Notes under the pieces: model-generated | What the model was told of the DNA's origin: nothing | What the model saw: the letters and a program-made list of their open reading frames with translations, nothing else | Database searches by the model: none | Made by a program: the position numbers and the translations under genes | DNA from: a bacterium | GTDB taxonomy: Bacteria; Sumerlaeota; Sumerlaeia; SLMS01; JAHLLQ01 | Length of the DNA: 64,000 nucleotides | Direction: 5' to 3' | Assembly: GCA_020444065.1 (NCBI GenBank) | Contig: JAHLLQ010000006.1 | Span: 62,001 to 126,000 of the forward strand | In this document: positions 1 to 64,000 of the stretch, in pieces | Layout: every line of letters begins with the position of its first letter | How positions within the stretch are numbered: the stretch's first letter is position 1

Positions 1-242
1 CTTGGTAAGGGGTTTGTGAACTCTCTTCGCCATGACAGGAGCTTCCTCTCGAACAGGTAGATTGAGATTAGCCCTGGGAAATGGGCCTAATCTTGAACAC
101 GTTCATTCAAGTGTTCAACAAACGAAAAGATTCCCGGTGCGCCTTAGCGTCAATGAAAAGAAGCATCAAAAGCTGTGGAAAAGTCGTTTTTTTAGGGTTT
201 TTGCCCAGTTTTGGGGCTTCAAATGCCGAAAACGACCATTTC
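1..242. other. non-coding A/T-richer stretch with weak terminator-like repeat
   Basis: I see no convincing gene here; the short open frames lack a start signal and any family resemblance. The stretch is clearly richer in A and T than the genes around it. It lies just downstream of the minus-strand histidine kinase. An 8-bp inverted repeat (GTCGTTTT at 183-190, AAAACGAC at 229-236) read on the minus strand is followed by TTTT. It could be a weak terminator for the kinase, but the 38-nt spacing makes this uncertain. Confidence 0.3.
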
Positions 243-1478
243 TCAGGCCTTTTCGCTCCCTGAATCGGGCGCGGGAGGCTGCCCGGGAGGTACGATATTC
301 TCCGAGTCAATCAGCCGGACAGGACGCTCATCGAGCGGCAAACCGATACGGAAGACGGTGCCCTGACCGAACTCGCTGTCGAGCCCAAGCGCCCCTCGGT
401 GGGCACTGATAATCCGGAAGACAACCATCAGCCCCAGCCCGGTCCCCATCGATTTCGTCGTGTGGTAGGGCTCGAAGATCGCCAGTCGCTGATCCTCCGG
501 GATGCCGCAGCCGTTGTCCTGGATTTCGATCAATGCGTGGTCGCCCTGGAGTGTCGTCCGAATTTCGATCCGCCCCTCAGGCTTGTCGATCGCTTCCATG
601 GCATTTCTGGCGATGTTCAGGAGGGCCTGGCGAACCTGCTCGGGGTCGAGCTTCACCCGGGTCAGCGCACGCTCCAGATCGAGTTCCAGCTCGATGTTGC
701 GCGCCTCGCACTCGGGACGGATGAGCTCGGCGACGGACTCGACCAGGTCGTTGATATCGGTCGGAATCAGCTCCAGCTTGGCCGGGCGCGCCGCGCGTAT
801 GAACTGGTCGACTATGCGGGTCAGGCGATTGATCTCCTCCAGGAGAACGCCTGTGCTCCGCTTCAACCGTTGGGCGTAACTTTCGTCGATACAATCCCCC
901 ACCAGCTCGTCGGCGGCCTGGCCGATCAGTTGCGCGTGAATGTTGAGACTGTTCAGCGGATTCTTGATCTCATGGGCGATGCCGGATACGAGCGTGGACA
1001 GCGAACGCATGCTTTCCATCTGGTGCCGCTCCGCAGCACGACGGTGTACGGACGTACGATCATCCAGGATCCAGACGCTGTGGGTCAGTTCCCCATTTGA
1101 ATCGTGGATTGGCGAAACGGAAAGCGCATAAATACGGGACTGGGGCGTTCGAAGGCGGACCTCTTCCTGATCCAGCATCTCACCGGACTCCAGGAATGAG
1201 CTAGCCAGATCCTGGAGCGCCTTCACCTTGAGGGCCCTCAGAATCTGCTCGCCGAGGATCTTCTTTCGACCGAGGCCGAGCAACCCCCGCCCGGTTTCGT
1301 TGATGAAGACGATGCGGTGCTCTGAGTCTGTGACGAGGATTCCCTCCGGCAGAGAGTCGAGAATGGCTCGGTGGAAGTCCTTCTCTTTGACGAGCTGAGC
1401 GAGGAATGCCTCTATCTGAGACCGATCGACACGCTGGATTCTGGACAGGAATTTCGTGGCAAAGGAGGATTGTTCCAT
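243..1478 (-). CDS. soluble PAS-domain sensor histidine kinase (NtrB-like)
   Basis: A 411-residue histidine kinase that should autophosphorylate and pass phosphate to a response regulator not encoded in the window. A PAS domain occupies about residues 35-145. HisKA follows, with the phospho-acceptor His169 in SGIAHEIKNPLNSL. The HATPase domain shows the N box at RNAMEAI (Asn292), the G1 box DNGCGI (321-326), the F box FEPYHTTK and the G2 box GTGLGL (345-350). There is no signal peptide or membrane span, so it is probably cytoplasmic and senses through PAS. This layout matches NtrB-type kinases. The start is ATG, but no strong ribosome binding site is visible. The gene diverges from the exporter operon, sharing a 127-bp gap. 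The family assignment is firm; the signal is unknown. Confidence 0.93.
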   Translation of the reverse strand: MEQSSFATKFLSRIQRVDRSQIEAFLAQLVKEKDFHRAILDSLPEGILVTDSEHRIVFINETGRGLLGLGRKKILGEQILRALKVKALQDLASSFLESGEMLDQEEVRLRTPQSRIYALSVSPIHDSNGELTHSVWILDDRTSVHRRAAERHQMESMRSLSTLVSGIAHEIKNPLNSLNIHAQLIGQAADELVGDCIDESYAQRLKRSTGVLLEEINRLTRIVDQFIRAARPAKLELIPTDINDLVESVAELIRPECEARNIELELDLERALTRVKLDPEQVRQALLNIARNAMEAIDKPEGRIEIRTTLQGDHALIEIQDNGCGIPEDQRLAIFEPYHTTKSMGTGLGLMVVFRIISAHRGALGLDSEFGQGTVFRIGLPLDERPVRLIDSENIVPPGQPPAPDSGSEKA

Positions 1479-1605
1479 GATTGACTCGCAAAGTGTGGTG
1501 CGGAAACTGCCTCTCGGGTGATTTACAGGGGGCGGTTGGCCCGGAATTCGCCTCTAGAGTACGTTCAGCGGGGCCAGCACTGCAACGAGGGAAAGCCGAG
1601 AGGCC

Positions 1606-2601
1606 ATGTGGCGCAACTTCCAATCGATCGCAACCGTCGGATTCTTCGTGCTCATGATGAGCTTGCTCTTCGTGGATCACATCCTCCCGACGCTGGCTTC
1701 AGGGGATTCGACACCGATTAACACGACGATGCTGGCCGAGCAATGGACCGGCCAGGATGACTGGATGGAGTTGACGGTGAACGACGTCCCGGTCGGCGTA
1801 ATGCGGCTGACAGGCGGCACCATGGGCGAGGGTTACGCCTCGACGGCGGAAGTGCTCCTCGGCGCCTCGGACATCCTCTCGGGCACGATGGAGATGTCGG
1901 CTTTGCTGAACAGCCATCTGGAACTGACCCAGTTCGTTGCGCGGCTCAATTTCGAGGATCATGGAATTCCGCCTCTTGAGTTGGCCGGGATGGTGGAAGG
2001 CAAGGAACTGCTGCTTCGCCTGAAGAGCCCGAACGGCGCGCGCTTTCACTCGATCGATCTTCGGCATCCGATCACGCTGGCGACGGCGAGCGATCCGCTG
2101 ATGGAAGGCAGCAGCATGCGCCCGGGCGAGACTTACACGGTCGACGTGTACGATCCGTTGTGGGGAATGCAGGCGGGCAAACTGCACATGAAAGTTACGG
2201 GAGTGGACTTCATACGAATCCGCGGGCACGCTCGTGAGGCGAAACGGATCGAGTCGCGCCTGGGCAACGTTGTAAGCAAGGTTTGGGTGGATACACGACG
2301 CGAAGAGATCCTGCAGCGCGAAATCCAACTCGCTCCACTGAACATCGAGAATCGAAGCGACTCGGAAGACGGCGAGGAATCGAAGCTGGTCAGCCTTGGA
2401 CCGAAGCTGGTCATGACGACGATCGATCCGATCGAAGCAGCGCACTCGTTTCCGGAACTTGCCGCGACGCCCGATCTGCCGGATCTGACTCCCGATGAAA
2501 TGCGCGGCGAGGATTACGGCGAACCGCTCGATGGCTTTGGGATGTTGTCGCTGTTGCTGCGTGGGAATCTGTCAGACTTGAAACTGTGGCGCGCCGAATA
2601 A
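1606..2601 (+). CDS. membrane-anchored extracytoplasmic protein linked to ABC exporter
   Basis: A 331-residue protein of unknown function. Residues 8-32 form one hydrophobic segment (uncleaved anchor or signal peptide); the rest is soluble and mostly beta-rich by composition. The repeated 'returns G-x-x-R-L-T' strand pattern and overall size recall DUF3108-like outer-envelope proteins, but this is a loose resemblance only. It stands 22 bp before the ATPase and 822 bp before the permease, so the three genes are probably one operon and this protein is the likely extracytoplasmic partner of the exporter. The ATG at 1606 is preceded by GAAAGCCGAGAGG. No cysteine lipobox is present. Confidence 0.7.
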   Translation: MWRNFQSIATVGFFVLMMSLLFVDHILPTLASGDSTPINTTMLAEQWTGQDDWMELTVNDVPVGVMRLTGGTMGEGYASTAEVLLGASDILSGTMEMSALLNSHLELTQFVARLNFEDHGIPPLELAGMVEGKELLLRLKSPNGARFHSIDLRHPITLATASDPLMEGSSMRPGETYTVDVYDPLWGMQAGKLHMKVTGVDFIRIRGHAREAKRIESRLGNVVSKVWVDTRREEILQREIQLAPLNIENRSDSEDGEESKLVSLGPKLVMTTIDPIEAAHSFPELAATPDLPDLTPDEMRGEDYGEPLDGFGMLSLLLRGNLSDLKLWRAE

Positions 2602-2623
2602 CTGATCGAAGAGAAGGACCGCG

Positions 2624-3412
2624 ATGCTGAAATTGGAAGGCCTGCACAAGGATTACGACGGCTTTAATGCCGTGATAGATCTGAACCTGGAGATTCCCTC
2701 CGGGCAGTTCTTCTGTTTCCTGGGGCCGAACGGCGCGGGGAAGACTACGACGATCAAGATGATCACCGGGCTGCTTCGCCCATCGAAGGGGACAGTCAAC
2801 ATCGATGGACGCGACATCCAAACGGATGCAATCGAAGCCAAGCGCCGCATCGGCTACATTCCGGACACACCGTACCTGTACGAGAAACTGTCCGGCCGCG
2901 AGTTCTTCCGCTTTGTCGGCGATCTGTACGAGATCCCTCGAGACAAGCAAGACGCGGCGATGGAGAAGTATCTCGGCCTGTTCGGGATGATGCCGGCGGC
3001 GGACAAACTGATCGAGAATTACAGCCACGGCATGCGGCAGAAGCTGTGCTTCTCCGTGGCGTTCATGCACGAACCGAAGCTTCTGGTGGTCGATGAACCA
3101 ATGGTCGGACTCGATCCGAGATCGGCGCGGACGCTGAAGAACCTGCTGAGGGGCTTCTGTGCCGACGGCGGAACGATCTTTCTCTCCACGCACTTGCTGC
3201 CGATTGCAGAAGAGCTGGCGGATCGGATTGGCATCATTACGACCGGCAAGTTGCGCTTCCTTGGGACGACCAAGGACCTGCGCAGCCAGTTGGCCCGCGA
3301 GGGCACACTCGAGGACCTCTTCCTTGAATTGACCGAGGACGGCTGTACGGAAGATCCGGGCATTCTGGCAAGCGATGCGAGTGCTAACGGTCCGCTCGCC
3401 GTCGGCGAGTAA
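2624..3412 (+). CDS. ABC transporter ATP-binding protein
   Basis: A 262-residue nucleotide-binding subunit that powers the permease encoded next. The Walker A motif is GPNGAGKT (34-41). The signature is the variant YSHGMRQK (133-140) instead of LSGGQ, Walker B is LLVVDEP ending at Glu158, and the H-loop is His190. The variant signature and the 'GLLRPSKG' segment are usual for ATPases of ABC-2 type exporters (NatA/CcmA-like). The gene has its own SD (GAGAAGGA) and is followed 15 bp later by the permease. The substrate cannot be read from the sequence. Confidence 0.95.
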   Translation: MLKLEGLHKDYDGFNAVIDLNLEIPSGQFFCFLGPNGAGKTTTIKMITGLLRPSKGTVNIDGRDIQTDAIEAKRRIGYIPDTPYLYEKLSGREFFRFVGDLYEIPRDKQDAAMEKYLGLFGMMPAADKLIENYSHGMRQKLCFSVAFMHEPKLLVVDEPMVGLDPRSARTLKNLLRGFCADGGTIFLSTHLLPIAEELADRIGIITTGKLRFLGTTKDLRSQLAREGTLEDLFLELTEDGCTEDPGILASDASANGPLAVGE

Positions 3413-3427
3413 TCGGGGCGAGGTGAT

Positions 3428-5149
3428 ATGGCGGCGACGCACAGTGGCCTGATTCTGAATGCGAAGTATCGGATGGCGGGAAATGCGCTGCGAGGCATCC
3501 GCCGCCACATGTACATTCACATGTTTGTCGGTTTCGGCCTCGCGTTTGTGATGGTTGGTGGAGGCACGGCATTCTTTCACACACTGTTCGAGTTCTTGAT
3601 GCGCCAGGAGGTCTTCGGCCCGCCGCTGATGGATATGCTGGTCGGCATTGTGTTCCTGGCATTCTTCTCGATGCTGATTTTCTCGAACCTGATCATCACG
3701 CTGTCGACGTCGTACATCTCGCGCGAAGTCGACTTCCTGATGGGGATGCCATTGTCGTATCAGGCGATCTTCCGCCAGAAGCTTGTCGAGTCGATCCTCT
3801 ACAGCTCTTGGGCCTTCGCTGTGTTGTCGTTTCCTTTCTTCGTGGCGCTGGGCGTCTCGCGCGATGTCGCATGGTACTTCTTCCCGCTTGTTATCCTGCT
3901 GATCGTTCCGTTCTTGATTATCCCCGCCGCCTCCGGCGCCATCATTACGATGGTCGTCACGGCATTCCTTCCGGCGCGGCGGACGAGAACATTGTCGCTA
4001 GCTCTCGGCGTCATCGCCGTTGTACTGGCGCTGATGATGGCGAAGGTCATGGGGATGGGTCGCATCCTGGCCAAGGCCGACGAACAGAACTTCCTGCAGA
4101 TCATGGGCATTCTGGAACTTGGGACGAATCCGCTGCTCCCGAGCGCATGGATGACGCGCGGATTGCTCGCGATTGCGCCCGGCGACATGGGCAAGCCGGA
4201 CCTCGCGGAGTATCTCTACTGGCTGGGGATGCTAGCCGCCACGGCGATGTTTCTCCTCGAACTAAGTCGCTGGCTTGTGCCATCGCTGTATTACCGCGGG
4301 TGGTGCCTGTCGAAGGACTCGGCGAATCGGACGGTCGCAAGCCAATCGACGTGGTCGCCGTTCAGAGTCATCGACCAATGGCTGAATGTTCTGCCGAGGC
4401 AGAAAGCCGCTCTCATCTCGAAAGACTTGAAAACGTTCTGGCGTGATCCATCGCAATGGACTCAGTTGGTGATTCTGTTTGGACTGATGATACTCTACAT
4501 CGCGAATCTGAAGTCCGCTCGCCGGTACTCCGACACAGTGCAGTTCCTTCTGACGGAATGGAAGACGATCCTGGCGTTCTTCAACCTGGGCGCGACGTGC
4601 TTCATTCTGTCAATTCTGACGACACGATTCGTTTATCCCATGCTCAGCCTCGAAGGTCGACAGTTCTGGACCGTCGGTCTCGCGCCGATGCGGCGCAGCA
4701 CAGTCGTTTGGCAGAAGTACGTCCTGTGCGTCGCGACAGCGTTGGCGTTTGCACTGACATTGATGTTGCTGAGCAACTGGGTGCTGCAGATCAAGCCATT
4801 CATGAGGTGGCTATCCATCGTGACGATTGTGGTGATGTCCTTTGCACTGAGTAGCTTGTCCATCGGCATCGGTGCGATCTTGCCGAACTTCCGCGAGGAC
4901 AATCCTGCGCGTATTGCCAATGGGCTCGGAGGCACAGCGAATGCCATGCTGTCGCTGGGCTACATCGGGCTGACGATTGCAATGATCATCGTCCCGGTGA
5001 ACGTTTTCGATCGCGGGGGATGGGACCCGTTCCTGAGACACAAGATTTGGACGGCGCTCTACGCGCTGGGATTCCTCGCCGTTCAGCTCAGTGCCATCGG
5101 CCTTCCAATGTACATCGGCTTGAAAAAATGGGATAAGCTGCAGTTCTGA
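3428..5149 (+). CDS. ABC-2 type exporter permease
   Basis: A 573-residue polytopic membrane protein. Long hydrophobic stretches lie near residues 25-55, 80-105, 130-185, 190-215, 260-285, 345-365, 380-405, 440-465, 475-495 and 515-565, giving ten or more spans in two halves separated by a soluble loop (about 290-345). It follows the ATPase by 15 bp with SD GGGGCGAGG before ATG. The length and layout fit a large ABC-2 permease rather than a metabolite importer; no binding-protein gene is present. The stop codon lies in a 12-bp palindrome shared with the stop of the convergent gene. The exported substrate is unknown. Confidence 0.88.
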   Translation: MAATHSGLILNAKYRMAGNALRGIRRHMYIHMFVGFGLAFVMVGGGTAFFHTLFEFLMRQEVFGPPLMDMLVGIVFLAFFSMLIFSNLIITLSTSYISREVDFLMGMPLSYQAIFRQKLVESILYSSWAFAVLSFPFFVALGVSRDVAWYFFPLVILLIVPFLIIPAASGAIITMVVTAFLPARRTRTLSLALGVIAVVLALMMAKVMGMGRILAKADEQNFLQIMGILELGTNPLLPSAWMTRGLLAIAPGDMGKPDLAEYLYWLGMLAATAMFLLELSRWLVPSLYYRGWCLSKDSANRTVASQSTWSPFRVIDQWLNVLPRQKAALISKDLKTFWRDPSQWTQLVILFGLMILYIANLKSARRYSDTVQFLLTEWKTILAFFNLGATCFILSILTTRFVYPMLSLEGRQFWTVGLAPMRRSTVVWQKYVLCVATALAFALTLMLLSNWVLQIKPFMRWLSIVTIVVMSFALSSLSIGIGAILPNFREDNPARIANGLGGTANAMLSLGYIGLTIAMIIVPVNVFDRGGWDPFLRHKIWTALYALGFLAVQLSAIGLPMYIGLKKWDKLQF

Positions 5150-5153
5150 TCGA

Positions 5154-6020
5154 TCAGTCTTGGGACCACGGCTTCAGGATATCGCGGAGTGTGCGTTCGT
5201 AGCGTGCTTTGCGCAGGCGTTCTTCTTCGTTCTCATCTTCCGCTTCTTGAATTTCGCGCCAAGACGTCGGGCGATCGTCGCCTTCCTCGGCCGCAGCACG
5301 TTCAGCACGCTCTTCGACTTCAAGAATCACATCGTGCGTGCTGTTGATGAACATGCCAGTCGCGGAGAATGCGAAGACGATCAGGCCGACGAGCCTCAAC
5401 CCCACCGCCAGCACGAACAGACTGCCGATGTACAGCACGCACCCGAGGGTCAGGATAGGGTACTTCATCGAGAGATAGAGCCCCGCCTTCAAAGCCGGCC
5501 AGGTCTTTCGCTCGTATCGGACAACGAGCGGCATTCCGTGCAGTGCGATCCCCATTACGAAGAGAATCAGCCAGAAGCAAAGCCCGCCCAGGAGATACGT
5601 GAGCAGCCAGAGTTCCGGCGAGAGAATGTCTGCGTAGAAGTAGAACCAGATGTTGAGAACAAGAAGAGCGATGGCGGCCCCAATCACCAGCAGGAAGCGA
5701 AACAATCGAAAGCCCGTCTTGCGAATGCCCGCGAAGAACGATCGGAAGGGCGGATCTTTCTCATCGGAAGAAAGCATTCCGAAGTGCAGCAGGCCGCCGA
5801 ACCAGATCGTGCCCGCCACGGGAATCAGGATCGCCAACCCGCAGCAAAGGACGAGCATCCAGCCGGCACTTCCTGCACCGGCCGCGGCCGTCGCCATGAA
5901 GATCCCAAGGTAGAACGCAACCGGCCACAGAATGACGAACAGCAATAGGTTCATGCCTAACAGCCGACCAAGGTAGTCGTAGCAGTCCCAGAACCATTGC
6001 TTGAGAATCTGACCAAACAT
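5154..6020 (-). CDS. small polytopic membrane protein (YesL/DUF624-like layout)
   Basis: A 288-residue membrane protein beginning MFGQILKQW at 6020. This start lies 7 bp after the upstream CorC-type gene's stop; a longer reading would run into that gene. About six hydrophobic segments lie between residues 15 and 225, followed by a highly charged cytoplasmic tail (about 230-288, rich in Glu/Arg). The early loop DPPFRSFFAGIRK followed by a span recalls DUF624/YesL proteins, though that match is from memory and weak. It is probably co-transcribed as the last gene of the CBS membrane protein operon. Function unknown. Confidence 0.72.
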   Translation of the reverse strand: MFGQILKQWFWDCYDYLGRLLGMNLLLFVILWPVAFYLGIFMATAAAGAGSAGWMLVLCCGLAILIPVAGTIWFGGLLHFGMLSSDEKDPPFRSFFAGIRKTGFRLFRFLLVIGAAIALLVLNIWFYFYADILSPELWLLTYLLGGLCFWLILFVMGIALHGMPLVVRYERKTWPALKAGLYLSMKYPILTLGCVLYIGSLFVLAVGLRLVGLIVFAFSATGMFINSTHDVILEVEERAERAAAEEGDDRPTSWREIQEAEDENEEERLRKARYERTLRDILKPWSQD

Positions 6021-6027
6021 GAGTGCC

Positions 6028-7371
6028 TTACTCTTCGGGCTTTCCGTCTTCAGGCGCAGGCGGTATTGCTCGGATACGCCGGATACGATGATTGTCGAGT
6101 CCGGAAACGACGATCCGCCAACCGCGCTCTTCCAGCACTTCGCCCGGGCGCGGAACGCGACCGAGTCGCTGGTAGATGTACCCGGCGATCGTGTCGCAAT
6201 TTCGCTTCGGCAGTTCGAGGCCGATTTCCTCTTCCAGGTCATCCAGGTCAATCGTCGGGCTGACAAGGAACCAGTCTTTGACCGGTAGAATCTTGCGCCG
6301 CGGACGTTCATACTCGTCTTCGACTTCACCGACGATTTCCTCGAAAATGTCCTCGCGCGACAACCAACCGGAAGTTCCACCGAACTCGTCGAACACAATC
6401 GCGACCTGCTGTTTTCGCGTGATCATCTCGTTCATGATCGCATCGACACGGGCGACTTCGGGCACGAAGATCGGCTTCGTCACGAGTTGCCGTAAGTCCT
6501 TCGGACTCTCTTCCAAGTCCAACAGATCGTAGATGTTGATATAGCCCTGCAGGTTGGTGATCTGGTCTTCGTAGACCGGGATTCGCGAGTATCCCGTGCG
6601 TCGTGCGAGCTCAAGCAATCGCTTCGGGCTGTAATCCTTAATGCGAATCGCTGTCACCTGGTTGATCGGCTTCATCACCTCGCGCACCAGGGTGGAATCC
6701 AGTCGCTGGATGGCGCGAACCATTTCGAGTTCCGTGCGTTCGCGCTGGATGGTTGTGCTCGCGCCGGGCGTTGCGACGGATTCCGGATCGATATCTTCGA
6801 CGTCGAGACGAATCTGATCTTCGAGTTCATACATCGTCGCCTGGGGGCGCCGCATTCCGACGGCCAGGAACCGCTCCAGCGAGTGCATCAGCCATTCCCA
6901 ACCAATCCATCCCGTCGCCACCCACGCGGGCCAGCTCACGTCTTCGTCAGTAATCCATGCGGGTGGATTCTCGCGCAGTTGTTCGCTGCGGCGGAACGCG
7001 CGACGTGCGCCATAGGTGGAGCTGATGATCAAGATCAAGAAGAGCGCGACAAACGCAAACACGTCGACGACCAGCGGATTCGCGTACCATGGTGGGGTCC
7101 CGCCTGCGGCGGCAACCTCACGCAGATCGATCGCCACAAGGCTGCCGGAGGTCGCCAGAACGAAGAGCGAGAAAAGACGCAGCAGCTTGATCGCGCTCAG
7201 CAACATGCGTGTCCGATCCAGGGCTGTGGAAACGACTTCGCCCTGGTCGGCATCGGGCTGGATGATCAGCGCCGCGATGCGCAGTTGGCGCGCCTCCGCC
7301 GAATCGCACCAGGTGCGAATCAACAAGCCGAACAAGAACACGACGAGCAGAACGCCGAGAGCTGGAGTCAT
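6028..7371 (-). CDS. CorC/HlyC-type CBS membrane protein (divergent N-terminus)
   Basis: A 447-residue protein of the hemolysin C/CorC group. The N-terminal membrane part (about residues 1-140) has only three clear spans and is poorly conserved relative to DUF21. A CBS pair follows: LVREVMKPINQVTAIRIKD starts the first module near 230, and GYSRIPVYEDQ and IVFDEFGGTSGW are typical family segments. The C-terminal CorC_HlyC (FAD-fold transporter-associated) domain contains CDTIAGYIYQRLGRVPRPGE. Family members affect Mg/Co tolerance or membrane integrity; the role here is unproved. The start overlaps the stop of the upstream paralogue by 4 bp (ATGA), which indicates translational coupling. Confidence 0.9.
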   Translation of the reverse strand: MTPALGVLLVVFLFGLLIRTWCDSAEARQLRIAALIIQPDADQGEVVSTALDRTRMLLSAIKLLRLFSLFVLATSGSLVAIDLREVAAAGGTPPWYANPLVVDVFAFVALFLILIISSTYGARRAFRRSEQLRENPPAWITDEDVSWPAWVATGWIGWEWLMHSLERFLAVGMRRPQATMYELEDQIRLDVEDIDPESVATPGASTTIQRERTELEMVRAIQRLDSTLVREVMKPINQVTAIRIKDYSPKRLLELARRTGYSRIPVYEDQITNLQGYINIYDLLDLEESPKDLRQLVTKPIFVPEVARVDAIMNEMITRKQQVAIVFDEFGGTSGWLSREDIFEEIVGEVEDEYERPRRKILPVKDWFLVSPTIDLDDLEEEIGLELPKRNCDTIAGYIYQRLGRVPRPGEVLEERGWRIVVSGLDNHRIRRIRAIPPAPEDGKPEE

Positions 7372-8870
7372 GGCTCCACCTCCGTGACGTCCAGCAGTTC
7401 ACGCGCCGGCAGGTCGCGTTCAAACAGGAGCTCGGAAACGCGGTTGTTCACGATCTCGCGAATCTGGAAGTGGCCGCGATTGACGGTCCAGCTCTCACCC
7501 ACCTCCGGCAGGCGTCCGAATCGATGCATCAAGTAGCCGCCCAGCGTACGCGAGACGGATTCATCAAGTTCTAGATCAAGCTCTTCGTTGATTTCCCACA
7601 GTTCGACACGGCCCGAAATTCTGGCGTGGTCCGCATCGAGGAACTCGATCCAAAGCTCGTCCTCTTGCTCTTCGTCTTCGATGTGCTCGCCGATCAACGC
7701 TTCGAAGAGATCGTGCAACGTCGCTATGCCCGCCGTGCCGCCGTATTCATCGATGACCAGCGCAATACGCGAACGCGTCTGACGCAGGCGCCGCAGCAGT
7801 TCCGGCAGGTGCGTGTTCTCCGACGTGACAATGGGATCGCGCAGGAGATCCAATGGATTCTCCGGCCGGTTCAGCAGAACTTCCTTGGCCAGCAACACGC
7901 CTTTGATGTCATCGAGATTCTCGCCGTAAACGACGATGCGGCTGTAAGATGTCGCGCGCAGGATCCGATAGATTTCTTCGGAGCTTGTCCCAATCTGGAC
8001 ACCCTCGAGGTCTGTTCGGGGAGTCATGACATCGGCCACCGTCGATTCGGTGAACTTGCGGACGGAATCGATCATGTCCACGGCTTCTTCTTCAACGACG
8101 CGATCGACGCCGGTCACGTGCGGCAGGAGGCGAAACTCGCGATCGACGATCGGCTTCGAATCCACCGATCGCAAACGGTGTGGCAGAGCCAGGACCGACA
8201 AGGCGCGCACCAGCGGGCGCATCGGCAGGCTGAACGCGAAGGCCGGCAAGCTGAGGAATCGCAGGATGCGTTCGGAGTCGCGCAAAGCGACGTTCCGCAG
8301 CGCAACGTCCACGACGAGGAAGAACAACGCAGAGGAGATGATCCCGCCCAGCAGCCCGCCCGCCAGTGGTGTCAGGAAGCTCAGGCGAGAAAAGCCGTCG
8401 ATGGCAAGGACCAGCGTCGCGAGATGGAAGAAGAGGCTGGACCGTGTGTAGAGGCGATCGATGAAACTCGATTCCTGGCCGGCGGCCGGCGAGAGCCAGC
8501 GCCACACGATGGTTTGCGAGAGTTTGTCGCGGGCCTCGCGACTCAATCCCGTCAGTGCGGACTGGACCATGGTGAAGAGCGCCGCCAAGGCAGCACACAC
8601 CACCGCCAATACCAAAGGAATCCACGCACCGGTGGAGTTGGTGGCGATAGCCTCTGTTGATCCGGGGGGCGGGCTGGCGGACGCGGCGGCCAGAACGGCG
8701 GCGCATACAACGGCCAGCATCAGGAGGCGGGAAAGCTGACTGGGAGGCTCAGATTCCAATCTGGGCGTGTTTTCCTCTTCGCTCGACGAGTATTCATCAG
8801 TACTTCGGTTGGAATGTAGGGAGACCGCCGGGCCTCCGTCAAGGCCAAGCGGCGCCCCGGAGCCCGCCAT
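7368..8870 (-). CDS. CorC/HlyC-type CBS membrane protein (second copy, start uncertain)
   Basis: A paralogue of the next gene, up to 500 residues. Hydrophobic segments lie near 50-65, 80-100 and 140-200. CBS modules contain VADVMTPRTDLEGV and TSYSRIVVYGE, then the family hallmark VIDEYGGTAG, and a CorC_HlyC domain with VSRTLGGYLMHRFGRLP. The first ATG (8868-8870) sits in the loop of the terminator of the preceding amylase gene, and the first 50 residues are Ser/Glu-rich and unlike the family. A TTG at 8757-8759 (codon 38) or the ATG at 8718-8720 (codon 51) may be the true start. Coupled by ATGA overlap to the next CBS gene. Confidence 0.9.
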   Translation of the reverse strand: MAGSGAPLGLDGGPAVSLHSNRSTDEYSSSEEENTPRLESEPPSQLSRLLMLAVVCAAVLAAASASPPPGSTEAIATNSTGAWIPLVLAVVCAALAALFTMVQSALTGLSREARDKLSQTIVWRWLSPAAGQESSFIDRLYTRSSLFFHLATLVLAIDGFSRLSFLTPLAGGLLGGIISSALFFLVVDVALRNVALRDSERILRFLSLPAFAFSLPMRPLVRALSVLALPHRLRSVDSKPIVDREFRLLPHVTGVDRVVEEEAVDMIDSVRKFTESTVADVMTPRTDLEGVQIGTSSEEIYRILRATSYSRIVVYGENLDDIKGVLLAKEVLLNRPENPLDLLRDPIVTSENTHLPELLRRLRQTRSRIALVIDEYGGTAGIATLHDLFEALIGEHIEDEEQEDELWIEFLDADHARISGRVELWEINEELDLELDESVSRTLGGYLMHRFGRLPEVGESWTVNRGHFQIREIVNNRVSELLFERDLPARELLDVTEVEP

Positions 8871-8889
8871 ATCTGTGGCTCCGGGGCGC
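8852..8889 (-). terminator. rho-independent-like terminator of the amylase gene
   Basis: A perfect 13-bp inverted repeat (GCGCCCCGGAGCC at 8852-8864, its complement at 8877-8889) with a 12-nt loop, 6 bp past the amylase stop. The downstream minus-strand sequence (CTTGGCCTTG) is only mildly U-rich. The apparent first ATG of the CBS gene lies inside the loop. Confidence 0.75.
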
Positions 8890-8895
8890 GATCGA

Positions 8896-10782
8896 TTACT
8901 TCTCGAGGTTCAGGACAGCTCCCCAACGGGCCGGGATGTTGACCGTCAAGGTCGTGCCCTCGGCAGCCAGCAGGCCTCCATTCAGCAGATCGGTGAAGAC
9001 CTGGCCCCGGCCGACTGGCAGGCTGACCGCCCGGGGCTGGTCGCTATTGTTAAGGACCACCAGGATGTTTTCGCGCGGGGCGATACGGCGATAGGCATAC
9101 ACCTCTGCCTCGTCGTCCGTCAGCACCGTCTCGAAATCCCCAGTGCGCAGGGCCGGATGGTTGTTCCTTATCCGGATCATCTTGCGATAGTGACTCGCCA
9201 TGTCGTGGTCGTAGGCGACCACGTCGCCGGGCGAGAACTTCGCACCAGTCGGAAGAGTCGTCTCTCGCTGGTAGGTCAGTTCCGGCCAGACCATCGGCTT
9301 TCGACAGTCTGGATCGTTTCCGCCCCACATGCCGGCCTCGTCGCCGTAGTAAACCATCGGCGCGCCAGGATAGGTCATCTGGAAGATTACGAACAGCTTC
9401 TGGATCTGCCGATCGGCGTCGCTGGGTTTGCGCGTGTTGTAGTTGCGGTTATTCTCGGCCTTGGAGTTGTTGAAGTAGCTGCCCCAGTCGCGATAGTGCC
9501 CATGCGCACGATTCACGATGTGCGAGCCGATTCGGTTTGTGTCGTGGCTATCAAACAGATTCTGCTGTACTGAGGCCACTCCCCCGCCGAAGGCGTTCCT
9601 CAGATCGCGCAGTTTCGCGTCGAACTCCGAGGGAGTAATGCTGTGTTCCTCCTCGATGAAGAACTCCGCAGAGGTGAACGCGAAGTTGTAGTTCATCACG
9701 GCGTCGAATTCATCGCCTTGCAGATACGGTTTCACCTTTGGAATCGGATCGACAATTTCCGCCGTCAGGTAGGCCTCGGGATTGATCGCCTTGACGTGCT
9801 TGCGCCAGTCCTTCCAGAAGGCGTGATCGACGCAGAAGGCCACGTCCAGACGCCATCCATCGATTCCGTCGGAGGGATCGCCATCGCCATTCGGGTCCAT
9901 CCAGCGACTTGTCGAATCGAAGATGTACTGCTTCGGCCCATCGACGATTCCGTTCTCGTCTTCGCGTAATTCAGGCAACGTATCCACGCCGAACCAGCCC
10001 TGGTACTTGAACTCCGTCCCTGCTTCTTCGTCGCGCCAACTGTGAACGACGAACCAGTCCTTGTAGGGTGAATCCTGCTGATTTTTGACGACGTCCTGAA
10101 ACGGCCAGCTATTGTAGCCCAGGTGATTGAAGACGCCGTCGAAGATGATGCGCATGCCACGCTTGTGAACTTCATTGATGAGTTCAAGTGCCAGATTATC
10201 CGCGCTGGTCATCACCCACGTCGATGGATCTGCGGGATTCTCCGTCGCGATCAGTGCCTCGTCGCCCGCCGGATCCGGGCCGAAGATCGGCTCGACGTGG
10301 TGATAAGATTCGCCGTCGTATTTGTGCAGCGACGGAGACATGAAGATCGGGTTCAGGTAAATCGCGGTCACGCCGAGATCCTGCAGATAATCGAGCTTGT
10401 CGATGATTCCCTGCAAGTCGCCGCCGCAACGTCGACGCAGGATGTTCCACCAGATGTTCTCGCCCGTGGCCCATTCCCACGGCTGCAGTTCATACCAGTC
10501 CGATGTCCAAGGTGAGATGTCCCACGGTTTATCCGGCGCGGTCGGCCATGCGCCTGTCAGGTCTTCGAGCTTCGGATCGTTTGACGGATCGCCGTTGTTG
10601 AATCGTTCAGGGAAGACCTGATACCAGACAACATTCTTCGCCCATGACGGGACGAACTCATCTGTCGTTTCGGGTGTGAGTGCCTTCTGAGCCGGTGTCG
10701 GTGTGCTCGTGCAGGCAGTTGACAGCAACAGCAGGGCTCCGGTCGCCGCGGCGATTCCGGCCCTTGTGATAGACGATTTCAT
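8896..10782 (-). CDS. GH13 alpha-amylase family lipoprotein (neopullulanase/cyclomaltodextrinase-like)
   Basis: A 628-residue glycoside hydrolase acting on alpha-1,4 (and perhaps alpha-1,6) glucans outside the cytoplasm. The signal peptide ends in a lipobox LSTAC with Cys24, so it should be lipid-anchored. The GH13 regions are clear: region I IIFDGVFNH (Asp215, His220), region II GWRLDVAF (nucleophile Asp313), region III LTAEIV (acid/base Glu342) and region IV FDSHDTNR (Asp414). The N-terminal VVWYQVFPERFNNGD and the absence of a separate N-domain point to the maltogenic amylase/neopullulanase side of GH13. The C-terminal residues 545-628 form the usual beta-sandwich. The SD AGGAGG precedes ATG. 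It is transcribed divergently from the next gene and ends at a strong hairpin. Exact substrate unknown. Confidence 0.95.
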   Translation of the reverse strand: MKSSITRAGIAAATGALLLLSTACTSTPTPAQKALTPETTDEFVPSWAKNVVWYQVFPERFNNGDPSNDPKLEDLTGAWPTAPDKPWDISPWTSDWYELQPWEWATGENIWWNILRRRCGGDLQGIIDKLDYLQDLGVTAIYLNPIFMSPSLHKYDGESYHHVEPIFGPDPAGDEALIATENPADPSTWVMTSADNLALELINEVHKRGMRIIFDGVFNHLGYNSWPFQDVVKNQQDSPYKDWFVVHSWRDEEAGTEFKYQGWFGVDTLPELREDENGIVDGPKQYIFDSTSRWMDPNGDGDPSDGIDGWRLDVAFCVDHAFWKDWRKHVKAINPEAYLTAEIVDPIPKVKPYLQGDEFDAVMNYNFAFTSAEFFIEEEHSITPSEFDAKLRDLRNAFGGGVASVQQNLFDSHDTNRIGSHIVNRAHGHYRDWGSYFNNSKAENNRNYNTRKPSDADRQIQKLFVIFQMTYPGAPMVYYGDEAGMWGGNDPDCRKPMVWPELTYQRETTLPTGAKFSPGDVVAYDHDMASHYRKMIRIRNNHPALRTGDFETVLTDDEAEVYAYRRIAPRENILVVLNNSDQPRAVSLPVGRGQVFTDLLNGGLLAAEGTTLTVNIPARWGAVLNLEK

Positions 10783-10958
10783 GACGCTCCTCCTGTTCGT
10801 CCTTTGCCGCCGATGGCGGTCTGCAAGTCATGGGACAAGGAGAACCGTCCCGGTGTTTCCGAGGCGGGGCAATGACAGATGGAGGAAAGGCTTGTGCCCT
10901 CCTTTGCACCGGTGTAGATGATCTATGCCATTGGATACTTGGGAAGAGGAGAGGCCCG

Positions 10959-12551
10959 ATGCGAAGGGGACCGTGCATTCCCACGGCGCTGATCGTGTTG
11001 CTGCTCGCGTGCGTGGCACAGGCGGACAGTCCTGCGCCGAGCCTCTCTGACGTCACGACCACGGGATCATGTCCGGCGCTTCCGGTGCCGGCGATTCTGA
11101 CAGCGTCTGTCGCCGAATACACGCCGGAAACAACATTCACGCTCGCCCTCAATCCCGAATCCGCCGACTGGCCCTCTACACTAACCGCAGTCCATTGGGC
11201 TTCCGACTTCGGCGCGGCCGATTCGACGATGACAACTCTCGACCTCTCGATTCCTGAAACTGCACCTGAGACTGTGACGTTCACAGCCTGGGCAGAGGGC
11301 GAACCTCCGTTCGCGAACTGCACAACGTGGATGTCAGAAATGACGAGCGTGACGCTATCGAGGGTGCAGCCTCCCGCTCCCCTCCGAGTGCAATTCTTCA
11401 CTAACACCTTATACTATGGGACAACCGCAGTTGTTGAAGTGAAAGAAGGTGATCAGTCACTTCTGCTTCAGGAATCGGATCTGGTGCCGTCCGAGCTTCT
11501 GGAGATCGATATCCCGAGAGGGAATGGTGAAATCGTTGTAACATACCATGTCTCAGGAAATGCTTACGATCCTTTGCAGGTCACGATTCTGCATGGTGAT
11601 ATTCCGATCTTCGATGTGGAGCATGACAGCTTCTACGTACAGCGGAACATCCGGCTCAACTCTTCGCCCACAACGACGACGCTTCTCGTTGGCAGAATCC
11701 CAGCACGTCTGAGGCTCAGGCTCTTCGATGAAGATGCGACTGCGGGGATCAGCGGTGAGAACTTCGACCTCAGGGGCTTCTATCTGCCACCATATATCCC
11801 ATTCGATGTATGGCTGGATGTGGATTTCTCTCCCGGCTGCTATGTGATGAGCGCCTATGCCCGGGATTCCGGTGGTCCGTTCTATGACTATTCGTCCGGA
11901 GGTATTACATTCGAGGGGGAATGCGGGACATTCGGCGTCGGCGCGAGCGATCGGTGCTTCGATTATTGCTCAGGGGGCAATCAGCGTTGGCCCCTCTACA
12001 TAACTTATGATGAGTGCCTCTTTGGGGAGGATGCTGTCGATATCTGTCCCGGCAGTAACTACGGCGACTTCGAACTCGATTGCTCGCACTACAGTCATTG
12101 TCGTCCGCCAACACCGACCGCCACACCCAGTCCGACGCCTACGCCCAGTTGCGTGGCGGAACCTGTTCCGGCCGTCTTGGAATCCTCTGTCGGCGCAATT
12201 CCCGAGGCAACGACGTTTACTTTGACTCTTCGGCCGGAAGCGGATGATTGGCCCTCAACCATCACCGTGGTTCAGTGGTACACAGACTACGGATACCTCG
12301 ATACAACAACAACGCCGACGCTCGATGTCGCGGTTACTCCTCCCGTCCCTCCGAGCATGAAGTTCCTCGGCAAGGCAGTGGGCGAACCGCAGTATCCCTA
12401 TTGCGACGTATGGGAAAGCGAAACGGCGAGCCTGATCTTGTTGGCCGCCACGCCGACGCCATCCCCCACGCCTCCATCACCGTCTGGATGGTTGATGGGT
12501 GCCGCGCCGACGGCATCCGAGCCGAACGCGATCAGCATGAGATTGAAGTGA
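10959..12551 (+). CDS. secreted protein with a duplicated domain and Thr-Pro linkers
   Basis: The start at 10959 (MRRGPCIPTALIVLLL) has SD AGGAGAGG and gives a 530-residue protein with a signal peptide cut near AQADS. Two copies of the same domain flank the middle: one near residues 25-115, the other near 395-490. They share PVPA(I/V)L, TTFTL, DWPST(L/I)T and WxSEx(T/A)S. Between them lies a beta-rich segment (about 120-370) with many Cys, then the linker PTPTATPSPTPTPS; a second TPSPTPPSPS linker precedes the last 25 residues. No catalytic motif is seen. The domain is unknown to me. Convergent with the beta-helix gene, 20 bp apart, without a clear terminator. Confidence 0.78.
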   Translation: MRRGPCIPTALIVLLLACVAQADSPAPSLSDVTTTGSCPALPVPAILTASVAEYTPETTFTLALNPESADWPSTLTAVHWASDFGAADSTMTTLDLSIPETAPETVTFTAWAEGEPPFANCTTWMSEMTSVTLSRVQPPAPLRVQFFTNTLYYGTTAVVEVKEGDQSLLLQESDLVPSELLEIDIPRGNGEIVVTYHVSGNAYDPLQVTILHGDIPIFDVEHDSFYVQRNIRLNSSPTTTTLLVGRIPARLRLRLFDEDATAGISGENFDLRGFYLPPYIPFDVWLDVDFSPGCYVMSAYARDSGGPFYDYSSGGITFEGECGTFGVGASDRCFDYCSGGNQRWPLYITYDECLFGEDAVDICPGSNYGDFELDCSHYSHCRPPTPTATPSPTPTPSCVAEPVPAVLESSVGAIPEATTFTLTLRPEADDWPSTITVVQWYTDYGYLDTTTTPTLDVAVTPPVPPSMKFLGKAVGEPQYPYCDVWESETASLILLAATPTPSPTPPSPSGWLMGAAPTASEPNAISMRLK

Positions 12552-12571
12552 AGAACTGACTGGGTTGGCGG

Positions 12572-13822
12572 CTACTCTTTGTTCGCGCGCGCGACGAGGC
12601 CGCTGCCTTCTTCGATGGACCAATTGCCCTTCGAGTTGCCGCTCAATTGGCACTGCTCGATCGAGCCTTCGGCCGACTGGCGGGCGCGCACGCCGTAGGT
12701 TCCGTTGTCTGCGATGCGGCACCCGCGCAGGTGCGGTTCGCCGGAGGTCTTGATGTAAACGCCTTCGCGTTCGTTGTTGGAGATCGTGCAGCGCTCGAAG
12801 CTGCCGCGGCCTTGCTTCGTGATGTTGAGTCCACGGCACGAGTTCGCCAGTTGCGTCTCGCGCACGACGGGTCGCGCGCCACCGGTCACGCCGATGGCGG
12901 CCTTGCCCATGCCGGTTACTCGGCAGCGTTCCACAATACCGCCGGCTTCGCGCCAGAAGTAGAACCCGGCCTCGGGCGAATCATGGATCGAGCATTCCAG
13001 GAACGATGGATTCGTCGGACCTTCGACGACCACTGCGGAGAGCGTGTCGCTGGAGAAATCGCAATTCTCGAACGTCGACTTGCCACTCTTCACATGACAG
13101 GCGAATCCCGGCATGCCCTCGGCGCGCCCGACTTGACGAATCGTGATGCCATAGACAGCCGCGTAGTGGGCGGTGCATTCCAAGGTAGCTTCTGCCGTGC
13201 TGGTCAGAATAATGCGGTGCTCGGGGCCTTCGCCGACGATCTCGATGTTCCGGCCGATCTCGACGGGGCCCTGGTAGTTCCCCGGCCGAACAATGATTCG
13301 GGTTCCATCCATGACGGCGCGGACGGCATCCGCCAGTTGGCGGTACTGACCCTCACCCATTTCAGCCACTACGACCGTCCGCAGCGGGTCCATCCCCGGC
13401 TGCCATTCGGTCGCCGTGGGGATGCGATCGTTTCGGCTTTGGAATCGATCGCGATCGCCCTCGCGGAGCGTCTCGATGTCCTCCGGCGGCGGGAGCGACG
13501 GGATCATGTCCTCGCCGCTGGGCAGCGCCATGCCGAGAGCCTCGGCCCAGGTCGTCGCGACACCGCGGGCGGTGTTCTCCGGCAGGCCAAAACGAGTCAG
13601 GTCGCCGATGGCTAACTCCAATACCGAGAGGGTGTCGAAATCCGCGTCCGAGCCCGTCAACCGGTCGCAGGCGCCGCTCTGGACAGCCAGCGAGAGCAGC
13701 TCCGCCGTGGGGGCTTCGACGCCAACGTCCAGCAGCGCCTGGCGGCATTGATCGGCATCGTGGACCACGCTCGATCCGTGGAGGTCGACGAGGCGGGCCA
13801 GCGTATCGGAGGAGGAACTCAT
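12572..13822 (-). CDS. right-handed parallel beta-helix protein with N-terminal helical domain
   Basis: A 416-residue protein without signal peptide. Residues 1-100 are helical (RLVDLHGSSVV, ending ARGVATTWAEALGM) and resemble, from memory, a small N-terminal module found in front of varied signalling and beta-helix domains in bacteria. Residues 150-416 form a beta-helix: the entry ADAVRAVMDGTRIIVRPG is the pectate-lyase/NosD-type start, followed by about nine turns with recurring xFExCxI/VxGNxxxGV patterns (for example FERCTISNNEREGVY). Lack of a signal peptide argues against a secreted polysaccharide lyase; a cytoplasmic scaffold is as likely. No Shine-Dalgarno is evident before the ATG. 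Confidence 0.85.
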   Translation of the reverse strand: MSSSSDTLARLVDLHGSSVVHDADQCRQALLDVGVEAPTAELLSLAVQSGACDRLTGSDADFDTLSVLELAIGDLTRFGLPENTARGVATTWAEALGMALPSGEDMIPSLPPPEDIETLREGDRDRFQSRNDRIPTATEWQPGMDPLRTVVVAEMGEGQYRQLADAVRAVMDGTRIIVRPGNYQGPVEIGRNIEIVGEGPEHRIILTSTAEATLECTAHYAAVYGITIRQVGRAEGMPGFACHVKSGKSTFENCDFSSDTLSAVVVEGPTNPSFLECSIHDSPEAGFYFWREAGGIVERCRVTGMGKAAIGVTGGARPVVRETQLANSCRGLNITKQGRGSFERCTISNNEREGVYIKTSGEPHLRGCRIADNGTYGVRARQSAEGSIEQCQLSGNSKGNWSIEEGSGLVARANKE

Positions 13823-13893
13823 GATCGGATTCCGGGCAGAGGGTAAGTTAGCCCAGCCCTATCCGATCGACCCTGGGGGCACAAGCGGCAAAA

Positions 13894-14532
13894 CTAGAGG
13901 GTGAACCCGCCGGGGTTGCGCTGGGTGCGGATCACGTCGCCGTTGCTGATCGTGCCATTCGTCGGATCGTATACGCCGTTGATGATCTCCGTGGGGCCGA
14001 CGCGGTCCGGCGCCATGTCCTTTCGGTCCTGGTCCGGGCCATTTGCGAACATGACCCACGCGCCATAGGCGTCCGAACGGACCTGCATCGGCGCCATCAA
14101 GTCAACATCGGCAGCAGCGGCCAACCTGTGGGTGTAGTCCCAATTCTGGTAGTAGATGTAGGACTGCTCCGGTGAAGGCTGCAGCCCTGGATCGGCGAAC
14201 ACATCGACGAAGATGGTCGTGACGTAGGACACGGGCGTGGTCACCGCTGCGGGCAGGAAGTTGTGCGCGTACATGTTGTGCATGTAGGTCGGCATGGGAT
14301 AGCGAATCGAGAAGTCCGATGCCATTACCGCCGCCGGCAGAGGCGGCATGTTGTAGTCGACCGTGTAGGCCTCCACGGCCGTCGCCATCGCACGCATGTC
14401 CGACATGGTGCGCGAGACCTTCGAGCGCGTTTGTGCTTCGAGGAAATTGGGAACAGCGATCGCCGCCAAGATAGCGATGATGGCCACGACGATGAGAAGT
14501 TCGATGAGAGTGAATGCCCGCGTATTCCGCAT
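13894..14532 (-). CDS. type II/IV pseudopilin-like protein
   Basis: The start is taken at 14532 (MRNTRAFTLIELL), giving 212 residues; a GGAGGG lies 13 nt upstream. The class III signal is the short basic leader MRNTRA followed by FTLIELLIVVAIIAILAAI, processed by prepilin peptidase before Phe with Glu at +5. The helix continues into PNFLEAQTRSKVSR, which is characteristic of pseudopilin-like proteins in Sumerlaeota, Hydrogenedentes and similar phyla. The C-terminal globular part is short and Tyr/Pro/Asp rich, as in surface-exposed GspG/GspH-like proteins with no other secretion genes nearby. It may be an orphan minor pilin or a surface protein using this export route. Confidence 0.88.
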   Translation of the reverse strand: MRNTRAFTLIELLIVVAIIAILAAIAVPNFLEAQTRSKVSRTMSDMRAMATAVEAYTVDYNMPPLPAAVMASDFSIRYPMPTYMHNMYAHNFLPAAVTTPVSYVTTIFVDVFADPGLQPSPEQSYIYYQNWDYTHRLAAAADVDLMAPMQVRSDAYGAWVMFANGPDQDRKDMAPDRVGPTEIINGVYDPTNGTISNGDVIRTQRNPGGFTL

Positions 14533-14642
14533 CCGAAATAAGGTGCCCTCCAAGTGTGATGGAGGAGCATAGAAACAAGTTCGGGACCATCACGGTTTGG
14601 GGATGGAGCGCGGGATCCTATAGCATTTGTCGGCGAGAGGGA

Positions 14643-16043
14643 TCAGTCAGCCTCCGGAGCCTTCGTCGGCAGGCTGAAGGTGAACGTCGAACCGACGGCG
14701 ATTTCGCTTTCGACCCAGATGTGGCCGCCGTGGGCTTCGACGATGCGTTTGCAGATGGCGAGGCCAAGGCCGGTGCTTTTCTCCCCTGCCGTCGGCTTCA
14801 CGCTGCAGCGCCCGAAGTCCATGAACAGCTTCGGCAGTTCCTGCTCGGGGATGCCCTGGCCCTGGTCGGCCACACTGATCTCGATCGTCTCGGGCTCCGC
14901 ACCCATGCGCGCGCTGACGGTTACCTGGGTGCCGGGGAAGGAGAACTTCAGCGCGTTCGTCACGAGATTCCCAAGCACCTGCCCGACCCGGTGTCCGTCA
15001 AACCAGGCCGTCCCAAGATCGTCGGGCACATCCAGGATCACGTCGATCGTCTTTGCCTGACCGAGAATTGCGGAGGAATCGTGGAACTCCTGCAAGTACG
15101 GCACGACCTCGATCGTTTCGGGTTCCAGGACAAGCCGGCCGGCTTCGATGGCGCTGATGTCGAGCAGATCGTTTACGAGATTAATCATCGTCTCGCAGGC
15201 TCGATCCATGGACTTCATGATCTGCCCCTGCTCCGCGGGCAGTTCGCCCAAAGCGCCCATCAGGTGCAGCCCGACGTAGCCTTTGATGATGTTGAGGGGA
15301 TTGCGCAGGTCATGGACGATCACGCCGAGGAACTTGTTCTTCAGTTCATTCAGGTCGACGAGCTGTTGGTAGAGTCGGCTCTTCTCGACGATCATGGAGA
15401 GCTGTCCGGCGATCTGGCGGAAGATCTCAACGTGGACGTCGCGGTACGTGTTCGGCTGCATACTGCTGAAGAACATGAAGCCGATCGGCCGCCCCATGGC
15501 GATCAGCGGGCATGTCAGGCTGGAGCGCATGCCTTCCTTCACCACTAACTCGGTCGAACGCGATGTTGGATGCTCGGCCAGGTAGGCCTCGAGGTCATTC
15601 AGGATGCGCGGCTGGCCGGTTTCCATGATAGTCTGGAGGCTGCTGCCTTCCATCGGTGCGGTGAAGCCCTTGGTCAGGAAAACATCCTTGGCCCGAGTGC
15701 GGGCCCAGTGGGCCTGAACGGCGCGACCTTCGTCCTGGAGAAGCGAGAAGCCGATGCGATCATACGGAATCACCGGATCGAAGGACTCGTAGACGTGCGA
15801 GAGCACTTCGTCTAGGAGGAGACCCTTATTGATCTGCTCGGTGATCTCACTCAGATTCCTGATCTGTTGAAACTTGTTGTCGAGAGTCTTCCCCAGGTTG
15901 GCCAAGGCTTCGCCCAGACGTCCCACCTCGTCGGGATCGCCGATGGGGAGTTCGGACTGAAACTGCCCCTGGATCATCCGCTGGGCAGCGTCGGAGTAGG
16001 TCGGTATTCTGGGGTCGACGGAATGCGCGTCGCGATCAGTCAT
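14643..16043 (-). CDS. GAF-domain sensor histidine kinase without membrane span
   Basis: The start at 16043 (MTDRDAHSVD) has a strong SD, GGTGGAGG, and gives 466 residues. A HAMP-like stretch (about 10-55, with DPDEVGRLGEALANL) is followed by a GAF domain (about 70-215), HisKA with His244 in VIVHDLRNPLN, and HATPase with NLVTNALKFS, DQGQGIPE and STGLGLAICKRI. A HAMP-like helix without a preceding membrane span is unusual; it may serve as a coiled-coil relay. No response regulator is adjacent. The pseudopilin gene lies 110 bp downstream on the same strand, so the two may be co-regulated. Ligand unknown. Confidence 0.93.
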   Translation of the reverse strand: MTDRDAHSVDPRIPTYSDAAQRMIQGQFQSELPIGDPDEVGRLGEALANLGKTLDNKFQQIRNLSEITEQINKGLLLDEVLSHVYESFDPVIPYDRIGFSLLQDEGRAVQAHWARTRAKDVFLTKGFTAPMEGSSLQTIMETGQPRILNDLEAYLAEHPTSRSTELVVKEGMRSSLTCPLIAMGRPIGFMFFSSMQPNTYRDVHVEIFRQIAGQLSMIVEKSRLYQQLVDLNELKNKFLGVIVHDLRNPLNIIKGYVGLHLMGALGELPAEQGQIMKSMDRACETMINLVNDLLDISAIEAGRLVLEPETIEVVPYLQEFHDSSAILGQAKTIDVILDVPDDLGTAWFDGHRVGQVLGNLVTNALKFSFPGTQVTVSARMGAEPETIEISVADQGQGIPEQELPKLFMDFGRCSVKPTAGEKSTGLGLAICKRIVEAHGGHIWVESEIAVGSTFTFSLPTKAPEAD

Positions 16044-16219
16044 TGGTGGCCTCCACCCCTTTGATGTCAGTATGCGTTTACTGCTGCTTCCCTCCTGTCC
16101 GCAACCCTGTTCCAGACTTGTCATGCCTTTCGGGGCATAAATTGGTTGCTACTGCTGCCCGGCAGTCAATAAACGATACTCACAATGACAAATTCTTCAG
16201 AGCGCGCGAGGTGGTGCCA

Positions 16220-17626
16220 ATGTCACCAACTGCCTTGTATGTGGTGTCCGTCTTATTCGGGATGCTGTTTCTTCCTGTGGGGCGCGAATCCGCAGTCGAA
16301 ATGACTCCAATGGGAGGCCTGACGGCTGCCGAGTCGGATGTCGCGGTGGACGATATTGCCGGTCACATTGTAGTCTGGAGGAACAGCTCTTCTGACCAGA
16401 TTCGCGGACGATTCTTCAGCGACTCGGAGGGACTCTCCGAGTTCGAAGTCGCCTCCATGGCCAGCGGGAACACCTGCGGGAGCCCGGCGATCGCGCTTTC
16501 GACGAGTGGAACGTTTGTCGTCGTGTGGGAGCAGTCCACTTCGGGCGCCACGAAAGACATCTATGCACAACGCATGAGTTCGACTGGTACCAAGATCGGC
16601 ACACCGATTCTGGTACCCACCGTGGGACAGTCGACACGCAACCAGGTCAGCCCGAAGGTCGCCGCTCGAGAGAATGGCGATTTCTTTGTGGCGTGGACCG
16701 ACGAGTTTTCTGTAACCGACTTCGACGTGCGGGCTCGTTTCTTTCAGTTCTCCGATGGAACCCCCCTGACGACTGATTTCGGAGTGGTCACCACATCAAA
16801 CCTGGAGGATAGCCCCGCGATCGCCGTCGTCCCAGAGGACACGGGGAACGGTTCGGGCGACCTGACTTTTGCGATTGCCTATCGAATAGTCCAGCCTGAT
16901 GGCCGTTCCGATATCTTTTGTTCACGCTATGATGGGGATGGGGCGGCAATCGGCGGCCCATTCCTGGTGAACACTGCAATTGTCTCGACGAATCGAATGC
17001 AAACACCTGACGTCTCGCTCGGATGGATTGCTGGTGTGTCCAGACTTCATTTTGTGTGGCGAAATGAGTTCGATTCAAAATGCTATTTCAAGCGATTCGA
17101 CTCATCTGCTTCTGCTATCGATCTCACGGACGTAGTGGTTCAGTCTTCATACAGCTCGTCCAATCCCATGATCGCAGCGGGTTGGGGAGGATACTTTGGT
17201 GTGTCAATCAATGACGGCGGGCTCGATGGCAGGCTCTGGACTTATGACGCCACGGGAAGTCTCCGGTTCAGTTTCATCCTCCCCCTCTATGCCGGCGAAC
17301 GATATGTCGGGAATCGAGCCATCGCCGTATCGCGTAGCGGACGCTTCATTGCCGCCGCTGCGGACGTCCAACCTTACATGGCGACGATGGATGGAAAGCA
17401 CTATCGCCAGAGCCTCTTCAACCTGGTCGATGCAGAGTCAGATTTTGACGGGGATGGGGTGAGCAACTGGCGTGAGGGAATGTCTGGTACTAGAATCACG
17501 ACCCCTGCCGATTTTCCCCTCGAATACGACTACAATCGCGATGGCCTTTCGACTACAGAGGACGCAGAGTATCTCTATAACTTCTCGACCGGCAGGGAGA
17601 ACACGATCCCTGCGGAGGTGAACTGA
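16220..17626 (+). CDS. secreted beta-propeller-like protein with Ca-binding/dockerin-like tail (copy 1)
   Basis: The ATG at 16220 follows GAGGTGG and gives 468 residues with a signal peptide (about 1-24). The body is a series of repeats built around FVVVW/FFVAW/FAIAY strands followed by R-x-F/Y-x-x-x-G turns, suggesting a five- to seven-bladed propeller. The C-terminus carries DFDGDGVSNWREG and DYNRDGLSTTEDAEYLYN, both EF-hand/dockerin-type calcium loops. The next gene is a clear paralogue (shared NGDF(F/Y)VAWT and FSDGTPxT). Secreted, function unknown; the tail could mediate attachment to a partner or to the surface. Confidence 0.82.
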   Translation: MSPTALYVVSVLFGMLFLPVGRESAVEMTPMGGLTAAESDVAVDDIAGHIVVWRNSSSDQIRGRFFSDSEGLSEFEVASMASGNTCGSPAIALSTSGTFVVVWEQSTSGATKDIYAQRMSSTGTKIGTPILVPTVGQSTRNQVSPKVAARENGDFFVAWTDEFSVTDFDVRARFFQFSDGTPLTTDFGVVTTSNLEDSPAIAVVPEDTGNGSGDLTFAIAYRIVQPDGRSDIFCSRYDGDGAAIGGPFLVNTAIVSTNRMQTPDVSLGWIAGVSRLHFVWRNEFDSKCYFKRFDSSASAIDLTDVVVQSSYSSSNPMIAAGWGGYFGVSINDGGLDGRLWTYDATGSLRFSFILPLYAGERYVGNRAIAVSRSGRFIAAAADVQPYMATMDGKHYRQSLFNLVDAESDFDGDGVSNWREGMSGTRITTPADFPLEYDYNRDGLSTTEDAEYLYNFSTGRENTIPAEVN

Positions 17627-17629
17627 GCC

Positions 17630-18973
17630 ATGTTCCCGATTATTGCAGTCTTACTTCTGGCAGGTGGCACGGCTCTCCTTCCCGTCCACTCCGCAAAATA
17701 CGCCAGCGAGGATTCGAATGTTTCGGACCATGCGTGCGATGTTGCGGTCTCGGACACTGGCTACACGGTCGTGGTCTGGGAGGGCTATCGCGACCAGACT
17801 CCCCCGAGTAAGAGTCAAATCTACGCGAAAATCTTCTTCACAAGTGAGAGTAGTACTCTCCTGAATGTTGCGGGGCCGACAGACAATATCGCGTACCGGA
17901 ATCCTCGTGTTGCGATGCGGGACAATGGTGGATTTGTCGTCGTCTGGGAACAGGCGGGACCAGGGGTCAGTGACTACGCAAAGGTGTACTTCCAGCGGTA
18001 CAATGAGTACGGCGTGCCCATGGGCGGGGCGACTCTGGTTCCCGTCGAGGGTGTCGATACGAATGATATCACGAATCCGGATGTAGCAATGTTCGGAAAC
18101 GGCGATTTCTACGTTGCCTGGACATACTACTTCAACACGTCGGATACCGATATCCGGTATAGAATTTTCCGCTATTCCGATGGAACTCCGTTCACAGGGG
18201 ACCTCGCCTTGGCTGAGACGGGCACACCTGAATCCGATGCCGCGGTGGCCGTCGATGTTGTTGCAAATCTACCGACCGACACATCCGTGGCAATCGCCTA
18301 TCGCGCATACGACAACAACACCTCCACCTACGCGATCAATGTGCAGCGGCTTTCCGCGGGCGGAACCAAATTGGGAAGCCCGATCACGATTCAGGGCCCC
18401 GGGCTGAGCTACGGTCCGCCGAGTATTGGCATGGATCAGAGCGGCAACTTCGCCGTTGGCTATGAGGAACTCACGCAAGACCGGACAACTTGCAGCCACT
18501 ACCAATCAAACGGGTTCTGGGATGGTGACGATTTTCTGTTCGGAGTCACGACTCCATCGATTTCGTTGGACCGAGATGGCACCGTGGTCGCCTGCACGAC
18601 GAAGTATGAGCAGGTTCGCCTGACAGAAATCCGCCCGAGCCGCGATTACTCTAGCCGAGCAATACCGGTTTTCTCAACCGGTTCCTACGAAGTGATGCCG
18701 AGCGTTTCAGTCGCCAGAAATGGTCTTCGCGCGTCGGTGGCGACGCTGGTGCGAACGACCTCGTCATCTCCCATCCCGCCAACCGTTCGGGTCAGATTCT
18801 ATAAACGTGCGGCGCAGGGGCCGGATTCCGACGGCGACGGCTTTGGGGACGCTTTCGAATCCTATTTCGGCTCAGATCCAGGGAATCCCTCGCGGATTCC
18901 CCTCGAACTCGATGAGGACCTTGATAACCACGTAAACATGAAGGATGCGATCATCAAGTACCGCAGATACTGA
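17630..18973 (+). CDS. secreted beta-propeller-like protein with Ca-binding/dockerin-like tail (copy 2)
   Basis: A 447-residue tandem paralogue of the preceding gene, starting 3 bp after its stop; its SD GGAGGTGA lies inside the end of that gene, so translation is probably coupled. A signal peptide (about 1-22) precedes propeller-like repeats with YTVVVWEG, FVVVWEQ, FYVAWTY and VAIAYRAYD. The C-terminus ends in DSDGDGFGDAFESYFGSDP (thrombospondin type 3-like Ca-binding) and a shortened dockerin-like helix (DNHVNMKDAIIKYRRY). Tail sequences diverge more than the repeats between the two copies. Function unknown. Confidence 0.82.
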   Translation: MFPIIAVLLLAGGTALLPVHSAKYASEDSNVSDHACDVAVSDTGYTVVVWEGYRDQTPPSKSQIYAKIFFTSESSTLLNVAGPTDNIAYRNPRVAMRDNGGFVVVWEQAGPGVSDYAKVYFQRYNEYGVPMGGATLVPVEGVDTNDITNPDVAMFGNGDFYVAWTYYFNTSDTDIRYRIFRYSDGTPFTGDLALAETGTPESDAAVAVDVVANLPTDTSVAIAYRAYDNNTSTYAINVQRLSAGGTKLGSPITIQGPGLSYGPPSIGMDQSGNFAVGYEELTQDRTTCSHYQSNGFWDGDDFLFGVTTPSISLDRDGTVVACTTKYEQVRLTEIRPSRDYSSRAIPVFSTGSYEVMPSVSVARNGLRASVATLVRTTSSSPIPPTVRVRFYKRAAQGPDSDGDGFGDAFESYFGSDPGNPSRIPLELDEDLDNHVNMKDAIIKYRRY

Positions 18974-19017
18974 ACTAATGATGCCACGGGTCGCCCCCAT
19001 TAATGGCCGAATATCCT

Positions 19018-19046
19018 TTGACGAGCGGGGCTGGCTCGATTAGCTA
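19018..19046 (+). promoter_or_regulatory. candidate promoter for the glycine cleavage operon
   Basis: TTGACG (19018-19023) matches a sigma-70 -35 box at 5 of 6 bases and is separated by 17 bp from TAGCTA (19041-19046), a poor -10. Its place 20 bp before the riboswitch is right. Seen by eye only; weak. Confidence 0.3.
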
Positions 19047-19065
19047 CAAACGCACATCCGGACGA

Positions 19066-19262
19066 AGTCCGCGGGAGAGACTTCCGGCCGTCGTGGCCGG
19101 AGGCGCCGAAGGGGTAAGTGGCCCTCGCAAACTCTCAGGCAAACGAACCGCGGACCGACGGGCCTCTGGAGAGCGCCGGCACCACCAGCCGGCCACCGAA
19201 GGAGCATCTCCGAAGCGCATCGCGCCGGGGAATCTCTCAGGTCCCGGGACAGAGGAGGGTAA
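19066..19262 (+). ncRNA. tandem glycine riboswitch (two aptamers)
   Basis: The leader of gcvT contains both hallmarks of the glycine aptamer twice. Aptamer 1 (about 19068-19174) has GGGAGAGAC, the core GCGCCGAAGGGG, CTCTCAGGCAAA and the closing CCTCTGGAGAG. Aptamer 2 (about 19168-19260) has GCCACCGAAGGAGC, AATCTCTCAGGTC and the closing GGACAGAGG. Helices P1/P3 are supported by GGCCG/CGGCC-type pairings. The last helix ends 60 nt before the gcvT start. In known cases glycine binding turns on expression of the cleavage system; no terminator is obvious before gcvT, so the switch may act on translation. Exact aptamer ends are approximate. Confidence 0.95.
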
Positions 19263-19318
19263 CGGCCGCCGCGCATGCGACGGTTGACTCGATTCTGCGC
19301 CCCACGGAGGTGCCCCGG

Positions 19319-20428
19319 ATGTGTGCTCTTCTCCAGACTCCCCTTCACCAATGTCATCTTGATCTGAACGCCCACATGACCGGCTTCGGCGGTTGGGACA
19401 TGCCCGTTCACTACGGCAGCCAATTGGCCGAACACGAGGCCGTCCGCAATGCCGTCGGCATGTTCGACGTCTCGCACATGGGCCAGATCCGCTTCCTGGG
19501 CGAGAACTACCTGAAGTTTCTCGCGCTGCTCGTGCCCGGAAATCCCTGGCGCCTGGCCGATGGCGGATCGCTCTACACGTGCCTGTGCAAGCCGGACGGC
19601 GGTGTGGTGGACGACTTGATCATTACACGCCTGACCGAGAAGGAAGGCTTTACGGTCGTGAACGCGGCGACCCGCGAGAAGGACGTCGCCTGGATGAAGG
19701 AACAGCGCGATGCCCTCGGATTCAAGGACGTCGAGATCATCGACGAGAGCGAACAGTGGGCGATGATCGCCGTGCAGGGCCCCGATGCCCTGGAACTGAT
19801 CGAGAAGATGATCGGGGGGCAGCGCTGGACAGAAACAAAAGCCTTCACCATGTTTACCATGACTTTGAAAGGCCGCCCTCACCTGGTTTCGCGGACCGGT
19901 TACACCGGCGAGAACGGCATCGAACTGCTCTGCCCCGCCGAGTTGGCGCCCGAATGGTGGAAGGAGTTCCTCGACGCCGGAGTTCAACCGGCCGGCCTCG
20001 GCGCACGCGACAGCTTGCGACTCGAGATGGGCTATTGCCTTTACGGCCAGGACCTGGACGAGACGATCTCGCCGGTCGAAGGCGGCATCGGATGGTCGGT
20101 CAGCCTGAAGAAGGACGATCCGTTCATCGGCCGCGAAGTTCTCGAACGCCACAAGAAGGAAGGCGCACCGCGCAAATCGGTCGGTCTGAAGATCGACTCG
20201 CGCCGTCCGCTGCGCCACGGCGATGAAGTCGCCGACGGCGAGAAGACGGTCGGCGTCGTCACATCCGGAGGCTACTCCCCCACTCTTGGTTGCGGTATCG
20301 CAATGGCGTTGGTGGAGACTGCTGCGGCCAGCAATCCGACACTGCAAATCGTGTCTCGTGGCAAAGCAATTGAGGCGAAGGTTCAACGGCCTCCGTTCGT
20401 TGAAGTGAAAAGCAAACCCATCAAGTGA
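19319..20428 (+). CDS. gcvT: glycine cleavage system T protein (aminomethyltransferase)
   Basis: A 369-residue T protein that moves the methylene group from the aminomethyl-lipoyl H protein to tetrahydrofolate and releases ammonia. The ATG at 19319 has SD GGAGGTG 7 nt upstream; a longer reading would run through the riboswitch and is rejected. Typical family segments are FGGWDMPVHYG (near the N-terminus), MFDVSHMGQ, TGYTGENGIEL and GARDSLRLEMGYCLYGQDLDE (the folate-site region), and a C-terminal barrel. The length matches the family. First gene of the gcv operon, controlled by the upstream riboswitch. Confidence 0.97.
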   Translation: MCALLQTPLHQCHLDLNAHMTGFGGWDMPVHYGSQLAEHEAVRNAVGMFDVSHMGQIRFLGENYLKFLALLVPGNPWRLADGGSLYTCLCKPDGGVVDDLIITRLTEKEGFTVVNAATREKDVAWMKEQRDALGFKDVEIIDESEQWAMIAVQGPDALELIEKMIGGQRWTETKAFTMFTMTLKGRPHLVSRTGYTGENGIELLCPAELAPEWWKEFLDAGVQPAGLGARDSLRLEMGYCLYGQDLDETISPVEGGIGWSVSLKKDDPFIGREVLERHKKEGAPRKSVGLKIDSRRPLRHGDEVADGEKTVGVVTSGGYSPTLGCGIAMALVETAAASNPTLQIVSRGKAIEAKVQRPPFVEVKSKPIK

Positions 20429-20448
20429 GTGGCTAGTCACTAGCCACT
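20428..20448 (+). other. intercistronic hairpin between gcvT and gcvH
   Basis: A perfect 9-bp inverted repeat (AGTGGCTAG, 3-nt loop TCA, CTAGCCACT) begins at the last base of the gcvT stop and ends 22 bp before the gcvH start. It is followed by TT only, so it is a poor terminator; it could stabilise or process the mRNA or cut distal expression partly. Confidence 0.55.
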
Positions 20449-20470
20449 TTACTCTCCGCAGGAGATGCAG

Positions 20471-20854
20471 ATGAACCCCACAAACGTGCTCTACACAAGC
20501 TCTCACGAATGGATTGAAGCAGATGGCGACGTCCGGAAGATGGGCGTAACAGATCACGCGCAGGAAATGCTTGGCGACATCGTGTTTGTTGAGATGCCCG
20601 AGGTCGGCAAGGTCGTGAAGCAGGGCGATGAATTGTTGACGCTCGAATCGCCGAAGGCGGCCGCCGAAGTTTATGCCCCGATCAGCGGCGAAGTCGTCGA
20701 GATCAACGAGGACCTCGAGTCCTCGCCCGACAAGATCAATCAGTCGCCTTACGAAGACGGCTGGATTGTGAAGATCCGCCCGGCAAGCGTCGATGAAGAA
20801 GCCGGCGATCTGATGGACGCCGAGGCTTACGAGAAGAAGATCGAAGAGGAGTAA
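20471..20854 (+). CDS. gcvH: glycine cleavage system H protein (lipoyl carrier)
   Basis: A 127-residue lipoyl protein that shuttles the aminomethyl group among P, T and L proteins. The ATG at 20471 (MNPTNVLYTSSHEW) has SD AGGAG 6 nt upstream; an ATG 6 bp earlier touches that SD and is less likely. The lipoylation site is Lys62 in LTLESPKAAAEV (the usual form is ESVKA). The EW near the start and SPYEDGWIVKI near the end are hallmarks. Second gene of the operon, stop 2 bp before gcvPA. Confidence 0.97.
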   Translation: MNPTNVLYTSSHEWIEADGDVRKMGVTDHAQEMLGDIVFVEMPEVGKVVKQGDELLTLESPKAAAEVYAPISGEVVEINEDLESSPDKINQSPYEDGWIVKIRPASVDEEAGDLMDAEAYEKKIEEE

Positions 20855-20856
20855 GC

Positions 20857-22215
20857 ATGGCTTACACACCCCATACAACGGCGGACATCGAAGCGATGCT
20901 CGCCGCAATCGGTGTTGATTCACTCGATGACCTGTTCAGCGACGTCCCGCCGGAGTTGATCCGCAAGGACATGCTGGAGCTGGAGCCGCGAAGCGAGTTC
21001 GAGGTCGTTCGGTACTTCGAGAAGGCCGCCGCGGAGAACCGCACGGTCGATCCCGGGCGGCTGTTCCTCGGCGCCGGGGCTTACCAGCACTACATCCCGT
21101 CCGCGGTCCGTCACCTGATCACGCGCGGCGAGTTCATGACCTGCTACACGCCGTATCAGGCAGAGGTCAGCCAGGGAACGCTGCAGGCCATCTTTGAATT
21201 CCAGTCGCACATTTGCGCGTTGACCGGGATGGACGTCGCCAACGCGTCCATGTACGACGGCGCGTCGGCCCTGGCCGAAGCGGTCCTGATGGCCGTGCGC
21301 CACACGCGGCGCGAGCTTGTCTATCTGCCGAAGACGATCCATCCGACGTATCGCACTGTCGTGGAAACGTACATGCGCGAGATCAACGTCGAGGTACGCC
21401 ACGTCGATATCGAAGATGGACGCGGCGGCTATCTGAAGGCCTTGGATAATCCCGAACCGGCAGCGGCCGTCGTTATCCAGACACCGAATTTCTTCGGCGT
21501 GCTGGAGGAGGCCGAAAACGCGCGCAAGCTGGCCGATGCGACGAAGGGTCTGCTGATCGCGGTCTGCAACCCGACGGCGCTGGCCGCGATCGAGCCGCCC
21601 GGAGCCTTCGGAGCGGATATCGCGGTCGGCGAGGCCCAGCCCCTCGGCATTCCGCTGGCGTTTGGCGGTCCGTACGCCGGCTATTTCGCCTGCAAAGAGA
21701 ACCTGATCCGGAAGATGCCCGGCCGAATTGTTGGCAAGACGACGGACGAAAACGGCATCGAAGGCTTCGTTCTGACCCTGCAGACTCGCGAACAGCACAT
21801 TCGCCGCGAGAAGGCGACCTCCAACATCTGCACGAACCAGGGCCTGTTCGCTCTGATGGCGACGATGTACATGACCTTCGTCGGCCGGGCCGGGCTGGAA
21901 GAAGTCGCCGAAACCTGTGTGGCACGCGCTCATCAGTTGGTCGACGGGCTTGAGCGGGACACAGGTGCGAGCCTCCTCTTCCCGAACGAGCCATTCTTCC
22001 ACGAGGCGGCGCTGAAGCTGCCGATCCCCGCCGAGGCTTTCCTCGATCGCATGCGCGAGGACTTCGGAATCGTTGGCGGCCTGGATCTTGGCCGTTTCTA
22101 TCCGGAGATGGAGGACGCGGTCCTGGTTTGCGCGACGGAGATGAACACGGCCGAGGATGTCGAAGCGTACATCGACGCCGCCCGCCAGGTCTTGTCTCAA
22201 GTGATGGTTTCCTGA
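20857..22215 (+). CDS. gcvPA: glycine dehydrogenase (decarboxylating) subunit 1
   Basis: A 452-residue N-terminal half of the P protein; with GcvPB it decarboxylates glycine on pyridoxal phosphate and loads the H protein. Family segments are AYQHYIPSAVRHL, TPYQAEVSQGTLQAIFEFQ, MDVANASMYDGASAL, FGGPYAGYFAC and TNQGLFALMATMYM. The catalytic lysine is in subunit 2. It starts 2 bp after gcvH (SD GAGGAG within the end of gcvH). The split P protein (PA+PB) is usual in Gram-positives, Thermotoga and many deep phyla, unlike the single long protein of Escherichia coli. Confidence 0.97.
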   Translation: MAYTPHTTADIEAMLAAIGVDSLDDLFSDVPPELIRKDMLELEPRSEFEVVRYFEKAAAENRTVDPGRLFLGAGAYQHYIPSAVRHLITRGEFMTCYTPYQAEVSQGTLQAIFEFQSHICALTGMDVANASMYDGASALAEAVLMAVRHTRRELVYLPKTIHPTYRTVVETYMREINVEVRHVDIEDGRGGYLKALDNPEPAAAVVIQTPNFFGVLEEAENARKLADATKGLLIAVCNPTALAAIEPPGAFGADIAVGEAQPLGIPLAFGGPYAGYFACKENLIRKMPGRIVGKTTDENGIEGFVLTLQTREQHIRREKATSNICTNQGLFALMATMYMTFVGRAGLEEVAETCVARAHQLVDGLERDTGASLLFPNEPFFHEAALKLPIPAEAFLDRMREDFGIVGGLDLGRFYPEMEDAVLVCATEMNTAEDVEAYIDAARQVLSQVMVS

Positions 22216-22261
22216 ACCCGCCATAAGCGACCTGATATCAAGAGAGAAGCGAACCATACAA

Positions 22262-23761
22262 ATGACGCAGATACTTCCAATGATCGATGAACGCAGCCGC
22301 GCCGGACGGCGTGGCTCGAGCCTGCCAGTGGCGGATGAAGCGACGCGACGCGCTGCGCGCGAGGCTATTCCCGAGCGCCACAAGCGGAAGAAGTCCGCCG
22401 TGCTGCCCGAGGTCTCTGAACTGGATGCGGTCCGGCATTTCACGCGTTTGTCTCAGCGCAACTTCTCCATCGACGGGCAGTTCTATCCGCTGGGCAGTTG
22501 CACGATGAAGTACAACCCCAAGGTCAACGACCAAGTCGCCAGCCTGGCGGGATTCCAGGGCCTGCACCCGCTGCAAATCGCGGACGATTGCCAGGGGACC
22601 CTGCGCCTGATGTTCGAGCTTCAGGAATTGCTGAAGCGCATCCTTGGAATGGCGGATGTCACACTGACGCCGGCCGCGGGCGCCCAGGGCGAATACACCG
22701 GCATGGCGATCATCAAGGAGTACCATCGTCGGAACGGCAATCTGGACCGGGACATCGTCCTGGTCCCGGACAGCGCACACGGGACCAACCCGGCAAGCGC
22801 GGCGCTGGCCGGATTCAAGGTCCGCACCGTGAAAAGCAACGCCGAGGGCCGCGTGGATCTGGATTCTCTGCGGGAATCCCTGGATGACAAGGTCGCGGCG
22901 ATCATGCTGACCAACCCCAATACATGCGGGGTTTTCGAGCAGGATATCCTCGAGATCGCGAAACTGGTCCACGAAGCCGGTGGACTGTTGTATTACGATG
23001 GCGCGAATCTGAACGCGATCGTGGGCCGGGTTCGCCCCGGCGACATGGGATTCGACGTCGTACACATCAACCTTCACAAGACGTTCTCGACTCCGCATGG
23101 CGGCGGAGGGCCAGGCTCCGGGGCGGTCGGCGTGGCTCCGCTGCTTTCGGCCTACCTGCCCGATCCGCATGTCGAGCGGTGCGAAGATGGGACATTTGCG
23201 CTCTCCGACAGCGACCGCGAGCACTCGATCGGTCGAATGTTGGCCTTCCACGGCAATACCGGGGTTCTCTTGCGCGCGCTGGCTTACATCCTGGCGCAGG
23301 GCGGCCCGGGGCTGAAAGATGTCGCCAACCTCTCCGTTCTGAACGCCAACTACGTGCTGAGCCAACTGCCAGAGATGTTCGAGCAGCCCTTCTCGCGCCC
23401 CTGCAAGCACGAGGCCCTCGTCACGGTCCGCCACGCCACTAAATCGAGTGGGATCAAGGCGTTCGACGTCGCAAAGCGCCTTCTTGACCTGGGCTATCAC
23501 GCGCCTACCATCTACTTCCCGCTACTGGTTCCGGAGTGCCTCTTGATCGAGCCGACGGAGACCGAGAGCCGTGAGTCGCTCGACGGATTTGTCGCTGCGA
23601 TGAAGCAGATTGCACAGGAAACAGAGGACGATCCGGAGGGCGTGAAACACTCTCCCTCGACGCTTTCCACTGGCCGATTGGACGACGCCAAAGCGGCGCG
23701 CGAAGTCAATGTTTGCTGCCAGTGGCATATCCCCGAGCGAGAGCAGTCGCCCGACAACTAA
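22262..23761 (+). CDS. gcvPB: glycine dehydrogenase (decarboxylating) subunit 2
   Basis: A 499-residue C-terminal half of the P protein. The PLP lysine is Lys273 in INLHKTFSTPHGGGGPG, and the family start MIDERSRAGRRGSSLP and LGSCTMKYNPK (78-87) are present. The Gly-rich loop following Lys273 and SAHGTNPASA (171-180) line the cofactor site. The last about 30 residues (LDDAKAAREVNVCCQW) extend slightly beyond most relatives. It is separated from gcvPA by 46 bp with SD AGAGAGAAG. No lipoamide dehydrogenase (gcvL) gene follows; it must be elsewhere. Last gene of the riboswitch operon. Confidence 0.97.
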   Translation: MTQILPMIDERSRAGRRGSSLPVADEATRRAAREAIPERHKRKKSAVLPEVSELDAVRHFTRLSQRNFSIDGQFYPLGSCTMKYNPKVNDQVASLAGFQGLHPLQIADDCQGTLRLMFELQELLKRILGMADVTLTPAAGAQGEYTGMAIIKEYHRRNGNLDRDIVLVPDSAHGTNPASAALAGFKVRTVKSNAEGRVDLDSLRESLDDKVAAIMLTNPNTCGVFEQDILEIAKLVHEAGGLLYYDGANLNAIVGRVRPGDMGFDVVHINLHKTFSTPHGGGGPGSGAVGVAPLLSAYLPDPHVERCEDGTFALSDSDREHSIGRMLAFHGNTGVLLRALAYILAQGGPGLKDVANLSVLNANYVLSQLPEMFEQPFSRPCKHEALVTVRHATKSSGIKAFDVAKRLLDLGYHAPTIYFPLLVPECLLIEPTETESRESLDGFVAAMKQIAQETEDDPEGVKHSPSTLSTGRLDDAKAAREVNVCCQWHIPEREQSPDN

Positions 23762-23938
23762 GAACGACCGTACACTTTCAAAATCGACGCCTCCTCAAAG
23801 GCTACTGACCGCCGGACAAAAGCGCTTGCGGTCAATGACCTCTGTTCCTAACTTGAGGGAACGTTGGGACCGCTGCGCCCAGGACTGGGCGGGGCGATGA
23901 TTATGTGTGTAATTAAGTTACTTTTCCCGAGGACTCAG

Positions 23939-26900
23939 ATGGCTAACTGGACGAGGAAAGCTCACTGGGCAGAAGGCCTGTTCATTCTGGTAGCGTTGAC
24001 GATTCTGCTACCCATCTCTGCGATGGCAGCCAGCACAAAGGACGCCCCCTACTTCCCCGGCTACAAGGGAGAGAAGATCCCCCTGGTCAAGTCGGACAAT
24101 TTCGTGGCGCTGCAGTATACCAGCGACACAAATCGAGGGGATCTCTATGAACTGGCCAAGATCGATTCGCGCGCACTCGGCGTCGAGCCGCTGATGACGT
24201 TGGGGTTCGCAAAGCAGATTGTCATGAAGGGCGATCGGGCCGCCGTTGAGAAGGCCCTCGGCACTCGTAGCGACCTGAGAGAGCGAATCGTCGGTGTCGA
24301 ACCGATCTTCTTCTTCTTCGGCAAAGAGGACCCGAAGATGGCCGCAACGATGACCGGCCGCGTGATGATTCACTTCGAGCAGCCCTTGTCGATCGATGCG
24401 CGGGAGAAGTTCTTCGCCGCCAATGGTCTGACCAACACAAAACGAATGCTGGATGATCTCTATTCCGCGGAGACCAGTGTTTCTCGCGCAGAAATCCCAG
24501 CCTTCAGCAATCGTCTTGCGGAAGAGAACAAATCAGTCTCGTGGGTCGAGCCCGGGATCATCATGCCAGTCAGCCTGCACTCGTCCAATGCTCTGGCTCA
24601 TCCCAACGATCCATTCATCGACCTTCAGTGGCACCTGACAAACAACGGCGACAACACTTACAAGCACCGTGGCAAGATCGACGTCGATCTTGATGTCCCT
24701 CGAACCTGGAACACCATGCCGTGGTCTGAGACCTCCGTCGCCGGGGCGCACACCGTCCCGAACTATGGCCAACGGAACCCGCCCCTGATCGTCGTTGTGT
24801 TTGATACCGGCACAGATCTGAATCATGAAGATTGGAAGATCAATACGGACGACCCCGACAATCTGCTGCCGGGAACGTCCGCTTCCGACCCGGTGAATCA
24901 GAGCGTTCTCGACACGCGCCTGGGATACGATTACGTCGACCAGGATCCCGATCCGAGTGCTGAGTTTGCGACTCCATCGGATGGTCATGGAACGTCTGTC
25001 GCCGGCATCATCGCGGCGGCTCGCAACAACGGCAAGGGCGTCTCGGGGATCGCGCCGGGCGTGAGAATTTATACCGCACGCATTATCGCGGGCGATGCGA
25101 CTTCATCGAACGAGCAAGTCGCTCAGTCGATTATCGACGTGACCGATGCGCAGATGAGTATGGGGAATCACTCCTGGGGCTTCAACCCCGGCCTCAGTTC
25201 TCCAACAATCGACGTTGCTCTGAGGTATTCCTGGGAGAGTGGCCGATTTGGATTGGGTATGCCGCACTTCTGCTCGAGCGGCAATGATGGCATGGAATTG
25301 GTCAGCTACCCAGCGAGCAGTGACTACTCGATCTCTGTTGGTGGCGTTGGCGACCGGGGAAACCGTGTTTCGTACTCGAATTATGGCGAGGCTCTCGACT
25401 TCGTCGGGCCGACTCTTTCGCTGACGGGCACGGGCATCGTGACGACCGATCTGTCCGGCCCTCCAGGGTTTGCGGGCGCCGATTCGCTCGATGTGGCCGA
25501 TCCCTTCGGAAACTACACGAAAGATTCCTACGAGTGGTTCAGCGGCACGAGCGCATCCTGTCCTGCGATCACGGGCGTCGCCGCTCTCATCATGGGTGTC
25601 GAGTCCTCCATCACTGTCACCGATCTTGTGAAGGTCATGTCGCAGACGGCTGATCGCTTCGGTGATGCACGTCGATTTGTGGGTGCAGGTTTGTCGGGCA
25701 ACAATGGACATCGTGGGCTCGATGGATACGATGCCCTCGGCCAACTGGGCTACGGTATGCCGAATCCCTACAATGCGCTGTTGAAAGACTACGCGAATAC
25801 GTATTCTCCCGCCCCATTGCGCCTGGATTATTGGCTGGAAGCACCGAAGCTCCCGAACTTTGGCGATACGATTAAGGAATTGGACATCGAGCCGACCTTC
25901 GATGAGGAGGAAGGCGTCCAACTGGTTGACGGCTCCTGTCACCCAGCCAACTTCCCGAATCTCTACGATCGAATTCAGTGCCGTAAAGACGCAGATCCAT
26001 ACTGGATCTGCTATGGCGCTGAGTATGGTGGGGATCCTGAGACTGGCAGAGTGAGAGGCGTCGACACAGATGAGGGCTTCAGCCCCATCGAGGACTTCGA
26101 GTATCCCATGTATGTCTTGGCAACACCCTATGAGTTTACTGAGGACCAGATTACGAACTGGGAATTGCAGGATTTCGTCCAGGATCCGTACATCCCGATC
26201 GGGAATCTGGAATTCTCAGACGACGCCTGGGAACCGGAGCCCCCGGGATTTGGAGCGTATCTGATGTCGACTCGGCCTTCGCTCGAACTCGCTAATACGA
26301 CGATTCGCTTCAATCCCCGTGGCATGTACCTTCCAAACTACCAGTACGTCGTGCAGAACAATGATGACGAGGATTCCGGTGGCGAGAACGAAATCGATAT
26401 CCACTATGCGTACGAACGCTGTCTCCCCGTCTTGATCCAGGTGATGGTCAAACACGAACTCGGGACTCAAAACGCGAGCGAAGAAGTTGGCACTATCCTG
26501 TCGGAAAACGATGTGATCGAGGTCTTTGGTGACGGCAACCTGCTGGGCAGAATCACCGGTGACTCCCGGACGGCAGAGAAGCCTTCGCTGATTCCCGCTG
26601 TAGAGAAGGTGACCTCGAACGAAGGTGGTGGCTCTGGCAACGAAGTATTGGTCGCCAGTTGGGGGGATATCGAGCCCTACAGGCCCCAGCTTCCAGAGAG
26701 TCAATACTACTTCAACACATACGTGTTCCAGATGCCTTACGAGTATATGGACGATGAATCGCTGCAGTTGGAGATTCGGATGACAAGTGGGAGTTCGTAC
26801 CTGCCTGTCTACGATGGCGACAATCGCGCCGACGCAGTCCGCCGCGACTACCGAGGGTTCCAGTTGGCGGACATTGCGGTTTACCAACTGACGCCCAAGG

Positions 26901-29275
26901 GCGAACTCATTCAAGCCCCAAATCAGGGACGTGTCGGCGTTCTTGGCACGCAGCCCATCATGTCGCCGGGCAACACGGAGGAGATCTTCCTGGCCGATGA
27001 CCTTCAGACGGTGCGGGTCGCCCAGCAGGAATCCTTCACAGATCGAGCCCTGATTAGCGGCAGTACGGTCATCATTGACGACCTGATTCGCGAACCGGTT
27101 CCGATCTTCCATTCCGATACCCAGATTCTGAATATGGACTCGGACTACGAGACCATGCGGATTCTGTACACGTCCAATTCACCGACCGGCGCTCGCCGAC
27201 TCTACACCATTCACTCCGACGGATACGATGAAGTGGAGATTCCGACGACGGAATTCCCGACATTTGCTACGTTCTCGCAGTCGACGGATCGTATCTACTA
27301 CACAAATGGCTCACAGATTCGGGCTATCTATCGTGACGGGTCGGACGATACGTTCCTGTTCGACGATGTCGGCGCCGACTACCAGATTGGGCCGGACGAA
27401 TTTGCCGATCTCTCCGGATTCGGTCAACTGACCGTGGATTACTCGGATGGCGTCGTCGTCTTCACCGCGGTCGAAACTGTCCGCGATGGCGCGGGCAACA
27501 TCCTGACCAATGGAGACGGCTCTGATCGCGTTTCGATTAACCTCTATGCGGCTCCGACGATTTCGAACCCAGTCGGCGAAATGGCCCGCCAGCCGGTGAA
27601 ACTGGTCGAGTGGAGTACTTGGGAACGCAATCCGAAGTTCTCCTACAAAGAGAATCGTCTGGCATTCGCCTCGAATGCGAACTCGGTCGAGGATCCGACG
27701 GCGACTGGGATGTTCAAGATTTACATTCTTGAGAACATCGAGCACGTGATCTCTGGTGCCCAAGACCCCTACATCACGTCGTTGCTTCTGCCGCGGATGC
27801 CACTGTCGCCCGAAGAAGCCGCTACCTCCCTTGAGTACTATCTTGGTGGCGATGTGCCGCGCTGGTCTACAGACGGCGACTTAATCGGCTTCATTGGATT
27901 CCGACAAGAGCACGTCGATGCCGACCAGGTCGTGAATGGAATCGGCGAGGTCGCCTGGGTCCGTATCAACGCATGCTCGACCGGCGGCGAAGCCGTCCCG
28001 CCGGTGCCTCCGACGCCGACGCCGTATCCCACCCCGACCGTGAGCCCCACTCCCCCGCCGTCGCCGACTCCGGTGGACGACAATCTGATCTTCGAAATCG
28101 GCCACTACGATTTCGACTCGGTGGGAGACGGATGGCAGTTCATTTCCAGCGCGGACTTTGATGCGCCGCTCGCGGCCACGGAGAGCATGGACGGCGGATC
28201 CTATCTGCAGTTGACTGCCAACAACGACAGTACGAACACCTTCGGCTTCTACACTTCTCCCTCGAACGCATTGGGTCTCTTCCCATACGAAGCGAGCTTG
28301 AAGGCCGAGCCGGACTTCTACCTGTTCCGCGGCTATCTGCGCCGGACCACAGCCGATGCGACAATGGCACCGGGCCTGCGTCTGCGCGTCAATTCCCGCG
28401 ACTACCAGCACTACGCGACGATGGAATCCTACAGCGTCGGCGAAGGCTTTGCCGTCCCAAGCGCAGACTCGCTGACCCCGATGGATCTGCTGTTCCAGCC
28501 TCCGCGAAAGATGTTCGACCTGCCGTCCGAGTACCAGACTTACACGCTCGCCTTCGACCTGCTGAACTTCATGCCAGAGGACGATCCGAACGGTGGCTAT
28601 CGCCTCGAGCGCGTGGATCTGTACCGTATCACCTCGACCGATACATCGATTAATGTCCTGAGTTCTGTGGACACGAAGATGGCAGACTCGAATTCGTTCG
28701 CGACGGCCGAGGAAGCGGAGACTCAAATCCTCGGTATGTGGGAATCGGGTGCACTGCCCGAACGTCACGGCGTGCCCGAGATGACTTACGAGATCGTCCA
28801 GGCCGGACCGGACAGCTATCGTGGCCGCTTCATGGGTCGCGTCGTCGACAGCGAGAGGCCCAGCTTCGGATTCTGGTCGACGATCCCGCTGGCGCTATCT
28901 GCCAACGTGCCTGCCTCCGGAGGCCCCTACTTCCTGCGCATGCGCACCAGCGTGAACTGCTACGGCTCGAATGCCTCCTCGAACCCGGAGATTCGCTACC
29001 GCATCTCCTCGGCCCGGTTCAGCACGACCGTGACGCAGGGCATCGTTCCCTCCGGCTCGTACGAGTTGACCCCATCCGGCGGTCAATCGGCCCAGCACTA
29101 CACGTTCTTCCCGATCCCGGGGAGTGTCTCTGGAGACTTCCCGATCCTGATCGGCTGGGACGTGATGAACTTCGTCAATTGGCCGAATACAAACTCGGAC
29201 ACGATGTTCCTGGATTCGATCCAACTGGACGTCATCTCCTTCGCCAATTATCCGGCGGTGGACGAGACACCCTGA
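23939..29275 (+). CDS. large secreted subtilisin-like protease with propeller and C-terminal duplicated domains
   Basis: The ATG at 23939 (SD GAGGA) gives 1778 residues with a signal peptide (about 1-32). Residues 33-215 look like an inhibitor propeptide. The S8 catalytic domain has Asp289 (VVFDTGTDLNH), His350 (DGHGTSVAG), the oxyanion Asn449 (SSGND) and Ser538 (FSGTSASCPA). A long middle part is beta-rich. A TolB/PD40-type propeller fragment (about 1060-1180) has RILYTSNS and RIYYTNGSQIRAIYRDGSD. Then a Thr-Pro-rich linker (VPPTPTPYPTPT) precedes two related jelly-roll-like domains (about 1375-1560 and 1590-1775, sharing FGF(Y/W), PxFLxxR and (L/V)MNF or LLNF). Probably extracellular; substrate unknown. 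Ends at a strong terminator. Confidence 0.9.
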   Translation: MANWTRKAHWAEGLFILVALTILLPISAMAASTKDAPYFPGYKGEKIPLVKSDNFVALQYTSDTNRGDLYELAKIDSRALGVEPLMTLGFAKQIVMKGDRAAVEKALGTRSDLRERIVGVEPIFFFFGKEDPKMAATMTGRVMIHFEQPLSIDAREKFFAANGLTNTKRMLDDLYSAETSVSRAEIPAFSNRLAEENKSVSWVEPGIIMPVSLHSSNALAHPNDPFIDLQWHLTNNGDNTYKHRGKIDVDLDVPRTWNTMPWSETSVAGAHTVPNYGQRNPPLIVVVFDTGTDLNHEDWKINTDDPDNLLPGTSASDPVNQSVLDTRLGYDYVDQDPDPSAEFATPSDGHGTSVAGIIAAARNNGKGVSGIAPGVRIYTARIIAGDATSSNEQVAQSIIDVTDAQMSMGNHSWGFNPGLSSPTIDVALRYSWESGRFGLGMPHFCSSGNDGMELVSYPASSDYSISVGGVGDRGNRVSYSNYGEALDFVGPTLSLTGTGIVTTDLSGPPGFAGADSLDVADPFGNYTKDSYEWFSGTSASCPAITGVAALIMGVESSITVTDLVKVMSQTADRFGDARRFVGAGLSGNNGHRGLDGYDALGQLGYGMPNPYNALLKDYANTYSPAPLRLDYWLEAPKLPNFGDTIKELDIEPTFDEEEGVQLVDGSCHPANFPNLYDRIQCRKDADPYWICYGAEYGGDPETGRVRGVDTDEGFSPIEDFEYPMYVLATPYEFTEDQITNWELQDFVQDPYIPIGNLEFSDDAWEPEPPGFGAYLMSTRPSLELANTTIRFNPRGMYLPNYQYVVQNNDDEDSGGENEIDIHYAYERCLPVLIQVMVKHELGTQNASEEVGTILSENDVIEVFGDGNLLGRITGDSRTAEKPSLIPAVEKVTSNEGGGSGNEVLVASWGDIEPYRPQLPESQYYFNTYVFQMPYEYMDDESLQLEIRMTSGSSYLPVYDGDNRADAVRRDYRGFQLADIAVYQLTPKGELIQAPNQGRVGVLGTQPIMSPGNTEEIFLADDLQTVRVAQQESFTDRALISGSTVIIDDLIREPVPIFHSDTQILNMDSDYETMRILYTSNSPTGARRLYTIHSDGYDEVEIPTTEFPTFATFSQSTDRIYYTNGSQIRAIYRDGSDDTFLFDDVGADYQIGPDEFADLSGFGQLTVDYSDGVVVFTAVETVRDGAGNILTNGDGSDRVSINLYAAPTISNPVGEMARQPVKLVEWSTWERNPKFSYKENRLAFASNANSVEDPTATGMFKIYILENIEHVISGAQDPYITSLLLPRMPLSPEEAATSLEYYLGGDVPRWSTDGDLIGFIGFRQEHVDADQVVNGIGEVAWVRINACSTGGEAVPPVPPTPTPYPTPTVSPTPPPSPTPVDDNLIFEIGHYDFDSVGDGWQFISSADFDAPLAATESMDGGSYLQLTANNDSTNTFGFYTSPSNALGLFPYEASLKAEPDFYLFRGYLRRTTADATMAPGLRLRVNSRDYQHYATMESYSVGEGFAVPSADSLTPMDLLFQPPRKMFDLPSEYQTYTLAFDLLNFMPEDDPNGGYRLERVDLYRITSTDTSINVLSSVDTKMADSNSFATAEEAETQILGMWESGALPERHGVPEMTYEIVQAGPDSYRGRFMGRVVDSERPSFGFWSTIPLALSANVPASGGPYFLRMRTSVNCYGSNASSNPEIRYRISSARFSTTVTQGIVPSGSYELTPSGGQSAQHYTFFPIPGSVSGDFPILIGWDVMNFVNWPNTNSDTMFLDSIQLDVISFANYPAVDETP

Positions 29276-29301
29276 TCGCCCAAAAGAAGGTTGGCTCTCA
29301 C

Positions 29302-29337
29302 GCACCCCCGCGACTACAAACGCGGGGGTGCTTCATT
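29302..29337 (+). terminator. terminator of the subtilase gene
   Basis: A perfect 11-bp stem (GCACCCCCGCG at 29302-29312, complement at 29321-29331), 8-nt loop, followed by TTCATT, 26 bp after the subtilase stop. Confidence 0.85.
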
Positions 29338-29378
29338 GACGGGCACTCCGATTTTCAAGAGCTGTGGAGCGGAAGATC

Positions 29379-31196
29379 ATGACAACCGTGAGGTTCTCTC
29401 GTTGGTCCCTGATCCTGATGTTGGTCCTTCTGGCGTTCGCTCTGCCAGAGGCCATTCGTGCGCAGGATGCACCTGAAGAAACTGAAACCGTCGTCCAGGT
29501 ACCGGCGGAGCGATCTTCGCCCAGGGCGACGATCAAGACGTTCCTGACGATGTTCAACGATGCGGACGACACGGGGAACCAGCAGTCGCTGGACAAAGCC
29601 GTGGCGACTCTCGACCTCAGCGACATCCCAAAGGGAATCCGCAATGAGGTTGGCGAGGAACTGGCGAAGAAGCTGAAAGTCGGGGTTCTCGACAAGTCCG
29701 GCTTCATTGTCTATGAAGATTACTCGGATCAGCCAGATGCCGCCCCTCACACGATCCTGAAGGTTCCTGCCGGCGAGGTAACGATCGCCCCGGACAAGAA
29801 CGGCGATTGGAAATTCACAAAGGAGACGGTGGCCAGTATCGATCGGCTGGTCGAGCACTTCCGCGACCAGGATTTCGCTGAAGGCGTTCAGAGCACGGAG
29901 AATCTGACGCTGGACAGTTCGTGGATTCAGGACTTGATGCCAGACGTCTTGCGGAACTCAGAGTTCATTCTGAAGGGCTGGCAGTGGGTGGCGATGGCAG
30001 TCCTGGCCATGATCGGCCTCCTGATCGACCGTATCATCGTCTTCTTCCTGATGATGCTCGTGGCTCCTCGCCTGGAGCGCTATCGGATCGAGACCACTCA
30101 GCAGGGCCGCGCGAAGCTGGTCCGGCCACTTGGCCTCGTCGCGATGGCAGCCTTCTGGCGATTCAATCTGCCTTCCCTCGAGTTGCCACCCCAGATGTTG
30201 AACGCGGTCTACTCGATCATCGTTCTCATCATTGGCTGCTCGTTCATTCTGTTCCTGCTGCGGGTCGTCGACGTGATCGCAGGCCACATGAGTAACTGGG
30301 CCGATAAGACGGCGTCCAAGTTCGATGATCTTCTCGTCCCATTTGTTCGCAAATCGTCGAAGATCATTATCGTGATCATCGGCTCGTTGACGATTCTTGA
30401 GAGTCTCGATCTGCGCCCCACCAGCGTTATCGCTTCGCTCGGACTCGGTGGCCTGGCTATTGCCCTGGCGGCGAAAGACACCGTGCAGAATGTCTTTGGC
30501 TCGGTTACGATCATTGCCGATCGCCCGTTCCAGATCGGCGACTGGATTGTTGCCGGCGACACGGAAGGAACCGTCGAGTCGCTCGGTTTCCGCTCCACGC
30601 GCGTGCGCACGTTCTACAATTCCCTGGTGACAATCCCGAACGCGATACTAATGAATGCCACGGTCGACAACCTGGGCATGCGACGCTACCGACGCTACAA
30701 GACGGCGCTTGCAATCACCTACAATACGCCTCCCGAGCGCATCGAGGCGTTCTGCGAAGGCATTCGCGAGATCATCCGCGAGCACCCGTACACGCGGAAG
30801 GACTACTACCACGTCTACATGCACACGTTTGGGGCGCATTCGCTCGACATTCTTGTGTACATGTTCTTCGAGACGCCCGACTGGTCGACGGAGTTGCGCG
30901 AACGCCATCGCTTCAACATTCACGTAATGGAGTTGGCGGAGCGCCTTGGTGTTGAATTCGCATTCCCGACGCAAACGCTCTATCTGGAGCGCGGCGCCGG
31001 CGCGGCAAAGCCGAACGACGAGGCCTTCCTCTCGCGAGAGGAAGTCACCGGCCGTCTGGATCAGGGGCGAAACACCGCACGGGAGCTCGTCGGCAGCACG
31101 CTGCATAAGGGTGAGGTGCCTCCGCCCGTCGTCATCAACCCCCCGCGCGCAAACGAACCTGTCGAGAAGCAGGATCACTTCGATGGCGAGGAGTAG
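29379..31196 (+). CDS. small-conductance mechanosensitive channel (MscS family)
   Basis: A 605-residue membrane channel. The ATG at 29379 (SD GGAAG) gives a signal peptide (MTTVRFSRW, then about 20 hydrophobic residues, cut at IRAQ). An extracytoplasmic domain (about 30-185) with SPRATIKTFLTMFNDA recalls a segment common to MscS-like proteins of Planctomycetes and relatives. Spans follow at about 205-230, 265-295 and 330-375. The pore helix and vestibule entry are LGLGGLAIALAAKDT through FQIGDWI (353-390). The long extra periplasmic domain is absent from Escherichia coli MscS (286 residues). Protects against hypo-osmotic shock. The ABC-F gene starts 14 bp later. Confidence 0.92.
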   Translation: MTTVRFSRWSLILMLVLLAFALPEAIRAQDAPEETETVVQVPAERSSPRATIKTFLTMFNDADDTGNQQSLDKAVATLDLSDIPKGIRNEVGEELAKKLKVGVLDKSGFIVYEDYSDQPDAAPHTILKVPAGEVTIAPDKNGDWKFTKETVASIDRLVEHFRDQDFAEGVQSTENLTLDSSWIQDLMPDVLRNSEFILKGWQWVAMAVLAMIGLLIDRIIVFFLMMLVAPRLERYRIETTQQGRAKLVRPLGLVAMAAFWRFNLPSLELPPQMLNAVYSIIVLIIGCSFILFLLRVVDVIAGHMSNWADKTASKFDDLLVPFVRKSSKIIIVIIGSLTILESLDLRPTSVIASLGLGGLAIALAAKDTVQNVFGSVTIIADRPFQIGDWIVAGDTEGTVESLGFRSTRVRTFYNSLVTIPNAILMNATVDNLGMRRYRRYKTALAITYNTPPERIEAFCEGIREIIREHPYTRKDYYHVYMHTFGAHSLDILVYMFFETPDWSTELRERHRFNIHVMELAERLGVEFAFPTQTLYLERGAGAAKPNDEAFLSREEVTGRLDQGRNTARELVGSTLHKGEVPPPVVINPPRANEPVEKQDHFDGEE

Positions 31197-31210
31197 ACCG
31201 ATCGCAATCT

Positions 31211-33136
31211 ATGGCTGATACTCCGCCAATTCTGGCGTTGCTCGACATTCACAAGTCCTTTCTGTCGCGCCCCGTGCTCGATGGCATTCATGTTACCGTA
31301 CACGAGGGCGATCGCGTTGGCCTGCTCGGCGTGAACGGCTCCGGCAAATCGACACTCATGCGAATCATGGCCGGAGCGATCGAGGCGGATTCGGGCGAGG
31401 TTCGCTCGCGGCGCGGCCTGAAGGTCAGCTATCTCGATCAGTCGTTCACGCTCGACGAGTCGCAGACTGTCCGCAAATGGGTGGAGGGCGCTTTCGCAGA
31501 GCTGCACGAACTGGAAGCGGAACGCGATCACGTTCATCGCGAACTGGAGATACACCCTGACTCGGAACGCACACCGAAACTGCTGGAACGCCAGGCGGAA
31601 TTGACCCACGCGCTCGAAGCGCGCGGAGCGTACACGGCAAATGCCCGCCTCGAGGCGGCGATGAACCATCTCGATCTGCCACCGGGCGAGCGCGAGATTT
31701 CAACGCTGTCCGGTGGCGAGAAGCGTCGTGTCGCACTTTGCCGTGTGTTGCTTGAGCAACCTGATCTGCTTCTCCTTGATGAACCAACGAACCACCTCGA
31801 TGCACAAACCTTGGAGTGGCTGGAGGAGTTCCTTTCGGGTTATCCCGGCACCGTGGTGCTTGTCACACACGATCGCTACTTCCTGGATCGCGTTGCGACG
31901 CGGATGGTTGAAATTGCGCGTGGGCAAGTCAACGAGTACGCCGGCAACTACAGCGATTACCTGATTACGAAACAGCGCGAGGCAGAGTTGGCCGCGCGCA
32001 CAGAGGCCAATCGCCAAACGCACCTGCGCCGGGAGCTGGATTGGCTGTCGCGTCAGCCAAAAGCACGCACGACGAAATCGAAGGCGCGAGTTACCGCGAT
32101 CGAGCAGACCCTGGAGAACGGTCCACCACCGATCGATCGATTTACGGACTTTCAACTTCCCGATGCGCCTCGATTGGGCAAGACGGTCATGGAAGTCGAG
32201 CACATCTTCAAGACACTCGGCGATCGCGAGCTCATCGGGGGCTTCACGTTCACGATGGTGCCTGGAGATCGCATCGGGATCGTCGGTCGCAACGGCGCGG
32301 GGAAAACGACGCTGCTGCGCCTGATGCTCGGGCAGGACGAACCGGATCGCGGCAAGGTGAAGCGCGGCAAGAACGTGAAGATTGTCTACGCAGATCAGCA
32401 GCGCGCAGCGCTCGATCCGGAGGAAACGGTTCTCCAGACGGTGACAGGCGATGCGGATTGGTTGCGCGTCGGCGGCGAGCGCATCACCGTGCGTGCGTAC
32501 TTGCGCCGGTTTCTATTTGATGACGAGAAGGCTGCAATGCCGATCAAACGCCTCAGCGGGGGCGAGCGCAATCGCGTGCTGCTGGCGAAACTGCTTCGTG
32601 AGGGCGGCAACTTGATCGCGCTCGACGAGCCGACGAACGATCTCGATTTGCAAACGTTGCGCGCGCTGGAGGATGCACTCGTGGCCTTCGATGGCAGTTG
32701 CATTGTCGTCAGTCACGACCGCTACTTCCTGAATCGCGTCGCAACGCGCATCCTCTGGCTGGAGGGCGACGGCCAGGTGCACGAAGTCGTCGGCAATTAC
32801 GAGCACTTCCGCATCTACCGCAATAAGCTGGAGCAGAAGCGCGAGGCGGAACGAGGCGCCCGCGATCCGGAACCGGCCAAGGCCACTCGCCAGAAGCCCA
32901 AGACACCGCCGAAGAAGCTTACCTTCAACGAACGGCGCGAGTTTGAAGCGATGGAAGAGACGATCCTGGAAGCGGAAACGCGACTGGACGAAGTGCACGC
33001 CCTGCTGGAGGATCCGCAGACGTACATGGATCGTCCGAAGGACGAAGTGGCGGCTCTGGTCAGCGAGAAGAGCGACCTGGAGTCGCGCCTGAACAAACTG
33101 TACGAGCGTTGGGCGGAACTGAGTGAGCGCGCCTAG
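31211..33136 (+). CDS. uup: ABC-F family ATPase, Uup-like
   Basis: A 641-residue soluble twin-ATPase acting on ribosomes or DNA rather than transport. Domain 1: Walker A GVNGSGKS (40-47), signature LSGGEKRR (about 165) and Walker B LLLLDEPTNHLD. Domain 2: GRNGAGKT (about 361), signature LSGGERNR (about 447) and LIALDEPTNDLD. The C-terminal about 85 residues (from KKLTFNERREFEAME) form the coiled coil typical of Uup. There are no membrane spans. A second ABC-F protein, EttA, is encoded 11 kb on. The stop codon shares the palindrome CTAG with the convergent pfkB-like gene. Confidence 0.95.
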   Translation: MADTPPILALLDIHKSFLSRPVLDGIHVTVHEGDRVGLLGVNGSGKSTLMRIMAGAIEADSGEVRSRRGLKVSYLDQSFTLDESQTVRKWVEGAFAELHELEAERDHVHRELEIHPDSERTPKLLERQAELTHALEARGAYTANARLEAAMNHLDLPPGEREISTLSGGEKRRVALCRVLLEQPDLLLLDEPTNHLDAQTLEWLEEFLSGYPGTVVLVTHDRYFLDRVATRMVEIARGQVNEYAGNYSDYLITKQREAELAARTEANRQTHLRRELDWLSRQPKARTTKSKARVTAIEQTLENGPPPIDRFTDFQLPDAPRLGKTVMEVEHIFKTLGDRELIGGFTFTMVPGDRIGIVGRNGAGKTTLLRLMLGQDEPDRGKVKRGKNVKIVYADQQRAALDPEETVLQTVTGDADWLRVGGERITVRAYLRRFLFDDEKAAMPIKRLSGGERNRVLLAKLLREGGNLIALDEPTNDLDLQTLRALEDALVAFDGSCIVVSHDRYFLNRVATRILWLEGDGQVHEVVGNYEHFRIYRNKLEQKREAERGARDPEPAKATRQKPKTPPKKLTFNERREFEAMEETILEAETRLDEVHALLEDPQTYMDRPKDEVAALVSEKSDLESRLNKLYERWAELSERA

Positions 33137-34035
33137 ACTTGCCCTGAAGAAATCCTGTCGAGTTCATCCTTCTTCAAGAACCCTCTTGTCGCTCCGGGTT
33201 CGCCGATCATGTGACCTGCGAAGTACTGAGCCCGCGCCAGTGCATCGCGGGGCGTCAGTCCTGAAACAAAGCCCGAGAGGAATCCGCTGACCAACGAATC
33301 GCCCGCGCCGATCGTGCTGACGACTGGTCGTGTCGGCGTTGCCGGCAGAGTTGCGATTGTCTGCGATTCTCTCACGCCGAGCATCGCACCGTCTGCCCCA
33401 CACCCACAGATAGCGATCTGCACGCCGCGATTCCACATCGTCTGAATCGCAGACTCGGCATCCTGCTCGAGATTCTCGTCACTGAAGAAAACCACATCAG
33501 CGATCTCGATGAAACGTCGATTGTAGGCATCGTCAACGGATGGAATTGCCTGCACGTCTGTGGAGACGCGCTTCCCGCGTTCCTTGGCCCTGCGGCCGAG
33601 AGCGAGGGCCCACTCGATGTTCGTCGCATGCACGTGGTCGACGCGGTCGAGAAGCGCGTCGAAGTCATCGAGTGGGTAGGTCTGCGCAAGCGCATCCTTG
33701 AGATCTGAGAACGCAGCCGCACGCCCTTCCTCCCCCACCAGGATCACGCTGCGCGGCGAGTCGTCCATGGCTTGAACGATGCCACCGGTTGCGATCCCGT
33801 GGGACGCAATTTCCGGAATCAGCGATTGCCCCAACGCATCACGACCGAGAATTGCCGCCAATTCGACATCGATTTCGAGTGTCCGAAGCGCCAGGGCGAT
33901 ATTCCATCCCACGCCGGCGGGGTTGTCTGAGACGCCGTGCGGAATGAATCGGGACTTCGCGTACTCGATGGGGAACTGGCCGACCAGAACCGACGTTTCC
34001 AAGTTCACGTTTCCGGCAACGAGAATGCGTGGCAT
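33133..34035 (-). CDS. PfkB-family carbohydrate kinase
   Basis: A 300-residue ribokinase-fold sugar kinase. GVGWNIALALRTL near residue 42 corresponds to the substrate-site motif GGxxxN (here the second Gly is Val-Gly-Trp), and STIGAGDSLVSGFL contains the anion hole and catalytic Asp (GAGD near 242-245), with S replacing the usual DT. The N-terminal ILVAGNVNLE and FAGHMIGEPGA near the end also fit. Substrate not assignable. It starts 13 bp after the radical SAM gene on the same strand, so it is probably in one operon, and overlaps the convergent uup by 4 bp. Confidence 0.9.
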   Translation of the reverse strand: MPRILVAGNVNLETSVLVGQFPIEYAKSRFIPHGVSDNPAGVGWNIALALRTLEIDVELAAILGRDALGQSLIPEIASHGIATGGIVQAMDDSPRSVILVGEEGRAAAFSDLKDALAQTYPLDDFDALLDRVDHVHATNIEWALALGRRAKERGKRVSTDVQAIPSVDDAYNRRFIEIADVVFFSDENLEQDAESAIQTMWNRGVQIAICGCGADGAMLGVRESQTIATLPATPTRPVVSTIGAGDSLVSGFLSGFVSGLTPRDALARAQYFAGHMIGEPGATRGFLKKDELDRISSGQV

Positions 34036-34048
34036 GACTCCGACTCCC

Positions 34049-36865
34049 TCAAGCGGAAGCCTGCTGCGGCACCTCCGCCAAAATCATGTTCTTGCGCGTC
34101 AGCAAAACGAGCGCGTCGTCGGGAATCATGCCATCCAGGATGTGGCGGAGCGCAACCCCGGGATCGAGATACTTGCCGGGGATGAGCGACACGCGCGCCC
34201 GGAACTCCGGACGGTCCGGATTGCGCGATTCGGCGGGCTCGATTCGATGAATGCCGTCTTTCAACTCGCGATGCTTCTTTTTGCCCTTTCGCTCGATCGT
34301 CAGCGGAAAAGACTCGGCGTCGTTGAATACCGCAATCCGTCGCTCGGCTTCGTCGAAATCGAATCCCTCCACGCCGAGGATTTCGAGCGTGTAGTCGGCT
34401 TCACTTGCGACCGCAGAGATCGCCTTTCCGTGCAGTTCGACTTCTTCGGCAGTATGATACGACAAGCCGGGACAATTGAGGGCCTGAAGTCGCGCCAGGG
34501 CCTCGGATGGTTCAAGCCGCTCGCTCAACTGCACTTCGAAGTATTCAGCCTCGCCGGCCGTACCGACGCCCAACGGCGGCCCCCAACTCATGCGCGGGCG
34601 CGGGCTGTAGCCTTCGGAGAAACTGATCGGCAGCCCGGCGCGCAGCACGACCATCTCGACCAGTCGAATCAGGTCGAGGTGCGCCAACCAGCGCAAGTCG
34701 TCGGTCTTTGACAACGTGAAGCGAATGCGTTGCACAGCCTGATTTTCTTCCACGCCTTCCAGCGGCCTGACCTGCTGCAGGCGCGCCAACTCGCGATCCG
34801 TCTTCCCGTCCTGCTCGACCGACCCTTCGCCTTCCAGAATGTCAGTGCTTACATTCTCCAGCGCTGCATTCTCGCGCGCTATCTCTTCGGCGTGAATTGA
34901 TTCGTGCTTTGCGAGTATGTTCTTGATCGTCACATCATCGCAGACATCGCACTTCACGCATCGAACCAACGCGCAATCGGGCGTCTCGCCTTCGCGCTTG
35001 GCTTTCTCGTTTTCGCGGATCAGGAAGAGCTTGCCAAGCGACGGATCGAGATGATCCCACGCAAAGAACTCGTGCTGAGCACGTTCGCGATTGGCGTAGA
35101 AGGTCGGGTCCACCTGCTCGTCCAGGAAGGCCTGCATCCACGCGTCGAAACGGAACCCCTCGCGCCAGGAATCGAAACACGTTCCGTTCTGCCAGGCACG
35201 GTGGAGGACGCGGGCGACTTTGCGATCGCCACGGGCCAGAACGGCCTCGATAAAGGAGCCGCGGAAGTTGTGCGCACGCACCTGGGTGAAGCGCGATTCG
35301 GCGCGCTCGCGAACGTAGTACACGCGGCGCTGCAACTCGTCGACGTCGGGCTGGGCGTGCCATTGAAAGGGCGTGTGTGGCTTCGGAACAAACGGCGACA
35401 AGGTGATCGCGAGTGAGAAGCGCTTGCCATGAATCCGGCGGCCTTCCGACTCGGCGTACTTCGTCAACTCAATGATCCCATCAAGATCCGCATCGGTTTC
35501 GGTTGGCAGGCCGATCATGAAGTACAACTTCAGCGTCCGCCAGCCGCGCTTCAGCACCTGCGTGATCGTCTCGCGGAAGTGGGATTCATCCACTGCCTTG
35601 TTAATGACGCGTCGAAGACGCTCGGTTCCGGCTTCCGGGGCAAACGTGAAACCAGATTTCGGCCCCTGCGCAATGATCGAGGCCAATTCCACATCGAACG
35701 CGTTGATTCGCAGGCTCGGCAGGGAAAGACCCATCTTGTTGGCGCCAAACTGCTCCTGCAGCATCCGCATCGTAGTCGGCAAAGCCGTGAAATCCGCCGA
35801 ACTCAGCGACATGAGGCTGATCTCGCGGTAGCCCGTATTTCGAATCGCTTCCTGGGCAATCTTGAGGATCTGCTCGGGGGTGCGTTCGCGCAGCGGCCGG
35901 TTGATCATGCCGGCGGCGCAGAAGCGACACCCGCAATTGCAGCCGCGCTTGATCTCCACGGTCACGCGATCGTGCACGACGCGCACGTTTGGCACGACCG
36001 GACAGACGGCGCCGAGGTCCTCGCCGATATTGAACTGATTCTTCTTAACGAAAGACGGAATACCGCTCTCCAGAAGGCGGAATCCCTGCAGAGTTCCGTC
36101 CTCTCGCCAATCGAAGTGATAGAACGCAGGCACGTAACAGCCCTGGATTCCAGCGATACGGCGCAGAAGTCGGCGTTTCAGGTCATTCGAAATCGGAATG
36201 TCGTTGTGCTGATCCAGGCCTTTGCGGTCGTCTTCCCGACCGTTGCCGGGCCGGAACGGTCCGGCCGGATGGAGGGTGCTCAGATCCACACCGTCCGCAG
36301 CCAACTCGCGCTTGAACTCCTCGATGCAGAGCAGGAGGTCTTCTAGGACCCCTTCCCCGTCTCCCGTGACGAACACGTCGACAAATGGCGCGAGCGTCTC
36401 GGCGGCCAGGGCGCCCTCGCCTCCGGCGATGACAATCGGGAACACGGATTTCCTGAAAGCAGACCATGGAGAAAGCCCGGCCAAGTCCAGCGAATTCAGC
36501 ACGTTAGTATAGTTCATTTCATGCTGGAGCGAGTATCCCAGTACATCGAACAGCGCCAGCGGATCCTTGCTTTCGTGAGCGCGCAGCGGAAACCCGGCGC
36601 GCCGCATCTCCTGCTCCATGTCGATCCAGGGACAGTAGGCGCGCTCGGCCCACCATTGGGGCCGGCGATTCACGCGCTCGTACAGAATCTTGAAGCCATG
36701 GTACGACATACCGATGTCGTACTGGTCAGGAAAGACCAGTGCCGTCCGAACGGAAACGGTGCTCTTGTCCTTGACGACCTGGTTCAGTTCGCCGCCGACG
36801 TAGCGGCCGGGCTTCTCGACACGGGCCAGGATCTGTTCGTAGTGCTGAGTGCTGGAGTTGCTCAT
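34049..36865 (-). CDS. B12-type radical SAM protein fused to a DUF2344 domain
   Basis: The start at 36865 (MSNSSTQHYEQIL) has SD AGAGGT 3-8 nt upstream, giving 938 residues. The N-terminal part (about 1-600) is TIGR03960-like: a B12-binding-like segment near 60-190, then the [4Fe-4S] motif RGCNCGCRFC (CxxxCxxC, about 308-318) and a radical SAM barrel ending near FSLAITLSPFVPKPHTPFQW. Four Cys in VRCVKCDVCDD (about 640) may bind a metal. Residues 710-930 form a TIGR03936/DUF2344 domain (SKTDDLRWLAHLDLIRLVEM and FSEGYSPRPRMSWGPPLGVG). In many bacteria these are separate, adjacent genes. The reaction is unproved; the family is linked to RNA or ribosome neighbourhoods. Followed by the PfkB gene. 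Confidence 0.93.
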   Translation of the reverse strand: MSNSSTQHYEQILARVEKPGRYVGGELNQVVKDKSTVSVRTALVFPDQYDIGMSYHGFKILYERVNRRPQWWAERAYCPWIDMEQEMRRAGFPLRAHESKDPLALFDVLGYSLQHEMNYTNVLNSLDLAGLSPWSAFRKSVFPIVIAGGEGALAAETLAPFVDVFVTGDGEGVLEDLLLCIEEFKRELAADGVDLSTLHPAGPFRPGNGREDDRKGLDQHNDIPISNDLKRRLLRRIAGIQGCYVPAFYHFDWREDGTLQGFRLLESGIPSFVKKNQFNIGEDLGAVCPVVPNVRVVHDRVTVEIKRGCNCGCRFCAAGMINRPLRERTPEQILKIAQEAIRNTGYREISLMSLSSADFTALPTTMRMLQEQFGANKMGLSLPSLRINAFDVELASIIAQGPKSGFTFAPEAGTERLRRVINKAVDESHFRETITQVLKRGWRTLKLYFMIGLPTETDADLDGIIELTKYAESEGRRIHGKRFSLAITLSPFVPKPHTPFQWHAQPDVDELQRRVYYVRERAESRFTQVRAHNFRGSFIEAVLARGDRKVARVLHRAWQNGTCFDSWREGFRFDAWMQAFLDEQVDPTFYANRERAQHEFFAWDHLDPSLGKLFLIRENEKAKREGETPDCALVRCVKCDVCDDVTIKNILAKHESIHAEEIARENAALENVSTDILEGEGSVEQDGKTDRELARLQQVRPLEGVEENQAVQRIRFTLSKTDDLRWLAHLDLIRLVEMVVLRAGLPISFSEGYSPRPRMSWGPPLGVGTAGEAEYFEVQLSERLEPSEALARLQALNCPGLSYHTAEEVELHGKAISAVASEADYTLEILGVEGFDFDEAERRIAVFNDAESFPLTIERKGKKKHRELKDGIHRIEPAESRNPDRPEFRARVSLIPGKYLDPGVALRHILDGMIPDDALVLLTRKNMILAEVPQQASA

Positions 36866-37112
36866 GTTACCTCTTAGGACGGGGGCTCCGACAGGCATGG
36901 GGCATCGATGCCTGGTCGTTTCGGTGAATGCTGGCGGGCGGAAAGTCAAGGCCTCAGGCGGCTTTGCTCCGCGGGTGACTGAGGTAGCGACGGTTGTGCC
37001 GGAATCTGGAGTCGTCCGATCCGCTTTACAGTCGGTCCAAAATGGCAATTGCGGAACTGCGATTCGATCGTCTATGGAAACGGCCAACAGATTCTGGAGT
37101 GAGGTTGCCCCG

Positions 37113-37727
37113 ATGCCCCGATTTCCTCGACGAGAAGGCGAAATCATCCTGCTGGCCGACGATATGATTTCCGGCCTGAATTCCTATGGGAAACACTTTC
37201 CCAATTGCGACCCGAAAGGTCTTGAAGGCCTGCGAGCAGATTATCAGAAGCAGAAGGACGTCCAAATGGACGCCCTGAATGCTTACAAGGCGGCAACGGA
37301 GGCCAAGGATGAGGCCCTGCAGGAACTGATGCGCAAGATGAAGGACGAGTTGAAGCAGGCTGAGGACGACTCGAAGCAGGACCCGTCGAAGCTGGAGCGC
37401 ATCGGTTGGGGCGGCCTGTCCGAAGTAACCGTCACTCCCCCACCCGCTCCGCCGCGCGATCTGGAGGCTGTCTCCGAAGGCGCAGCGGGCGTTCGCCTGC
37501 AGTGGCGCCAGCCCGCCCGCGGCCAGGGAGGCCCGGTCCGCGTCTACGAAGTGGAACGGCGCGAGGGAGCCGACAAGAGCACCGAATGGACGCTCGAAGC
37601 CAATTCCTTCGATCTCGAATTGCGCATGAAGGAACTGCCGGTCGGAATTCCGCTTCGGTTCCGTGTCCGGGCGCGTAATCAGGCCGGCGCCTCCGATCCA
37701 AGCAACACCGTCGAAATCACCTTGTAA
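37113..37727 (+). CDS. coiled-coil protein with a C-terminal fibronectin type III domain
   Basis: The ATG at 37113 (MPRFPRREGE) follows GAGGTTG, giving 204 residues. Residues 35-85 form a charged coiled coil (KKD, MDALNAYKAATEAK and so on). PPPAPPRDLEA begins a typical Fn3 domain ending SDPSNTVEITL (about 110-204), with the hydrophobic core WRQP, VYEVERREG and FRVRARNQAG. There is no signal peptide. It is unusual for a cytoplasmic protein to carry Fn3, though such small proteins occur beside signalling genes. The kinase gene starts 30 bp later on the same strand, suggesting a two-gene operon. Confidence 0.83.
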   Translation: MPRFPRREGEIILLADDMISGLNSYGKHFPNCDPKGLEGLRADYQKQKDVQMDALNAYKAATEAKDEALQELMRKMKDELKQAEDDSKQDPSKLERIGWGGLSEVTVTPPPAPPRDLEAVSEGAAGVRLQWRQPARGQGGPVRVYEVERREGADKSTEWTLEANSFDLELRMKELPVGIPLRFRVRARNQAGASDPSNTVEITL

Positions 37728-37757
37728 CGAATCTGTCGGCGAGGGACTCTTGTTCGC

Positions 37758-40700
37758 GTGGATGAACAGATCACAGATCCCACGCCTTGGCCCTTCCACG
37801 AGCCGGAAACCGGCTCGCCGGAAGAGACGTTTGCATTGGAGCCGGACTCCGATGAGGAGCTTCCGGATCCGGACGCATCATTCCAGAACCTCTCCCAATG
37901 GACAGTCTCTGTCGCTTCTTCCGATCCCGATGATCTGGAAGCAGTTCGCGACGCGCCGGAACTGACTCGAACCAATTACATGCTGGTCCGCCGTGTCGGC
38001 CACGGCGGTTGCGGCGAAGTCTGGGAAGCGATTCAAAACAATCTCGGCCGCGAGATCGCGGTGAAGCTACCGTTCGGTGGTGCGGATGCCGAGGCAACGA
38101 CGCTTGGGACTTGCTCGCGCGATGTCGAACTCGGCTTCCGACGCGAGGCCCTCACGACCGGCAATCTCGAACATCCGAACATCGTACCCGTTCACGATCT
38201 GGGACGCGACGAGCAAGGACGTCCGCTGCTCGCAATGAAGTTGGTTCGCGGCACACCATGGAATAAGATGATCTGGTCAGACGAGGACCTGCCACTCGCA
38301 GACTTCCTCGCGCGTCATCTGCCGATCCTGATCGATGTTGCGCAAGCAGTCGCCTTCGCACACTCCAAGGGCATTGTTCATCGCGACCTGAAACCCAGCC
38401 AGGTGATGGTCGGCCGCTACGGTGAAGTCGTGCTGATGGATTGGGGCTTGGCCCTCGTGTTTGACGAAGAACTGGCGGGGCACGAGGTGCCGCTGCTCGT
38501 CAAGTCCGGGCTTGCTCCGACGAAGCAGACCGCCGGCGGACCTGCCGGAACGCCCGCGTACATGGCGCCGGAACAAACGCAGAAGCACTCTTTGGATGTC
38601 GGCCCTTGGACTGACGTGTACCTGCTCGGCGGAATCCTCTACTATCTGTTGGCCGGGCGCCCACCTCATGACGGCAGCCAGGCGAGCGAGGCATTTGAAG
38701 CCGCCTGCCAGGGCCGCATTCATCCGCTGAAAGGGCGGACAGAGGGTGAGCTGATTCCGGATGAATTGCGCGGCTTGTGTGCGCACGCAATGGCTGCAGA
38801 TCCGAAGGATCGCATCGAATCGGTCGAGGCGTTCCTGGGCGCCATTCAGGACTACGTCACCGGTGCCGGCCGACGGCGCGAAAGCCAGGAACTTACGAAT
38901 CGGGTCGAGGAAGAGCTCGCGGAAGAACAGCTCTCTCCGGAGACATTGGACTACCAGAGGCTCATTCAATTTCGACTTCAGGTCGGCCGTGCGATTCAAC
39001 TGTGGCCGGAGAATTTCCACGCGCGGCAATTGCATGAAAGTGTCGTGTTGCTGCACGCGCAAAAAGCCGTCGAGGGCGGCGATCTGTTGCTGGCGGAGTC
39101 GATGCTCGCTTCCGCTCCAGCCGGCGAGCAGCGCGAGCGCTTACTGAGCAAACTTGAAGCGCGCCGCGCACAGCTGCAGCGCGAGTCTCGTCAACGTCGT
39201 CTCTATCTGACTGCCAGTATGGTCCTCGTCGGGATGCTGCTCATTCTTGGCGGCTGGTTTTCAATCGAGCACGACCGCCAGAATCGTCGCGCACTCGAAA
39301 TCTCCATGCGCGAGCAGGAAAACGCGCGGCAGTTGGCGCGCGAAGCCGCGCAGCGTGCTTACGAAGCCGAACGCGCGCAGTATGTTTCCGACATTCGCTT
39401 TGCGCAGAGTCGCCTGACGGAAGGCGCACTGGACGAAGCCGAAGGCATGCTGCTCGGCATTGATGAATCGCGGCGCGGAATCGCGTGGGGCCTGCTGATG
39501 CGACTCTGTCACCCCGAGTTGATTGCGCTGCAGGGACACACGGGCGCGATCACGGGGTTGGACTTCAGCGAAGATGGGCATCTGCTGCTGTCTGTCGGGG
39601 AAGACTTGAAAGCCCGCATCTGGGATATGGATACGGGCAAGGAGAAGCAGGTCTTTCACGGTCATCGCAAACGCATTCGAACGGGGGCAATCAGCCGGGA
39701 CGGGAAGTTGGCAGCAACGTGCGGTTTCACGGGATCGATCCGGCTCTGGGAAACCGACACTGGACGCGAACTGTATCGCTGGCCGGTCGATGCACGCACG
39801 GTTGAGTTTGCGCCGGACAGCCTGAGCTTCGTTGCCGCCGGCCGCGACAAGTACGCCCGCGTGTATGATGTCGGGACGGGTAATTTCATCCTTCTCGAAC
39901 GCCACACCGAGGAAGTTGCCAACGCGCATTTCTCTCCGAATGGCAAACAGATCATCACTGCATCATACGACAACACGGCAATTGTCTGGGACCGCGAAAC
40001 TGGTCGGGTGGTGGTGGTTCTCGGCGAGCATGAGCTGGGCGTTTCCGATGCGCTCTTCAGCCCCAGCGGCGGACGCATCCTGACCGTATCGCACGACGGC
40101 CAGGCGGGCATTTGGGAAGCGAATACAGGTCGACTGCGCATGATGCTGAATGGGCACGAAGGCGGCCTGACGGCCTGCGCCTGGAGTCCCGATGGCCGCC
40201 GCATCGCGACGGGATCGCAGGATCGAACAGTTCGGATCTGGGATTCGACGACCGGCTTTGAACTGGTGCAATTGCAGGGACATGAGGAAGAACTCAGCCA
40301 CGTGACATTCAGCCCGGATGGTGCATTGATCGCGACGACGTCGCTGGATCGCACGGTGCGCGTCTGGCAGGCATCGACCGGCCGGCAATTGGCCGTTCTG
40401 TCGCGACAGGCCGTACCATTCTGTCCGCCAAGGTACAGCCCGCGCGGGACGATTCTTGCCTCTTCGGGCGGAGACGATGCGATTCAGATTTGGGCGCCTT
40501 CGGGGCAACCGGAAGAGTTCCGCCTCGAGGGGCATGAGGAGGAAGTGCTCGGCCTGGATTTCGATCCGAAGGGGCGCTTCATCGCGACTGGTTCACGCGA
40601 TCGAACGGCAAGACTGTGGGATGCGGGGAACGGACGGGAGTTCCTCGACATGGACGATCAGGATCGCGAAGTTTCGAGCGTGGCATTCTTTCCGGATGGC

Positions 40701-42191
40701 GAGCGACTCGCCGTCGCAACCTTCGATCAATCGGCATACGTGTACGATGTGAGAACGGGCGAACGACTGAGCACGCTCAAGGGGCACGAGCGCGAGCTCT
40801 CCACGATCGACGTTGCCGAAGGTGCGATTCGCATTCTGACGTGCTCGTTCGATGGAACCGCCCGTTTGTGGAAAGCCAACGAAGAGGAGCCCTACGCGAT
40901 CCTGGAAGGTCATGAAGGCCCCGTTCTGGTTGGTTGCTTCAATGATGATGGCGATCTCGTCGTGACGGGTTCCAGCGATCAGACGGCGCGCATCTGGAAT
41001 GCCAACACGGGCGAGCTGATTCATGTGCTGCGCGGGCACAATGGATCGATCACGGCCGCGGCCTTCGGGAAGTCCAACAAGCGCTTGGCGACGGGCTCTT
41101 CCGACAATCGCATTCGACTGTGGGATGTGCAGACCGGAAAGCCGCAGCAGTGGCTAGTGGGTCACGATGGGCGAATTCTCGATCTCGATTTCCATCCGGA
41201 CGGGGACTACATGGTCAGCACTTCCGACGATGGGACATTCCGGCTTTGGGACGTGACGACTGGGCGCGAGATGGTCCGTCTGTCCGATCCTTATGGGGCC
41301 GTCACGCACGCGAGGTTCAGTCCTTCAGGCCGTCAACTGGCAACGGCGAATCGTGTCGGCAGTGTGCGTGTTTGGGAGCCGGTACCATGGCGGTCGCAGG
41401 ATCTCGGCGGATCCCCCGATCTGCCGTGGGATGAACGGTTCTCATTGTGGCAGCATCAGCGTTTCCTGGAGAACATCGCGCGTCTGCCGGATCGACGCCT
41501 GCCCGCCTCCTACTGGCATGCCGTGTATCTGGCAGAGCAACCCGTCGATATCGGCAAGGCAGCGTTCTCGGGTGCGCTGGCGGCCTTGAAGGAAGTCTCG
41601 CCACGCACGCCGCAGGTTCAGAAGCTCTTCGTTGAAACGAGCGAGGCGCTGGCGACGAGTTCTCCGGAGACGAAAATCGCCGATGTTGCCCAGCCGCTGC
41701 TGGATGAAGTTCGAGGGGCTTTACGCGACATGCAGGTTGGTCTTCTGCCTCAGCGCGAAACCCAGCAGGCCGATGCTCCGGCCCCGAAATTCGATCGATT
41801 CGTGGAAGGCGCCCGCGGGCCGCTGCCGCTTGAAGAACAAAAGGCCATTCCAAGCGGGACGCCCCTGCGCGTGTTGTGCTTCATCCGTCGCGACGTCGAA
41901 GGGCACAAGGTCTTCATCGCCGGCAACCTTCCGGAACTCGGATCGTGGGAACCGTGTCGCGTGCCGTTCAGCCACGTCGAAGAAACGCCCTACGGCCACC
42001 TGTGGGAATTCCGCCTGCCTTACCAGCCGATGGAGTTCAAACTCTGCTACGGCCGCGAAGGCGATGGCTGGGTCGCCGGCGAGTGGTGGGGAATCGAGAA
42101 TCGCCAAATCCCAAGCCCGACGGCACAACTCTATCGCCTGCCCGACGGCGAGTTGTTGCTGCTGACGGAGTTTGGAAAGCATCCGGGGTAA
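37758..42191 (+). CDS. Ser/Thr protein kinase with membrane span, about 15 WD40 repeats and C-terminal CBM20 domain
   Basis: A 1477-residue protein; GTG start at 37758. The acidic N-terminus (1-70) is followed by a PknB-like kinase (about 74-365): Gly loop GHGGCGEVW, Lys103 in AVKLP, HRDLKPSQ (208-215, catalytic Asp210, with Gln215 instead of the usual metal-binding Asn), and DWG (228-230) instead of DFG. One membrane span lies at 481-501, followed by a coiled linker. About 15 WD40 repeats (each ending in forms such as ARIWDMDTG, IRLWETDTG) run from about 590 to 1215. Residues about 1370-1460 match CBM20, the starch/glycogen-binding module: EGHKVFIAGNLPELGSWEP and the WWGIENR end. If the span is used, the kinase is cytoplasmic and the WD40 plus CBM20 part is outside. 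See findings. Confidence 0.93.
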   Translation: MDEQITDPTPWPFHEPETGSPEETFALEPDSDEELPDPDASFQNLSQWTVSVASSDPDDLEAVRDAPELTRTNYMLVRRVGHGGCGEVWEAIQNNLGREIAVKLPFGGADAEATTLGTCSRDVELGFRREALTTGNLEHPNIVPVHDLGRDEQGRPLLAMKLVRGTPWNKMIWSDEDLPLADFLARHLPILIDVAQAVAFAHSKGIVHRDLKPSQVMVGRYGEVVLMDWGLALVFDEELAGHEVPLLVKSGLAPTKQTAGGPAGTPAYMAPEQTQKHSLDVGPWTDVYLLGGILYYLLAGRPPHDGSQASEAFEAACQGRIHPLKGRTEGELIPDELRGLCAHAMAADPKDRIESVEAFLGAIQDYVTGAGRRRESQELTNRVEEELAEEQLSPETLDYQRLIQFRLQVGRAIQLWPENFHARQLHESVVLLHAQKAVEGGDLLLAESMLASAPAGEQRERLLSKLEARRAQLQRESRQRRLYLTASMVLVGMLLILGGWFSIEHDRQNRRALEISMREQENARQLAREAAQRAYEAERAQYVSDIRFAQSRLTEGALDEAEGMLLGIDESRRGIAWGLLMRLCHPELIALQGHTGAITGLDFSEDGHLLLSVGEDLKARIWDMDTGKEKQVFHGHRKRIRTGAISRDGKLAATCGFTGSIRLWETDTGRELYRWPVDARTVEFAPDSLSFVAAGRDKYARVYDVGTGNFILLERHTEEVANAHFSPNGKQIITASYDNTAIVWDRETGRVVVVLGEHELGVSDALFSPSGGRILTVSHDGQAGIWEANTGRLRMMLNGHEGGLTACAWSPDGRRIATGSQDRTVRIWDSTTGFELVQLQGHEEELSHVTFSPDGALIATTSLDRTVRVWQASTGRQLAVLSRQAVPFCPPRYSPRGTILASSGGDDAIQIWAPSGQPEEFRLEGHEEEVLGLDFDPKGRFIATGSRDRTARLWDAGNGREFLDMDDQDREVSSVAFFPDGERLAVATFDQSAYVYDVRTGERLSTLKGHERELSTIDVAEGAIRILTCSFDGTARLWKANEEEPYAILEGHEGPVLVGCFNDDGDLVVTGSSDQTARIWNANTGELIHVLRGHNGSITAAAFGKSNKRLATGSSDNRIRLWDVQTGKPQQWLVGHDGRILDLDFHPDGDYMVSTSDDGTFRLWDVTTGREMVRLSDPYGAVTHARFSPSGRQLATANRVGSVRVWEPVPWRSQDLGGSPDLPWDERFSLWQHQRFLENIARLPDRRLPASYWHAVYLAEQPVDIGKAAFSGALAALKEVSPRTPQVQKLFVETSEALATSSPETKIADVAQPLLDEVRGALRDMQVGLLPQRETQQADAPAPKFDRFVEGARGPLPLEEQKAIPSGTPLRVLCFIRRDVEGHKVFIAGNLPELGSWEPCRVPFSHVEETPYGHLWEFRLPYQPMEFKLCYGREGDGWVAGEWWGIENRQIPSPTAQLYRLPDGELLLLTEFGKHPG

Positions 42192-42370
42192 GCCCTATGC
42201 GCCCGACGAAGACGATTATGAACACCGCTCCGCTGAGCACGAGCATGCTATCGAATGTTGCGCTCTAATCACGGACGCCGTTTCGATGTGCCCCCTCGGG
42301 CATTGCGCTTGACCGCTCTGGATAGCTTCAACCCAATGGCGGCGATATTTCTTGCGATCAAGAGGCGATC

Positions 42371-43750
42371 ATGATCGGTTCGGCAGAGCAATGGTACGAC
42401 ACGTATGAAGAAGCTGTTGAGCTCTACATGGATCAGAATCTCTCGGGCGCCGAGGCGCTGCTTCGGGAGTGCACGGATTCGATCGCGGTCCTTATCGCCG
42501 ACGAACGTCCGATCCAACATGCGCGAGTTCTGAGTGTTCTCAGCGCCGTGTATCGCGGGATGAATCGCACGTCGGATTCGCTTGAGACAATCAAGCGCGC
42601 TGTTGCCCTTGTCGGCGAATCCGCCGGAGAGGCAAGCCAGGAGTTCGCCAACATTGTCCGCAACGCCGCGGACCTGCATTATCAGGCAGAGCGATTTGAC
42701 GAGGCCGAGGCACTCTATCGGCGCGCTCTGTACACGATGGAAGCACTCGTGGGTTCCACCATTCATCCCGAGTTGTGGGAGTGCCACTACGCGATGAGTC
42801 TCCTGGCGGAGGCTCGTGGGGTTGAAGCAGCAGCGGAGCAGCACTTCGAGCGCGCGTTCGACAGTGCGGCGCTGGACACAAGCGGTGAGGCCATTGCCGA
42901 GTTGTGCGCGCGCCACGTTCAGCGAATGGTCGATGCCGGCGCCCAGGCGAACAGCGTGTCGCTCCTTGAACGCGCGTTGAAGACGATGATTCAGATATAC
43001 TGCCAGCCGCCGCAGGAGTTCCCTGCGGAAGCGCCGATGGAAGAGGCAATGAGCCACTTCTTCTCGCCGACTTATCATTATCAGATCGAATACCAGCAGT
43101 ATGACATCGAGCCGCGACCGCTTCGATTCATTCGGCAATTGCTGGGGATGGCGCTGAAAGAAAACGAGGAGTTCGAGCGCGCCATCGAACAATTCAAACT
43201 GGTCGACGAGAATGACCAGAGAGCCCGGCGGCTTGGTAAGGGCGACCGCTATCCGGTTGAGATGCACTTGGATTCGCCGGAACGGTTCGAGTTGGATGAG
43301 GACGATCCGCCGCTTTTCCTCGATGAGGAAGAGGACGACGAAATCGATCCGGAGGATGTCAATTGGGATGACGTGATGAAGAGCGTGGGCTCGGTTCTCT
43401 CAAACATCGACGAATTGGAGGATGACGAAGAGTGGGAGGACGAAGGAGAGGATGAAGCCGAGTGGGCCGACGATGATGAGTTCGCTCCCCTTGAAAAGCC
43501 CGCGGAGGCGAACCTCGAAGATCTCGCTCCGACAACGACACGCGGCGACTTCCACATGCACTATGGCGTTTCGCTTCACATGCTCGGCCAGAAAACGGGC
43601 ATCGCCCAATACCTGCATGAAGCGGCCGGACATTACGCCTGCGCGGAGGCGAACTTCCGCCGCCTGCTCCCGTCCGACTCGCCTCTGCTGGCGGCCATCG
43701 AGGAAAACAAGAGGCACCTGGAGAACGACCTGAAGCAGTTGGAGGGCTAG
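42371..43750 (+). CDS. acidic TPR-repeat protein
   Basis: A 459-residue protein; ATG preceded by AGAGG. Residues 1-175 contain about four tetratricopeptide-like units (ADLHYQAERFDEAEALYRRAL is the clearest). A strongly acidic region (about 305-385; runs such as DEEEDDEIDPEDVNWDD and DDEEWEDEGEDEAEWADDDE) follows. Another helical unit (YHYACAEANFRRLL) ends the protein. There is no signal peptide, so probably cytoplasmic. It follows the kinase by 180 bp on the same strand and may be an adaptor for it, but that is inferred from position only. Confidence 0.82.
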   Translation: MIGSAEQWYDTYEEAVELYMDQNLSGAEALLRECTDSIAVLIADERPIQHARVLSVLSAVYRGMNRTSDSLETIKRAVALVGESAGEASQEFANIVRNAADLHYQAERFDEAEALYRRALYTMEALVGSTIHPELWECHYAMSLLAEARGVEAAAEQHFERAFDSAALDTSGEAIAELCARHVQRMVDAGAQANSVSLLERALKTMIQIYCQPPQEFPAEAPMEEAMSHFFSPTYHYQIEYQQYDIEPRPLRFIRQLLGMALKENEEFERAIEQFKLVDENDQRARRLGKGDRYPVEMHLDSPERFELDEDDPPLFLDEEEDDEIDPEDVNWDDVMKSVGSVLSNIDELEDDEEWEDEGEDEAEWADDDEFAPLEKPAEANLEDLAPTTTRGDFHMHYGVSLHMLGQKTGIAQYLHEAAGHYACAEANFRRLLPSDSPLLAAIEENKRHLENDLKQLEG

Positions 43751-43840
43751 TGCTTCGGAATCTTCTGCCCTTGTTTCACTTGCCAGCGGGGCCAATGCCG
43801 TCTGAAATGACTTCAACACAATAGCCCCGAAAGTCGTTCC

Positions 43841-44332
43841 ATGCCCACTCCCCCGCCGTCGAATCATCTGCTGCGCGTTGCCGTCTATGGCACTTTGCGC
43901 CAGGGCCATTCGAATCATGTCCGATTCTGCACAGGGTTCTCCGCAGTTCAGGAGATCGAGATACGCGGTCGAGTGGGAGAACTGCGTCCCGGTATTCCAA
44001 TCCTCTCCATACCGCTGCGATTCAACCTGGCCGATGGCACGGCCGATGCCACGAGCGATCTGCAGACGCAGAAGGAGATCGCAGCGACGGTCGATGGCTC
44101 GGAGGAGTGGACCGAGCGATTCGAGCAGGCGGGTAACTGGAATCGAATCCCAGGCGAGCTGTTTTACTTCGCGGACGCATCCCGACGTTTGCCGCCGCTC
44201 GACGGGTTGGAGGGCTTCCGCCCAGGGCGCAACAGCCTGTACCATCGCGTTCTGGCGCCCGTCATGACCGAGGCCGGAATCCGCGTCGCATGGCTGTACG
44301 TCGACGGAGCGACTTCGACAGCGGACGACTGA
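43841..44332 (+). CDS. gamma-glutamylcyclotransferase-like protein (AIG2/GGCT fold)
   Basis: A 163-residue protein of the BtrG/GGACT superfamily. The fold markers are AVYGTLRQGHSNH near the N-terminus (the substrate-pocket loop YGTLRxG) and LDGLEGFRPG..NLYHRV-type segment near residues 124-142, with a Glu of this loop in the position of the family's catalytic acid. Family enzymes make 5-oxoproline from gamma-glutamyl amines or peptides. The central region is shorter than in mammalian GGCT. Single gene between the TPR protein and ettA; role unknown. Confidence 0.85.
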   Translation: MPTPPPSNHLLRVAVYGTLRQGHSNHVRFCTGFSAVQEIEIRGRVGELRPGIPILSIPLRFNLADGTADATSDLQTQKEIAATVDGSEEWTERFEQAGNWNRIPGELFYFADASRRLPPLDGLEGFRPGRNSLYHRVLAPVMTEAGIRVAWLYVDGATSTADD

Positions 44333-44418
44333 TCCATCTCCAACACAAAAACCTTTGCCGCGTCCGGCATGCCTGATGCATGCACACGCCCACAACCAAT
44401 CGAGGAGTCGTCCATCCG

Positions 44419-46095
44419 ATGGCCGAGCAATTCGTTTTTCACATGTATGGTATGAACAAGTATTATGGGCAGAAGCACGTCCTGAAGGACATCGGGCTGA
44501 GCTTCTATCCCGGCGCGAAGATTGGAATCGTCGGCGAAAACGGGTCCGGCAAGTCAACGTTGCTGCGAATCATGGCCGGCGAGGATGACGATTTCCAAGG
44601 ACACGCGGAGCCCACCCGCGGAACGCGCGTCGGTTTCGTTCACCAGGAGCCGGAACTCGATCTCTCGAAGACCGTCCGCGAAAACCTCGAAGAGGCGTTC
44701 GCCGAGACGGTCACGCTCTTGAAGGAATACGAGGACATCACCGAGCGTATGGGCGAGATGGATCCGGACGAAATGGAGAAGGCCATGGATCGCATGGGCG
44801 CTCTCCAGGACAAGATCGAGGCCGTCGACGGATGGGAACTCGACACGCGCCTGCGCATGGCGTCGAACGCGCTCGTGCTGCCGCCGGATGAAATGGTTGT
44901 GGAGAAACTCTCGGGCGGCGAGAGGCGCCGCGTGGCGCTCGCCAAGGCTCTTCTGGAACGTCCGGAGTTATTGCTGCTCGACGAGCCCACAAACCACCTG
45001 GATGCCGAGACGATCGATTGGCTCGAAGAGCAGTTGGTCAATTATCCCGGCACGGTGATCATCTCGACGCACGATCGCTACTTCCTCGACAACATCACCA
45101 AATGGATCCTGGAGCTCGAAGGCGGGCATGGCATTCCATTCGAGGGCAACTACTCCTCCTGGCTGCAGCAGAAGCTCGACTATCTCGCGAAGCAGGAGAA
45201 GAAAGCCACGGGCCGCCGCAAGTCCCTCGATCGCGAGTTGAAGTGGATGCACATGAGCACGGCGGATCGTCACCAGATGAGCCACGCGCGTATCAAGGAA
45301 TACGAACAACTCGTCGCCGCGGAAGCTGCCGCCAGCAAGGAAGATTCGGGCGCGATTCAAATCGCTCCAGCCCCGCATCTGGGCGACCAGGTCATCGAAT
45401 TCAAGGGCGTTACGAAAGGCTACAATGGCCAGAATCTGATGGAGGACACGTCGTTCTCCATTCCGAAGGGCGCGATCGTAGGCATCATCGGTCCGAACGG
45501 AACCGGCAAGACAACGATGTTCCGAATGATCACTGGCCAGGAGAAACCGGAATCCGGCGAGATCGTCGTTGGACCGACAGTGCAACTCGCCCACGTCGAC
45601 CAGCACCGGACAGATCTTGAAAGCGATCGAACCGTCTTCGAAGAAATCACCGGCGGTGCCGACGATATCGAGTTCGGCAAAATCCGCATCGCGTCACGAA
45701 GTTACGTGGCCCGATTTGCCTTCCGCGGTGGCGATCAGCAGAAGAAGGTCGGCAACCTCTCCGGTGGCGAACGCAATCGTGTTCACCTGGCAAAACTGCT
45801 GAAGGCCGGCGGCAATGTGTTGTTGCTCGACGAACCGACGAACGACCTGGACGTCGGCACGCTGCGACTGCTTGAGGATGCGATCTCCGAATTCGCCGGG
45901 TGTGTGCTGGTCATCAGCCACGATCGCTTCTTCCTGAACCGCATCTGTACGCACCTGCTCGTTTTCGAGGGCGATGCCACCGTGCGCTGGTTCCCAGGCA
46001 ACTACGAGGAATACGAAGCGATTCGCCGCAAAGAAATCGGCGACGCCGCGTTCGAGAATCGCCGCGCGCGGTACCGCAAGCTGCCGCACCTTTGA
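44419..46095 (+). CDS. ettA: energy-dependent translational throttle protein EttA (ABC-F)
   Basis: A 558-residue twin-ATPase (Escherichia coli EttA has 555). The start at 44419 (MAEQFVFHMYGMNKYYG) matches family N-termini. Walker A1 is GENGSGKS (39-46), signature LSGGERRRVAL, Walker B LLLLDEPTNHLD; the second domain has GPNGTGKT, LSGGERNR and LLLDEPTNDLD. The arm region between motifs (ITERMGEMDPDEMEKAMDRM) is the EttA-specific ribosome-contacting insertion, and no C-terminal coiled coil follows, unlike Uup. It regulates the first step of translation according to ATP/ADP. Ends at a bidirectional terminator. Confidence 0.97.
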   Translation: MAEQFVFHMYGMNKYYGQKHVLKDIGLSFYPGAKIGIVGENGSGKSTLLRIMAGEDDDFQGHAEPTRGTRVGFVHQEPELDLSKTVRENLEEAFAETVTLLKEYEDITERMGEMDPDEMEKAMDRMGALQDKIEAVDGWELDTRLRMASNALVLPPDEMVVEKLSGGERRRVALAKALLERPELLLLDEPTNHLDAETIDWLEEQLVNYPGTVIISTHDRYFLDNITKWILELEGGHGIPFEGNYSSWLQQKLDYLAKQEKKATGRRKSLDRELKWMHMSTADRHQMSHARIKEYEQLVAAEAAASKEDSGAIQIAPAPHLGDQVIEFKGVTKGYNGQNLMEDTSFSIPKGAIVGIIGPNGTGKTTMFRMITGQEKPESGEIVVGPTVQLAHVDQHRTDLESDRTVFEEITGGADDIEFGKIRIASRSYVARFAFRGGDQQKKVGNLSGGERNRVHLAKLLKAGGNVLLLDEPTNDLDVGTLRLLEDAISEFAGCVLVISHDRFFLNRICTHLLVFEGDATVRWFPGNYEEYEAIRRKEIGDAAFENRRARYRKLPHL

Positions 46096-46115
46096 TCGCA
46101 GGAGACGAAAGTCTC

Positions 46116-46168
46116 TAAAAGACACGAGGCGCAGAGGGCTAATTCCCCTCCGCGCCTCGTCTTTTCTT
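46116..46168. terminator. bidirectional terminator between ettA and ypdA
   Basis: An inverted repeat with arms AAAAGAC[AC]GAGGCGC... (46117-46138) and ...GCGCCTCGTCTTTT (46145-46165), imperfect by a bulge. Flanking A- and T-runs make it work on both strands, as suits two convergent genes. Confidence 0.85.
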
Positions 46169-46182
46169 ATTGGCAGAATTCG

Positions 46183-47178
46183 TTACCTGGCAGCCAGTTC
46201 CCCCTGCTGCAGGCCCTTCAGGATCATATCGCCGTGGTGGCGCGAGTTTTCGATGAAGACGTGCCCGCTGACGTTGCCGGCGATGATCGTGCCGGCGATG
46301 AAGAGACCCGGGACGTTCGTCTCGAGCGTTTCGGGATCGTGCTTCGGAATGTTGGTGCCTTCCTCGATTTCGATGCCCATGTTGCGAAGAAAACCGGCTG
46401 GCGGATCGTAACCTGTCTGGCAGATCACGAAGTCGTTGGCGATGTCGAAGTCCTTGCCCGTGGACGTGTCGCGAAGCGTCACCGTTCCCCAATCGATCCG
46501 GGCGATCTCTGTTCCCATGTATCCCTTGATCTCGTCATTCTTGATTCGATTCTCGATATCTGGACGAATCCAATACTTGATCCCATAGCCGCGCAATTCC
46601 GGCCGGCGATACGACAGCGATACGTTGGCGCCGGAACGATACAACTCCAGTGCCGTCTCAATCGCCGAGTTGCGCCCGCCCACGATAAGTACCTCGGTAC
46701 CCGCGTATGGATGCGCCTCCTTGAAGTGATGCGTAACCTTTGGCAGATCCTCGCCCGGAACATTCAGTTGCCGGGGATTGTCAAATGCACCGCAGGCAAC
46801 CACGACCGAGCGAGCTTCGACAGTCTCGGGCTCCAGGCCTCGTTGCCGAATCTGAACCTCAAAGGAGCCACCCTGCGTCTTGCTGACCTTCTCAACGGTT
46901 GTGAAGGTCTGGAGCGGAATATCGCGATCTTGGGCGAAGCGAGTCAGGTAGTTCAAGTACTGCCGCCGGCTCGGCTTTTCCTCGGTAATGGTCAGCGGAA
47001 ACCCGTCAATCTCGAGAAGCTCGCGGGTGGAGAAGAACTGCATGAATGTCGGATACTCACTAATATGCTGTGCGATTGCGCCCTTGTCGGCCACAAGCAC
47101 GCTGAGTCCTTCCTTCTTGAGGGTATTGGCAACGGCCAGACCTGCGGGTCCGGCCCCGATAATCAATGTGTCCAGCAC
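46183..47178 (-). CDS. ypdA: YpdA-type FAD-dependent disulfide reductase
   Basis: A 331-residue flavoprotein. The FAD-binding motif is GAGPAGLAVAN (8-18), and the NAD(P)H-binding Rossmann motif is VGGRNSAIETALEL (about 167-180). LSYRRPELRGYGIKYWIRPD is characteristic of YpdA/Bdr, which recycles bacillithiol disulfide in Bacillota. There is no CxxC pair, as expected for this group. Whether the organism makes bacillithiol is not shown here. The gene diverges (203-bp gap) from a secreted thioredoxin-fold protein and ends at the shared terminator with ettA. Confidence 0.93.
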   Translation of the reverse strand: MLDTLIIGAGPAGLAVANTLKKEGLSVLVADKGAIAQHISEYPTFMQFFSTRELLEIDGFPLTITEEKPSRRQYLNYLTRFAQDRDIPLQTFTTVEKVSKTQGGSFEVQIRQRGLEPETVEARSVVVACGAFDNPRQLNVPGEDLPKVTHHFKEAHPYAGTEVLIVGGRNSAIETALELYRSGANVSLSYRRPELRGYGIKYWIRPDIENRIKNDEIKGYMGTEIARIDWGTVTLRDTSTGKDFDIANDFVICQTGYDPPAGFLRNMGIEIEEGTNIPKHDPETLETNVPGLFIAGTIIAGNVSGHVFIENSRHHGDMILKGLQQGELAAR

Positions 47179-47381
47179 GATTCATAGACTCCTGTTAGCA
47201 CTTGATATGGGTGCGGTTCTGGAATACTCCTTGGAGAGAAAAGCGGAACGGCTTGCTCATTCCGTATTTTCCATGGGGGGTTCATGCAAACTCCTTGCCG
47301 CCCGGTGCCAGCCTCGGGCAGCATACTGTCTTGGGTCGTTGCTCGGCCACCCCCAATTACATGCAAAGAGTGGGATACTCC

Positions 47382-49163
47382 ATGATTGAATCGACTGTCT
47401 TTACACGACATCTCCGAATGCTGCTGCTGGGGCTGCTTCTGGTGCCCGTGGCAGTGCGCGCCCAGACCTTCGTGATCGAGTCCGACTCCCGCGGCCAGAA
47501 CTCGGACCGCTTCCAGATTACCAGCGGCAGTTGGGTGCCCAGCGACGTCAAGAGCCGGGCGAGCTACCTCGGCGCGACAGCCGTGGCTTTGAAGATGGAA
47601 AGTCAGACTGGCGCGGTTCGTTTCAACCCACTTATCAAGTACGGTGGCGACTACCAGATCGAAATGACCTGGCCGACTCGATCCAACGTAACCGGCGCTA
47701 TTGCGAAGGTAACGGTCAATGGAACAGAGCTGGCCTCCGTGCCACTGACAATGGATTCGACCAATGCCGATAATTGGTTCTCCCTGGGCCTATTCCCCCT
47801 GACTGAGGGCGAAGGTACAATGATCGATCTCGTTGTGCCCAATGAGGCAAAGGCCGCGCACGACGATAGTCCGATGGCAGTCTACGCCGACGGCGTTCGC
47901 TTTCGCGCCGTCCAAGCCGGATCGCTCCCCACCGACGCCGTGACCGAGGAGAATCCCTTCGAACGCGCCACGTCCTCGGAACCCGCTGGTGGCGCTTCGC
48001 CATTCGATTCACCTCCGCCAAGCGATACCATGGGCTCGGCGGCTGTGAGCTCGGCGGATAGCCCCTTTGAAAATCCGCCGGCAGCCGACAATTCAGCTTC
48101 GACATTCTCAAGCCCCCCAACGAGTTCCAGTGACAGCCCGTTTGCCAATCCTCCGGCTGAAGACCCGTTCACCGCTTCCAGCAGCGCCCCGAGCGCCGAG
48201 GATCCCTTCGGCGGTTCCGGCGGACAGAGTCTCCCGTTTGGCGACGGCACGGGCGGAGCCCAGAGCGAGGGAATCTTCGGCTCGAACGTGGAGTTCCAGT
48301 CTTCGGGCGGTTCCGAAATCCTTGAATTTCAGGGTGGAGAGGGTGAACAGGAAGGCTTTGCTGCTCCTCCGACTTCCGGGACGGCCGCTGCATCCTCTTC
48401 GTCGGGTTCGTTCGCCGATCCGTTCGCCACAGAGGCAGGCGCCTCCGATCCGTTCGCAGGCTCGTCGACCTCTACGGCTTCCAGCAACGATCCGTTCACG
48501 GGCGGCACGCGAGCCTCTTGGGATCCATTCGGCAGCGGTGGTGATTCCGGGGCTTCCTCGTCCTCAGGATCGACCTCGATGAATGAATACGGCAGCGCCT
48601 CGCTCCCCGAATCTTCGACCGGCAGCCCGTTCGGCACGCCTCCGTCCGATTTCGGCGGCTCCGGCGGATTTGCAGCCTCGACACCGCCCTCCAACACCGC
48701 AGCTTCGAACATCGCTCGCAGCCAGGACCTGAGGAACTTCGCCTCGACGATGGAGAGCGAAGATGCGGAACCTGTCTTTGTCGATTACTCGGCCAGCCAG
48801 CCGAAGGCCGAGCCGACACCGGCGCCTGCCGGCGACATCGATTGGCTGTACGACCTGGACAAGGCCATGGAAGTGGCTCGCGAGCAGGGCAAACCCATCC
48901 TGGTCGTCTTCCTGGGCTCCAACAAGCAGAGCGAGACGTTCGAGAACGAAGTTCTTGCGGATGCGGACGCGGTGGACCTGATCAACAAGTTCATCCCCGT
49001 TCAGTTGGACTTCCAACTGGATAATGCCCTGGCCCGTAAATACAATGTTCCCAGCTCTCCGTACGCGGTTGTTCTCAATAAGTTTGGTTACACCAAGAGC
49101 CACGTTTCGATGATGACGGATACGCGGCGTTTCAATCGAGCCCTGACCCGACTGACGGACTGA
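47382..49163 (+). CDS. secreted golvesin-like / xPF-repeat / thioredoxin-fold protein
   Basis: The ATG at 47382 (MIESTVFTRHL) gives 593 residues; a start 21 bp earlier is possible. The signal peptide ends at VRAQT. Residues about 29-170 resemble the golvesin C-terminal module (YGGDYQIEMTWP, ending YADGVRFRAV). Residues about 185-440 are low-complexity Ser/Ala/Gly/Pro with 12 short xPF motifs (NPF, SPF, DPF, LPF). Residues about 485-593 are a thioredoxin-like fold (KPILVVFLGSNKQSETF, then PSSPYAVVLNKFGY with cis-Pro-like end), but the CxxC position has SNKQS, so it cannot be a disulfide oxidoreductase. Partner or chaperone role more likely. Function unknown. Confidence 0.83.
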   Translation: MIESTVFTRHLRMLLLGLLLVPVAVRAQTFVIESDSRGQNSDRFQITSGSWVPSDVKSRASYLGATAVALKMESQTGAVRFNPLIKYGGDYQIEMTWPTRSNVTGAIAKVTVNGTELASVPLTMDSTNADNWFSLGLFPLTEGEGTMIDLVVPNEAKAAHDDSPMAVYADGVRFRAVQAGSLPTDAVTEENPFERATSSEPAGGASPFDSPPPSDTMGSAAVSSADSPFENPPAADNSASTFSSPPTSSSDSPFANPPAEDPFTASSSAPSAEDPFGGSGGQSLPFGDGTGGAQSEGIFGSNVEFQSSGGSEILEFQGGEGEQEGFAAPPTSGTAAASSSSGSFADPFATEAGASDPFAGSSTSTASSNDPFTGGTRASWDPFGSGGDSGASSSSGSTSMNEYGSASLPESSTGSPFGTPPSDFGGSGGFAASTPPSNTAASNIARSQDLRNFASTMESEDAEPVFVDYSASQPKAEPTPAPAGDIDWLYDLDKAMEVAREQGKPILVVFLGSNKQSETFENEVLADADAVDLINKFIPVQLDFQLDNALARKYNVPSSPYAVVLNKFGYTKSHVSMMTDTRRFNRALTRLTD

Positions 49164-49207
49164 ACGCCCGGACGGCAGGATCGGTAGCTTGATCGCTTTG
49201 AATCGAG

Positions 49208-49244
49208 ATTCCCGCGGGCGCCACGAACGCTCGCGGGAATTTTG
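49208..49244 (+). terminator. terminator after the thioredoxin-fold protein gene
   Basis: A 13-bp stem (ATTCCCGCGGGCG from 49208, pairing with CGCTCGCGGGAAT ending 49240, one G-U) with a 7-nt loop, followed by TTTTG, 44 bp past the stop. Confidence 0.87.
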
Positions 49245-49384
49245 AGGTCCAGTAGGAATCTCCAGGAGGCGAAAGCGATTGGGCTTGAGATTGTCCCGGG
49301 CAGCCGGGCAAACCCTTCGCCTCACGGAGAAACGAGCAGGGCCTTCGGTGCCCCAACGAGTTCTTCACCCAAGGAGTCATTCAG

Positions 49385-50128
49385 ATGTCCGGCCACAGTA
49401 AATGGCATTCCATTAAGCACAAGAAAGCCGCGGTCGACGCGAAGCGCGGCAAGCTGTTCACTCGCGTCATCAAGGAGCTTCAGATCGCCGCCCGCCTGGG
49501 CGGAAGCGATCCCGGCGGGAACCCGCGACTGCGCACTGCCATCCAGTCCGCAAAAGATGTCAACATGCCCAAGGACACAATGGAGCGCGCCATCAAGAAA
49601 GGCGCCGGTGAACTGGAAGGCTCGTCCTACGAAGAGATCCTCTACGAAGGTTATGCTCCGGGCGGCGTCGCGGTAATGGTCGAAGTCACTACCGACAATC
49701 GCAATCGCGCAGCTTCGGAGATTCGCCACACCTTCACGAAATACGGTGGGAACCTTGGGAACTCGGGCTGTGTCAGCTATCTGTTCGAGCGCAAGGGCGT
49801 TATCGAAGCGGAATGCGAAGACGACGACAAGGTGATGGAGGCGGCCCTCGAAGCCGGGGCGGAAGACATCGAGAGCGAAGAGGGGTTCCACGAGATCACG
49901 ACGAATCCGGACGACGTCCAGGATGTTCGTGAGGGTATGGAAGCGGCCGGCATCAAGGTCACGAGCTCCGGCATTCGCCAGATCCCGACGAACACGGTTA
50001 CCCTTGAACTGAAGGACGCGCAGAGCTGCCTGAAGCTCATCGGCGCCCTGGAAGACAACGATGACGTCGATGAGGTCTACGCCAACCACGACATTCCGGA
50101 CGAAATTTCAGAGCAGTTGGAAGACTGA
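49385..50128 (+). CDS. yebC: YebC/PmpR family regulator / translation factor
   Basis: A 247-residue protein beginning MSGHSKWHSIKHKKAAVDAK, the invariant start of the family. Further markers are GGNPRLRTAIQSAKDVNMPKD (helical domain 1), YEGYAPGGVAVMVEVTTDNRNRA (domain 2) and NSGCVSYLFERKG. Family members were described as DNA-binding regulators and more recently as factors that relieve ribosome stalling at proline-rich stretches; which applies here is open, though the window does encode many Pro-rich proteins. SD not strong (GGAGTCATTCAG). Single-gene unit ending at a strong terminator. Confidence 0.97.
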   Translation: MSGHSKWHSIKHKKAAVDAKRGKLFTRVIKELQIAARLGGSDPGGNPRLRTAIQSAKDVNMPKDTMERAIKKGAGELEGSSYEEILYEGYAPGGVAVMVEVTTDNRNRAASEIRHTFTKYGGNLGNSGCVSYLFERKGVIEAECEDDDKVMEAALEAGAEDIESEEGFHEITTNPDDVQDVREGMEAAGIKVTSSGIRQIPTNTVTLELKDAQSCLKLIGALEDNDDVDEVYANHDIPDEISEQLED

Positions 50129-50156
50129 TCCCGAACACACTTCCGCCAACGAAATC

Positions 50157-50195
50157 GGGGCTTCCAGCGATCTGCTGGAAGCCCCACTTGTTTTG
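50157..50195 (+). terminator. terminator of yebC
   Basis: A perfect 12-bp stem (GGGGCTTCCAGC at 50157-50168, complement at 50174-50185), 5-nt loop, followed by ACTTGTTTTG. Lies between convergent genes, 28 bp after yebC. Confidence 0.88.
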
Positions 50196-50218
50196 CTTCG
50201 TTCGATTCCGAGGGCTGA

Positions 50219-52120
50219 CTACTCGGCCACTGCCTCGACGGGTTCCGGCGTGCGGTAGTTCGTCGCCCGGATGCCGTACCAGCCGTCCGCATTCAAAACG
50301 GTTGCGGAAGAGGAAGTCTCCAGGAAGTCCACGCGCTGGGCCACTGGGGCGAGGCGCTGCAGGATCGAGAAGACCTTCGTGAGTTCCTTCGGCGCGTCGG
50401 GCTGGGCTCCGATGAAGGCACCGGCCATTCCCATCATTCCGAACATCTGGCCGAGTTCCTGACCGAGGCCGGAGAGGTCCTTGAACGTCATCTTGGTGAC
50501 TTCACCCTTGGGATGGACGCCCTGCTTCTGGAAGCGCTCGTTCTTAAGGACACTGTCGTGCTCGCCCGCCGCGGTCTTCAGCGAAAGGGCAATGGCGCGC
50601 TCCGAGGAGCCGATGAAGAGGCGGTCGCCCTTGACGCCGATCACCGGGCGGATGAATGCGGCGACGACCGGGTGGGTCACGAGTTCGAACTCCTCGCCCA
50701 ACTGCGTGGCAGGCATTCTCATCAGATTCTGGCCTGTCTGTTGGGCAGCCAACTGATCGAGCATAGTGACTGCCTTCTCGATCATCTCACGGGCCTTGTC
50801 GGCATTCTTGACGCGAATGATAGTGGCGCCGTCTCCGGTCGCCATTCCGGGGATCGAGAAGCTGACCGAGTCGGTGGTAATCCAGCTCAGAAGATCGTCT
50901 TCGATGCTGAAACCAACCTGGGTAAGCTGCTGATCGAATTGCGCCAATCCCTGCTCGCCGTTGGGGATCTCTTCAGCGACGATCTCGCGAACGCCGGTGT
51001 ACAAGGCATTCAGATCGCAGCCGGCGGAAACGCTGAAGCTGGTTGCTTCGACTGGGATGTACTCGCTCCAATTGGGAACGGGGTCCACAGTACCAAGCAT
51101 CTTGTAGACGAGAGTGTCCTTCGCGTCGTCGCCCAGGTAGGCGTAGGACTCGCCAATAACCTTGTAGCCATCGATGTGGACGACTTCGGCTGTGCGATCG
51201 AGCGAACGCATCTCGCGGAAGGTCAGTTCCATGATGGTCGTCACAGTCATCAGTTCCTGAGAATCGTTTTCGCCCGCCTGCTCTTTCGCCATTTCAAGCG
51301 CCGGCACAATCGCGCCTTCAAGGGCATCGGCCATGCGATCCATATCAAAGTAGACGTACTTGATGCCCTGCTTGGGAAGGTCCTTGAACGCAGACTGATA
51401 GCGCTCCGAGGCGATCAGGGATTCCTCCGCGCCGCCTTTGTCCATATTCTCGAAGATTTCCTTCAGAAGCGTCTCGTGCAGCGAGAAGGCCAGGACGTTT
51501 CCGTGGCGCCCAACGCCGAACTTGATGATGCTCGTGCCATCGACCTGGACGTCTGCGAACGTGTACTGAGCTTTGCCGACTGTTTCGTCCTCGAGAACCA
51601 TGTTCTCCCCGGACATGCTATCGATGTACTCGAGGATCCCCCGCATCGCCTTGTAGTTGGAGTCCACTTTGGCGGGATCCGAATCGAAGAGCCAAACCTC
51701 TTCCGGCGGACCAACGTTCACGTTCTCTCCGTTGACGTTGATGGACTTCCCTTCCATGTAGCGCATCGTGTAGATCATCCGGCCGCCGACCAGCGATTCC
51801 CAATCAACGGCAGTGACGGTGTCGATGGCCTCGTCGATCTTCTGCTGAGCCATGGCGCGCTGCTCGGGATCTTCGACGGAACCCATCAGCAAGCTGAACA
51901 GGTCCTGAAGGACGCCGGCATTCTGCACATCTGTCCAGACGTTGCCCCAGTAGTCCTTCACGAAATCGGCTTGGTCAGTGTCTTCGGCATAGACCATGAA
52001 AAACACCGATTCGGGGATGGAATTGGTCAGTTCGTTTTTCGGTGCGCCACCAATGGCCCACGCGGGCAACAGAACCGCCATCAACAGGAGCAAGTGGGTG
52101 AACTTCGCGGTCCCTTTCAT
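50219..52120 (-). CDS. secreted protein, DUF3352-like
   Basis: A 633-residue protein with signal peptide (about 1-26, cut near AIGGAPK). The beginning of the mature part (SIPESVFFMVYAEDTDQADFVKDYW) and alternating 'sum over exposed strands' pattern, with DLSGLGQELGQM and FLETSSSATVLNADGWYGI near the end, resemble DUF3352 proteins (frequent in Planctomycetes and Cyanobacteria); the match is from memory. It has no enzyme motif and no cysteine pair besides one Cys (GCDLNALY). Its ATG has SD GAGGAG in the divergent 267-bp region before tlyA. Function unknown. Confidence 0.75.
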   Translation of the reverse strand: MKGTAKFTHLLLLMAVLLPAWAIGGAPKNELTNSIPESVFFMVYAEDTDQADFVKDYWGNVWTDVQNAGVLQDLFSLLMGSVEDPEQRAMAQQKIDEAIDTVTAVDWESLVGGRMIYTMRYMEGKSINVNGENVNVGPPEEVWLFDSDPAKVDSNYKAMRGILEYIDSMSGENMVLEDETVGKAQYTFADVQVDGTSIIKFGVGRHGNVLAFSLHETLLKEIFENMDKGGAEESLIASERYQSAFKDLPKQGIKYVYFDMDRMADALEGAIVPALEMAKEQAGENDSQELMTVTTIMELTFREMRSLDRTAEVVHIDGYKVIGESYAYLGDDAKDTLVYKMLGTVDPVPNWSEYIPVEATSFSVSAGCDLNALYTGVREIVAEEIPNGEQGLAQFDQQLTQVGFSIEDDLLSWITTDSVSFSIPGMATGDGATIIRVKNADKAREMIEKAVTMLDQLAAQQTGQNLMRMPATQLGEEFELVTHPVVAAFIRPVIGVKGDRLFIGSSERAIALSLKTAAGEHDSVLKNERFQKQGVHPKGEVTKMTFKDLSGLGQELGQMFGMMGMAGAFIGAQPDAPKELTKVFSILQRLAPVAQRVDFLETSSSATVLNADGWYGIRATNYRTPEPVEAVAE

Positions 52121-52387
52121 GATTGTGACTCCTCTTCGCCGGGATTCTCAGGGGCTCGTTGGACCCCTCCCTGGGTTTTTGGGTCGTCCGCCGGATCTTG
52201 CCGGAAATTCGGAGCGGTTGGCGGTTCGACCTTTCACTGTCTCTTACGCACTCCCCAACGATTCCTTCATTGGGCGCCATTCAAACTTCTCGGATCGAAG
52301 TCCAGTCCGATCAGTGGTTATTGGCAACCCTTCGGGATGGACTTCAACCGCCGCGGGACGCAAGGTTGAAGGTTGATTGAACGGGAC

Positions 52388-53200
52388 ATGAGGACCATGG
52401 CGAAGATCCCCAAACAGCGTGTCGATGAACTGCTCGTTGAACAGGGCCTCGCCGGCGATCTGGCGGAGGCTGCCGGTCTCGTTCGCGCCGGTCGTGTGCA
52501 TGGGGCGGATCGGCGCTACGAGAAGCCTGGAGAGTCGGTGCGTACAAATGTCAAACTTTCAGTCAAAGGGCGTGAGCATCCCTATGTGGGCCGCGGAGGA
52601 CTGAAGCTGGCGGGAGCACTCGACCGATTTGGCATCGAACCGACTGAACGCGCCTGCCTGGACCTGGGAGCCAGCACGGGAGGATTCACCGATTGCCTGC
52701 TGCAGCGCGGCGCACGGGGGGTGCTCGCCATCGATGTCGGGCGCGGGCAGTTGCACGAACGACTTATTCGAGATCCACGCGTCACCAGCCGAGAGCAGAC
52801 GCACCTGAAAGACCTGAAGGCTGCCGACATGCCTCCGGAACTGTCGCTGGTCGTGGCAGATCTGTCGTTCATCTCGCTGCGAGCTTGCATTCCGATGATC
52901 TCAGCGCTCCTACCGGAAGGCTGCGAAGCCATTCTCCTGGTCAAACCCCAGTTCGAACTGCCGCCGGGTGATGTCCCCGAGGGCGGTGTCGTGACCGATG
53001 AGGCGCCTCGACGGAAGGCCGTCGAGGAGGTACTGGGGGCCGCGCTCGAACAGAGATTTGTGCTTCTGGGGGCTGCCGCGTCGCCAGTGGCCGGCGCGGA
53101 CGGAAATCGCGAGTTCTTCGTCTACTTGAAGAAGCCAAGGGGCGGCGAAAGTGGCCCGGGCTTCGCTGTTGACGATATCCTGGCGGACGCTTTCAACTGA
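52388..53200 (+). CDS. tlyA: TlyA-family RNA 2'-O-methyltransferase
   Basis: About 270 residues; an S4 RNA-binding domain (QRVDELLVEQGLAG and VRAGRVHGADR, about 10-70) is followed by an FtsJ-like SAM methyltransferase: CLDLGASTGGFTDCLLQRGA (SAM site), AIDVGRGQLHERL, ADLSFISLRACIPM and LLVKPQFEL, with Lys and Glu residues of the K-D-K-E tetrad visible (VGRGGLKL, PQFE). In mycobacteria TlyA methylates 16S and 23S rRNA (2'-O) and gives capreomycin sensitivity. Start is uncertain between 52388 and 52397, because GAGGA is only 2 nt before the second ATG. First gene of a plus-strand series with the TPR lipoprotein. Confidence 0.93.
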   Translation: MRTMAKIPKQRVDELLVEQGLAGDLAEAAGLVRAGRVHGADRRYEKPGESVRTNVKLSVKGREHPYVGRGGLKLAGALDRFGIEPTERACLDLGASTGGFTDCLLQRGARGVLAIDVGRGQLHERLIRDPRVTSREQTHLKDLKAADMPPELSLVVADLSFISLRACIPMISALLPEGCEAILLVKPQFELPPGDVPEGGVVTDEAPRRKAVEEVLGAALEQRFVLLGAAASPVAGADGNREFFVYLKKPRGGESGPGFAVDDILADAFN

Positions 53201-53246
53201 ACGGGCGGCATCGTCGCCAGTAAAAATACGCAACGATTGGATGGAA

Positions 53247-55985
53247 ATGAGACTTCTCAGCGGGAAACTCGGACCGAAACTCACCGTCGCGGGAACATCA
53301 TTGGTACTTGGAATCTTCTGGGCGGGGTGCGCCAGCGCGCCACACGTGCCGGAACCAATGCAGGATGTGACCACGGATAGCATGGTGATCGAAGCACCGA
53401 CGATGGATGAGCCGGTGGTCGAAATGGCCCAGGTCGAGGAGCCCGCCGAACAACAGAAGCCTCAGAAGCCGGAGGTCAGCGCCGAACCGACCCCGATCCC
53501 AGCACCCACGCCGATCCCGACGCCGGTCATCACCGACACTCCCCCGCCAGAGCACTACCTGTTCCCGGCGCCGCTCGGCCCGATGATCGTGCCGCACACG
53601 GTGGTGGAAATGGACGATGCGGCGGAAGCGCCGCCAATCTTCGATGCCCTCGGTGAGAAGGCCAAAGAAGCGTATGTCCAGGGCGCGTTGAAGAACCAGT
53701 CCGGCTATCCGACGCAGGCGTTCGAGTATTTCATGGAGGCCGTGGAGCAGGATCCGGAGAATCTGTGGCTGAAGAATCGCGCCGCAGAAGCCGCGCTCTA
53801 TCAGCACGATCTTCCGCGGGCGCAGAAACTGTCCGAGGAAGTCCTCGAAGCCGATCCGGATAATTACACGGCGATGCTGCTACTGGCGAAGCTGAGCACC
53901 TATCGCGAGAAGTACGACGAGGCCAAGGAGTGGTATCATAAGGTCCTCGACGTGAAGGACAAGAATATCGAGGCGCTGCAGAGCCTGGCCCGGATTGCGT
54001 ATAGCGAAGACCAGGATCTGGAGAAAGTCAAAGAGTACGCCGGGCGAATCCTGAAAGTCGACGGACGCAATTACGAGGCGATGTTGCTGCACGCCGAGGC
54101 CAGTGCACTGACTGGAGATATTCAATACGCAGCCGGCCTTTATTCGCAGTTGGTGAAGTACAACCCCGCGATCATCTCGCGCCTGATGGGAATGGCGCAA
54201 CGTCTTGTGCAGATGGATCGTGTCGACGATGCGACGGAATTGCTGCGCGAAGGTGTTATCATGCAGCCGGAATCGGTGGCTGTACGTCGCCAGTGGGAAA
54301 CGATCCTGATGAAGGAAGGCGGCGACGAGGCGGTCATTGAAGGCTACGAGGCGCTTCTCGCGCCGAATCCGCTGGAGATCGACCTGCACGAGCTGTTCGC
54401 GGATTACCTGGCTCGGGCGGGCGATGTCGATCGCCTGGAAGAAGAACGCGAGAAGATGCTGGAGATCAATCCGCGCCATGTTCCAAGCATCCTGTCTCTG
54501 GCGCGAATCGCGATGATTCGGGGCGACCAGGAGCATGCGAATGAGCTGTTTGAGCGCGCCCTTGAGGCGGGACCTGAAGACGCCTCCACGTATCGCGAGA
54601 TCGCGCTCGTCTACATGGATCAGGGTAAACTGGACCGCGCTGAAGACTTGCTGCGCACGGCGATGACGATCGATCCGGAAGATCCGGACACGCTGCTGGC
54701 AATGGCGGCGCTGAGTGAACGTTTCGATGATCCGAAGCAAACGGAGCGTTTGCTGAAGCGCGCTCTCGATCTCGCGCCGGCCAACGATCACATGCTGAAG
54801 CTGCTGGGCGATTTCTACCGCCGGCACAACCGCACGGAAGAGGCTTCGCAACTCTACGAGCAATTGCTCGCCGTCGATCCCGAGAACACTGAGAACCAGG
54901 TAACTCTGGCGGTCCTCTACTTCATCCTGGAGAACGAGACGGCGCTGGACCGCGTGCAGAAAGCTGCGCCGGCCGTCGTTGCTGACAAGTTCGGTTTCTT
55001 CTTCGATTACGGCCGTATGGCGATGCAGTACGGCGAGTGGGATCGCGGTCGCTGGGCATTCGAAAAGGCCCTGCAGATCAGCCCCAAGAATATCAATGTC
55101 CGTCGCGATCTGGCGACAGCGTATCTGCATCTGAACGAGAACGAAATCGCCGAGCGTACGTTGCTCGAAGCGGAGGGCATGTACACCGAGGGCGAATCCC
55201 ACACGACGTGGCTACTCTCGATGGTGGGCCTGTACCAGGATTTGAGACAGTACGAGAAGGCACTCGAGTACATCCAGAAGTTGCTGGAAGAAAACCCGGA
55301 TGAGCCCGTGTATCGCGAGCAGGAGATGATTTTCCTGGCAACGCTCGGTCGCACGGATGAAGTCACGGAGAAGCTGAACAGCTACATTCGCGACTACAGT
55401 ATCGACGAGCCGATGCAGACGAAACTGACTCGCGCGAGCGTTTATCAGGCGCTTGGGGAAACCGACCGTGCGATCGGCGTGTTGCGGCCGCTCGTCTCGG
55501 ACAATCCGAATGACATCGAATTGCTGTACCGACTCGCCAATCTGTACGGCGAGCAAGAGGAGGTGAACCTGGCCGAGCATTACTACGACGCCGTCATCGA
55601 AGAATCGGAAGGCAATCCCGAGTTGGTCGGTATGCTGCTCAATGCGTGCAACAACCTGGCCTACCTGTACGCCACCACCGGAACGGATCTTGATCGTGCA
55701 GAGGAATTGGTCGGGCGGGCGCTGGAACTGGCTCCGCGTGCAGGGTACATTCTGGACACGATGGGCTGGGTAAAATTCCAGCAGAAGCAGTACGCGGAAG
55801 CGGAGGACTGGCTGAAGCGCGCCGAGAAGTTGAGCCTCGACGATGCAGAGTTGCTCGAGCACCTTGGCGATCTTTACGAGGCGACAAACCGCCCGGAACT
55901 GGCGCGTCGATATTATGAGAAGGCCGCGAAGATCGATCCGAAGAGCGCCGCGGCCGAGAAGTTGAAGGAACTGGGGACGGAGTGA
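53247..55985 (+). CDS. large TPR-repeat lipoprotein
   Basis: The start at 53247 (MRLLSGKLGPKL, or the ATG 6 bp earlier) gives 912 residues. Lipobox FWAGC puts the lipidated Cys at residue 28. A Pro-rich linker (EPTPIPAPTPIPTPVITDTPPP, about 80-105) leads to some 17-18 TPR units from about 140 to the end (for example GKLDRAEDLLRTAMTIDPEDPDTLLAMAAL). This is the profile of periplasmic/outer-membrane scaffold proteins, with the first repeats probably less regular. Starts 46 bp after tlyA and ends 43 bp before the VWA gene, so the three may be one operon. Partner unknown. Confidence 0.85.
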   Translation: MRLLSGKLGPKLTVAGTSLVLGIFWAGCASAPHVPEPMQDVTTDSMVIEAPTMDEPVVEMAQVEEPAEQQKPQKPEVSAEPTPIPAPTPIPTPVITDTPPPEHYLFPAPLGPMIVPHTVVEMDDAAEAPPIFDALGEKAKEAYVQGALKNQSGYPTQAFEYFMEAVEQDPENLWLKNRAAEAALYQHDLPRAQKLSEEVLEADPDNYTAMLLLAKLSTYREKYDEAKEWYHKVLDVKDKNIEALQSLARIAYSEDQDLEKVKEYAGRILKVDGRNYEAMLLHAEASALTGDIQYAAGLYSQLVKYNPAIISRLMGMAQRLVQMDRVDDATELLREGVIMQPESVAVRRQWETILMKEGGDEAVIEGYEALLAPNPLEIDLHELFADYLARAGDVDRLEEEREKMLEINPRHVPSILSLARIAMIRGDQEHANELFERALEAGPEDASTYREIALVYMDQGKLDRAEDLLRTAMTIDPEDPDTLLAMAALSERFDDPKQTERLLKRALDLAPANDHMLKLLGDFYRRHNRTEEASQLYEQLLAVDPENTENQVTLAVLYFILENETALDRVQKAAPAVVADKFGFFFDYGRMAMQYGEWDRGRWAFEKALQISPKNINVRRDLATAYLHLNENEIAERTLLEAEGMYTEGESHTTWLLSMVGLYQDLRQYEKALEYIQKLLEENPDEPVYREQEMIFLATLGRTDEVTEKLNSYIRDYSIDEPMQTKLTRASVYQALGETDRAIGVLRPLVSDNPNDIELLYRLANLYGEQEEVNLAEHYYDAVIEESEGNPELVGMLLNACNNLAYLYATTGTDLDRAEELVGRALELAPRAGYILDTMGWVKFQQKQYAEAEDWLKRAEKLSLDDAELLEHLGDLYEATNRPELARRYYEKAAKIDPKSAAAEKLKELGTE

Positions 55986-56028
55986 AGCAAAATGCCGCCT
56001 GTGCTACAATCGCAGCCGGCAGGGATAG

Positions 56029-57132
56029 GTGCTTCCTTTGGAGTTTGAATTCACATCGTTCGACCCGGAAGTCTCGAAAGAGATCAACCGCCAGAAGCTC
56101 CTGAAGCTCTTCCTGGAACTGCTGAATCGCACGTCCGGCGATGCCCAGCAAGCGCTCGACTACATGGAAGACATGTGGGAGTCGAGTCGCCTGGAGAAGA
56201 TGACGGGCATCTCGTTCGAGGAGTTTCGCGATTACCTCGAGCAGCAGGGCCTGCTGGAACACAACCCAGCCACCGGCACGCTGAACGCCACGCATCGCGC
56301 AGACATGGAAATCCAGAAGCAGGCTTTCGAGGAGATCTTCCAGGACCTGTCGAAAGGCGACATCGGGGAACACTCAACGTCGCATTCCGGCCAAGGCGGA
56401 GAGAAACTGGCCGACACACGCCCGTACGAATGGGGCGATTCCATCCAGGACATCAATTTCCCGAAGTCGATCGGGAATGCGCTGGTGCGAAGCGGTTTCG
56501 ATTCGTTCTCGCTGCAGGAAGAAGACCTCGAGTCCCATCAGACGGAGCACCTTACGACGACCGCGACGGTTATCCTGATCGATATCAGTCACTCGATGAT
56601 TCTCTACGGCGAAGACCGCATCACGCCGGCGAAGAAGGTGGCGATGTCCCTGGTCGGGTACATCCAGCAGAAATACCCGAAGGACACGATCGACGTCGTC
56701 CTGTTTGGCGATGAGGCCTTCGAAGTGCCGCTCGATCAGTTGGCGCGCATCAGTGTCGGGCCGTACCACACAAACACGAAGGCTGGCCTGCAAATGTCGC
56801 AACGGCTTCTGATGCGTCGCAAAGCGCTGAACAAGCAGGTCTTCATGATCACGGATGGCAAGCCGAGCGCGATCACGGAGCAGGGACAGATTTACAAGAA
56901 TCCGTTCGGGCTGGATCCGAAGATTGTGAATCAGACGATCAACGAAGCGACGCAATTGCGACGCAAGGGCATCACCATCACGACGTTCATGATCACGACG
57001 GATCCGTATCTGCAGGATTTTGTCGATCGGCTGACGCGCGCGAATCGGGGACGTGCGTATTACGCGACGCTGGACAAACTCGGTTCTTTTATTTTCGCAG
57101 ACTACGGACGAAACAAAAAGAAACGGGTGTAG
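56029..57132 (+). CDS. VWA-domain protein (CoxE/MoxR-partner-like)
   Basis: A 367-residue soluble protein read from a GTG at 56029 (a TTG at 56038 is possible). The N-terminal half is helical and charged. The VWA domain begins near 178, with the metal site D-I-S-H-S at 185-189 (LIDISHSM), the Thr of HTNTKAG (about 246) and the Asp of FMITDGKPSAI (about 270). Relatives work with MoxR AAA+ ATPases, but none is encoded here, so the partner may be elsewhere. It follows the TPR lipoprotein by 43 bp; SD is weak (AGGGATAGG). Function unknown. Confidence 0.85.
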   Translation: MLPLEFEFTSFDPEVSKEINRQKLLKLFLELLNRTSGDAQQALDYMEDMWESSRLEKMTGISFEEFRDYLEQQGLLEHNPATGTLNATHRADMEIQKQAFEEIFQDLSKGDIGEHSTSHSGQGGEKLADTRPYEWGDSIQDINFPKSIGNALVRSGFDSFSLQEEDLESHQTEHLTTTATVILIDISHSMILYGEDRITPAKKVAMSLVGYIQQKYPKDTIDVVLFGDEAFEVPLDQLARISVGPYHTNTKAGLQMSQRLLMRRKALNKQVFMITDGKPSAITEQGQIYKNPFGLDPKIVNQTINEATQLRRKGITITTFMITTDPYLQDFVDRLTRANRGRAYYATLDKLGSFIFADYGRNKKKRV

Positions 57133-57190
57133 CAAATTCCGTTGGCATCCGTCCATCTCCGTCCCCATATTATGGGCGGAGGACGTTGCG

Positions 57191-57811
57191 ATGGACTTTG
57201 TGACGCATACACTCGTTGGAGCCGGCGCCGCGCGACTTGCCTGTCCGCAGAAGGAATGGCTGCCGCAACTCACACTCTCCGCGGTCCTCGGCAGCCTGCT
57301 GATCGACGCCGATCCGTGGCTCTACCTGATCGATCCCGCATACTACGGCAAGTACCATCGCGTCGCGTCTCATTGCCTGATGGGGCTGGTAGTGATGTCG
57401 CTCGTCTGCGCCGGTCTTGCGTGGTCAATGAGCAGTGTAAAGCCATGGCGGAGATTCGGCTGGTTCGTGTCGGACAATCTTCAACGCCAGGAAGAACCGC
57501 CCTCACGCGCACCATTCCGACTCCTGCTGTTTGTTGCGGCGTGCGCGGTGGTGCTGCACTTCCTCGGCGATATCATCACGGGATTCGGAAACATGCTTCC
57601 CTTCTGGCCGTTCAGCAACATGGACTACTCCATGCACGCGGTCAGCAGCTTCGATGTGGCCATCTTCTCGACAACACTGCTCTGGCACGTATTATTGAGA
57701 ACTCTAAAACTAAGCCGACGGAGAGAAGCGATTCTCTCCGCCGGATACTTCGTTCTGGTTGTCGTTTACATTTTGTTCCGCTGGAAGTTCGGCCCGACCA
57801 CGGTGTGGTAA
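57191..57811 (+). CDS. YdjM-like membrane-bound metal-dependent hydrolase
   Basis: A 206-residue membrane protein; ATG at 57191 with SD GGAGGA. It opens with MDFVTHTLVGAGAARL, then LLIDADPWL, RVASHCLMGL and LHFLGDIITGFG: the paired His/Asp pattern of the YdjM/DUF457 family (putative zinc hydrolases). Four to five spans follow. Escherichia coli YdjM is LexA-controlled, and the family is often near DNA-repair genes; here it abuts the end of the XPB-partner gene. Its stop and that of the convergent gene touch (57809-57811 and 57812-57814), with no terminator between. Confidence 0.87.
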   Translation: MDFVTHTLVGAGAARLACPQKEWLPQLTLSAVLGSLLIDADPWLYLIDPAYYGKYHRVASHCLMGLVVMSLVCAGLAWSMSSVKPWRRFGWFVSDNLQRQEEPPSRAPFRLLLFVAACAVVLHFLGDIITGFGNMLPFWPFSNMDYSMHAVSSFDVAIFSTTLLWHVLLRTLKLSRRREAILSAGYFVLVVVYILFRWKFGPTTVW

Positions 57812-60577
57812 TCAGACCAGCTTTGACTCCATGATCCGATCGACGCGATACACGGAATACGCGTCGCGCGTGCGGCAATGCGCATACAGGCGATCGCGCT
57901 CCAGGCTCTCCGGCGCGATGAGTTCATCCACTTCGTCGCGGTTCGCCTTGATGTAGTGAATCTCCACCTCGAACTCGTTTTCGATAGCGAAGTCCAACAT
58001 GCGACGAATGTCGGAAGCCTGCTCGGCGGGGTTTGGTCCAGAGAAGTTGTACTTCGACGGCCCCGTCGGTACAGACGTCGTCACAAGGTGAGAGATCTGC
58101 TTCTTGTATTCACGCTTGACGTTTGAAACGCGGGTTTCGGTGGCGGTCTCGACGGCCTTCTTCCACGTGCTGACAAGCGGATCGGCAAGATCGTTCAGCG
58201 CTGCAAAGGCGCGCGGATCGATCTTCAGGCGCTCCAGCAAGGGCGAGAGGCGTTCGTCTGCGACCTGGCGTCCCTTCTCATTCTTCGCGACATCGAGCGT
58301 AAAGCGCAGCGACGCGATCAGCTTCACCATGTCCTCGCGGGTCAGCGATAAATTGAAGCGTTCGTCTTCGCGAACGTGGACATGTTCGCTTTCCAAGCGC
58401 GGCATGAAGCCGACCTTCTGCAGTTCGCGTGCGACCTTCTTCAGATCGACGTCGGTGTTCAGCAGGACCACGCGTTCGTCGTAGATGTTCTTAATCGATG
58501 GTGAGATACGACGATTCGCACGAATCTGCGTCAGCAAGACCTCGTCATCCATGATGATGAAGCCGCCGGCGTAGCCCATGTTCACCTCGCCGTGCTTTTC
58601 ACTACATTCGCGAACCAGAATCGTCAGCGAGTCGGGGATCGGAGTCCGGCTGTGCTTCTTCAGGAATTCCTGAATCTCGTCTCCGCTCAAGCCGCGATCG
58701 AGTCCTTCGCGAATACTGCTTTTCGTGATTGTCAGCAGCGACATCACGTCGATGGATTTCACGTGGCCGATCTCGTTCAGGTGATAGAACGTGCGCAACT
58801 CCAGGTCCGGTGGCACGATCACTTCGTGGGTCGGCTGAACAATGAATGAATCAACGTCGTACCGCAGTGGCAGCACTTCGTTCGGGTGTTCCTTGTCGAA
58901 CAGGTTGTCCCAACGATCCATCGGACGGGAGAAGATGAAACGCCCCAGGTCCGTGAATCGGAACGTGTACTGCAGTTGCTTCTGCTTGCGCGGGCGCCCA
59001 CGGCTGCCACCGCGAGCCTTCATCGTTTTGCCGTCGCCAAGGCGCATCCCGACAAGGTCGGCATCCTTCTCGTTCTTCAGACCGATCGCCAGAATGCCGA
59101 GCCAATGCAGGCACTCCGCCATAATCGATTCGATCACAAGCTCATTGCTTCGCGTATGCTTGTCGTAACTGAGCGGCTCGTTCCGTCGCGGAATATCCTG
59201 CTGAATACGAGGCAAGACTTCCTCATAAAAGCCGTCCTCGACGCACCAACGATCCCGCGGCATTTCCGTCAGCACATCCAGCACGACCCGGCGGAATGCA
59301 ACGATCGAAACGAGGCCGGTCGGCGCAGGCTCAATATGCACCGTGTTGCCTTCGACGAATTCCTCGTTCCAGCCGGTCGTTGTGAGCCACCAACTGAAGA
59401 TGTCCTGGAACGCATTCTGACTGTTTTCCAGCCACTCCAGGAACGTGTGAGAAACTCGATAGGACTCGCCGGTCGAGGCGAGGAACTTCTTCTGAATCAG
59501 GAATAGCGACAAGAATTCCGCGTATTTCAGCGACTTGAATCGACTGAGCAACGGCATGATTTTCTTCAGGTCGTTCTTGCCGATTCCGCCCGTCGCCAGC
59601 ACGCGCACCGGATACCGATCGACGTAGTTGCAGAACACGACGATATCGCGCAGCAACGTGTTGGAGTTATCCATAATCGCCGTCGGCTTCTTTTCCTTCT
59701 CAACGACGGTGACCGAGTCCAGTTCCTTGAATGTGCGCGTGTCGGACTGGAAGTGATTCGAGATGATGTACATGATGTCGCGCGGGATCATCAGGAGGTT
59801 GTTGTACTTGTTGCCTCCCGGAACCGCCGTGAAGACGAGACCGCTGGTGTTCAGCAACCAGTGGATCGAATCCCCACGCGAGTGATCGTAGCGCCGCTGG
59901 ACATTCAGCTCGAGCAAGTCGCGATAGACGGAAACGCCTTTTCGCGAGGCAAGGCTCTGGAATACGGAGCGCTGTCCGTCGGTCAAACGATCAAGATACC
60001 GGCGCAGGAATTTCGGATCCAGGAGCGCCTGGCGGATGATGTGAATCAGATAGTTCTTGTTCGCCGATTCCGGATGCAGCCGAAGGCCCTGCGTGGCAAT
60101 GTGCTTCAACTCGTTGTTCGAGAGTTCCTTCAGGAAGTGGCCGAGATAGCCTTCCCAGAAGGACGGCAGATCGATGTAACGCAAGAAAGGCTCGGGAATA
60201 CCGACGAGGTTCAGCGGCTGCGTCACCGGCACTTCGTCGTTGAACACGATGCCGCGCTGCGCCAGCGAGTCGATCGTCTCCGTCATGGTCTTGCGATCGC
60301 CCTCGAAAAAACGCCGGAGGACTTCTTCTTCCTCCAGGTCGCCGCCATGAATCGTCAGGAAGTTGATCAGGTTTCTCTCGCGCTCGGAGAGACTCTCCGT
60401 GGCCGTTTCCCAGGCGTTTCGGTTCTGCAGACGCTGGTAGAGGTTGTTGATCAGGATGTCTTGCTTTTCCTGTTCCGAATCGGCCACTTCCAGGTCCGCT
60501 GGAGCAATACCCCAGTGCTCCTGGACTCCTTGAAGTTGCTCTACGGAGAGTGTTTTAAGAATGCTCTTCAGCTTCAT
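57812..60577 (-). CDS. XPB-associated protein with Helicase_C_3 and WYL-like end
   Basis: A 921-residue protein, the usual partner of bacterial XPB (as Rv0862c-like in Mycobacterium). Residues 1-500 are helical, ending in a likely winged-helix array. A short AT-hook-type stretch SRGRPRKQKQ lies near residue 525. The Helicase_C_3 segment (PF13625-like, IVQPTHEVIVPPDLELRTF and VMSLLTITKSSIREGLDRG) covers about 575-690. The last about 60 residues, FEVEIHYIKANRD ... VYRVDRIM, resemble a WYL domain, which senses ssDNA or nucleotides in other proteins. No helicase motifs are present. It starts 54 bp after XPB on the same strand. Confidence 0.85.
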   Translation of the reverse strand: MKLKSILKTLSVEQLQGVQEHWGIAPADLEVADSEQEKQDILINNLYQRLQNRNAWETATESLSERERNLINFLTIHGGDLEEEEVLRRFFEGDRKTMTETIDSLAQRGIVFNDEVPVTQPLNLVGIPEPFLRYIDLPSFWEGYLGHFLKELSNNELKHIATQGLRLHPESANKNYLIHIIRQALLDPKFLRRYLDRLTDGQRSVFQSLASRKGVSVYRDLLELNVQRRYDHSRGDSIHWLLNTSGLVFTAVPGGNKYNNLLMIPRDIMYIISNHFQSDTRTFKELDSVTVVEKEKKPTAIMDNSNTLLRDIVVFCNYVDRYPVRVLATGGIGKNDLKKIMPLLSRFKSLKYAEFLSLFLIQKKFLASTGESYRVSHTFLEWLENSQNAFQDIFSWWLTTTGWNEEFVEGNTVHIEPAPTGLVSIVAFRRVVLDVLTEMPRDRWCVEDGFYEEVLPRIQQDIPRRNEPLSYDKHTRSNELVIESIMAECLHWLGILAIGLKNEKDADLVGMRLGDGKTMKARGGSRGRPRKQKQLQYTFRFTDLGRFIFSRPMDRWDNLFDKEHPNEVLPLRYDVDSFIVQPTHEVIVPPDLELRTFYHLNEIGHVKSIDVMSLLTITKSSIREGLDRGLSGDEIQEFLKKHSRTPIPDSLTILVRECSEKHGEVNMGYAGGFIIMDDEVLLTQIRANRRISPSIKNIYDERVVLLNTDVDLKKVARELQKVGFMPRLESEHVHVREDERFNLSLTREDMVKLIASLRFTLDVAKNEKGRQVADERLSPLLERLKIDPRAFAALNDLADPLVSTWKKAVETATETRVSNVKREYKKQISHLVTTSVPTGPSKYNFSGPNPAEQASDIRRMLDFAIENEFEVEIHYIKANRDEVDELIAPESLERDRLYAHCRTRDAYSVYRVDRIMESKLV

Positions 60578-60631
60578 CTTCTTGTTCTTGTCTCACCCAG
60601 AGTGGGATCGCCGGAAAAGATCGGCGGTCGC

Positions 60632-62356
60632 TTACTTCTTCTTAGTTTTCGTCGACTCCGACTCGGCCTCTTCCAGCTCCTCAAACTCGATCTGGTAGGC
60701 ATAGCCTTGCTGTGTCAGGAACATCTGGCGATTGTACGCGAATTCCTGTTCCTTCGTGTCGCGTGTCACGACCGAGTAGAAATGCGCGATGTTCTCGACG
60801 CCTTCTCCCTTGGGCCGCAGCACACGCCCCAACCGTTGCGCTTCTTCCTGTCGTGATCCGAACGTGCCGCTGACCTGGATCGCCACATTGGCGTCTGGCA
60901 GGTCGATGGCGAAGTTCGCGACCTTCGACACGATGATCATCTTCAATTCCTTCGTCTTGAAGCGCGAGTAGATGTCCTCGCGCTCCTTGTTGGGCGTCTT
61001 GCCGGTGATAATAGGAGCTTTGAACTCCGCGGCAAGTTTGTCCAACTGGTCGAGATACTGACCGATGATCATGATATTATCGCCGCGATGGCGTTCAATC
61101 AGCCGATGAATCACGCCCATCTTGGCCGGATTCTCGGATGCCATCCGGAATTGCTCACGCTGATCCGCCACGGCGTAATCGACACGCATGGGCTGGGGAA
61201 GTGGGACGCGGATCTCGACGCAGATCGCCGTTGCGATCCAGCCCTGTCCTTCCAGTTGCTTCCACGGCATGTCGAATTTCTTCGGTCCGATCAGCGAAAA
61301 CACGTCATCTTCCCGTCCATCCTCACGCACGAGCGTCGCGGTCAGCCCGAGACGGCGGCGTGCCTGGATGTTGGCCACTGTTCTAAATACCGGCGCCGGA
61401 AGCATGTGGACTTCGTCGTAAATTATCAAGCCCCAATTTTCGGCGTTGAACAAGTCCATGTGGACGAACTCGTCACCCTTGCTCTTCCGATATGTCAACA
61501 ACTGGTAGGTGGAGACGGTCACCGGCCGGATATCCTTGCGCTCGCCGGAGTACTCCCCCACCTCGTCGCGGGTCAGTGTTGTCTTGTCCACCAGTTCATC
61601 GATCCACTGGCGAAGGGCTGTAATATTCGTCGTCAGAATCAGCGTCCGCTGCTTCACACGGGCCATCGTGGCGATGCCGATCACGGTCTTGCCGGCGCCG
61701 CAGGGCAGGACCAATACGCCGCTGCCACCCCGAACTCCGCCCGCCGCGTAGAAAATGTCCGCGGCATCCTGCTGGTACTCGCGCAAGCGGAAGGGCTTTC
61801 CGTTGGAGCCCAGCGCCCCGCGGATCGAGATGTCGAGGGCTTCGCCTTCTGTGTAGCCGGCCAGATCCTCGACGGGCAGCTTCGCCTTAATCAGAGCCTG
61901 CTTCAGCAGCCCCCTGTTGGCTTGCTCAACGCGGACCTTCAGGTCGTCGATAACTTCCGCAATGAACGGCTTGACCGACTTCAGGCGAACGACCTGGGCC
62001 ATGGTCGGTTTGTCGGTAGAACTGAGGAAGAGGGAATCGCCTTCCTTGGTGAGTTGCAGCCGACCGTAGCGACCGACCTGCTCGCGGACTTCGATCATCA
62101 CGTTTTCCGGCACCGGGTACTTTGCGTACTGGTACAGGGCCGTGCTGATTTCCTCCGCGGTCATCCCCGAAGCCGCTGCATTCCACAGGCTCAACGGGGT
62201 AATCTGGTAGGTATGTATATGCTCCGGGGATTTGACGAGTTCCGCGAAACGCGCCAACTGATCCCGGCAGTCGGCATAGTGCGGGCTGTTGACTTCCAAC
62301 AGAACCGACATGTCTGCCTGGGCAATCAGGGGATTATCCGGGTTGTATCCATTCAT
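60632..62356 (-). CDS. bacterial XPB-like DNA repair helicase (SF2)
   Basis: A 574-residue helicase. The start at 62356 (MNGYNPDNPLIAQAD) matches family N-termini (xxPLIVQSD); a TTG 90 bp upstream is less likely. The N-terminal domain is about 1-190. The helicase core has Walker A LPCGAGKT (Lys223), DEVH (314-317), TATLVREDG (the XPB RED motif, near 339-347) and motif VI QRLGRVLRP (507-515). A Glu/Lys-rich tail ends in KTKKK. XPB unwinds DNA 3' to 5' in nucleotide-excision-type repair in eukaryotes; in bacteria its role is unclear. Operon with the Helicase_C_3 protein. Confidence 0.95.
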   Translation of the reverse strand: MNGYNPDNPLIAQADMSVLLEVNSPHYADCRDQLARFAELVKSPEHIHTYQITPLSLWNAAASGMTAEEISTALYQYAKYPVPENVMIEVREQVGRYGRLQLTKEGDSLFLSSTDKPTMAQVVRLKSVKPFIAEVIDDLKVRVEQANRGLLKQALIKAKLPVEDLAGYTEGEALDISIRGALGSNGKPFRLREYQQDAADIFYAAGGVRGGSGVLVLPCGAGKTVIGIATMARVKQRTLILTTNITALRQWIDELVDKTTLTRDEVGEYSGERKDIRPVTVSTYQLLTYRKSKGDEFVHMDLFNAENWGLIIYDEVHMLPAPVFRTVANIQARRRLGLTATLVREDGREDDVFSLIGPKKFDMPWKQLEGQGWIATAICVEIRVPLPQPMRVDYAVADQREQFRMASENPAKMGVIHRLIERHRGDNIMIIGQYLDQLDKLAAEFKAPIITGKTPNKEREDIYSRFKTKELKMIIVSKVANFAIDLPDANVAIQVSGTFGSRQEEAQRLGRVLRPKGEGVENIAHFYSVVTRDTKEQEFAYNRQMFLTQQGYAYQIEFEELEEAESESTKTKKK

Positions 62357-62570
62357 GGTTTCGAAAAGTCCACTCAGTAAGGCCGTATATCCTGCACAAC
62401 TTCCCAAATACTTCGACGGAAGGTCGATTCCCTCCGACACCCGCAAAAAAGTTCACTCTCGCCGGGGAGGGTGAAACCCCACCTCCTGCGTATCGCTCCA
62501 CTCGATAGCGGTGTCGAGCGAACCTGTCAATTCCGAAGGCGCCTCTGCCGCGAATGCGGTCTGCCTCGGA

Positions 62571-63203
62571 TCAGCCGGACGGCGTCGGCTTTGGCCGTGT
62601 GCCCCGGCCGGAAGGAACGGGAACGGCCCCCCAGTACACGGGAGGCCCGTCGTCGCCTTCGGCTGCATCACCCGACTCGCCGGATTCGCCTGTCGCCCCA
62701 TCGGAGGCCGCCGGTGCGGCTCCTGGAGGCGCGGGTCTCGGTGCTGCGGATGAGCCTTGTCTTCCATCCGGTCCCGCCCCGGCCTGGCCGTCGGGACGTT
62801 GATCCGGAGGACGCCCGGCAGGATCAGGCGATGAATCTGGAGCACCAGGCCGGTCCGACCGGTCATTTCCTCGGGGACCGGGGCCGGAGGGGCGGGCCTG
62901 GGCCAGTTGCGTTCCTGGATTCAGTGTGCGTGCATCCGAGGTCGTTTGCCCACGGGGATTGAAGCTCGTCTCAGAGCCTGGGGCGCTTGGATTGTAGTCG
63001 GTTTCATCCTCGGGATTGGAGATGGGCTGATCCGAGGGCGATTCGTCGTCTGCGGGTTCCGTATCGTCCGCGTGGACGATCGGAGATAGCGTCGTACTCG
63101 TATCGACTTCAACCGGTCGACTTTCGAGAAGCACGACAAGCAGGAGCCCGACGGCTGCCGCGACGAGGAGTATCTGGAGGGTAAGTTCCCTCTTCATAGT
63201 CAT
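62571..63203 (-). CDS. Pro/Gly/Asp-rich membrane-anchored protein
   Basis: A 210-residue protein: basic MTMKRELTLQ, then one hydrophobic segment (11-26), then a long disordered part rich in Pro, Gly, Asp and Ser (for example PDSSPDPAGRPPDQRPDGQ). It ends WGAVPVPSGRGTRPKPTPSG. There is no cysteine or domain. Plus-strand readings overlap it, but the anchor-like start and position upstream of XPB on the same strand favour this frame. It may extend the operon, though it is 214 bp from XPB. Function unknown. Confidence 0.55.
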   Translation of the reverse strand: MTMKRELTLQILLVAAAVGLLLVVLLESRPVEVDTSTTLSPIVHADDTEPADDESPSDQPISNPEDETDYNPSAPGSETSFNPRGQTTSDARTLNPGTQLAQARPSGPGPRGNDRSDRPGAPDSSPDPAGRPPDQRPDGQAGAGPDGRQGSSAAPRPAPPGAAPAASDGATGESGESGDAAEGDDGPPVYWGAVPVPSGRGTRPKPTPSG

Positions 63204-63390
63204 CCAATCTCAAGATTACTGACACGGCCGCCCTTGGGAGGCGACCTCTCTTGCACCATAGCCGACTGTCCTCGGGCAGGCAAGCCCGACAATCGCCTGC
63301 AGACGCAAAGAATCCGAAGACTAGGCTCCCCCCATGGGAATGTCAAACGCGGATCGTGCGTTTGGACCGGTTGACTTTGAGAGAAATCGA

Positions 63391-64000
63391 CTAAAGGGGA
63401 CTGGTCGGCGGTGCTTCCATTAACAGACGTTTCCAGTCCGCCTCAAAAACCCAGGGCAGAAGGTCTGAGAGTGGCTGGAGTCGCTCAGCGGGAAATGCCT
63501 TTGGGACTGGTCGGATACTGGATGGGCGCAGGAACCGGCAGGCATAGTCCTTCACAATCTCACACAGCATTCCACGGACCAAAGCCAGAGCCTCAAAGAC
63601 ATCCTGGCCAGGTGGGTTTCGGCTGGCGCGCAGGATGTGCTCCAGGTCCCGAAGCGGGAATATCACGCCGGATCGATCGGCATACTGGATTCGTCGGCAA
63701 ACATTCGGGCAGGAGATAGCCCGCGCGTGAGTCCACTCCCCTGCCTGGCAGAGCAGGTGAACCTGGTAACTCTGGATCATCGCGGCGGTACGCTGGCAGC
63801 ATCGATCTGCCAGTTCGCGCAAGATTGGCCGTGATTCGTTGAGGATCTCGGTCAGGTCGTGCGCCATTCGAGCTCGGCCGATCCAATAGATCGTTCGCAC
63901 ATGCAATTGAACATGGTCGGGATCATCCGCGGTCTTCTCCAACAACTGGCGCAACTGGCGCATGGCTGCCGGCAAAAGCGCCGGGCGATCCCGCTCGAAG
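63391..64000 (-). CDS. unidentified helical protein, 5' end beyond the window
   Basis: The frame is open from the window end at 64000 to a TAG at 63391-63393, at least 202 residues; an apparent start at 63975 (TTG) is not needed because the frame continues (ending ...FERDRPALLPAAM). Helical, with several Cys (CCQR, CPNVCRRI), segments LHVRTIYWIGRARMAH and LLCQAGEWTHARAI suggesting TPR-like antiparallel helices. I do not recognise the family. It is followed by 187 bp and then the Pro-rich gene on the same strand. Confidence 0.6.
   Translation of the reverse strand, partial: FERDRPALLPAAMRQLRQLLEKTADDPDHVQLHVRTIYWIGRARMAHDLTEILNESRPILRELADRCCQRTAAMIQSYQVHLLCQAGEWTHARAISCPNVCRRIQYADRSGVIFPLRDLEHILRASRNPPGQDVFEALALVRGMLCEIVKDYACRFLRPSSIRPVPKAFPAERLQPLSDLLPWVFEADWKRLLMEAPPTSPL

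Follow-up and report, generated by a model that had tools for sequence, protein, structure and literature searches.

In the Mycobacterium tuberculosis kinase PknD, a kinase domain is followed by a membrane span and an extracellular beta-propeller sensor, a plan also proposed for the proteins described below, from which PknD differs in its six-bladed NHL-type propeller and in having no carbohydrate-binding module (CBM). For the majority of bacterial Ser/Thr kinases in which the outer part consists of a propeller or TPRs, no ligand is known to us. We also know of no earlier Hanks-type bacterial kinase that senses polysaccharide through a CBM, so that the present kinases would, if our reading of them is true, be the first.

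An N-terminal Hanks-type kinase with a C-terminal WD40 array is likewise found in Thermomonospora curvata PkwA and in kinases of Planctomycetota and Ca. Uabimicrobium, the latter two groups also having one span and a WD40 part predicted to be periplasmic (PMC11032199, PMC6113231). The passages searched on these kinases yielded no description of a starch-binding module; the present proteins have a CBM20 after the propellers. The RsgI anti-sigma factors of Clostridium thermocellum also combine a cytoplasmic signalling domain, one span and an outer C-terminal CBM that senses polysaccharide, but they act on a sigma factor, carry CBM3 and other plant-polysaccharide modules, and have neither kinase nor propeller (PMC4711584).

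The window analysed here (a stretch of 64,000 nucleotides) contains an open reading frame that begins with GTG and encodes a protein of 1477 aa, in which a Ser/Thr kinase of the Hanks type, a single hydrophobic span, an array of 15 WD40 motifs and a C-terminal CBM20 module follow one another in this order (Table 1). An earlier note on this DNA had proposed a kinase, a span, about 15 WD40 repeats and a CBM20; all four were recovered (Pfam, motif spacing, hydropathy), and the literature searched gave no description of the combination, in line with the note's remark that no WD40 kinase ending in CBM20 was known to it. An RsgI-type anti-sigma domain is absent from the N-terminus, which Pfam assigns to a protein kinase; RsgI is an analogue of the proposed function only, not a homologue. 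The best reading, by analogy, is that the CBM20 kinases are a variant of the already known propeller receptor kinases that would work like the CBM-bearing RsgI sensors.

Table 1. Features of the kinase gene and one GH13 gene, in window coordinates
Feature	Position	Strand	Basis
Kinase - span - 15 WD40 - CBM20 protein, 1477 aa	37758..42191	+	open reading frame, Pfam
Ser/Thr protein kinase domain, residues 74-356	37977..38825	+	PF00069 97.5 bits; motifs
Single predicted transmembrane span, ~residues 484-503 (LTASMVLVGMLLILGGWFSI)	39207..39266	+	hydropathy, charge count, position in sister kinases
WD40 array, 15 end motifs ~42 residues apart, residues 588-1210	39519..41387	+	PF00400 and propeller families; motif spacing
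Linker, residues 1211-1365, predicted mostly helical	41388..41852	+	secondary structure of low-confidence model
CBM20 starch-binding module, residues 1366-1462	41853..42143	+	PF00686, profile vs PDB, Foldseek, residue table
GH13 alpha-amylase-family enzyme, lipoprotein-type signal (LSTAC); context, outside the kinase protein	8896..10782	-	PF00128 209.7 bits

Kinase, WD40 array and CBM20 module

The kinase domain carries the Hanks-type set between residues 79 and 272: the Gly loop (GHGGCGEV), Lys103, the alpha-C Glu130, HRDLKPSQ with Asp210, the DFG-type Asp228 and APE. DWG replaces DFG, and the catalytic-loop Asn of HRDxKPxN is absent, with Gln in its place in both CBM20 kinases of the genome (see below). 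At least 13 kinases of the genome, these two included, have Gln for Asn; both the Gln loop and DWG are family-wide, a trait of the clade, and for that reason are probably tolerated by the predicted kinase. The WD40 match reaches 379.8 bits (Pfam), and the end motifs are spaced 39-42 residues apart at residues 619-1203, an array that probably folds as two propellers. A single-sequence AlphaFold model of the entire outer part (941 aa) had a pLDDT of 43 and was drawn on only for its indication of a helical linker.

The PF00686 profile, proposed as a check when the CBM20 was first noticed, matched approximately residues 1381-1455 above its curated cut-off (26.0 bits, E 7.8e-6, against 23.3 bits in Pfam), which answers the doubt that no significant match would be found; the whole-genome search gave 26.9 bits (E 1.5e-5). 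A profile built from the tails of both kinases matched cyclodextrin glucanotransferase (CGTase) in the PDB with E 3e-5, and also glucoamylase. The tail was also modelled with AlphaFold from its single sequence (pLDDT 72.9); when this model was compared by Foldseek, its best matches were the modules of laforin (top), glucoamylase, beta-amylase, GDE5 and STBD1, with moderate TM-scores (0.34-0.53), and nearly all of the best 20 PDB matches were alpha-glucan modules. The tail thus shares, in the model comparison, the fold of the CBM20 modules of laforin, STBD1, glucoamylase and CGTase, and its site-1 residues are those of the aligned glucoamylase and CGTase modules; the proteins concerned are a phosphatase, an adaptor or a hydrolase/transferase, with no Ser/Thr receptor kinase among them.

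The residues of starch site 1 are all present, with Trp1397, Lys1428 and Trp1443 corresponding to Trp543, Lys578 and Trp590 of glucoamylase, and Asn1448 (Asn595) is kept alongside. The residue table also places the two stretches from which the module had originally been recognised, EGHKVFIAGNLPELGSWEP and EWWGIENR, as the two halves of this site. At site 2 (Tyr527, Tyr556, Trp563), Trp563 alone is kept, as Trp1416; since both tyrosines are missing, the glucan affinity of the predicted module may be low. Their loss does not speak against CBM20 membership, because across the family site 1 (Trp543, Lys578, Trp590) is conserved and site 2 varies save for Trp563 (PMC9920598). Nor is the residue pattern of the kinase tails automatic, since the CBM20-like domains of an exported GDSL lipase and a polysaccharide deacetylase of the same genome, and two further CBM20-like domains in the phylum, are without Trp590 and Trp563.

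A second CBM20 kinase in the same genome

A second kinase of the same architecture, which the earlier note did not include, is encoded on another contig (the two loci lie on C4 and C6). It has 1380 aa, aligns with the first end to end (36% identity; 34% between the CBM20 domains) and likewise keeps the equivalents of Trp543, Lys578, Trp590, Asn595 and Trp563, with a much shorter linker between WD40 and CBM20. Its CBM20 scores 28.8 bits, and the scores of both kinases exceed the cut-off by only 3-6 bits. In the kinase-domain tree the paralogue groups with a TPR kinase (98/91), and an AU test of the alternative that unites both CBM20 kinases in one clade, posed after the tree had been seen, was only borderline (p-AU 0.043). 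This pattern suggests that the CBM20 module may have moved between kinases, rather than a CBM20 kinase having been duplicated once.

The suggested search for the same architecture in related genomes found nothing in the 39 phylum relatives searched; no further CBM20 kinase was found in the approximately 780 genomes, these relatives included, that were searched with the CBM20 profile. Several candidates from these scans were set aside: a Brachyspira match to the two tails covers 20 residues only and was taken as chance, three CBM20 ORFs of ~1200 aa in other genomes encode exported enzymes that read as GH57-like, and the remaining long CBM20 ORFs of other genomes are without the HRDxKP motif.

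Proposed function and alternatives

Hydropathy shows a clear maximum at the predicted span (Kyte-Doolittle 1.93), which speaks against the doubt that no span exists; its flanks hold six basic residues of 15 on the kinase side vs four of 15 on the far side, and the span of sister kinases sits at the equivalent position between kinase and propeller. The earlier note had left open whether WD40 and CBM20 lie outside or inside. Outside is favoured, because the kinase must face ATP, because a single span has basic residues commoner on the kinase side, because WD40 kinases of like plan are predicted to have periplasmic propellers (PMC11032199), and because the organism exports many alpha-amylase-family enzymes. 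At E<=1e-10 the genome has 22 GH13 matches, vs 0-8 in each of the 39 phylum relatives searched, and of its ~19 GH13 products, which include the enzyme in Table 1, ~13 begin with what looks like an export or lipoprotein signal; the GH13 excess beside the CBM20 kinases is a correlation from a single genome.

We propose, with a probability of about 0.55, a single-pass receptor kinase that detects alpha-glucan in the periplasm, by means of its propeller and CBM20, and passes the signal into the cell. The N-terminal kinase would lie in the cytoplasm, joined by one span through the inner membrane to periplasmic WD40 propellers and a terminal CBM20. Site 1 would bind alpha-1,4-glucan in the form of starch, glycogen or long maltodextrins, binding would affect how the outer part clusters or which conformation it takes and hence kinase activity, and phosphorylated cytoplasmic targets would adjust the large set of exported alpha-glucan enzymes. 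Two membrane-spanning kinases with an intact predicted starch site suggest direct sensing of starch-like polymers via a eukaryote-type kinase; if true, CBM-based polysaccharide sensing would reach protein kinases, beyond anti-sigma factors, and AMPK, in which kinase signalling is coupled to glucan binding, would gain a counterpart in bacteria. The intact predicted site points to a specific ligand class that is cheap to test, which makes ligand-dependent activation of a WD40 kinase directly testable. More tentatively, a starch-degrading lineage may have put CBM20 on at least two propeller kinases, such that external polymer, and not imported sugar, would switch the kinase and control the exported amylase programme.

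The bulk of the outer mass is WD40, which is typically protein-binding, and CBMs of enzymes work by targeting; the CBM20 could then bind alpha-glucan as an anchor that keeps the kinase, or propeller-bound partners, at exported glucan or close to surface amylases, while the propellers sense a protein or peptide. The sister kinases L057 and L058 share the plan without CBM20, so that a propeller would signal without it. We consider this anchoring rather unlikely, as it is hardly evident why a receptor kinase should need anchoring to a polymer and the bacterial precedent, RsgI, senses through its CBM (PMC4711584). A CBM20 fold descended from a CBM20 ancestor and serving as a structural cap or protein-interaction module, with no sugar role in vivo, appears less probable still: esterases and deacetylases of the phylum commonly carry such domains with Trp590 missing, which indicates reuse of the fold without the full starch site, but all three site-1 residues persist in both kinases despite the 34% identity of the domains.

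Laforin is the top structural match of the tail, and in eukaryotes the kinases and phosphatases that sense glycogen and bear CBM20/48 modules reside in the cytoplasm; with a span that is a hairpin or not inserted, the propeller and CBM20 might read glycogen from within, like AMPK (through its CBM48 subunit) or laforin, and the nine cysteines of the outer part are no argument for export. The clear single span with its basic kinase-side flank and shared position, the periplasmic predictions cited above and a mainly exported GH13 set make a cytoplasmic location very improbable. A gene fusion, mis-assembly or chance CBM20 call, which scores close to the cut-off and an assembly of 14 contigs might suggest, is scarcely credible given the same architecture at two loci on separate contigs, a third-position GC that is alike in successive parts of the gene (0.68, 0.69, 0.75) and the PDB matches of the two-tail profile to CGTase and glucoamylase.

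No alpha-glucan gene adjoins the 1477-aa kinase or its paralogue, and conserved gene neighbourhood was dropped as evidence, the surroundings of the two being different. The neighbours of the 1477-aa kinase gene encode an fn3 protein, a TPR protein, a GGACT-family protein and an ABC ATPase.

A kinase-WD40-CBM20 protein in two copies

The earlier note had described a kinase with a membrane span, about 15 WD40 repeats and a CBM20 starch-binding module, and the ORF found where it placed the gene carries all four. Pfam detects a protein kinase domain (residues 74-356, 97.5 bits), a WD40 array (379.8 bits), in which we counted 15 end motifs at residues 619-1203 with a spacing of 39-42 residues, and a C-terminal CBM_20 domain, which scores 26.0 bits (E 7.8e-6) where the cut-off is 23.3, and 26.9 bits when the whole genome is searched with the profile. 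One hydrophobic span (residues 484-503) is flanked by an arginine-rich stretch (RRAQLQRESRQRRLY) and by a mixed-charge stretch that is probably coiled; its distance from the catalytic loop is equal in sister kinases from this and related genomes. Directly 3' of the gene lies a TPR protein that is very acidic at about residues 310-390. A fibronectin type III ORF ends 30 bases upstream and overlaps the beginning of an oppositely oriented radical SAM gene; its true start is probably further in. The window also encodes a Golvesin C-terminal domain and a thioredoxin-like domain in one protein.

Coordinates of the features discussed (L033, L035, L036 and L037 are loci of the same genome)
Feature	Location	Strand	Remark
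CBM20 kinase	window 37758-42191	+	1477 aa
its catalytic loop	window 38379-38408		Gln form
Fibronectin type III protein	window 36849-37727	+
TPR protein	window 42371-43750	+
Golvesin/thioredoxin-like protein	window 47202-49163	+	653 residues
Nineteenth GH13 ORF	window 8896-10782	-	lipoprotein-type signal (LSTAC)
Second CBM20 kinase	L033:6451-10593	-	1380 aa
TPR kinase	L033:3272-6454	+
Esterase	L035:1271-3019		CBM20-like domain, N-side
GDSL lipase	L036:2495-3523		CBM20-like domain, N-side
Polysaccharide deacetylase	L037:3394-4776		CBM20-like domain, N-side

With the tail only as query, a second locus was found in the same genome (contig C4). Its product can be aligned with the window protein over the full length (36% identity) and carries the same four parts, the CBM20 scoring 28.8 bits; since two loci share the plan, it is neither a single accident nor a mis-assembly in one place. 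This paralogue and a TPR kinase gene lie tail to tail and overlap by ~4 bases. Sought in related genomes, the architecture thus recurs as a second copy in its own genome but is absent from the 39 others of the phylum: CBM20 matches occur in 12 of the 40 phylum genomes, source genome counted, and apart from the two kinases all fall in other ORFs. The profile was also run more widely, on 386 surrounding genomes (phylum included), 392 of another kinase-rich phylum and five of a third (two already among the 386), and the long CBM20 ORFs fetched from these sets included no kinases. Two loci of another phylum (L077 and L079), from GC-rich genomes, hold long ORFs with CBM20 matches; in L079, a kinase gene with a WD40-like-looking end adjoins the CBM20 gene on the opposite strand, unfused.

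Predicted starch-binding site and catalytic loop

CBM20 site 1 comprises Trp543, Lys578 and Trp590 in Aspergillus niger glucoamylase numbering, and site 2 is variable except for Trp563 (PMC9920598). When aligned with glucoamylase and CGTase, both kinases keep all four as well as the neighbouring Asn595 (Trp1397, Lys1428, Trp1443, Trp1416 and Asn1448, respectively, in the window protein). Glucoamylase served as the reference row, and the CGTase row, from PDB search output, agrees with it. In the same alignment, Trp590 and Trp563 are absent from the CBM20-like domains of the genome's GDSL lipase and polysaccharide deacetylase, and likewise from two further such domains in other genomes of the phylum. 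Because they keep the site residues, the kinase modules look more like true starch binders than these domains do. The esterase match, outside this alignment, ends at profile position 71 of 97, and all three tabulated matches end around positions 71-78; judging from sequence, these domains may form a branch of their own within the fold, one not tied to starch. Searched against the PDB, a profile of the two tails matched cyclodextrin glucanotransferase (E 3e-5) and glucoamylase (0.005). A single-sequence model of the tail (pLDDT 73) had as its best structural matches, with moderate TM-scores, 4rkk (which we take to be human laforin), glucoamylase, a CBM41, beta-amylase and the CBM20s of GDE5 and STBD1.

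The Asn of the HRDxKPxN catalytic loop normally binds metal. The window kinase reads HRDLKPSQ, with Gln in its place, and DWG in place of DFG. At least 13 kinases of the genome carry the Gln form (the window kinase and 12 others), as do relatives, and the Ser/Thr kinases of this set have HRD(L/I)KPxQ, mostly with DWG. By sequence, both changes are family traits, the first altering a metal-binding position throughout the clade; the window kinase is likely active, because the remaining catalytic residues are all in place.

Origin, amylase setting and a proposed receptor

In sister kinases that lack CBM20, the chain ends shortly past the WD40 repeats, in a related motif (PW....Y...), which makes the CBM20 look appended. 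Outer parts of the genome's other scanned kinases are TPR, WD40 or none recognised. In a kinase-domain tree with low support throughout, the paralogue groups with a TPR kinase, apart from the window kinase (p-AU 0.043, borderline, for a question framed after the tree was seen). The component domains and the propeller-receptor-kinase plan are already known; the CBM20 end is a new variation on that plan. The earlier note knew of no such description, and text searches of open-licence literature for CBM20 with a kinase domain found none. Of two papers searched on bacterial kinase architectures, one holds no match to carbohydrate, CBM or starch (PMC2877116) and the other has no mention of sugar-binding modules (PMC1262709), and partner domains named in part of a Planctomycetota study are WD40, TPR, sulfatase-modifying and DUF1080 (PMC11032199).

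The kinase domain needs ATP and so belongs in the cytoplasm; with a single span, we therefore infer that the propellers and CBM20 lie outside the cell membrane, the topology that DeepTMHMM gave WD40 arrays of such kinases in the Planctomycetota study (PMC11032199). RsgI anti-sigma factors, with a cytoplasmic domain, a span and an external CBM, are a precedent for an outside CBM sensor (PMC4711584). Based on this topology and precedent, we propose that the window protein may be an alpha-glucan receptor kinase: the external CBM20 would bind alpha-glucan, and the signal would pass inward to the kinase and then to its targets. The source genome has 22 GH13 (alpha-amylase family) matches at E<=1e-10, which we counted as 19 ORFs from their listed places, against 0-8 matches per genome in the 39 others, and the completeness gap (97% against 58-96%) is insufficient to account for the excess. 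Twelve of 18 GH13 ORFs begin with a signal or lipoprotein-type signal by a crude test; the nineteenth lies in the window. Among the 40 phylum genomes, the one that has CBM20 kinases is thus also by far the richest in amylase-family genes, mostly predicted to be exported, a correlation that, coming from a single genome, weighs 1 in 40.

Follow-up and report, generated by a model that had tools for sequence, protein, structure and literature searches.

The linkers of the endocytic proteins Eps15, epsin, and FCHO carry many short P-F motifs (DPF and NPF) on a disordered chain, and such motifs are common to unrelated proteins. Regularly spaced hydrophobic stickers and proline-rich spacers also characterize FG nucleoporins and elastin-like polymers, the sticker-and-spacer proteins of condensates. 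A bacterial protein with a comparable linker is encoded in the window, the 64,000-nucleotide stretch of DNA analysed here, from an uncultured Sumerlaeota bacterium. The protein, a member of what is termed family A below, places the linker between a golvesin-like and a thioredoxin-like domain. The combination of golvesin and thioredoxin was not found in a literature search that reached few subscription journals, so that its absence there is weakly supported; the accessible part of the golvesin literature deals mostly with Dictyostelium.

The family A protein (593 residues; open frame at 47382–49163, plus strand) begins with a signal peptide recognized by eye (residues 1–27, 47382–47462), which would be cut after VRA, contains a helix at residues 6–18 in the AlphaFold2 model, and suggests that the protein is secreted. 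The golvesin or xanthan-lyase CBM-like domain (residues 30–174, 47469–47903), the linker (residues 181–483, 47922–48830), and the thioredoxin-like domain (residues 484–593, 48831–49160) follow on the same strand. The model shows a folded β domain, a disordered middle, and a folded C-terminal domain, with pLDDT values below 50 almost throughout residues 181–483. Pfam assigns residues 40–174 to Golvesin_C (PF25275; E = 3.9e-10, 40.3 bits against a gathering cut-off of 31.6) and residues 487–564 to Thioredoxin_7 (PF13899; E = 5.4e-8, above the curated cut-off). With Foldseek, the first domain best matches the xanthan lyase 6f2p (E = 4.5e-8) and then CBM35, such that the golvesin-like domain named in a sequence-only reading of this DNA is borne out by both profile and fold. 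On the basis of these fold matches, the domain probably holds a glycan. Golvesin-domain matches number two in the window's genome and 13–27 in its family relatives.

Other searches returned little. A PDB sequence search with the family A protein gave nothing meaningful, a search of its own genome gave, besides itself, weak thioredoxin matches only, and the genome collection queried with this single protein yielded no relative; tRNA scans had no match. An alignment of five closer relatives matched four named records, all of them metagenome-assembled genomes of Candidatus Sumerlaeota. An identity as a VPGUxxT or Trx7-PDZ (seleno)protein of NCBIfam was rejected, as the scores of 21–22 bits fall below curated cut-offs of 275–350. 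Family A matches were recovered in 26 of 61 genomes, and 23 members were treated as the family.

The C-terminal domain, modelled alone, reaches a mean pLDDT of 83.8 and matches thioredoxin folds of the PDB (DsbD gamma, DsbH, AGR2, and 3f9u), harboring N-K-Q-S at the CxxC site. The first cysteine is absent in all 23 members, the second is present in three, and the pair in none. The thioredoxin layout lacking CxxC, as originally described, thus stands, and the profile of residues supports a non-redox protein rather than an ordinary oxidoreductase, as had been proposed. In the sequence alignment, the putative cis-proline position is occupied by proline in 15 of the 23 members and by glycine in eight, all of f6 (clade labels of this kind denote family groups of genomes and are not drawn from a species tree). 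P560, Y561, V563, G569, T571, and H574 are among the residues invariant in ten relatives of the order to which the host belongs, suggesting that the domain is maintained for a role other than redox chemistry.

The linker harbors 12 xPF motifs at residues 191–415 (six DPF, four SPF, one NPF, and one LPF). The count of twelve given earlier for about 250 residues is confirmed, with a span closer to 225. Shuffling of the 295-residue stretch yields 2.45 xPF on average and nine at most, and none of 20,000 shuffles reached 12. Among the ten orthologous loci of the order, eight carry 3–20 P-aromatic motifs, mostly DPF and mostly spaced by 9–25 residues. The two others, in G005 and G006, have short linkers and lack both the motifs and the golvesin domain (absent in four of the ten) while retaining the thioredoxin-like domain; the stickers are therefore dispensable for whatever that domain does. 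Six f6 members whose linkers are long lack PF and carry 8–21 LP each, and the f13 members have SPF. The expectation that homologues would share the motifs thus holds for their presence in eight of ten order loci and fails for their number and spacing, which range from 0 to 20 copies; taken strictly, the converse expectation of homologues devoid of xPF is borne out in part, by two order loci and the six f6 relatives. The xPF motif is therefore a trait of the clade and not a fixed array.

The motif is not private to family A. The class sample comprises 39 genomes, 12 of the order and 27 others. Across the order's 12 genomes, a paired-DPF DNA pattern occurs at 58 places, compared with five for the reversed pattern; a second DPF-pair pattern occurs at 88 places versus none reversed in the order, and at 36 versus two in the 27 other genomes. 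These places fall within few proteins, all secreted-looking by eye. On reading the places listed, 21 clusters of at least two hits were assigned to family A (four), B (eight), C (three), D (four, one being a contig-end piece placed by inference), E (one), and another protein (one). Family D is a helical-repeat-like protein with the motif in its C-terminal tail, and family E is a GHL10 glycosyl hydrolase-like protein; the motif is located in the middle of A and at the N-terminus of B and C. Profile searches with B, C, and D found no Pfam, NCBIfam, or PDB relative of note. These three families occur in 28, 38, and 29 of the 39 class genomes, respectively, and the window's own genome carries A, B, C, and D.

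In the order, P-aromatic motifs per 100 residues amount to 4.0 in A, 6.7 in B, 3.5 in C, and 4.2 in D, compared with 0.5 in 44 control segments, from which only one of two DPF carriers, the GHL10 protein of G011, had been dropped. The flanks are also alike. Aspartate precedes the proline in 53 of 79 motifs of A, 75 of 101 of B, 26 of 40 of C, and 26 of 38 of D, and alanine or glycine follows PF in all four families. Besides A, three or more unrelated families of secreted proteins (B, C, and D) carry [D/N/S]PF[A/G] repeats in the same genomes. The sole protein with such motifs met outside A–E is an M56/BlaR1-like protein of G004 (L166, 3802–6813; named by eye), which has seven xPF. Gene neighbourhoods of family B revealed no clear system. 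In several families of genomes (L299, 7598–8713; L302, 6463–12519; L305; L312; L313; and L315), family C is grouped with a small protein family, cl0, and with a large protein resembling a lipoprotein, cl4, and this cluster is conserved; the cl4 member in L173 has a DUF4398.

At the DNA level, the repeats are heterogeneous. DPF is encoded by 13 different nonamers in 50 copies of A and by 14 in 75 copies of B, and the longest DNA common to the families in the order is 21 nucleotides within a genome and 23 between genomes. Varied codons and common flanks, with no long shared DNA, argue that, in the order, selection acts on the motif at the protein level. Gene conversion there is unlikely and is not needed, given the scrambled codons. 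The C and D repeats of f11 have DNA strings in common and may have arisen through recombination or copying.

Outside the order, the motif changes, and it changes in several families together. In f13, A and D both use SPF. In f6, LPxLP replaces the motif in A, B, and D and, more weakly, in C (5.6, 4.0, 2.2, and 1.3 LP per 100 residues for A, B, D, and C, respectively, compared with 0.4 in 15 controls), with D mixing LP and PGM. In f11, C and D use QPGM; QPGM pairs occur in four of the 39 genomes, and all 24 places are at C or D loci. PGVPG-like runs are found in C of f3 and f8. The correspondence is incomplete: f3, f8, f10, and f12 have little or no clade motif, and the clade's motifs are scarce or absent in the B proteins of f13 and f11, which do not follow their clades.

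The concordance of A–D by clade, calculated from composition-corrected dipeptide profiles, is 0.208, compared with 0.058 (sd 0.020) after permutation of the clade labels, and none of 20,000 permutations reached the observed value. Because B, C, and D were discovered through the DPF pattern, the order itself is a selected set, and the tests that exclude it are the fair ones; here, two of 20,000 permutations reached the observed value without the order and 14 of 20,000 when f11 was removed as well. The result also holds for every combination of three families (at most three of 20,000). Single pairs are weaker, with p values of 0.0005 (C–D), 0.017, 0.042, 0.050, 0.067, and 0.167, the last belonging to A–B, for which it is the minimum attainable with three clades. 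The A set comprised 20 of the 23 members, omitting L026, which belongs to a different class, and the second copies L032 and L033. The duplicate locus L208 was omitted from the B set, in which the proteins of G002 and G004 are cut by contig ends, and the C set, for which the number of loci was capped, drew on 30 of the 38 genomes with a match, segments shorter than 25 residues being dropped. A simple rule based on hydrophobicity delimited the segments of B and C. As a held-out check, the A protein of G034 (f13) was kept outside the concordance set; it has 12 P-aromatic motifs, eight of which are SPF, as in the D protein of the same genome. Concerted change is not a property of the other low-complexity segments tested. 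From 68 proline-rich control segments, 66 remained after removal of two DPF carriers (the GHL10 protein of G011 and the M56-like protein of G004), and their concordance is −0.013 versus 0.007 when permuted, with 18,431 of 20,000 permutations reaching the observed value; this control is weakened because some segments resemble antisense frames despite a codon filter, and it includes few segments from beyond the order and f6.

An account in which the linkers are passive spacers that merely separate domains, in a genome-wide low-complexity style produced by mutation bias, would fit their composition, the free variation in motif number and spacing (0–20 copies), and the two motif-free orthologues. 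It is weakened by the 66 control segments, drawn from the same clades yet without concordance with A–D, although few such controls come from elsewhere than the order and f6; by the near absence of motifs from controls in the order (0.5 versus 3.5–6.7 per 100 residues); and by the 13 nonamers behind 50 DPF copies in A, with no long shared DNA. We consider it unlikely. The gene neighbourhood points to another role, that of a thiol-stress partner of YpdA, coregulated with it and active in extracytoplasmic thiol homeostasis, to which the linker would be incidental. A divergent ypdA (46183–47178, minus strand; TIGR04018, 369.9 bits against a cut-off of 339.9), encoding a putative bacillithiol disulfide reductase, flanks the family A gene in all ten gene-bearing genomes of the order, and BshC is present in the window's genome and in 32 of the 39 class genomes. 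However, YpdA is cytosolic, the redox cysteine pair is found in no family A member, and eight ypdA loci of other families have neither a golvesin nor a thioredoxin-like domain nearby. Moreover, two sister genomes, G002 and G004, have ypdA and yebC as immediate, facing neighbours, the family A gene being cleanly missing from between them. The lost cysteines and this natural absence rank a redox role low, and the partnership appears improbable. Downstream, yebC (49385–50128, plus strand) adjoins the family A gene in f1 genomes only; in f6, the family A gene comes after genes that resemble LolCE-LolD. The YpdA of L125 (G019), from the distant f10, is 67% identical to that of the window, compared with 52–59% for the sister family, and a transfer of ypdA involving G019 is possible. 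A large TPR protein at 53151–55982 resembles PrsT of XrtA/PEP-CTERM systems at 305.2 bits, just below the cut-off of 312.2, and the placement of its gene after yebC is conserved in L065 and L066.

Alternatively, the motif could be an export or sorting tag read by an outer-membrane exit machine, for example one similar to type II secretion, with A–D as its cargo. Judged by eye, A–D all seem to be secreted; in addition, T2SSE or T2SSF genes occur close to D in L307 and L314, and C of L315 has a T2SSK-like HHH gene in its vicinity. The differing position of the motif among the families, the presence of up to 20 copies, more than a tag needs, and the motif-free orthologues make this explanation quite unlikely. 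The sequence-only reading had drawn an analogy to eukaryotic endocytic ligands, and the analogy holds for multivalency, as multiple NPF/DPF motifs do occur in a disordered chain, and extends no further: the signal peptide would place the family A protein outside the cytoplasm, where endocytic adaptors act. A mimic of such NPF/DPF ligands aimed at host cells is favored by motif likeness only and is hardly credible, given that LPxLP or QPGM replaces the motif in sister clades, that the families sharing it are present in 28–38 of the 39 class genomes, and that evidence for a eukaryotic host was not found in this analysis.

We therefore favor, with about as much belief as doubt, a multivalent sticker linker by which envelope proteins would be joined, either via a shared partner or directly to one another. 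Family A would be a secreted, non-redox envelope protein whose thioredoxin-like domain may have been turned into a binding domain and whose disordered linker would act as a string of short hydrophobic stickers of the form [D/N/S]-P-F-[A/G], mostly 9–20 residues apart. The same sticker on B, C, and D of the same genomes, swapped for SPF, LPxLP, or QPGM in at least two families of related clades, would gather the four proteins within the envelope or immediately outside it. That unrelated secreted proteins keep and change one motif together is most simply accounted for if the proteins meet. The stickers may all be ligands of a single receptor with drifting specificity, or they may bind each other, which would oblige every partner to retain the same type. 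A more speculative extension, which we advance tentatively, is a lineage-specific sticker code in Sumerlaeia, in which like-with-like contacts would build a condensate or matrix, in the envelope or outside the cell, with membership set by the motif; such a code would amount to self-recognition written in the disordered segments of bacterial secreted proteins. Were the sticker linker itself correct, disordered segments of unrelated proteins could be grouped into one assembly by a co-drifting motif, with no need for the partner, and new envelope machines could be found from sequence alone. It would also offer a handle on three widespread, unnamed families of Sumerlaeia (B, C, and D) and a bacterial, extracytoplasmic counterpart of eukaryotic motif hubs.

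Each part of family A has a described counterpart from which it departs. Its N-terminal domain shares profile and fold with Golvesin_C, xanthan lyase, and CBM35-like domains, and family A differs in that this domain is fused, by way of the sticker linker, to a thioredoxin-like one. The C-terminal domain has the fold and sequence profile of Thioredoxin_7 proteins such as DsbD gamma, DsbH, and AGR2 but is devoid of their CxxC. As in Eps15, epsin, and FCHO, many short P-F motifs lie on a chain that is predicted to be disordered in A, and unrelated proteins share them; in contrast to the former, A–D are bacterial proteins, apparently secreted, in which the motif is replaced in concert clade by clade. 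The linker of A resembles FG nucleoporins and elastin-like polymers in its spacing of hydrophobic stickers by proline-rich segments, whereas its sticker is common to unrelated families and switches by clade.
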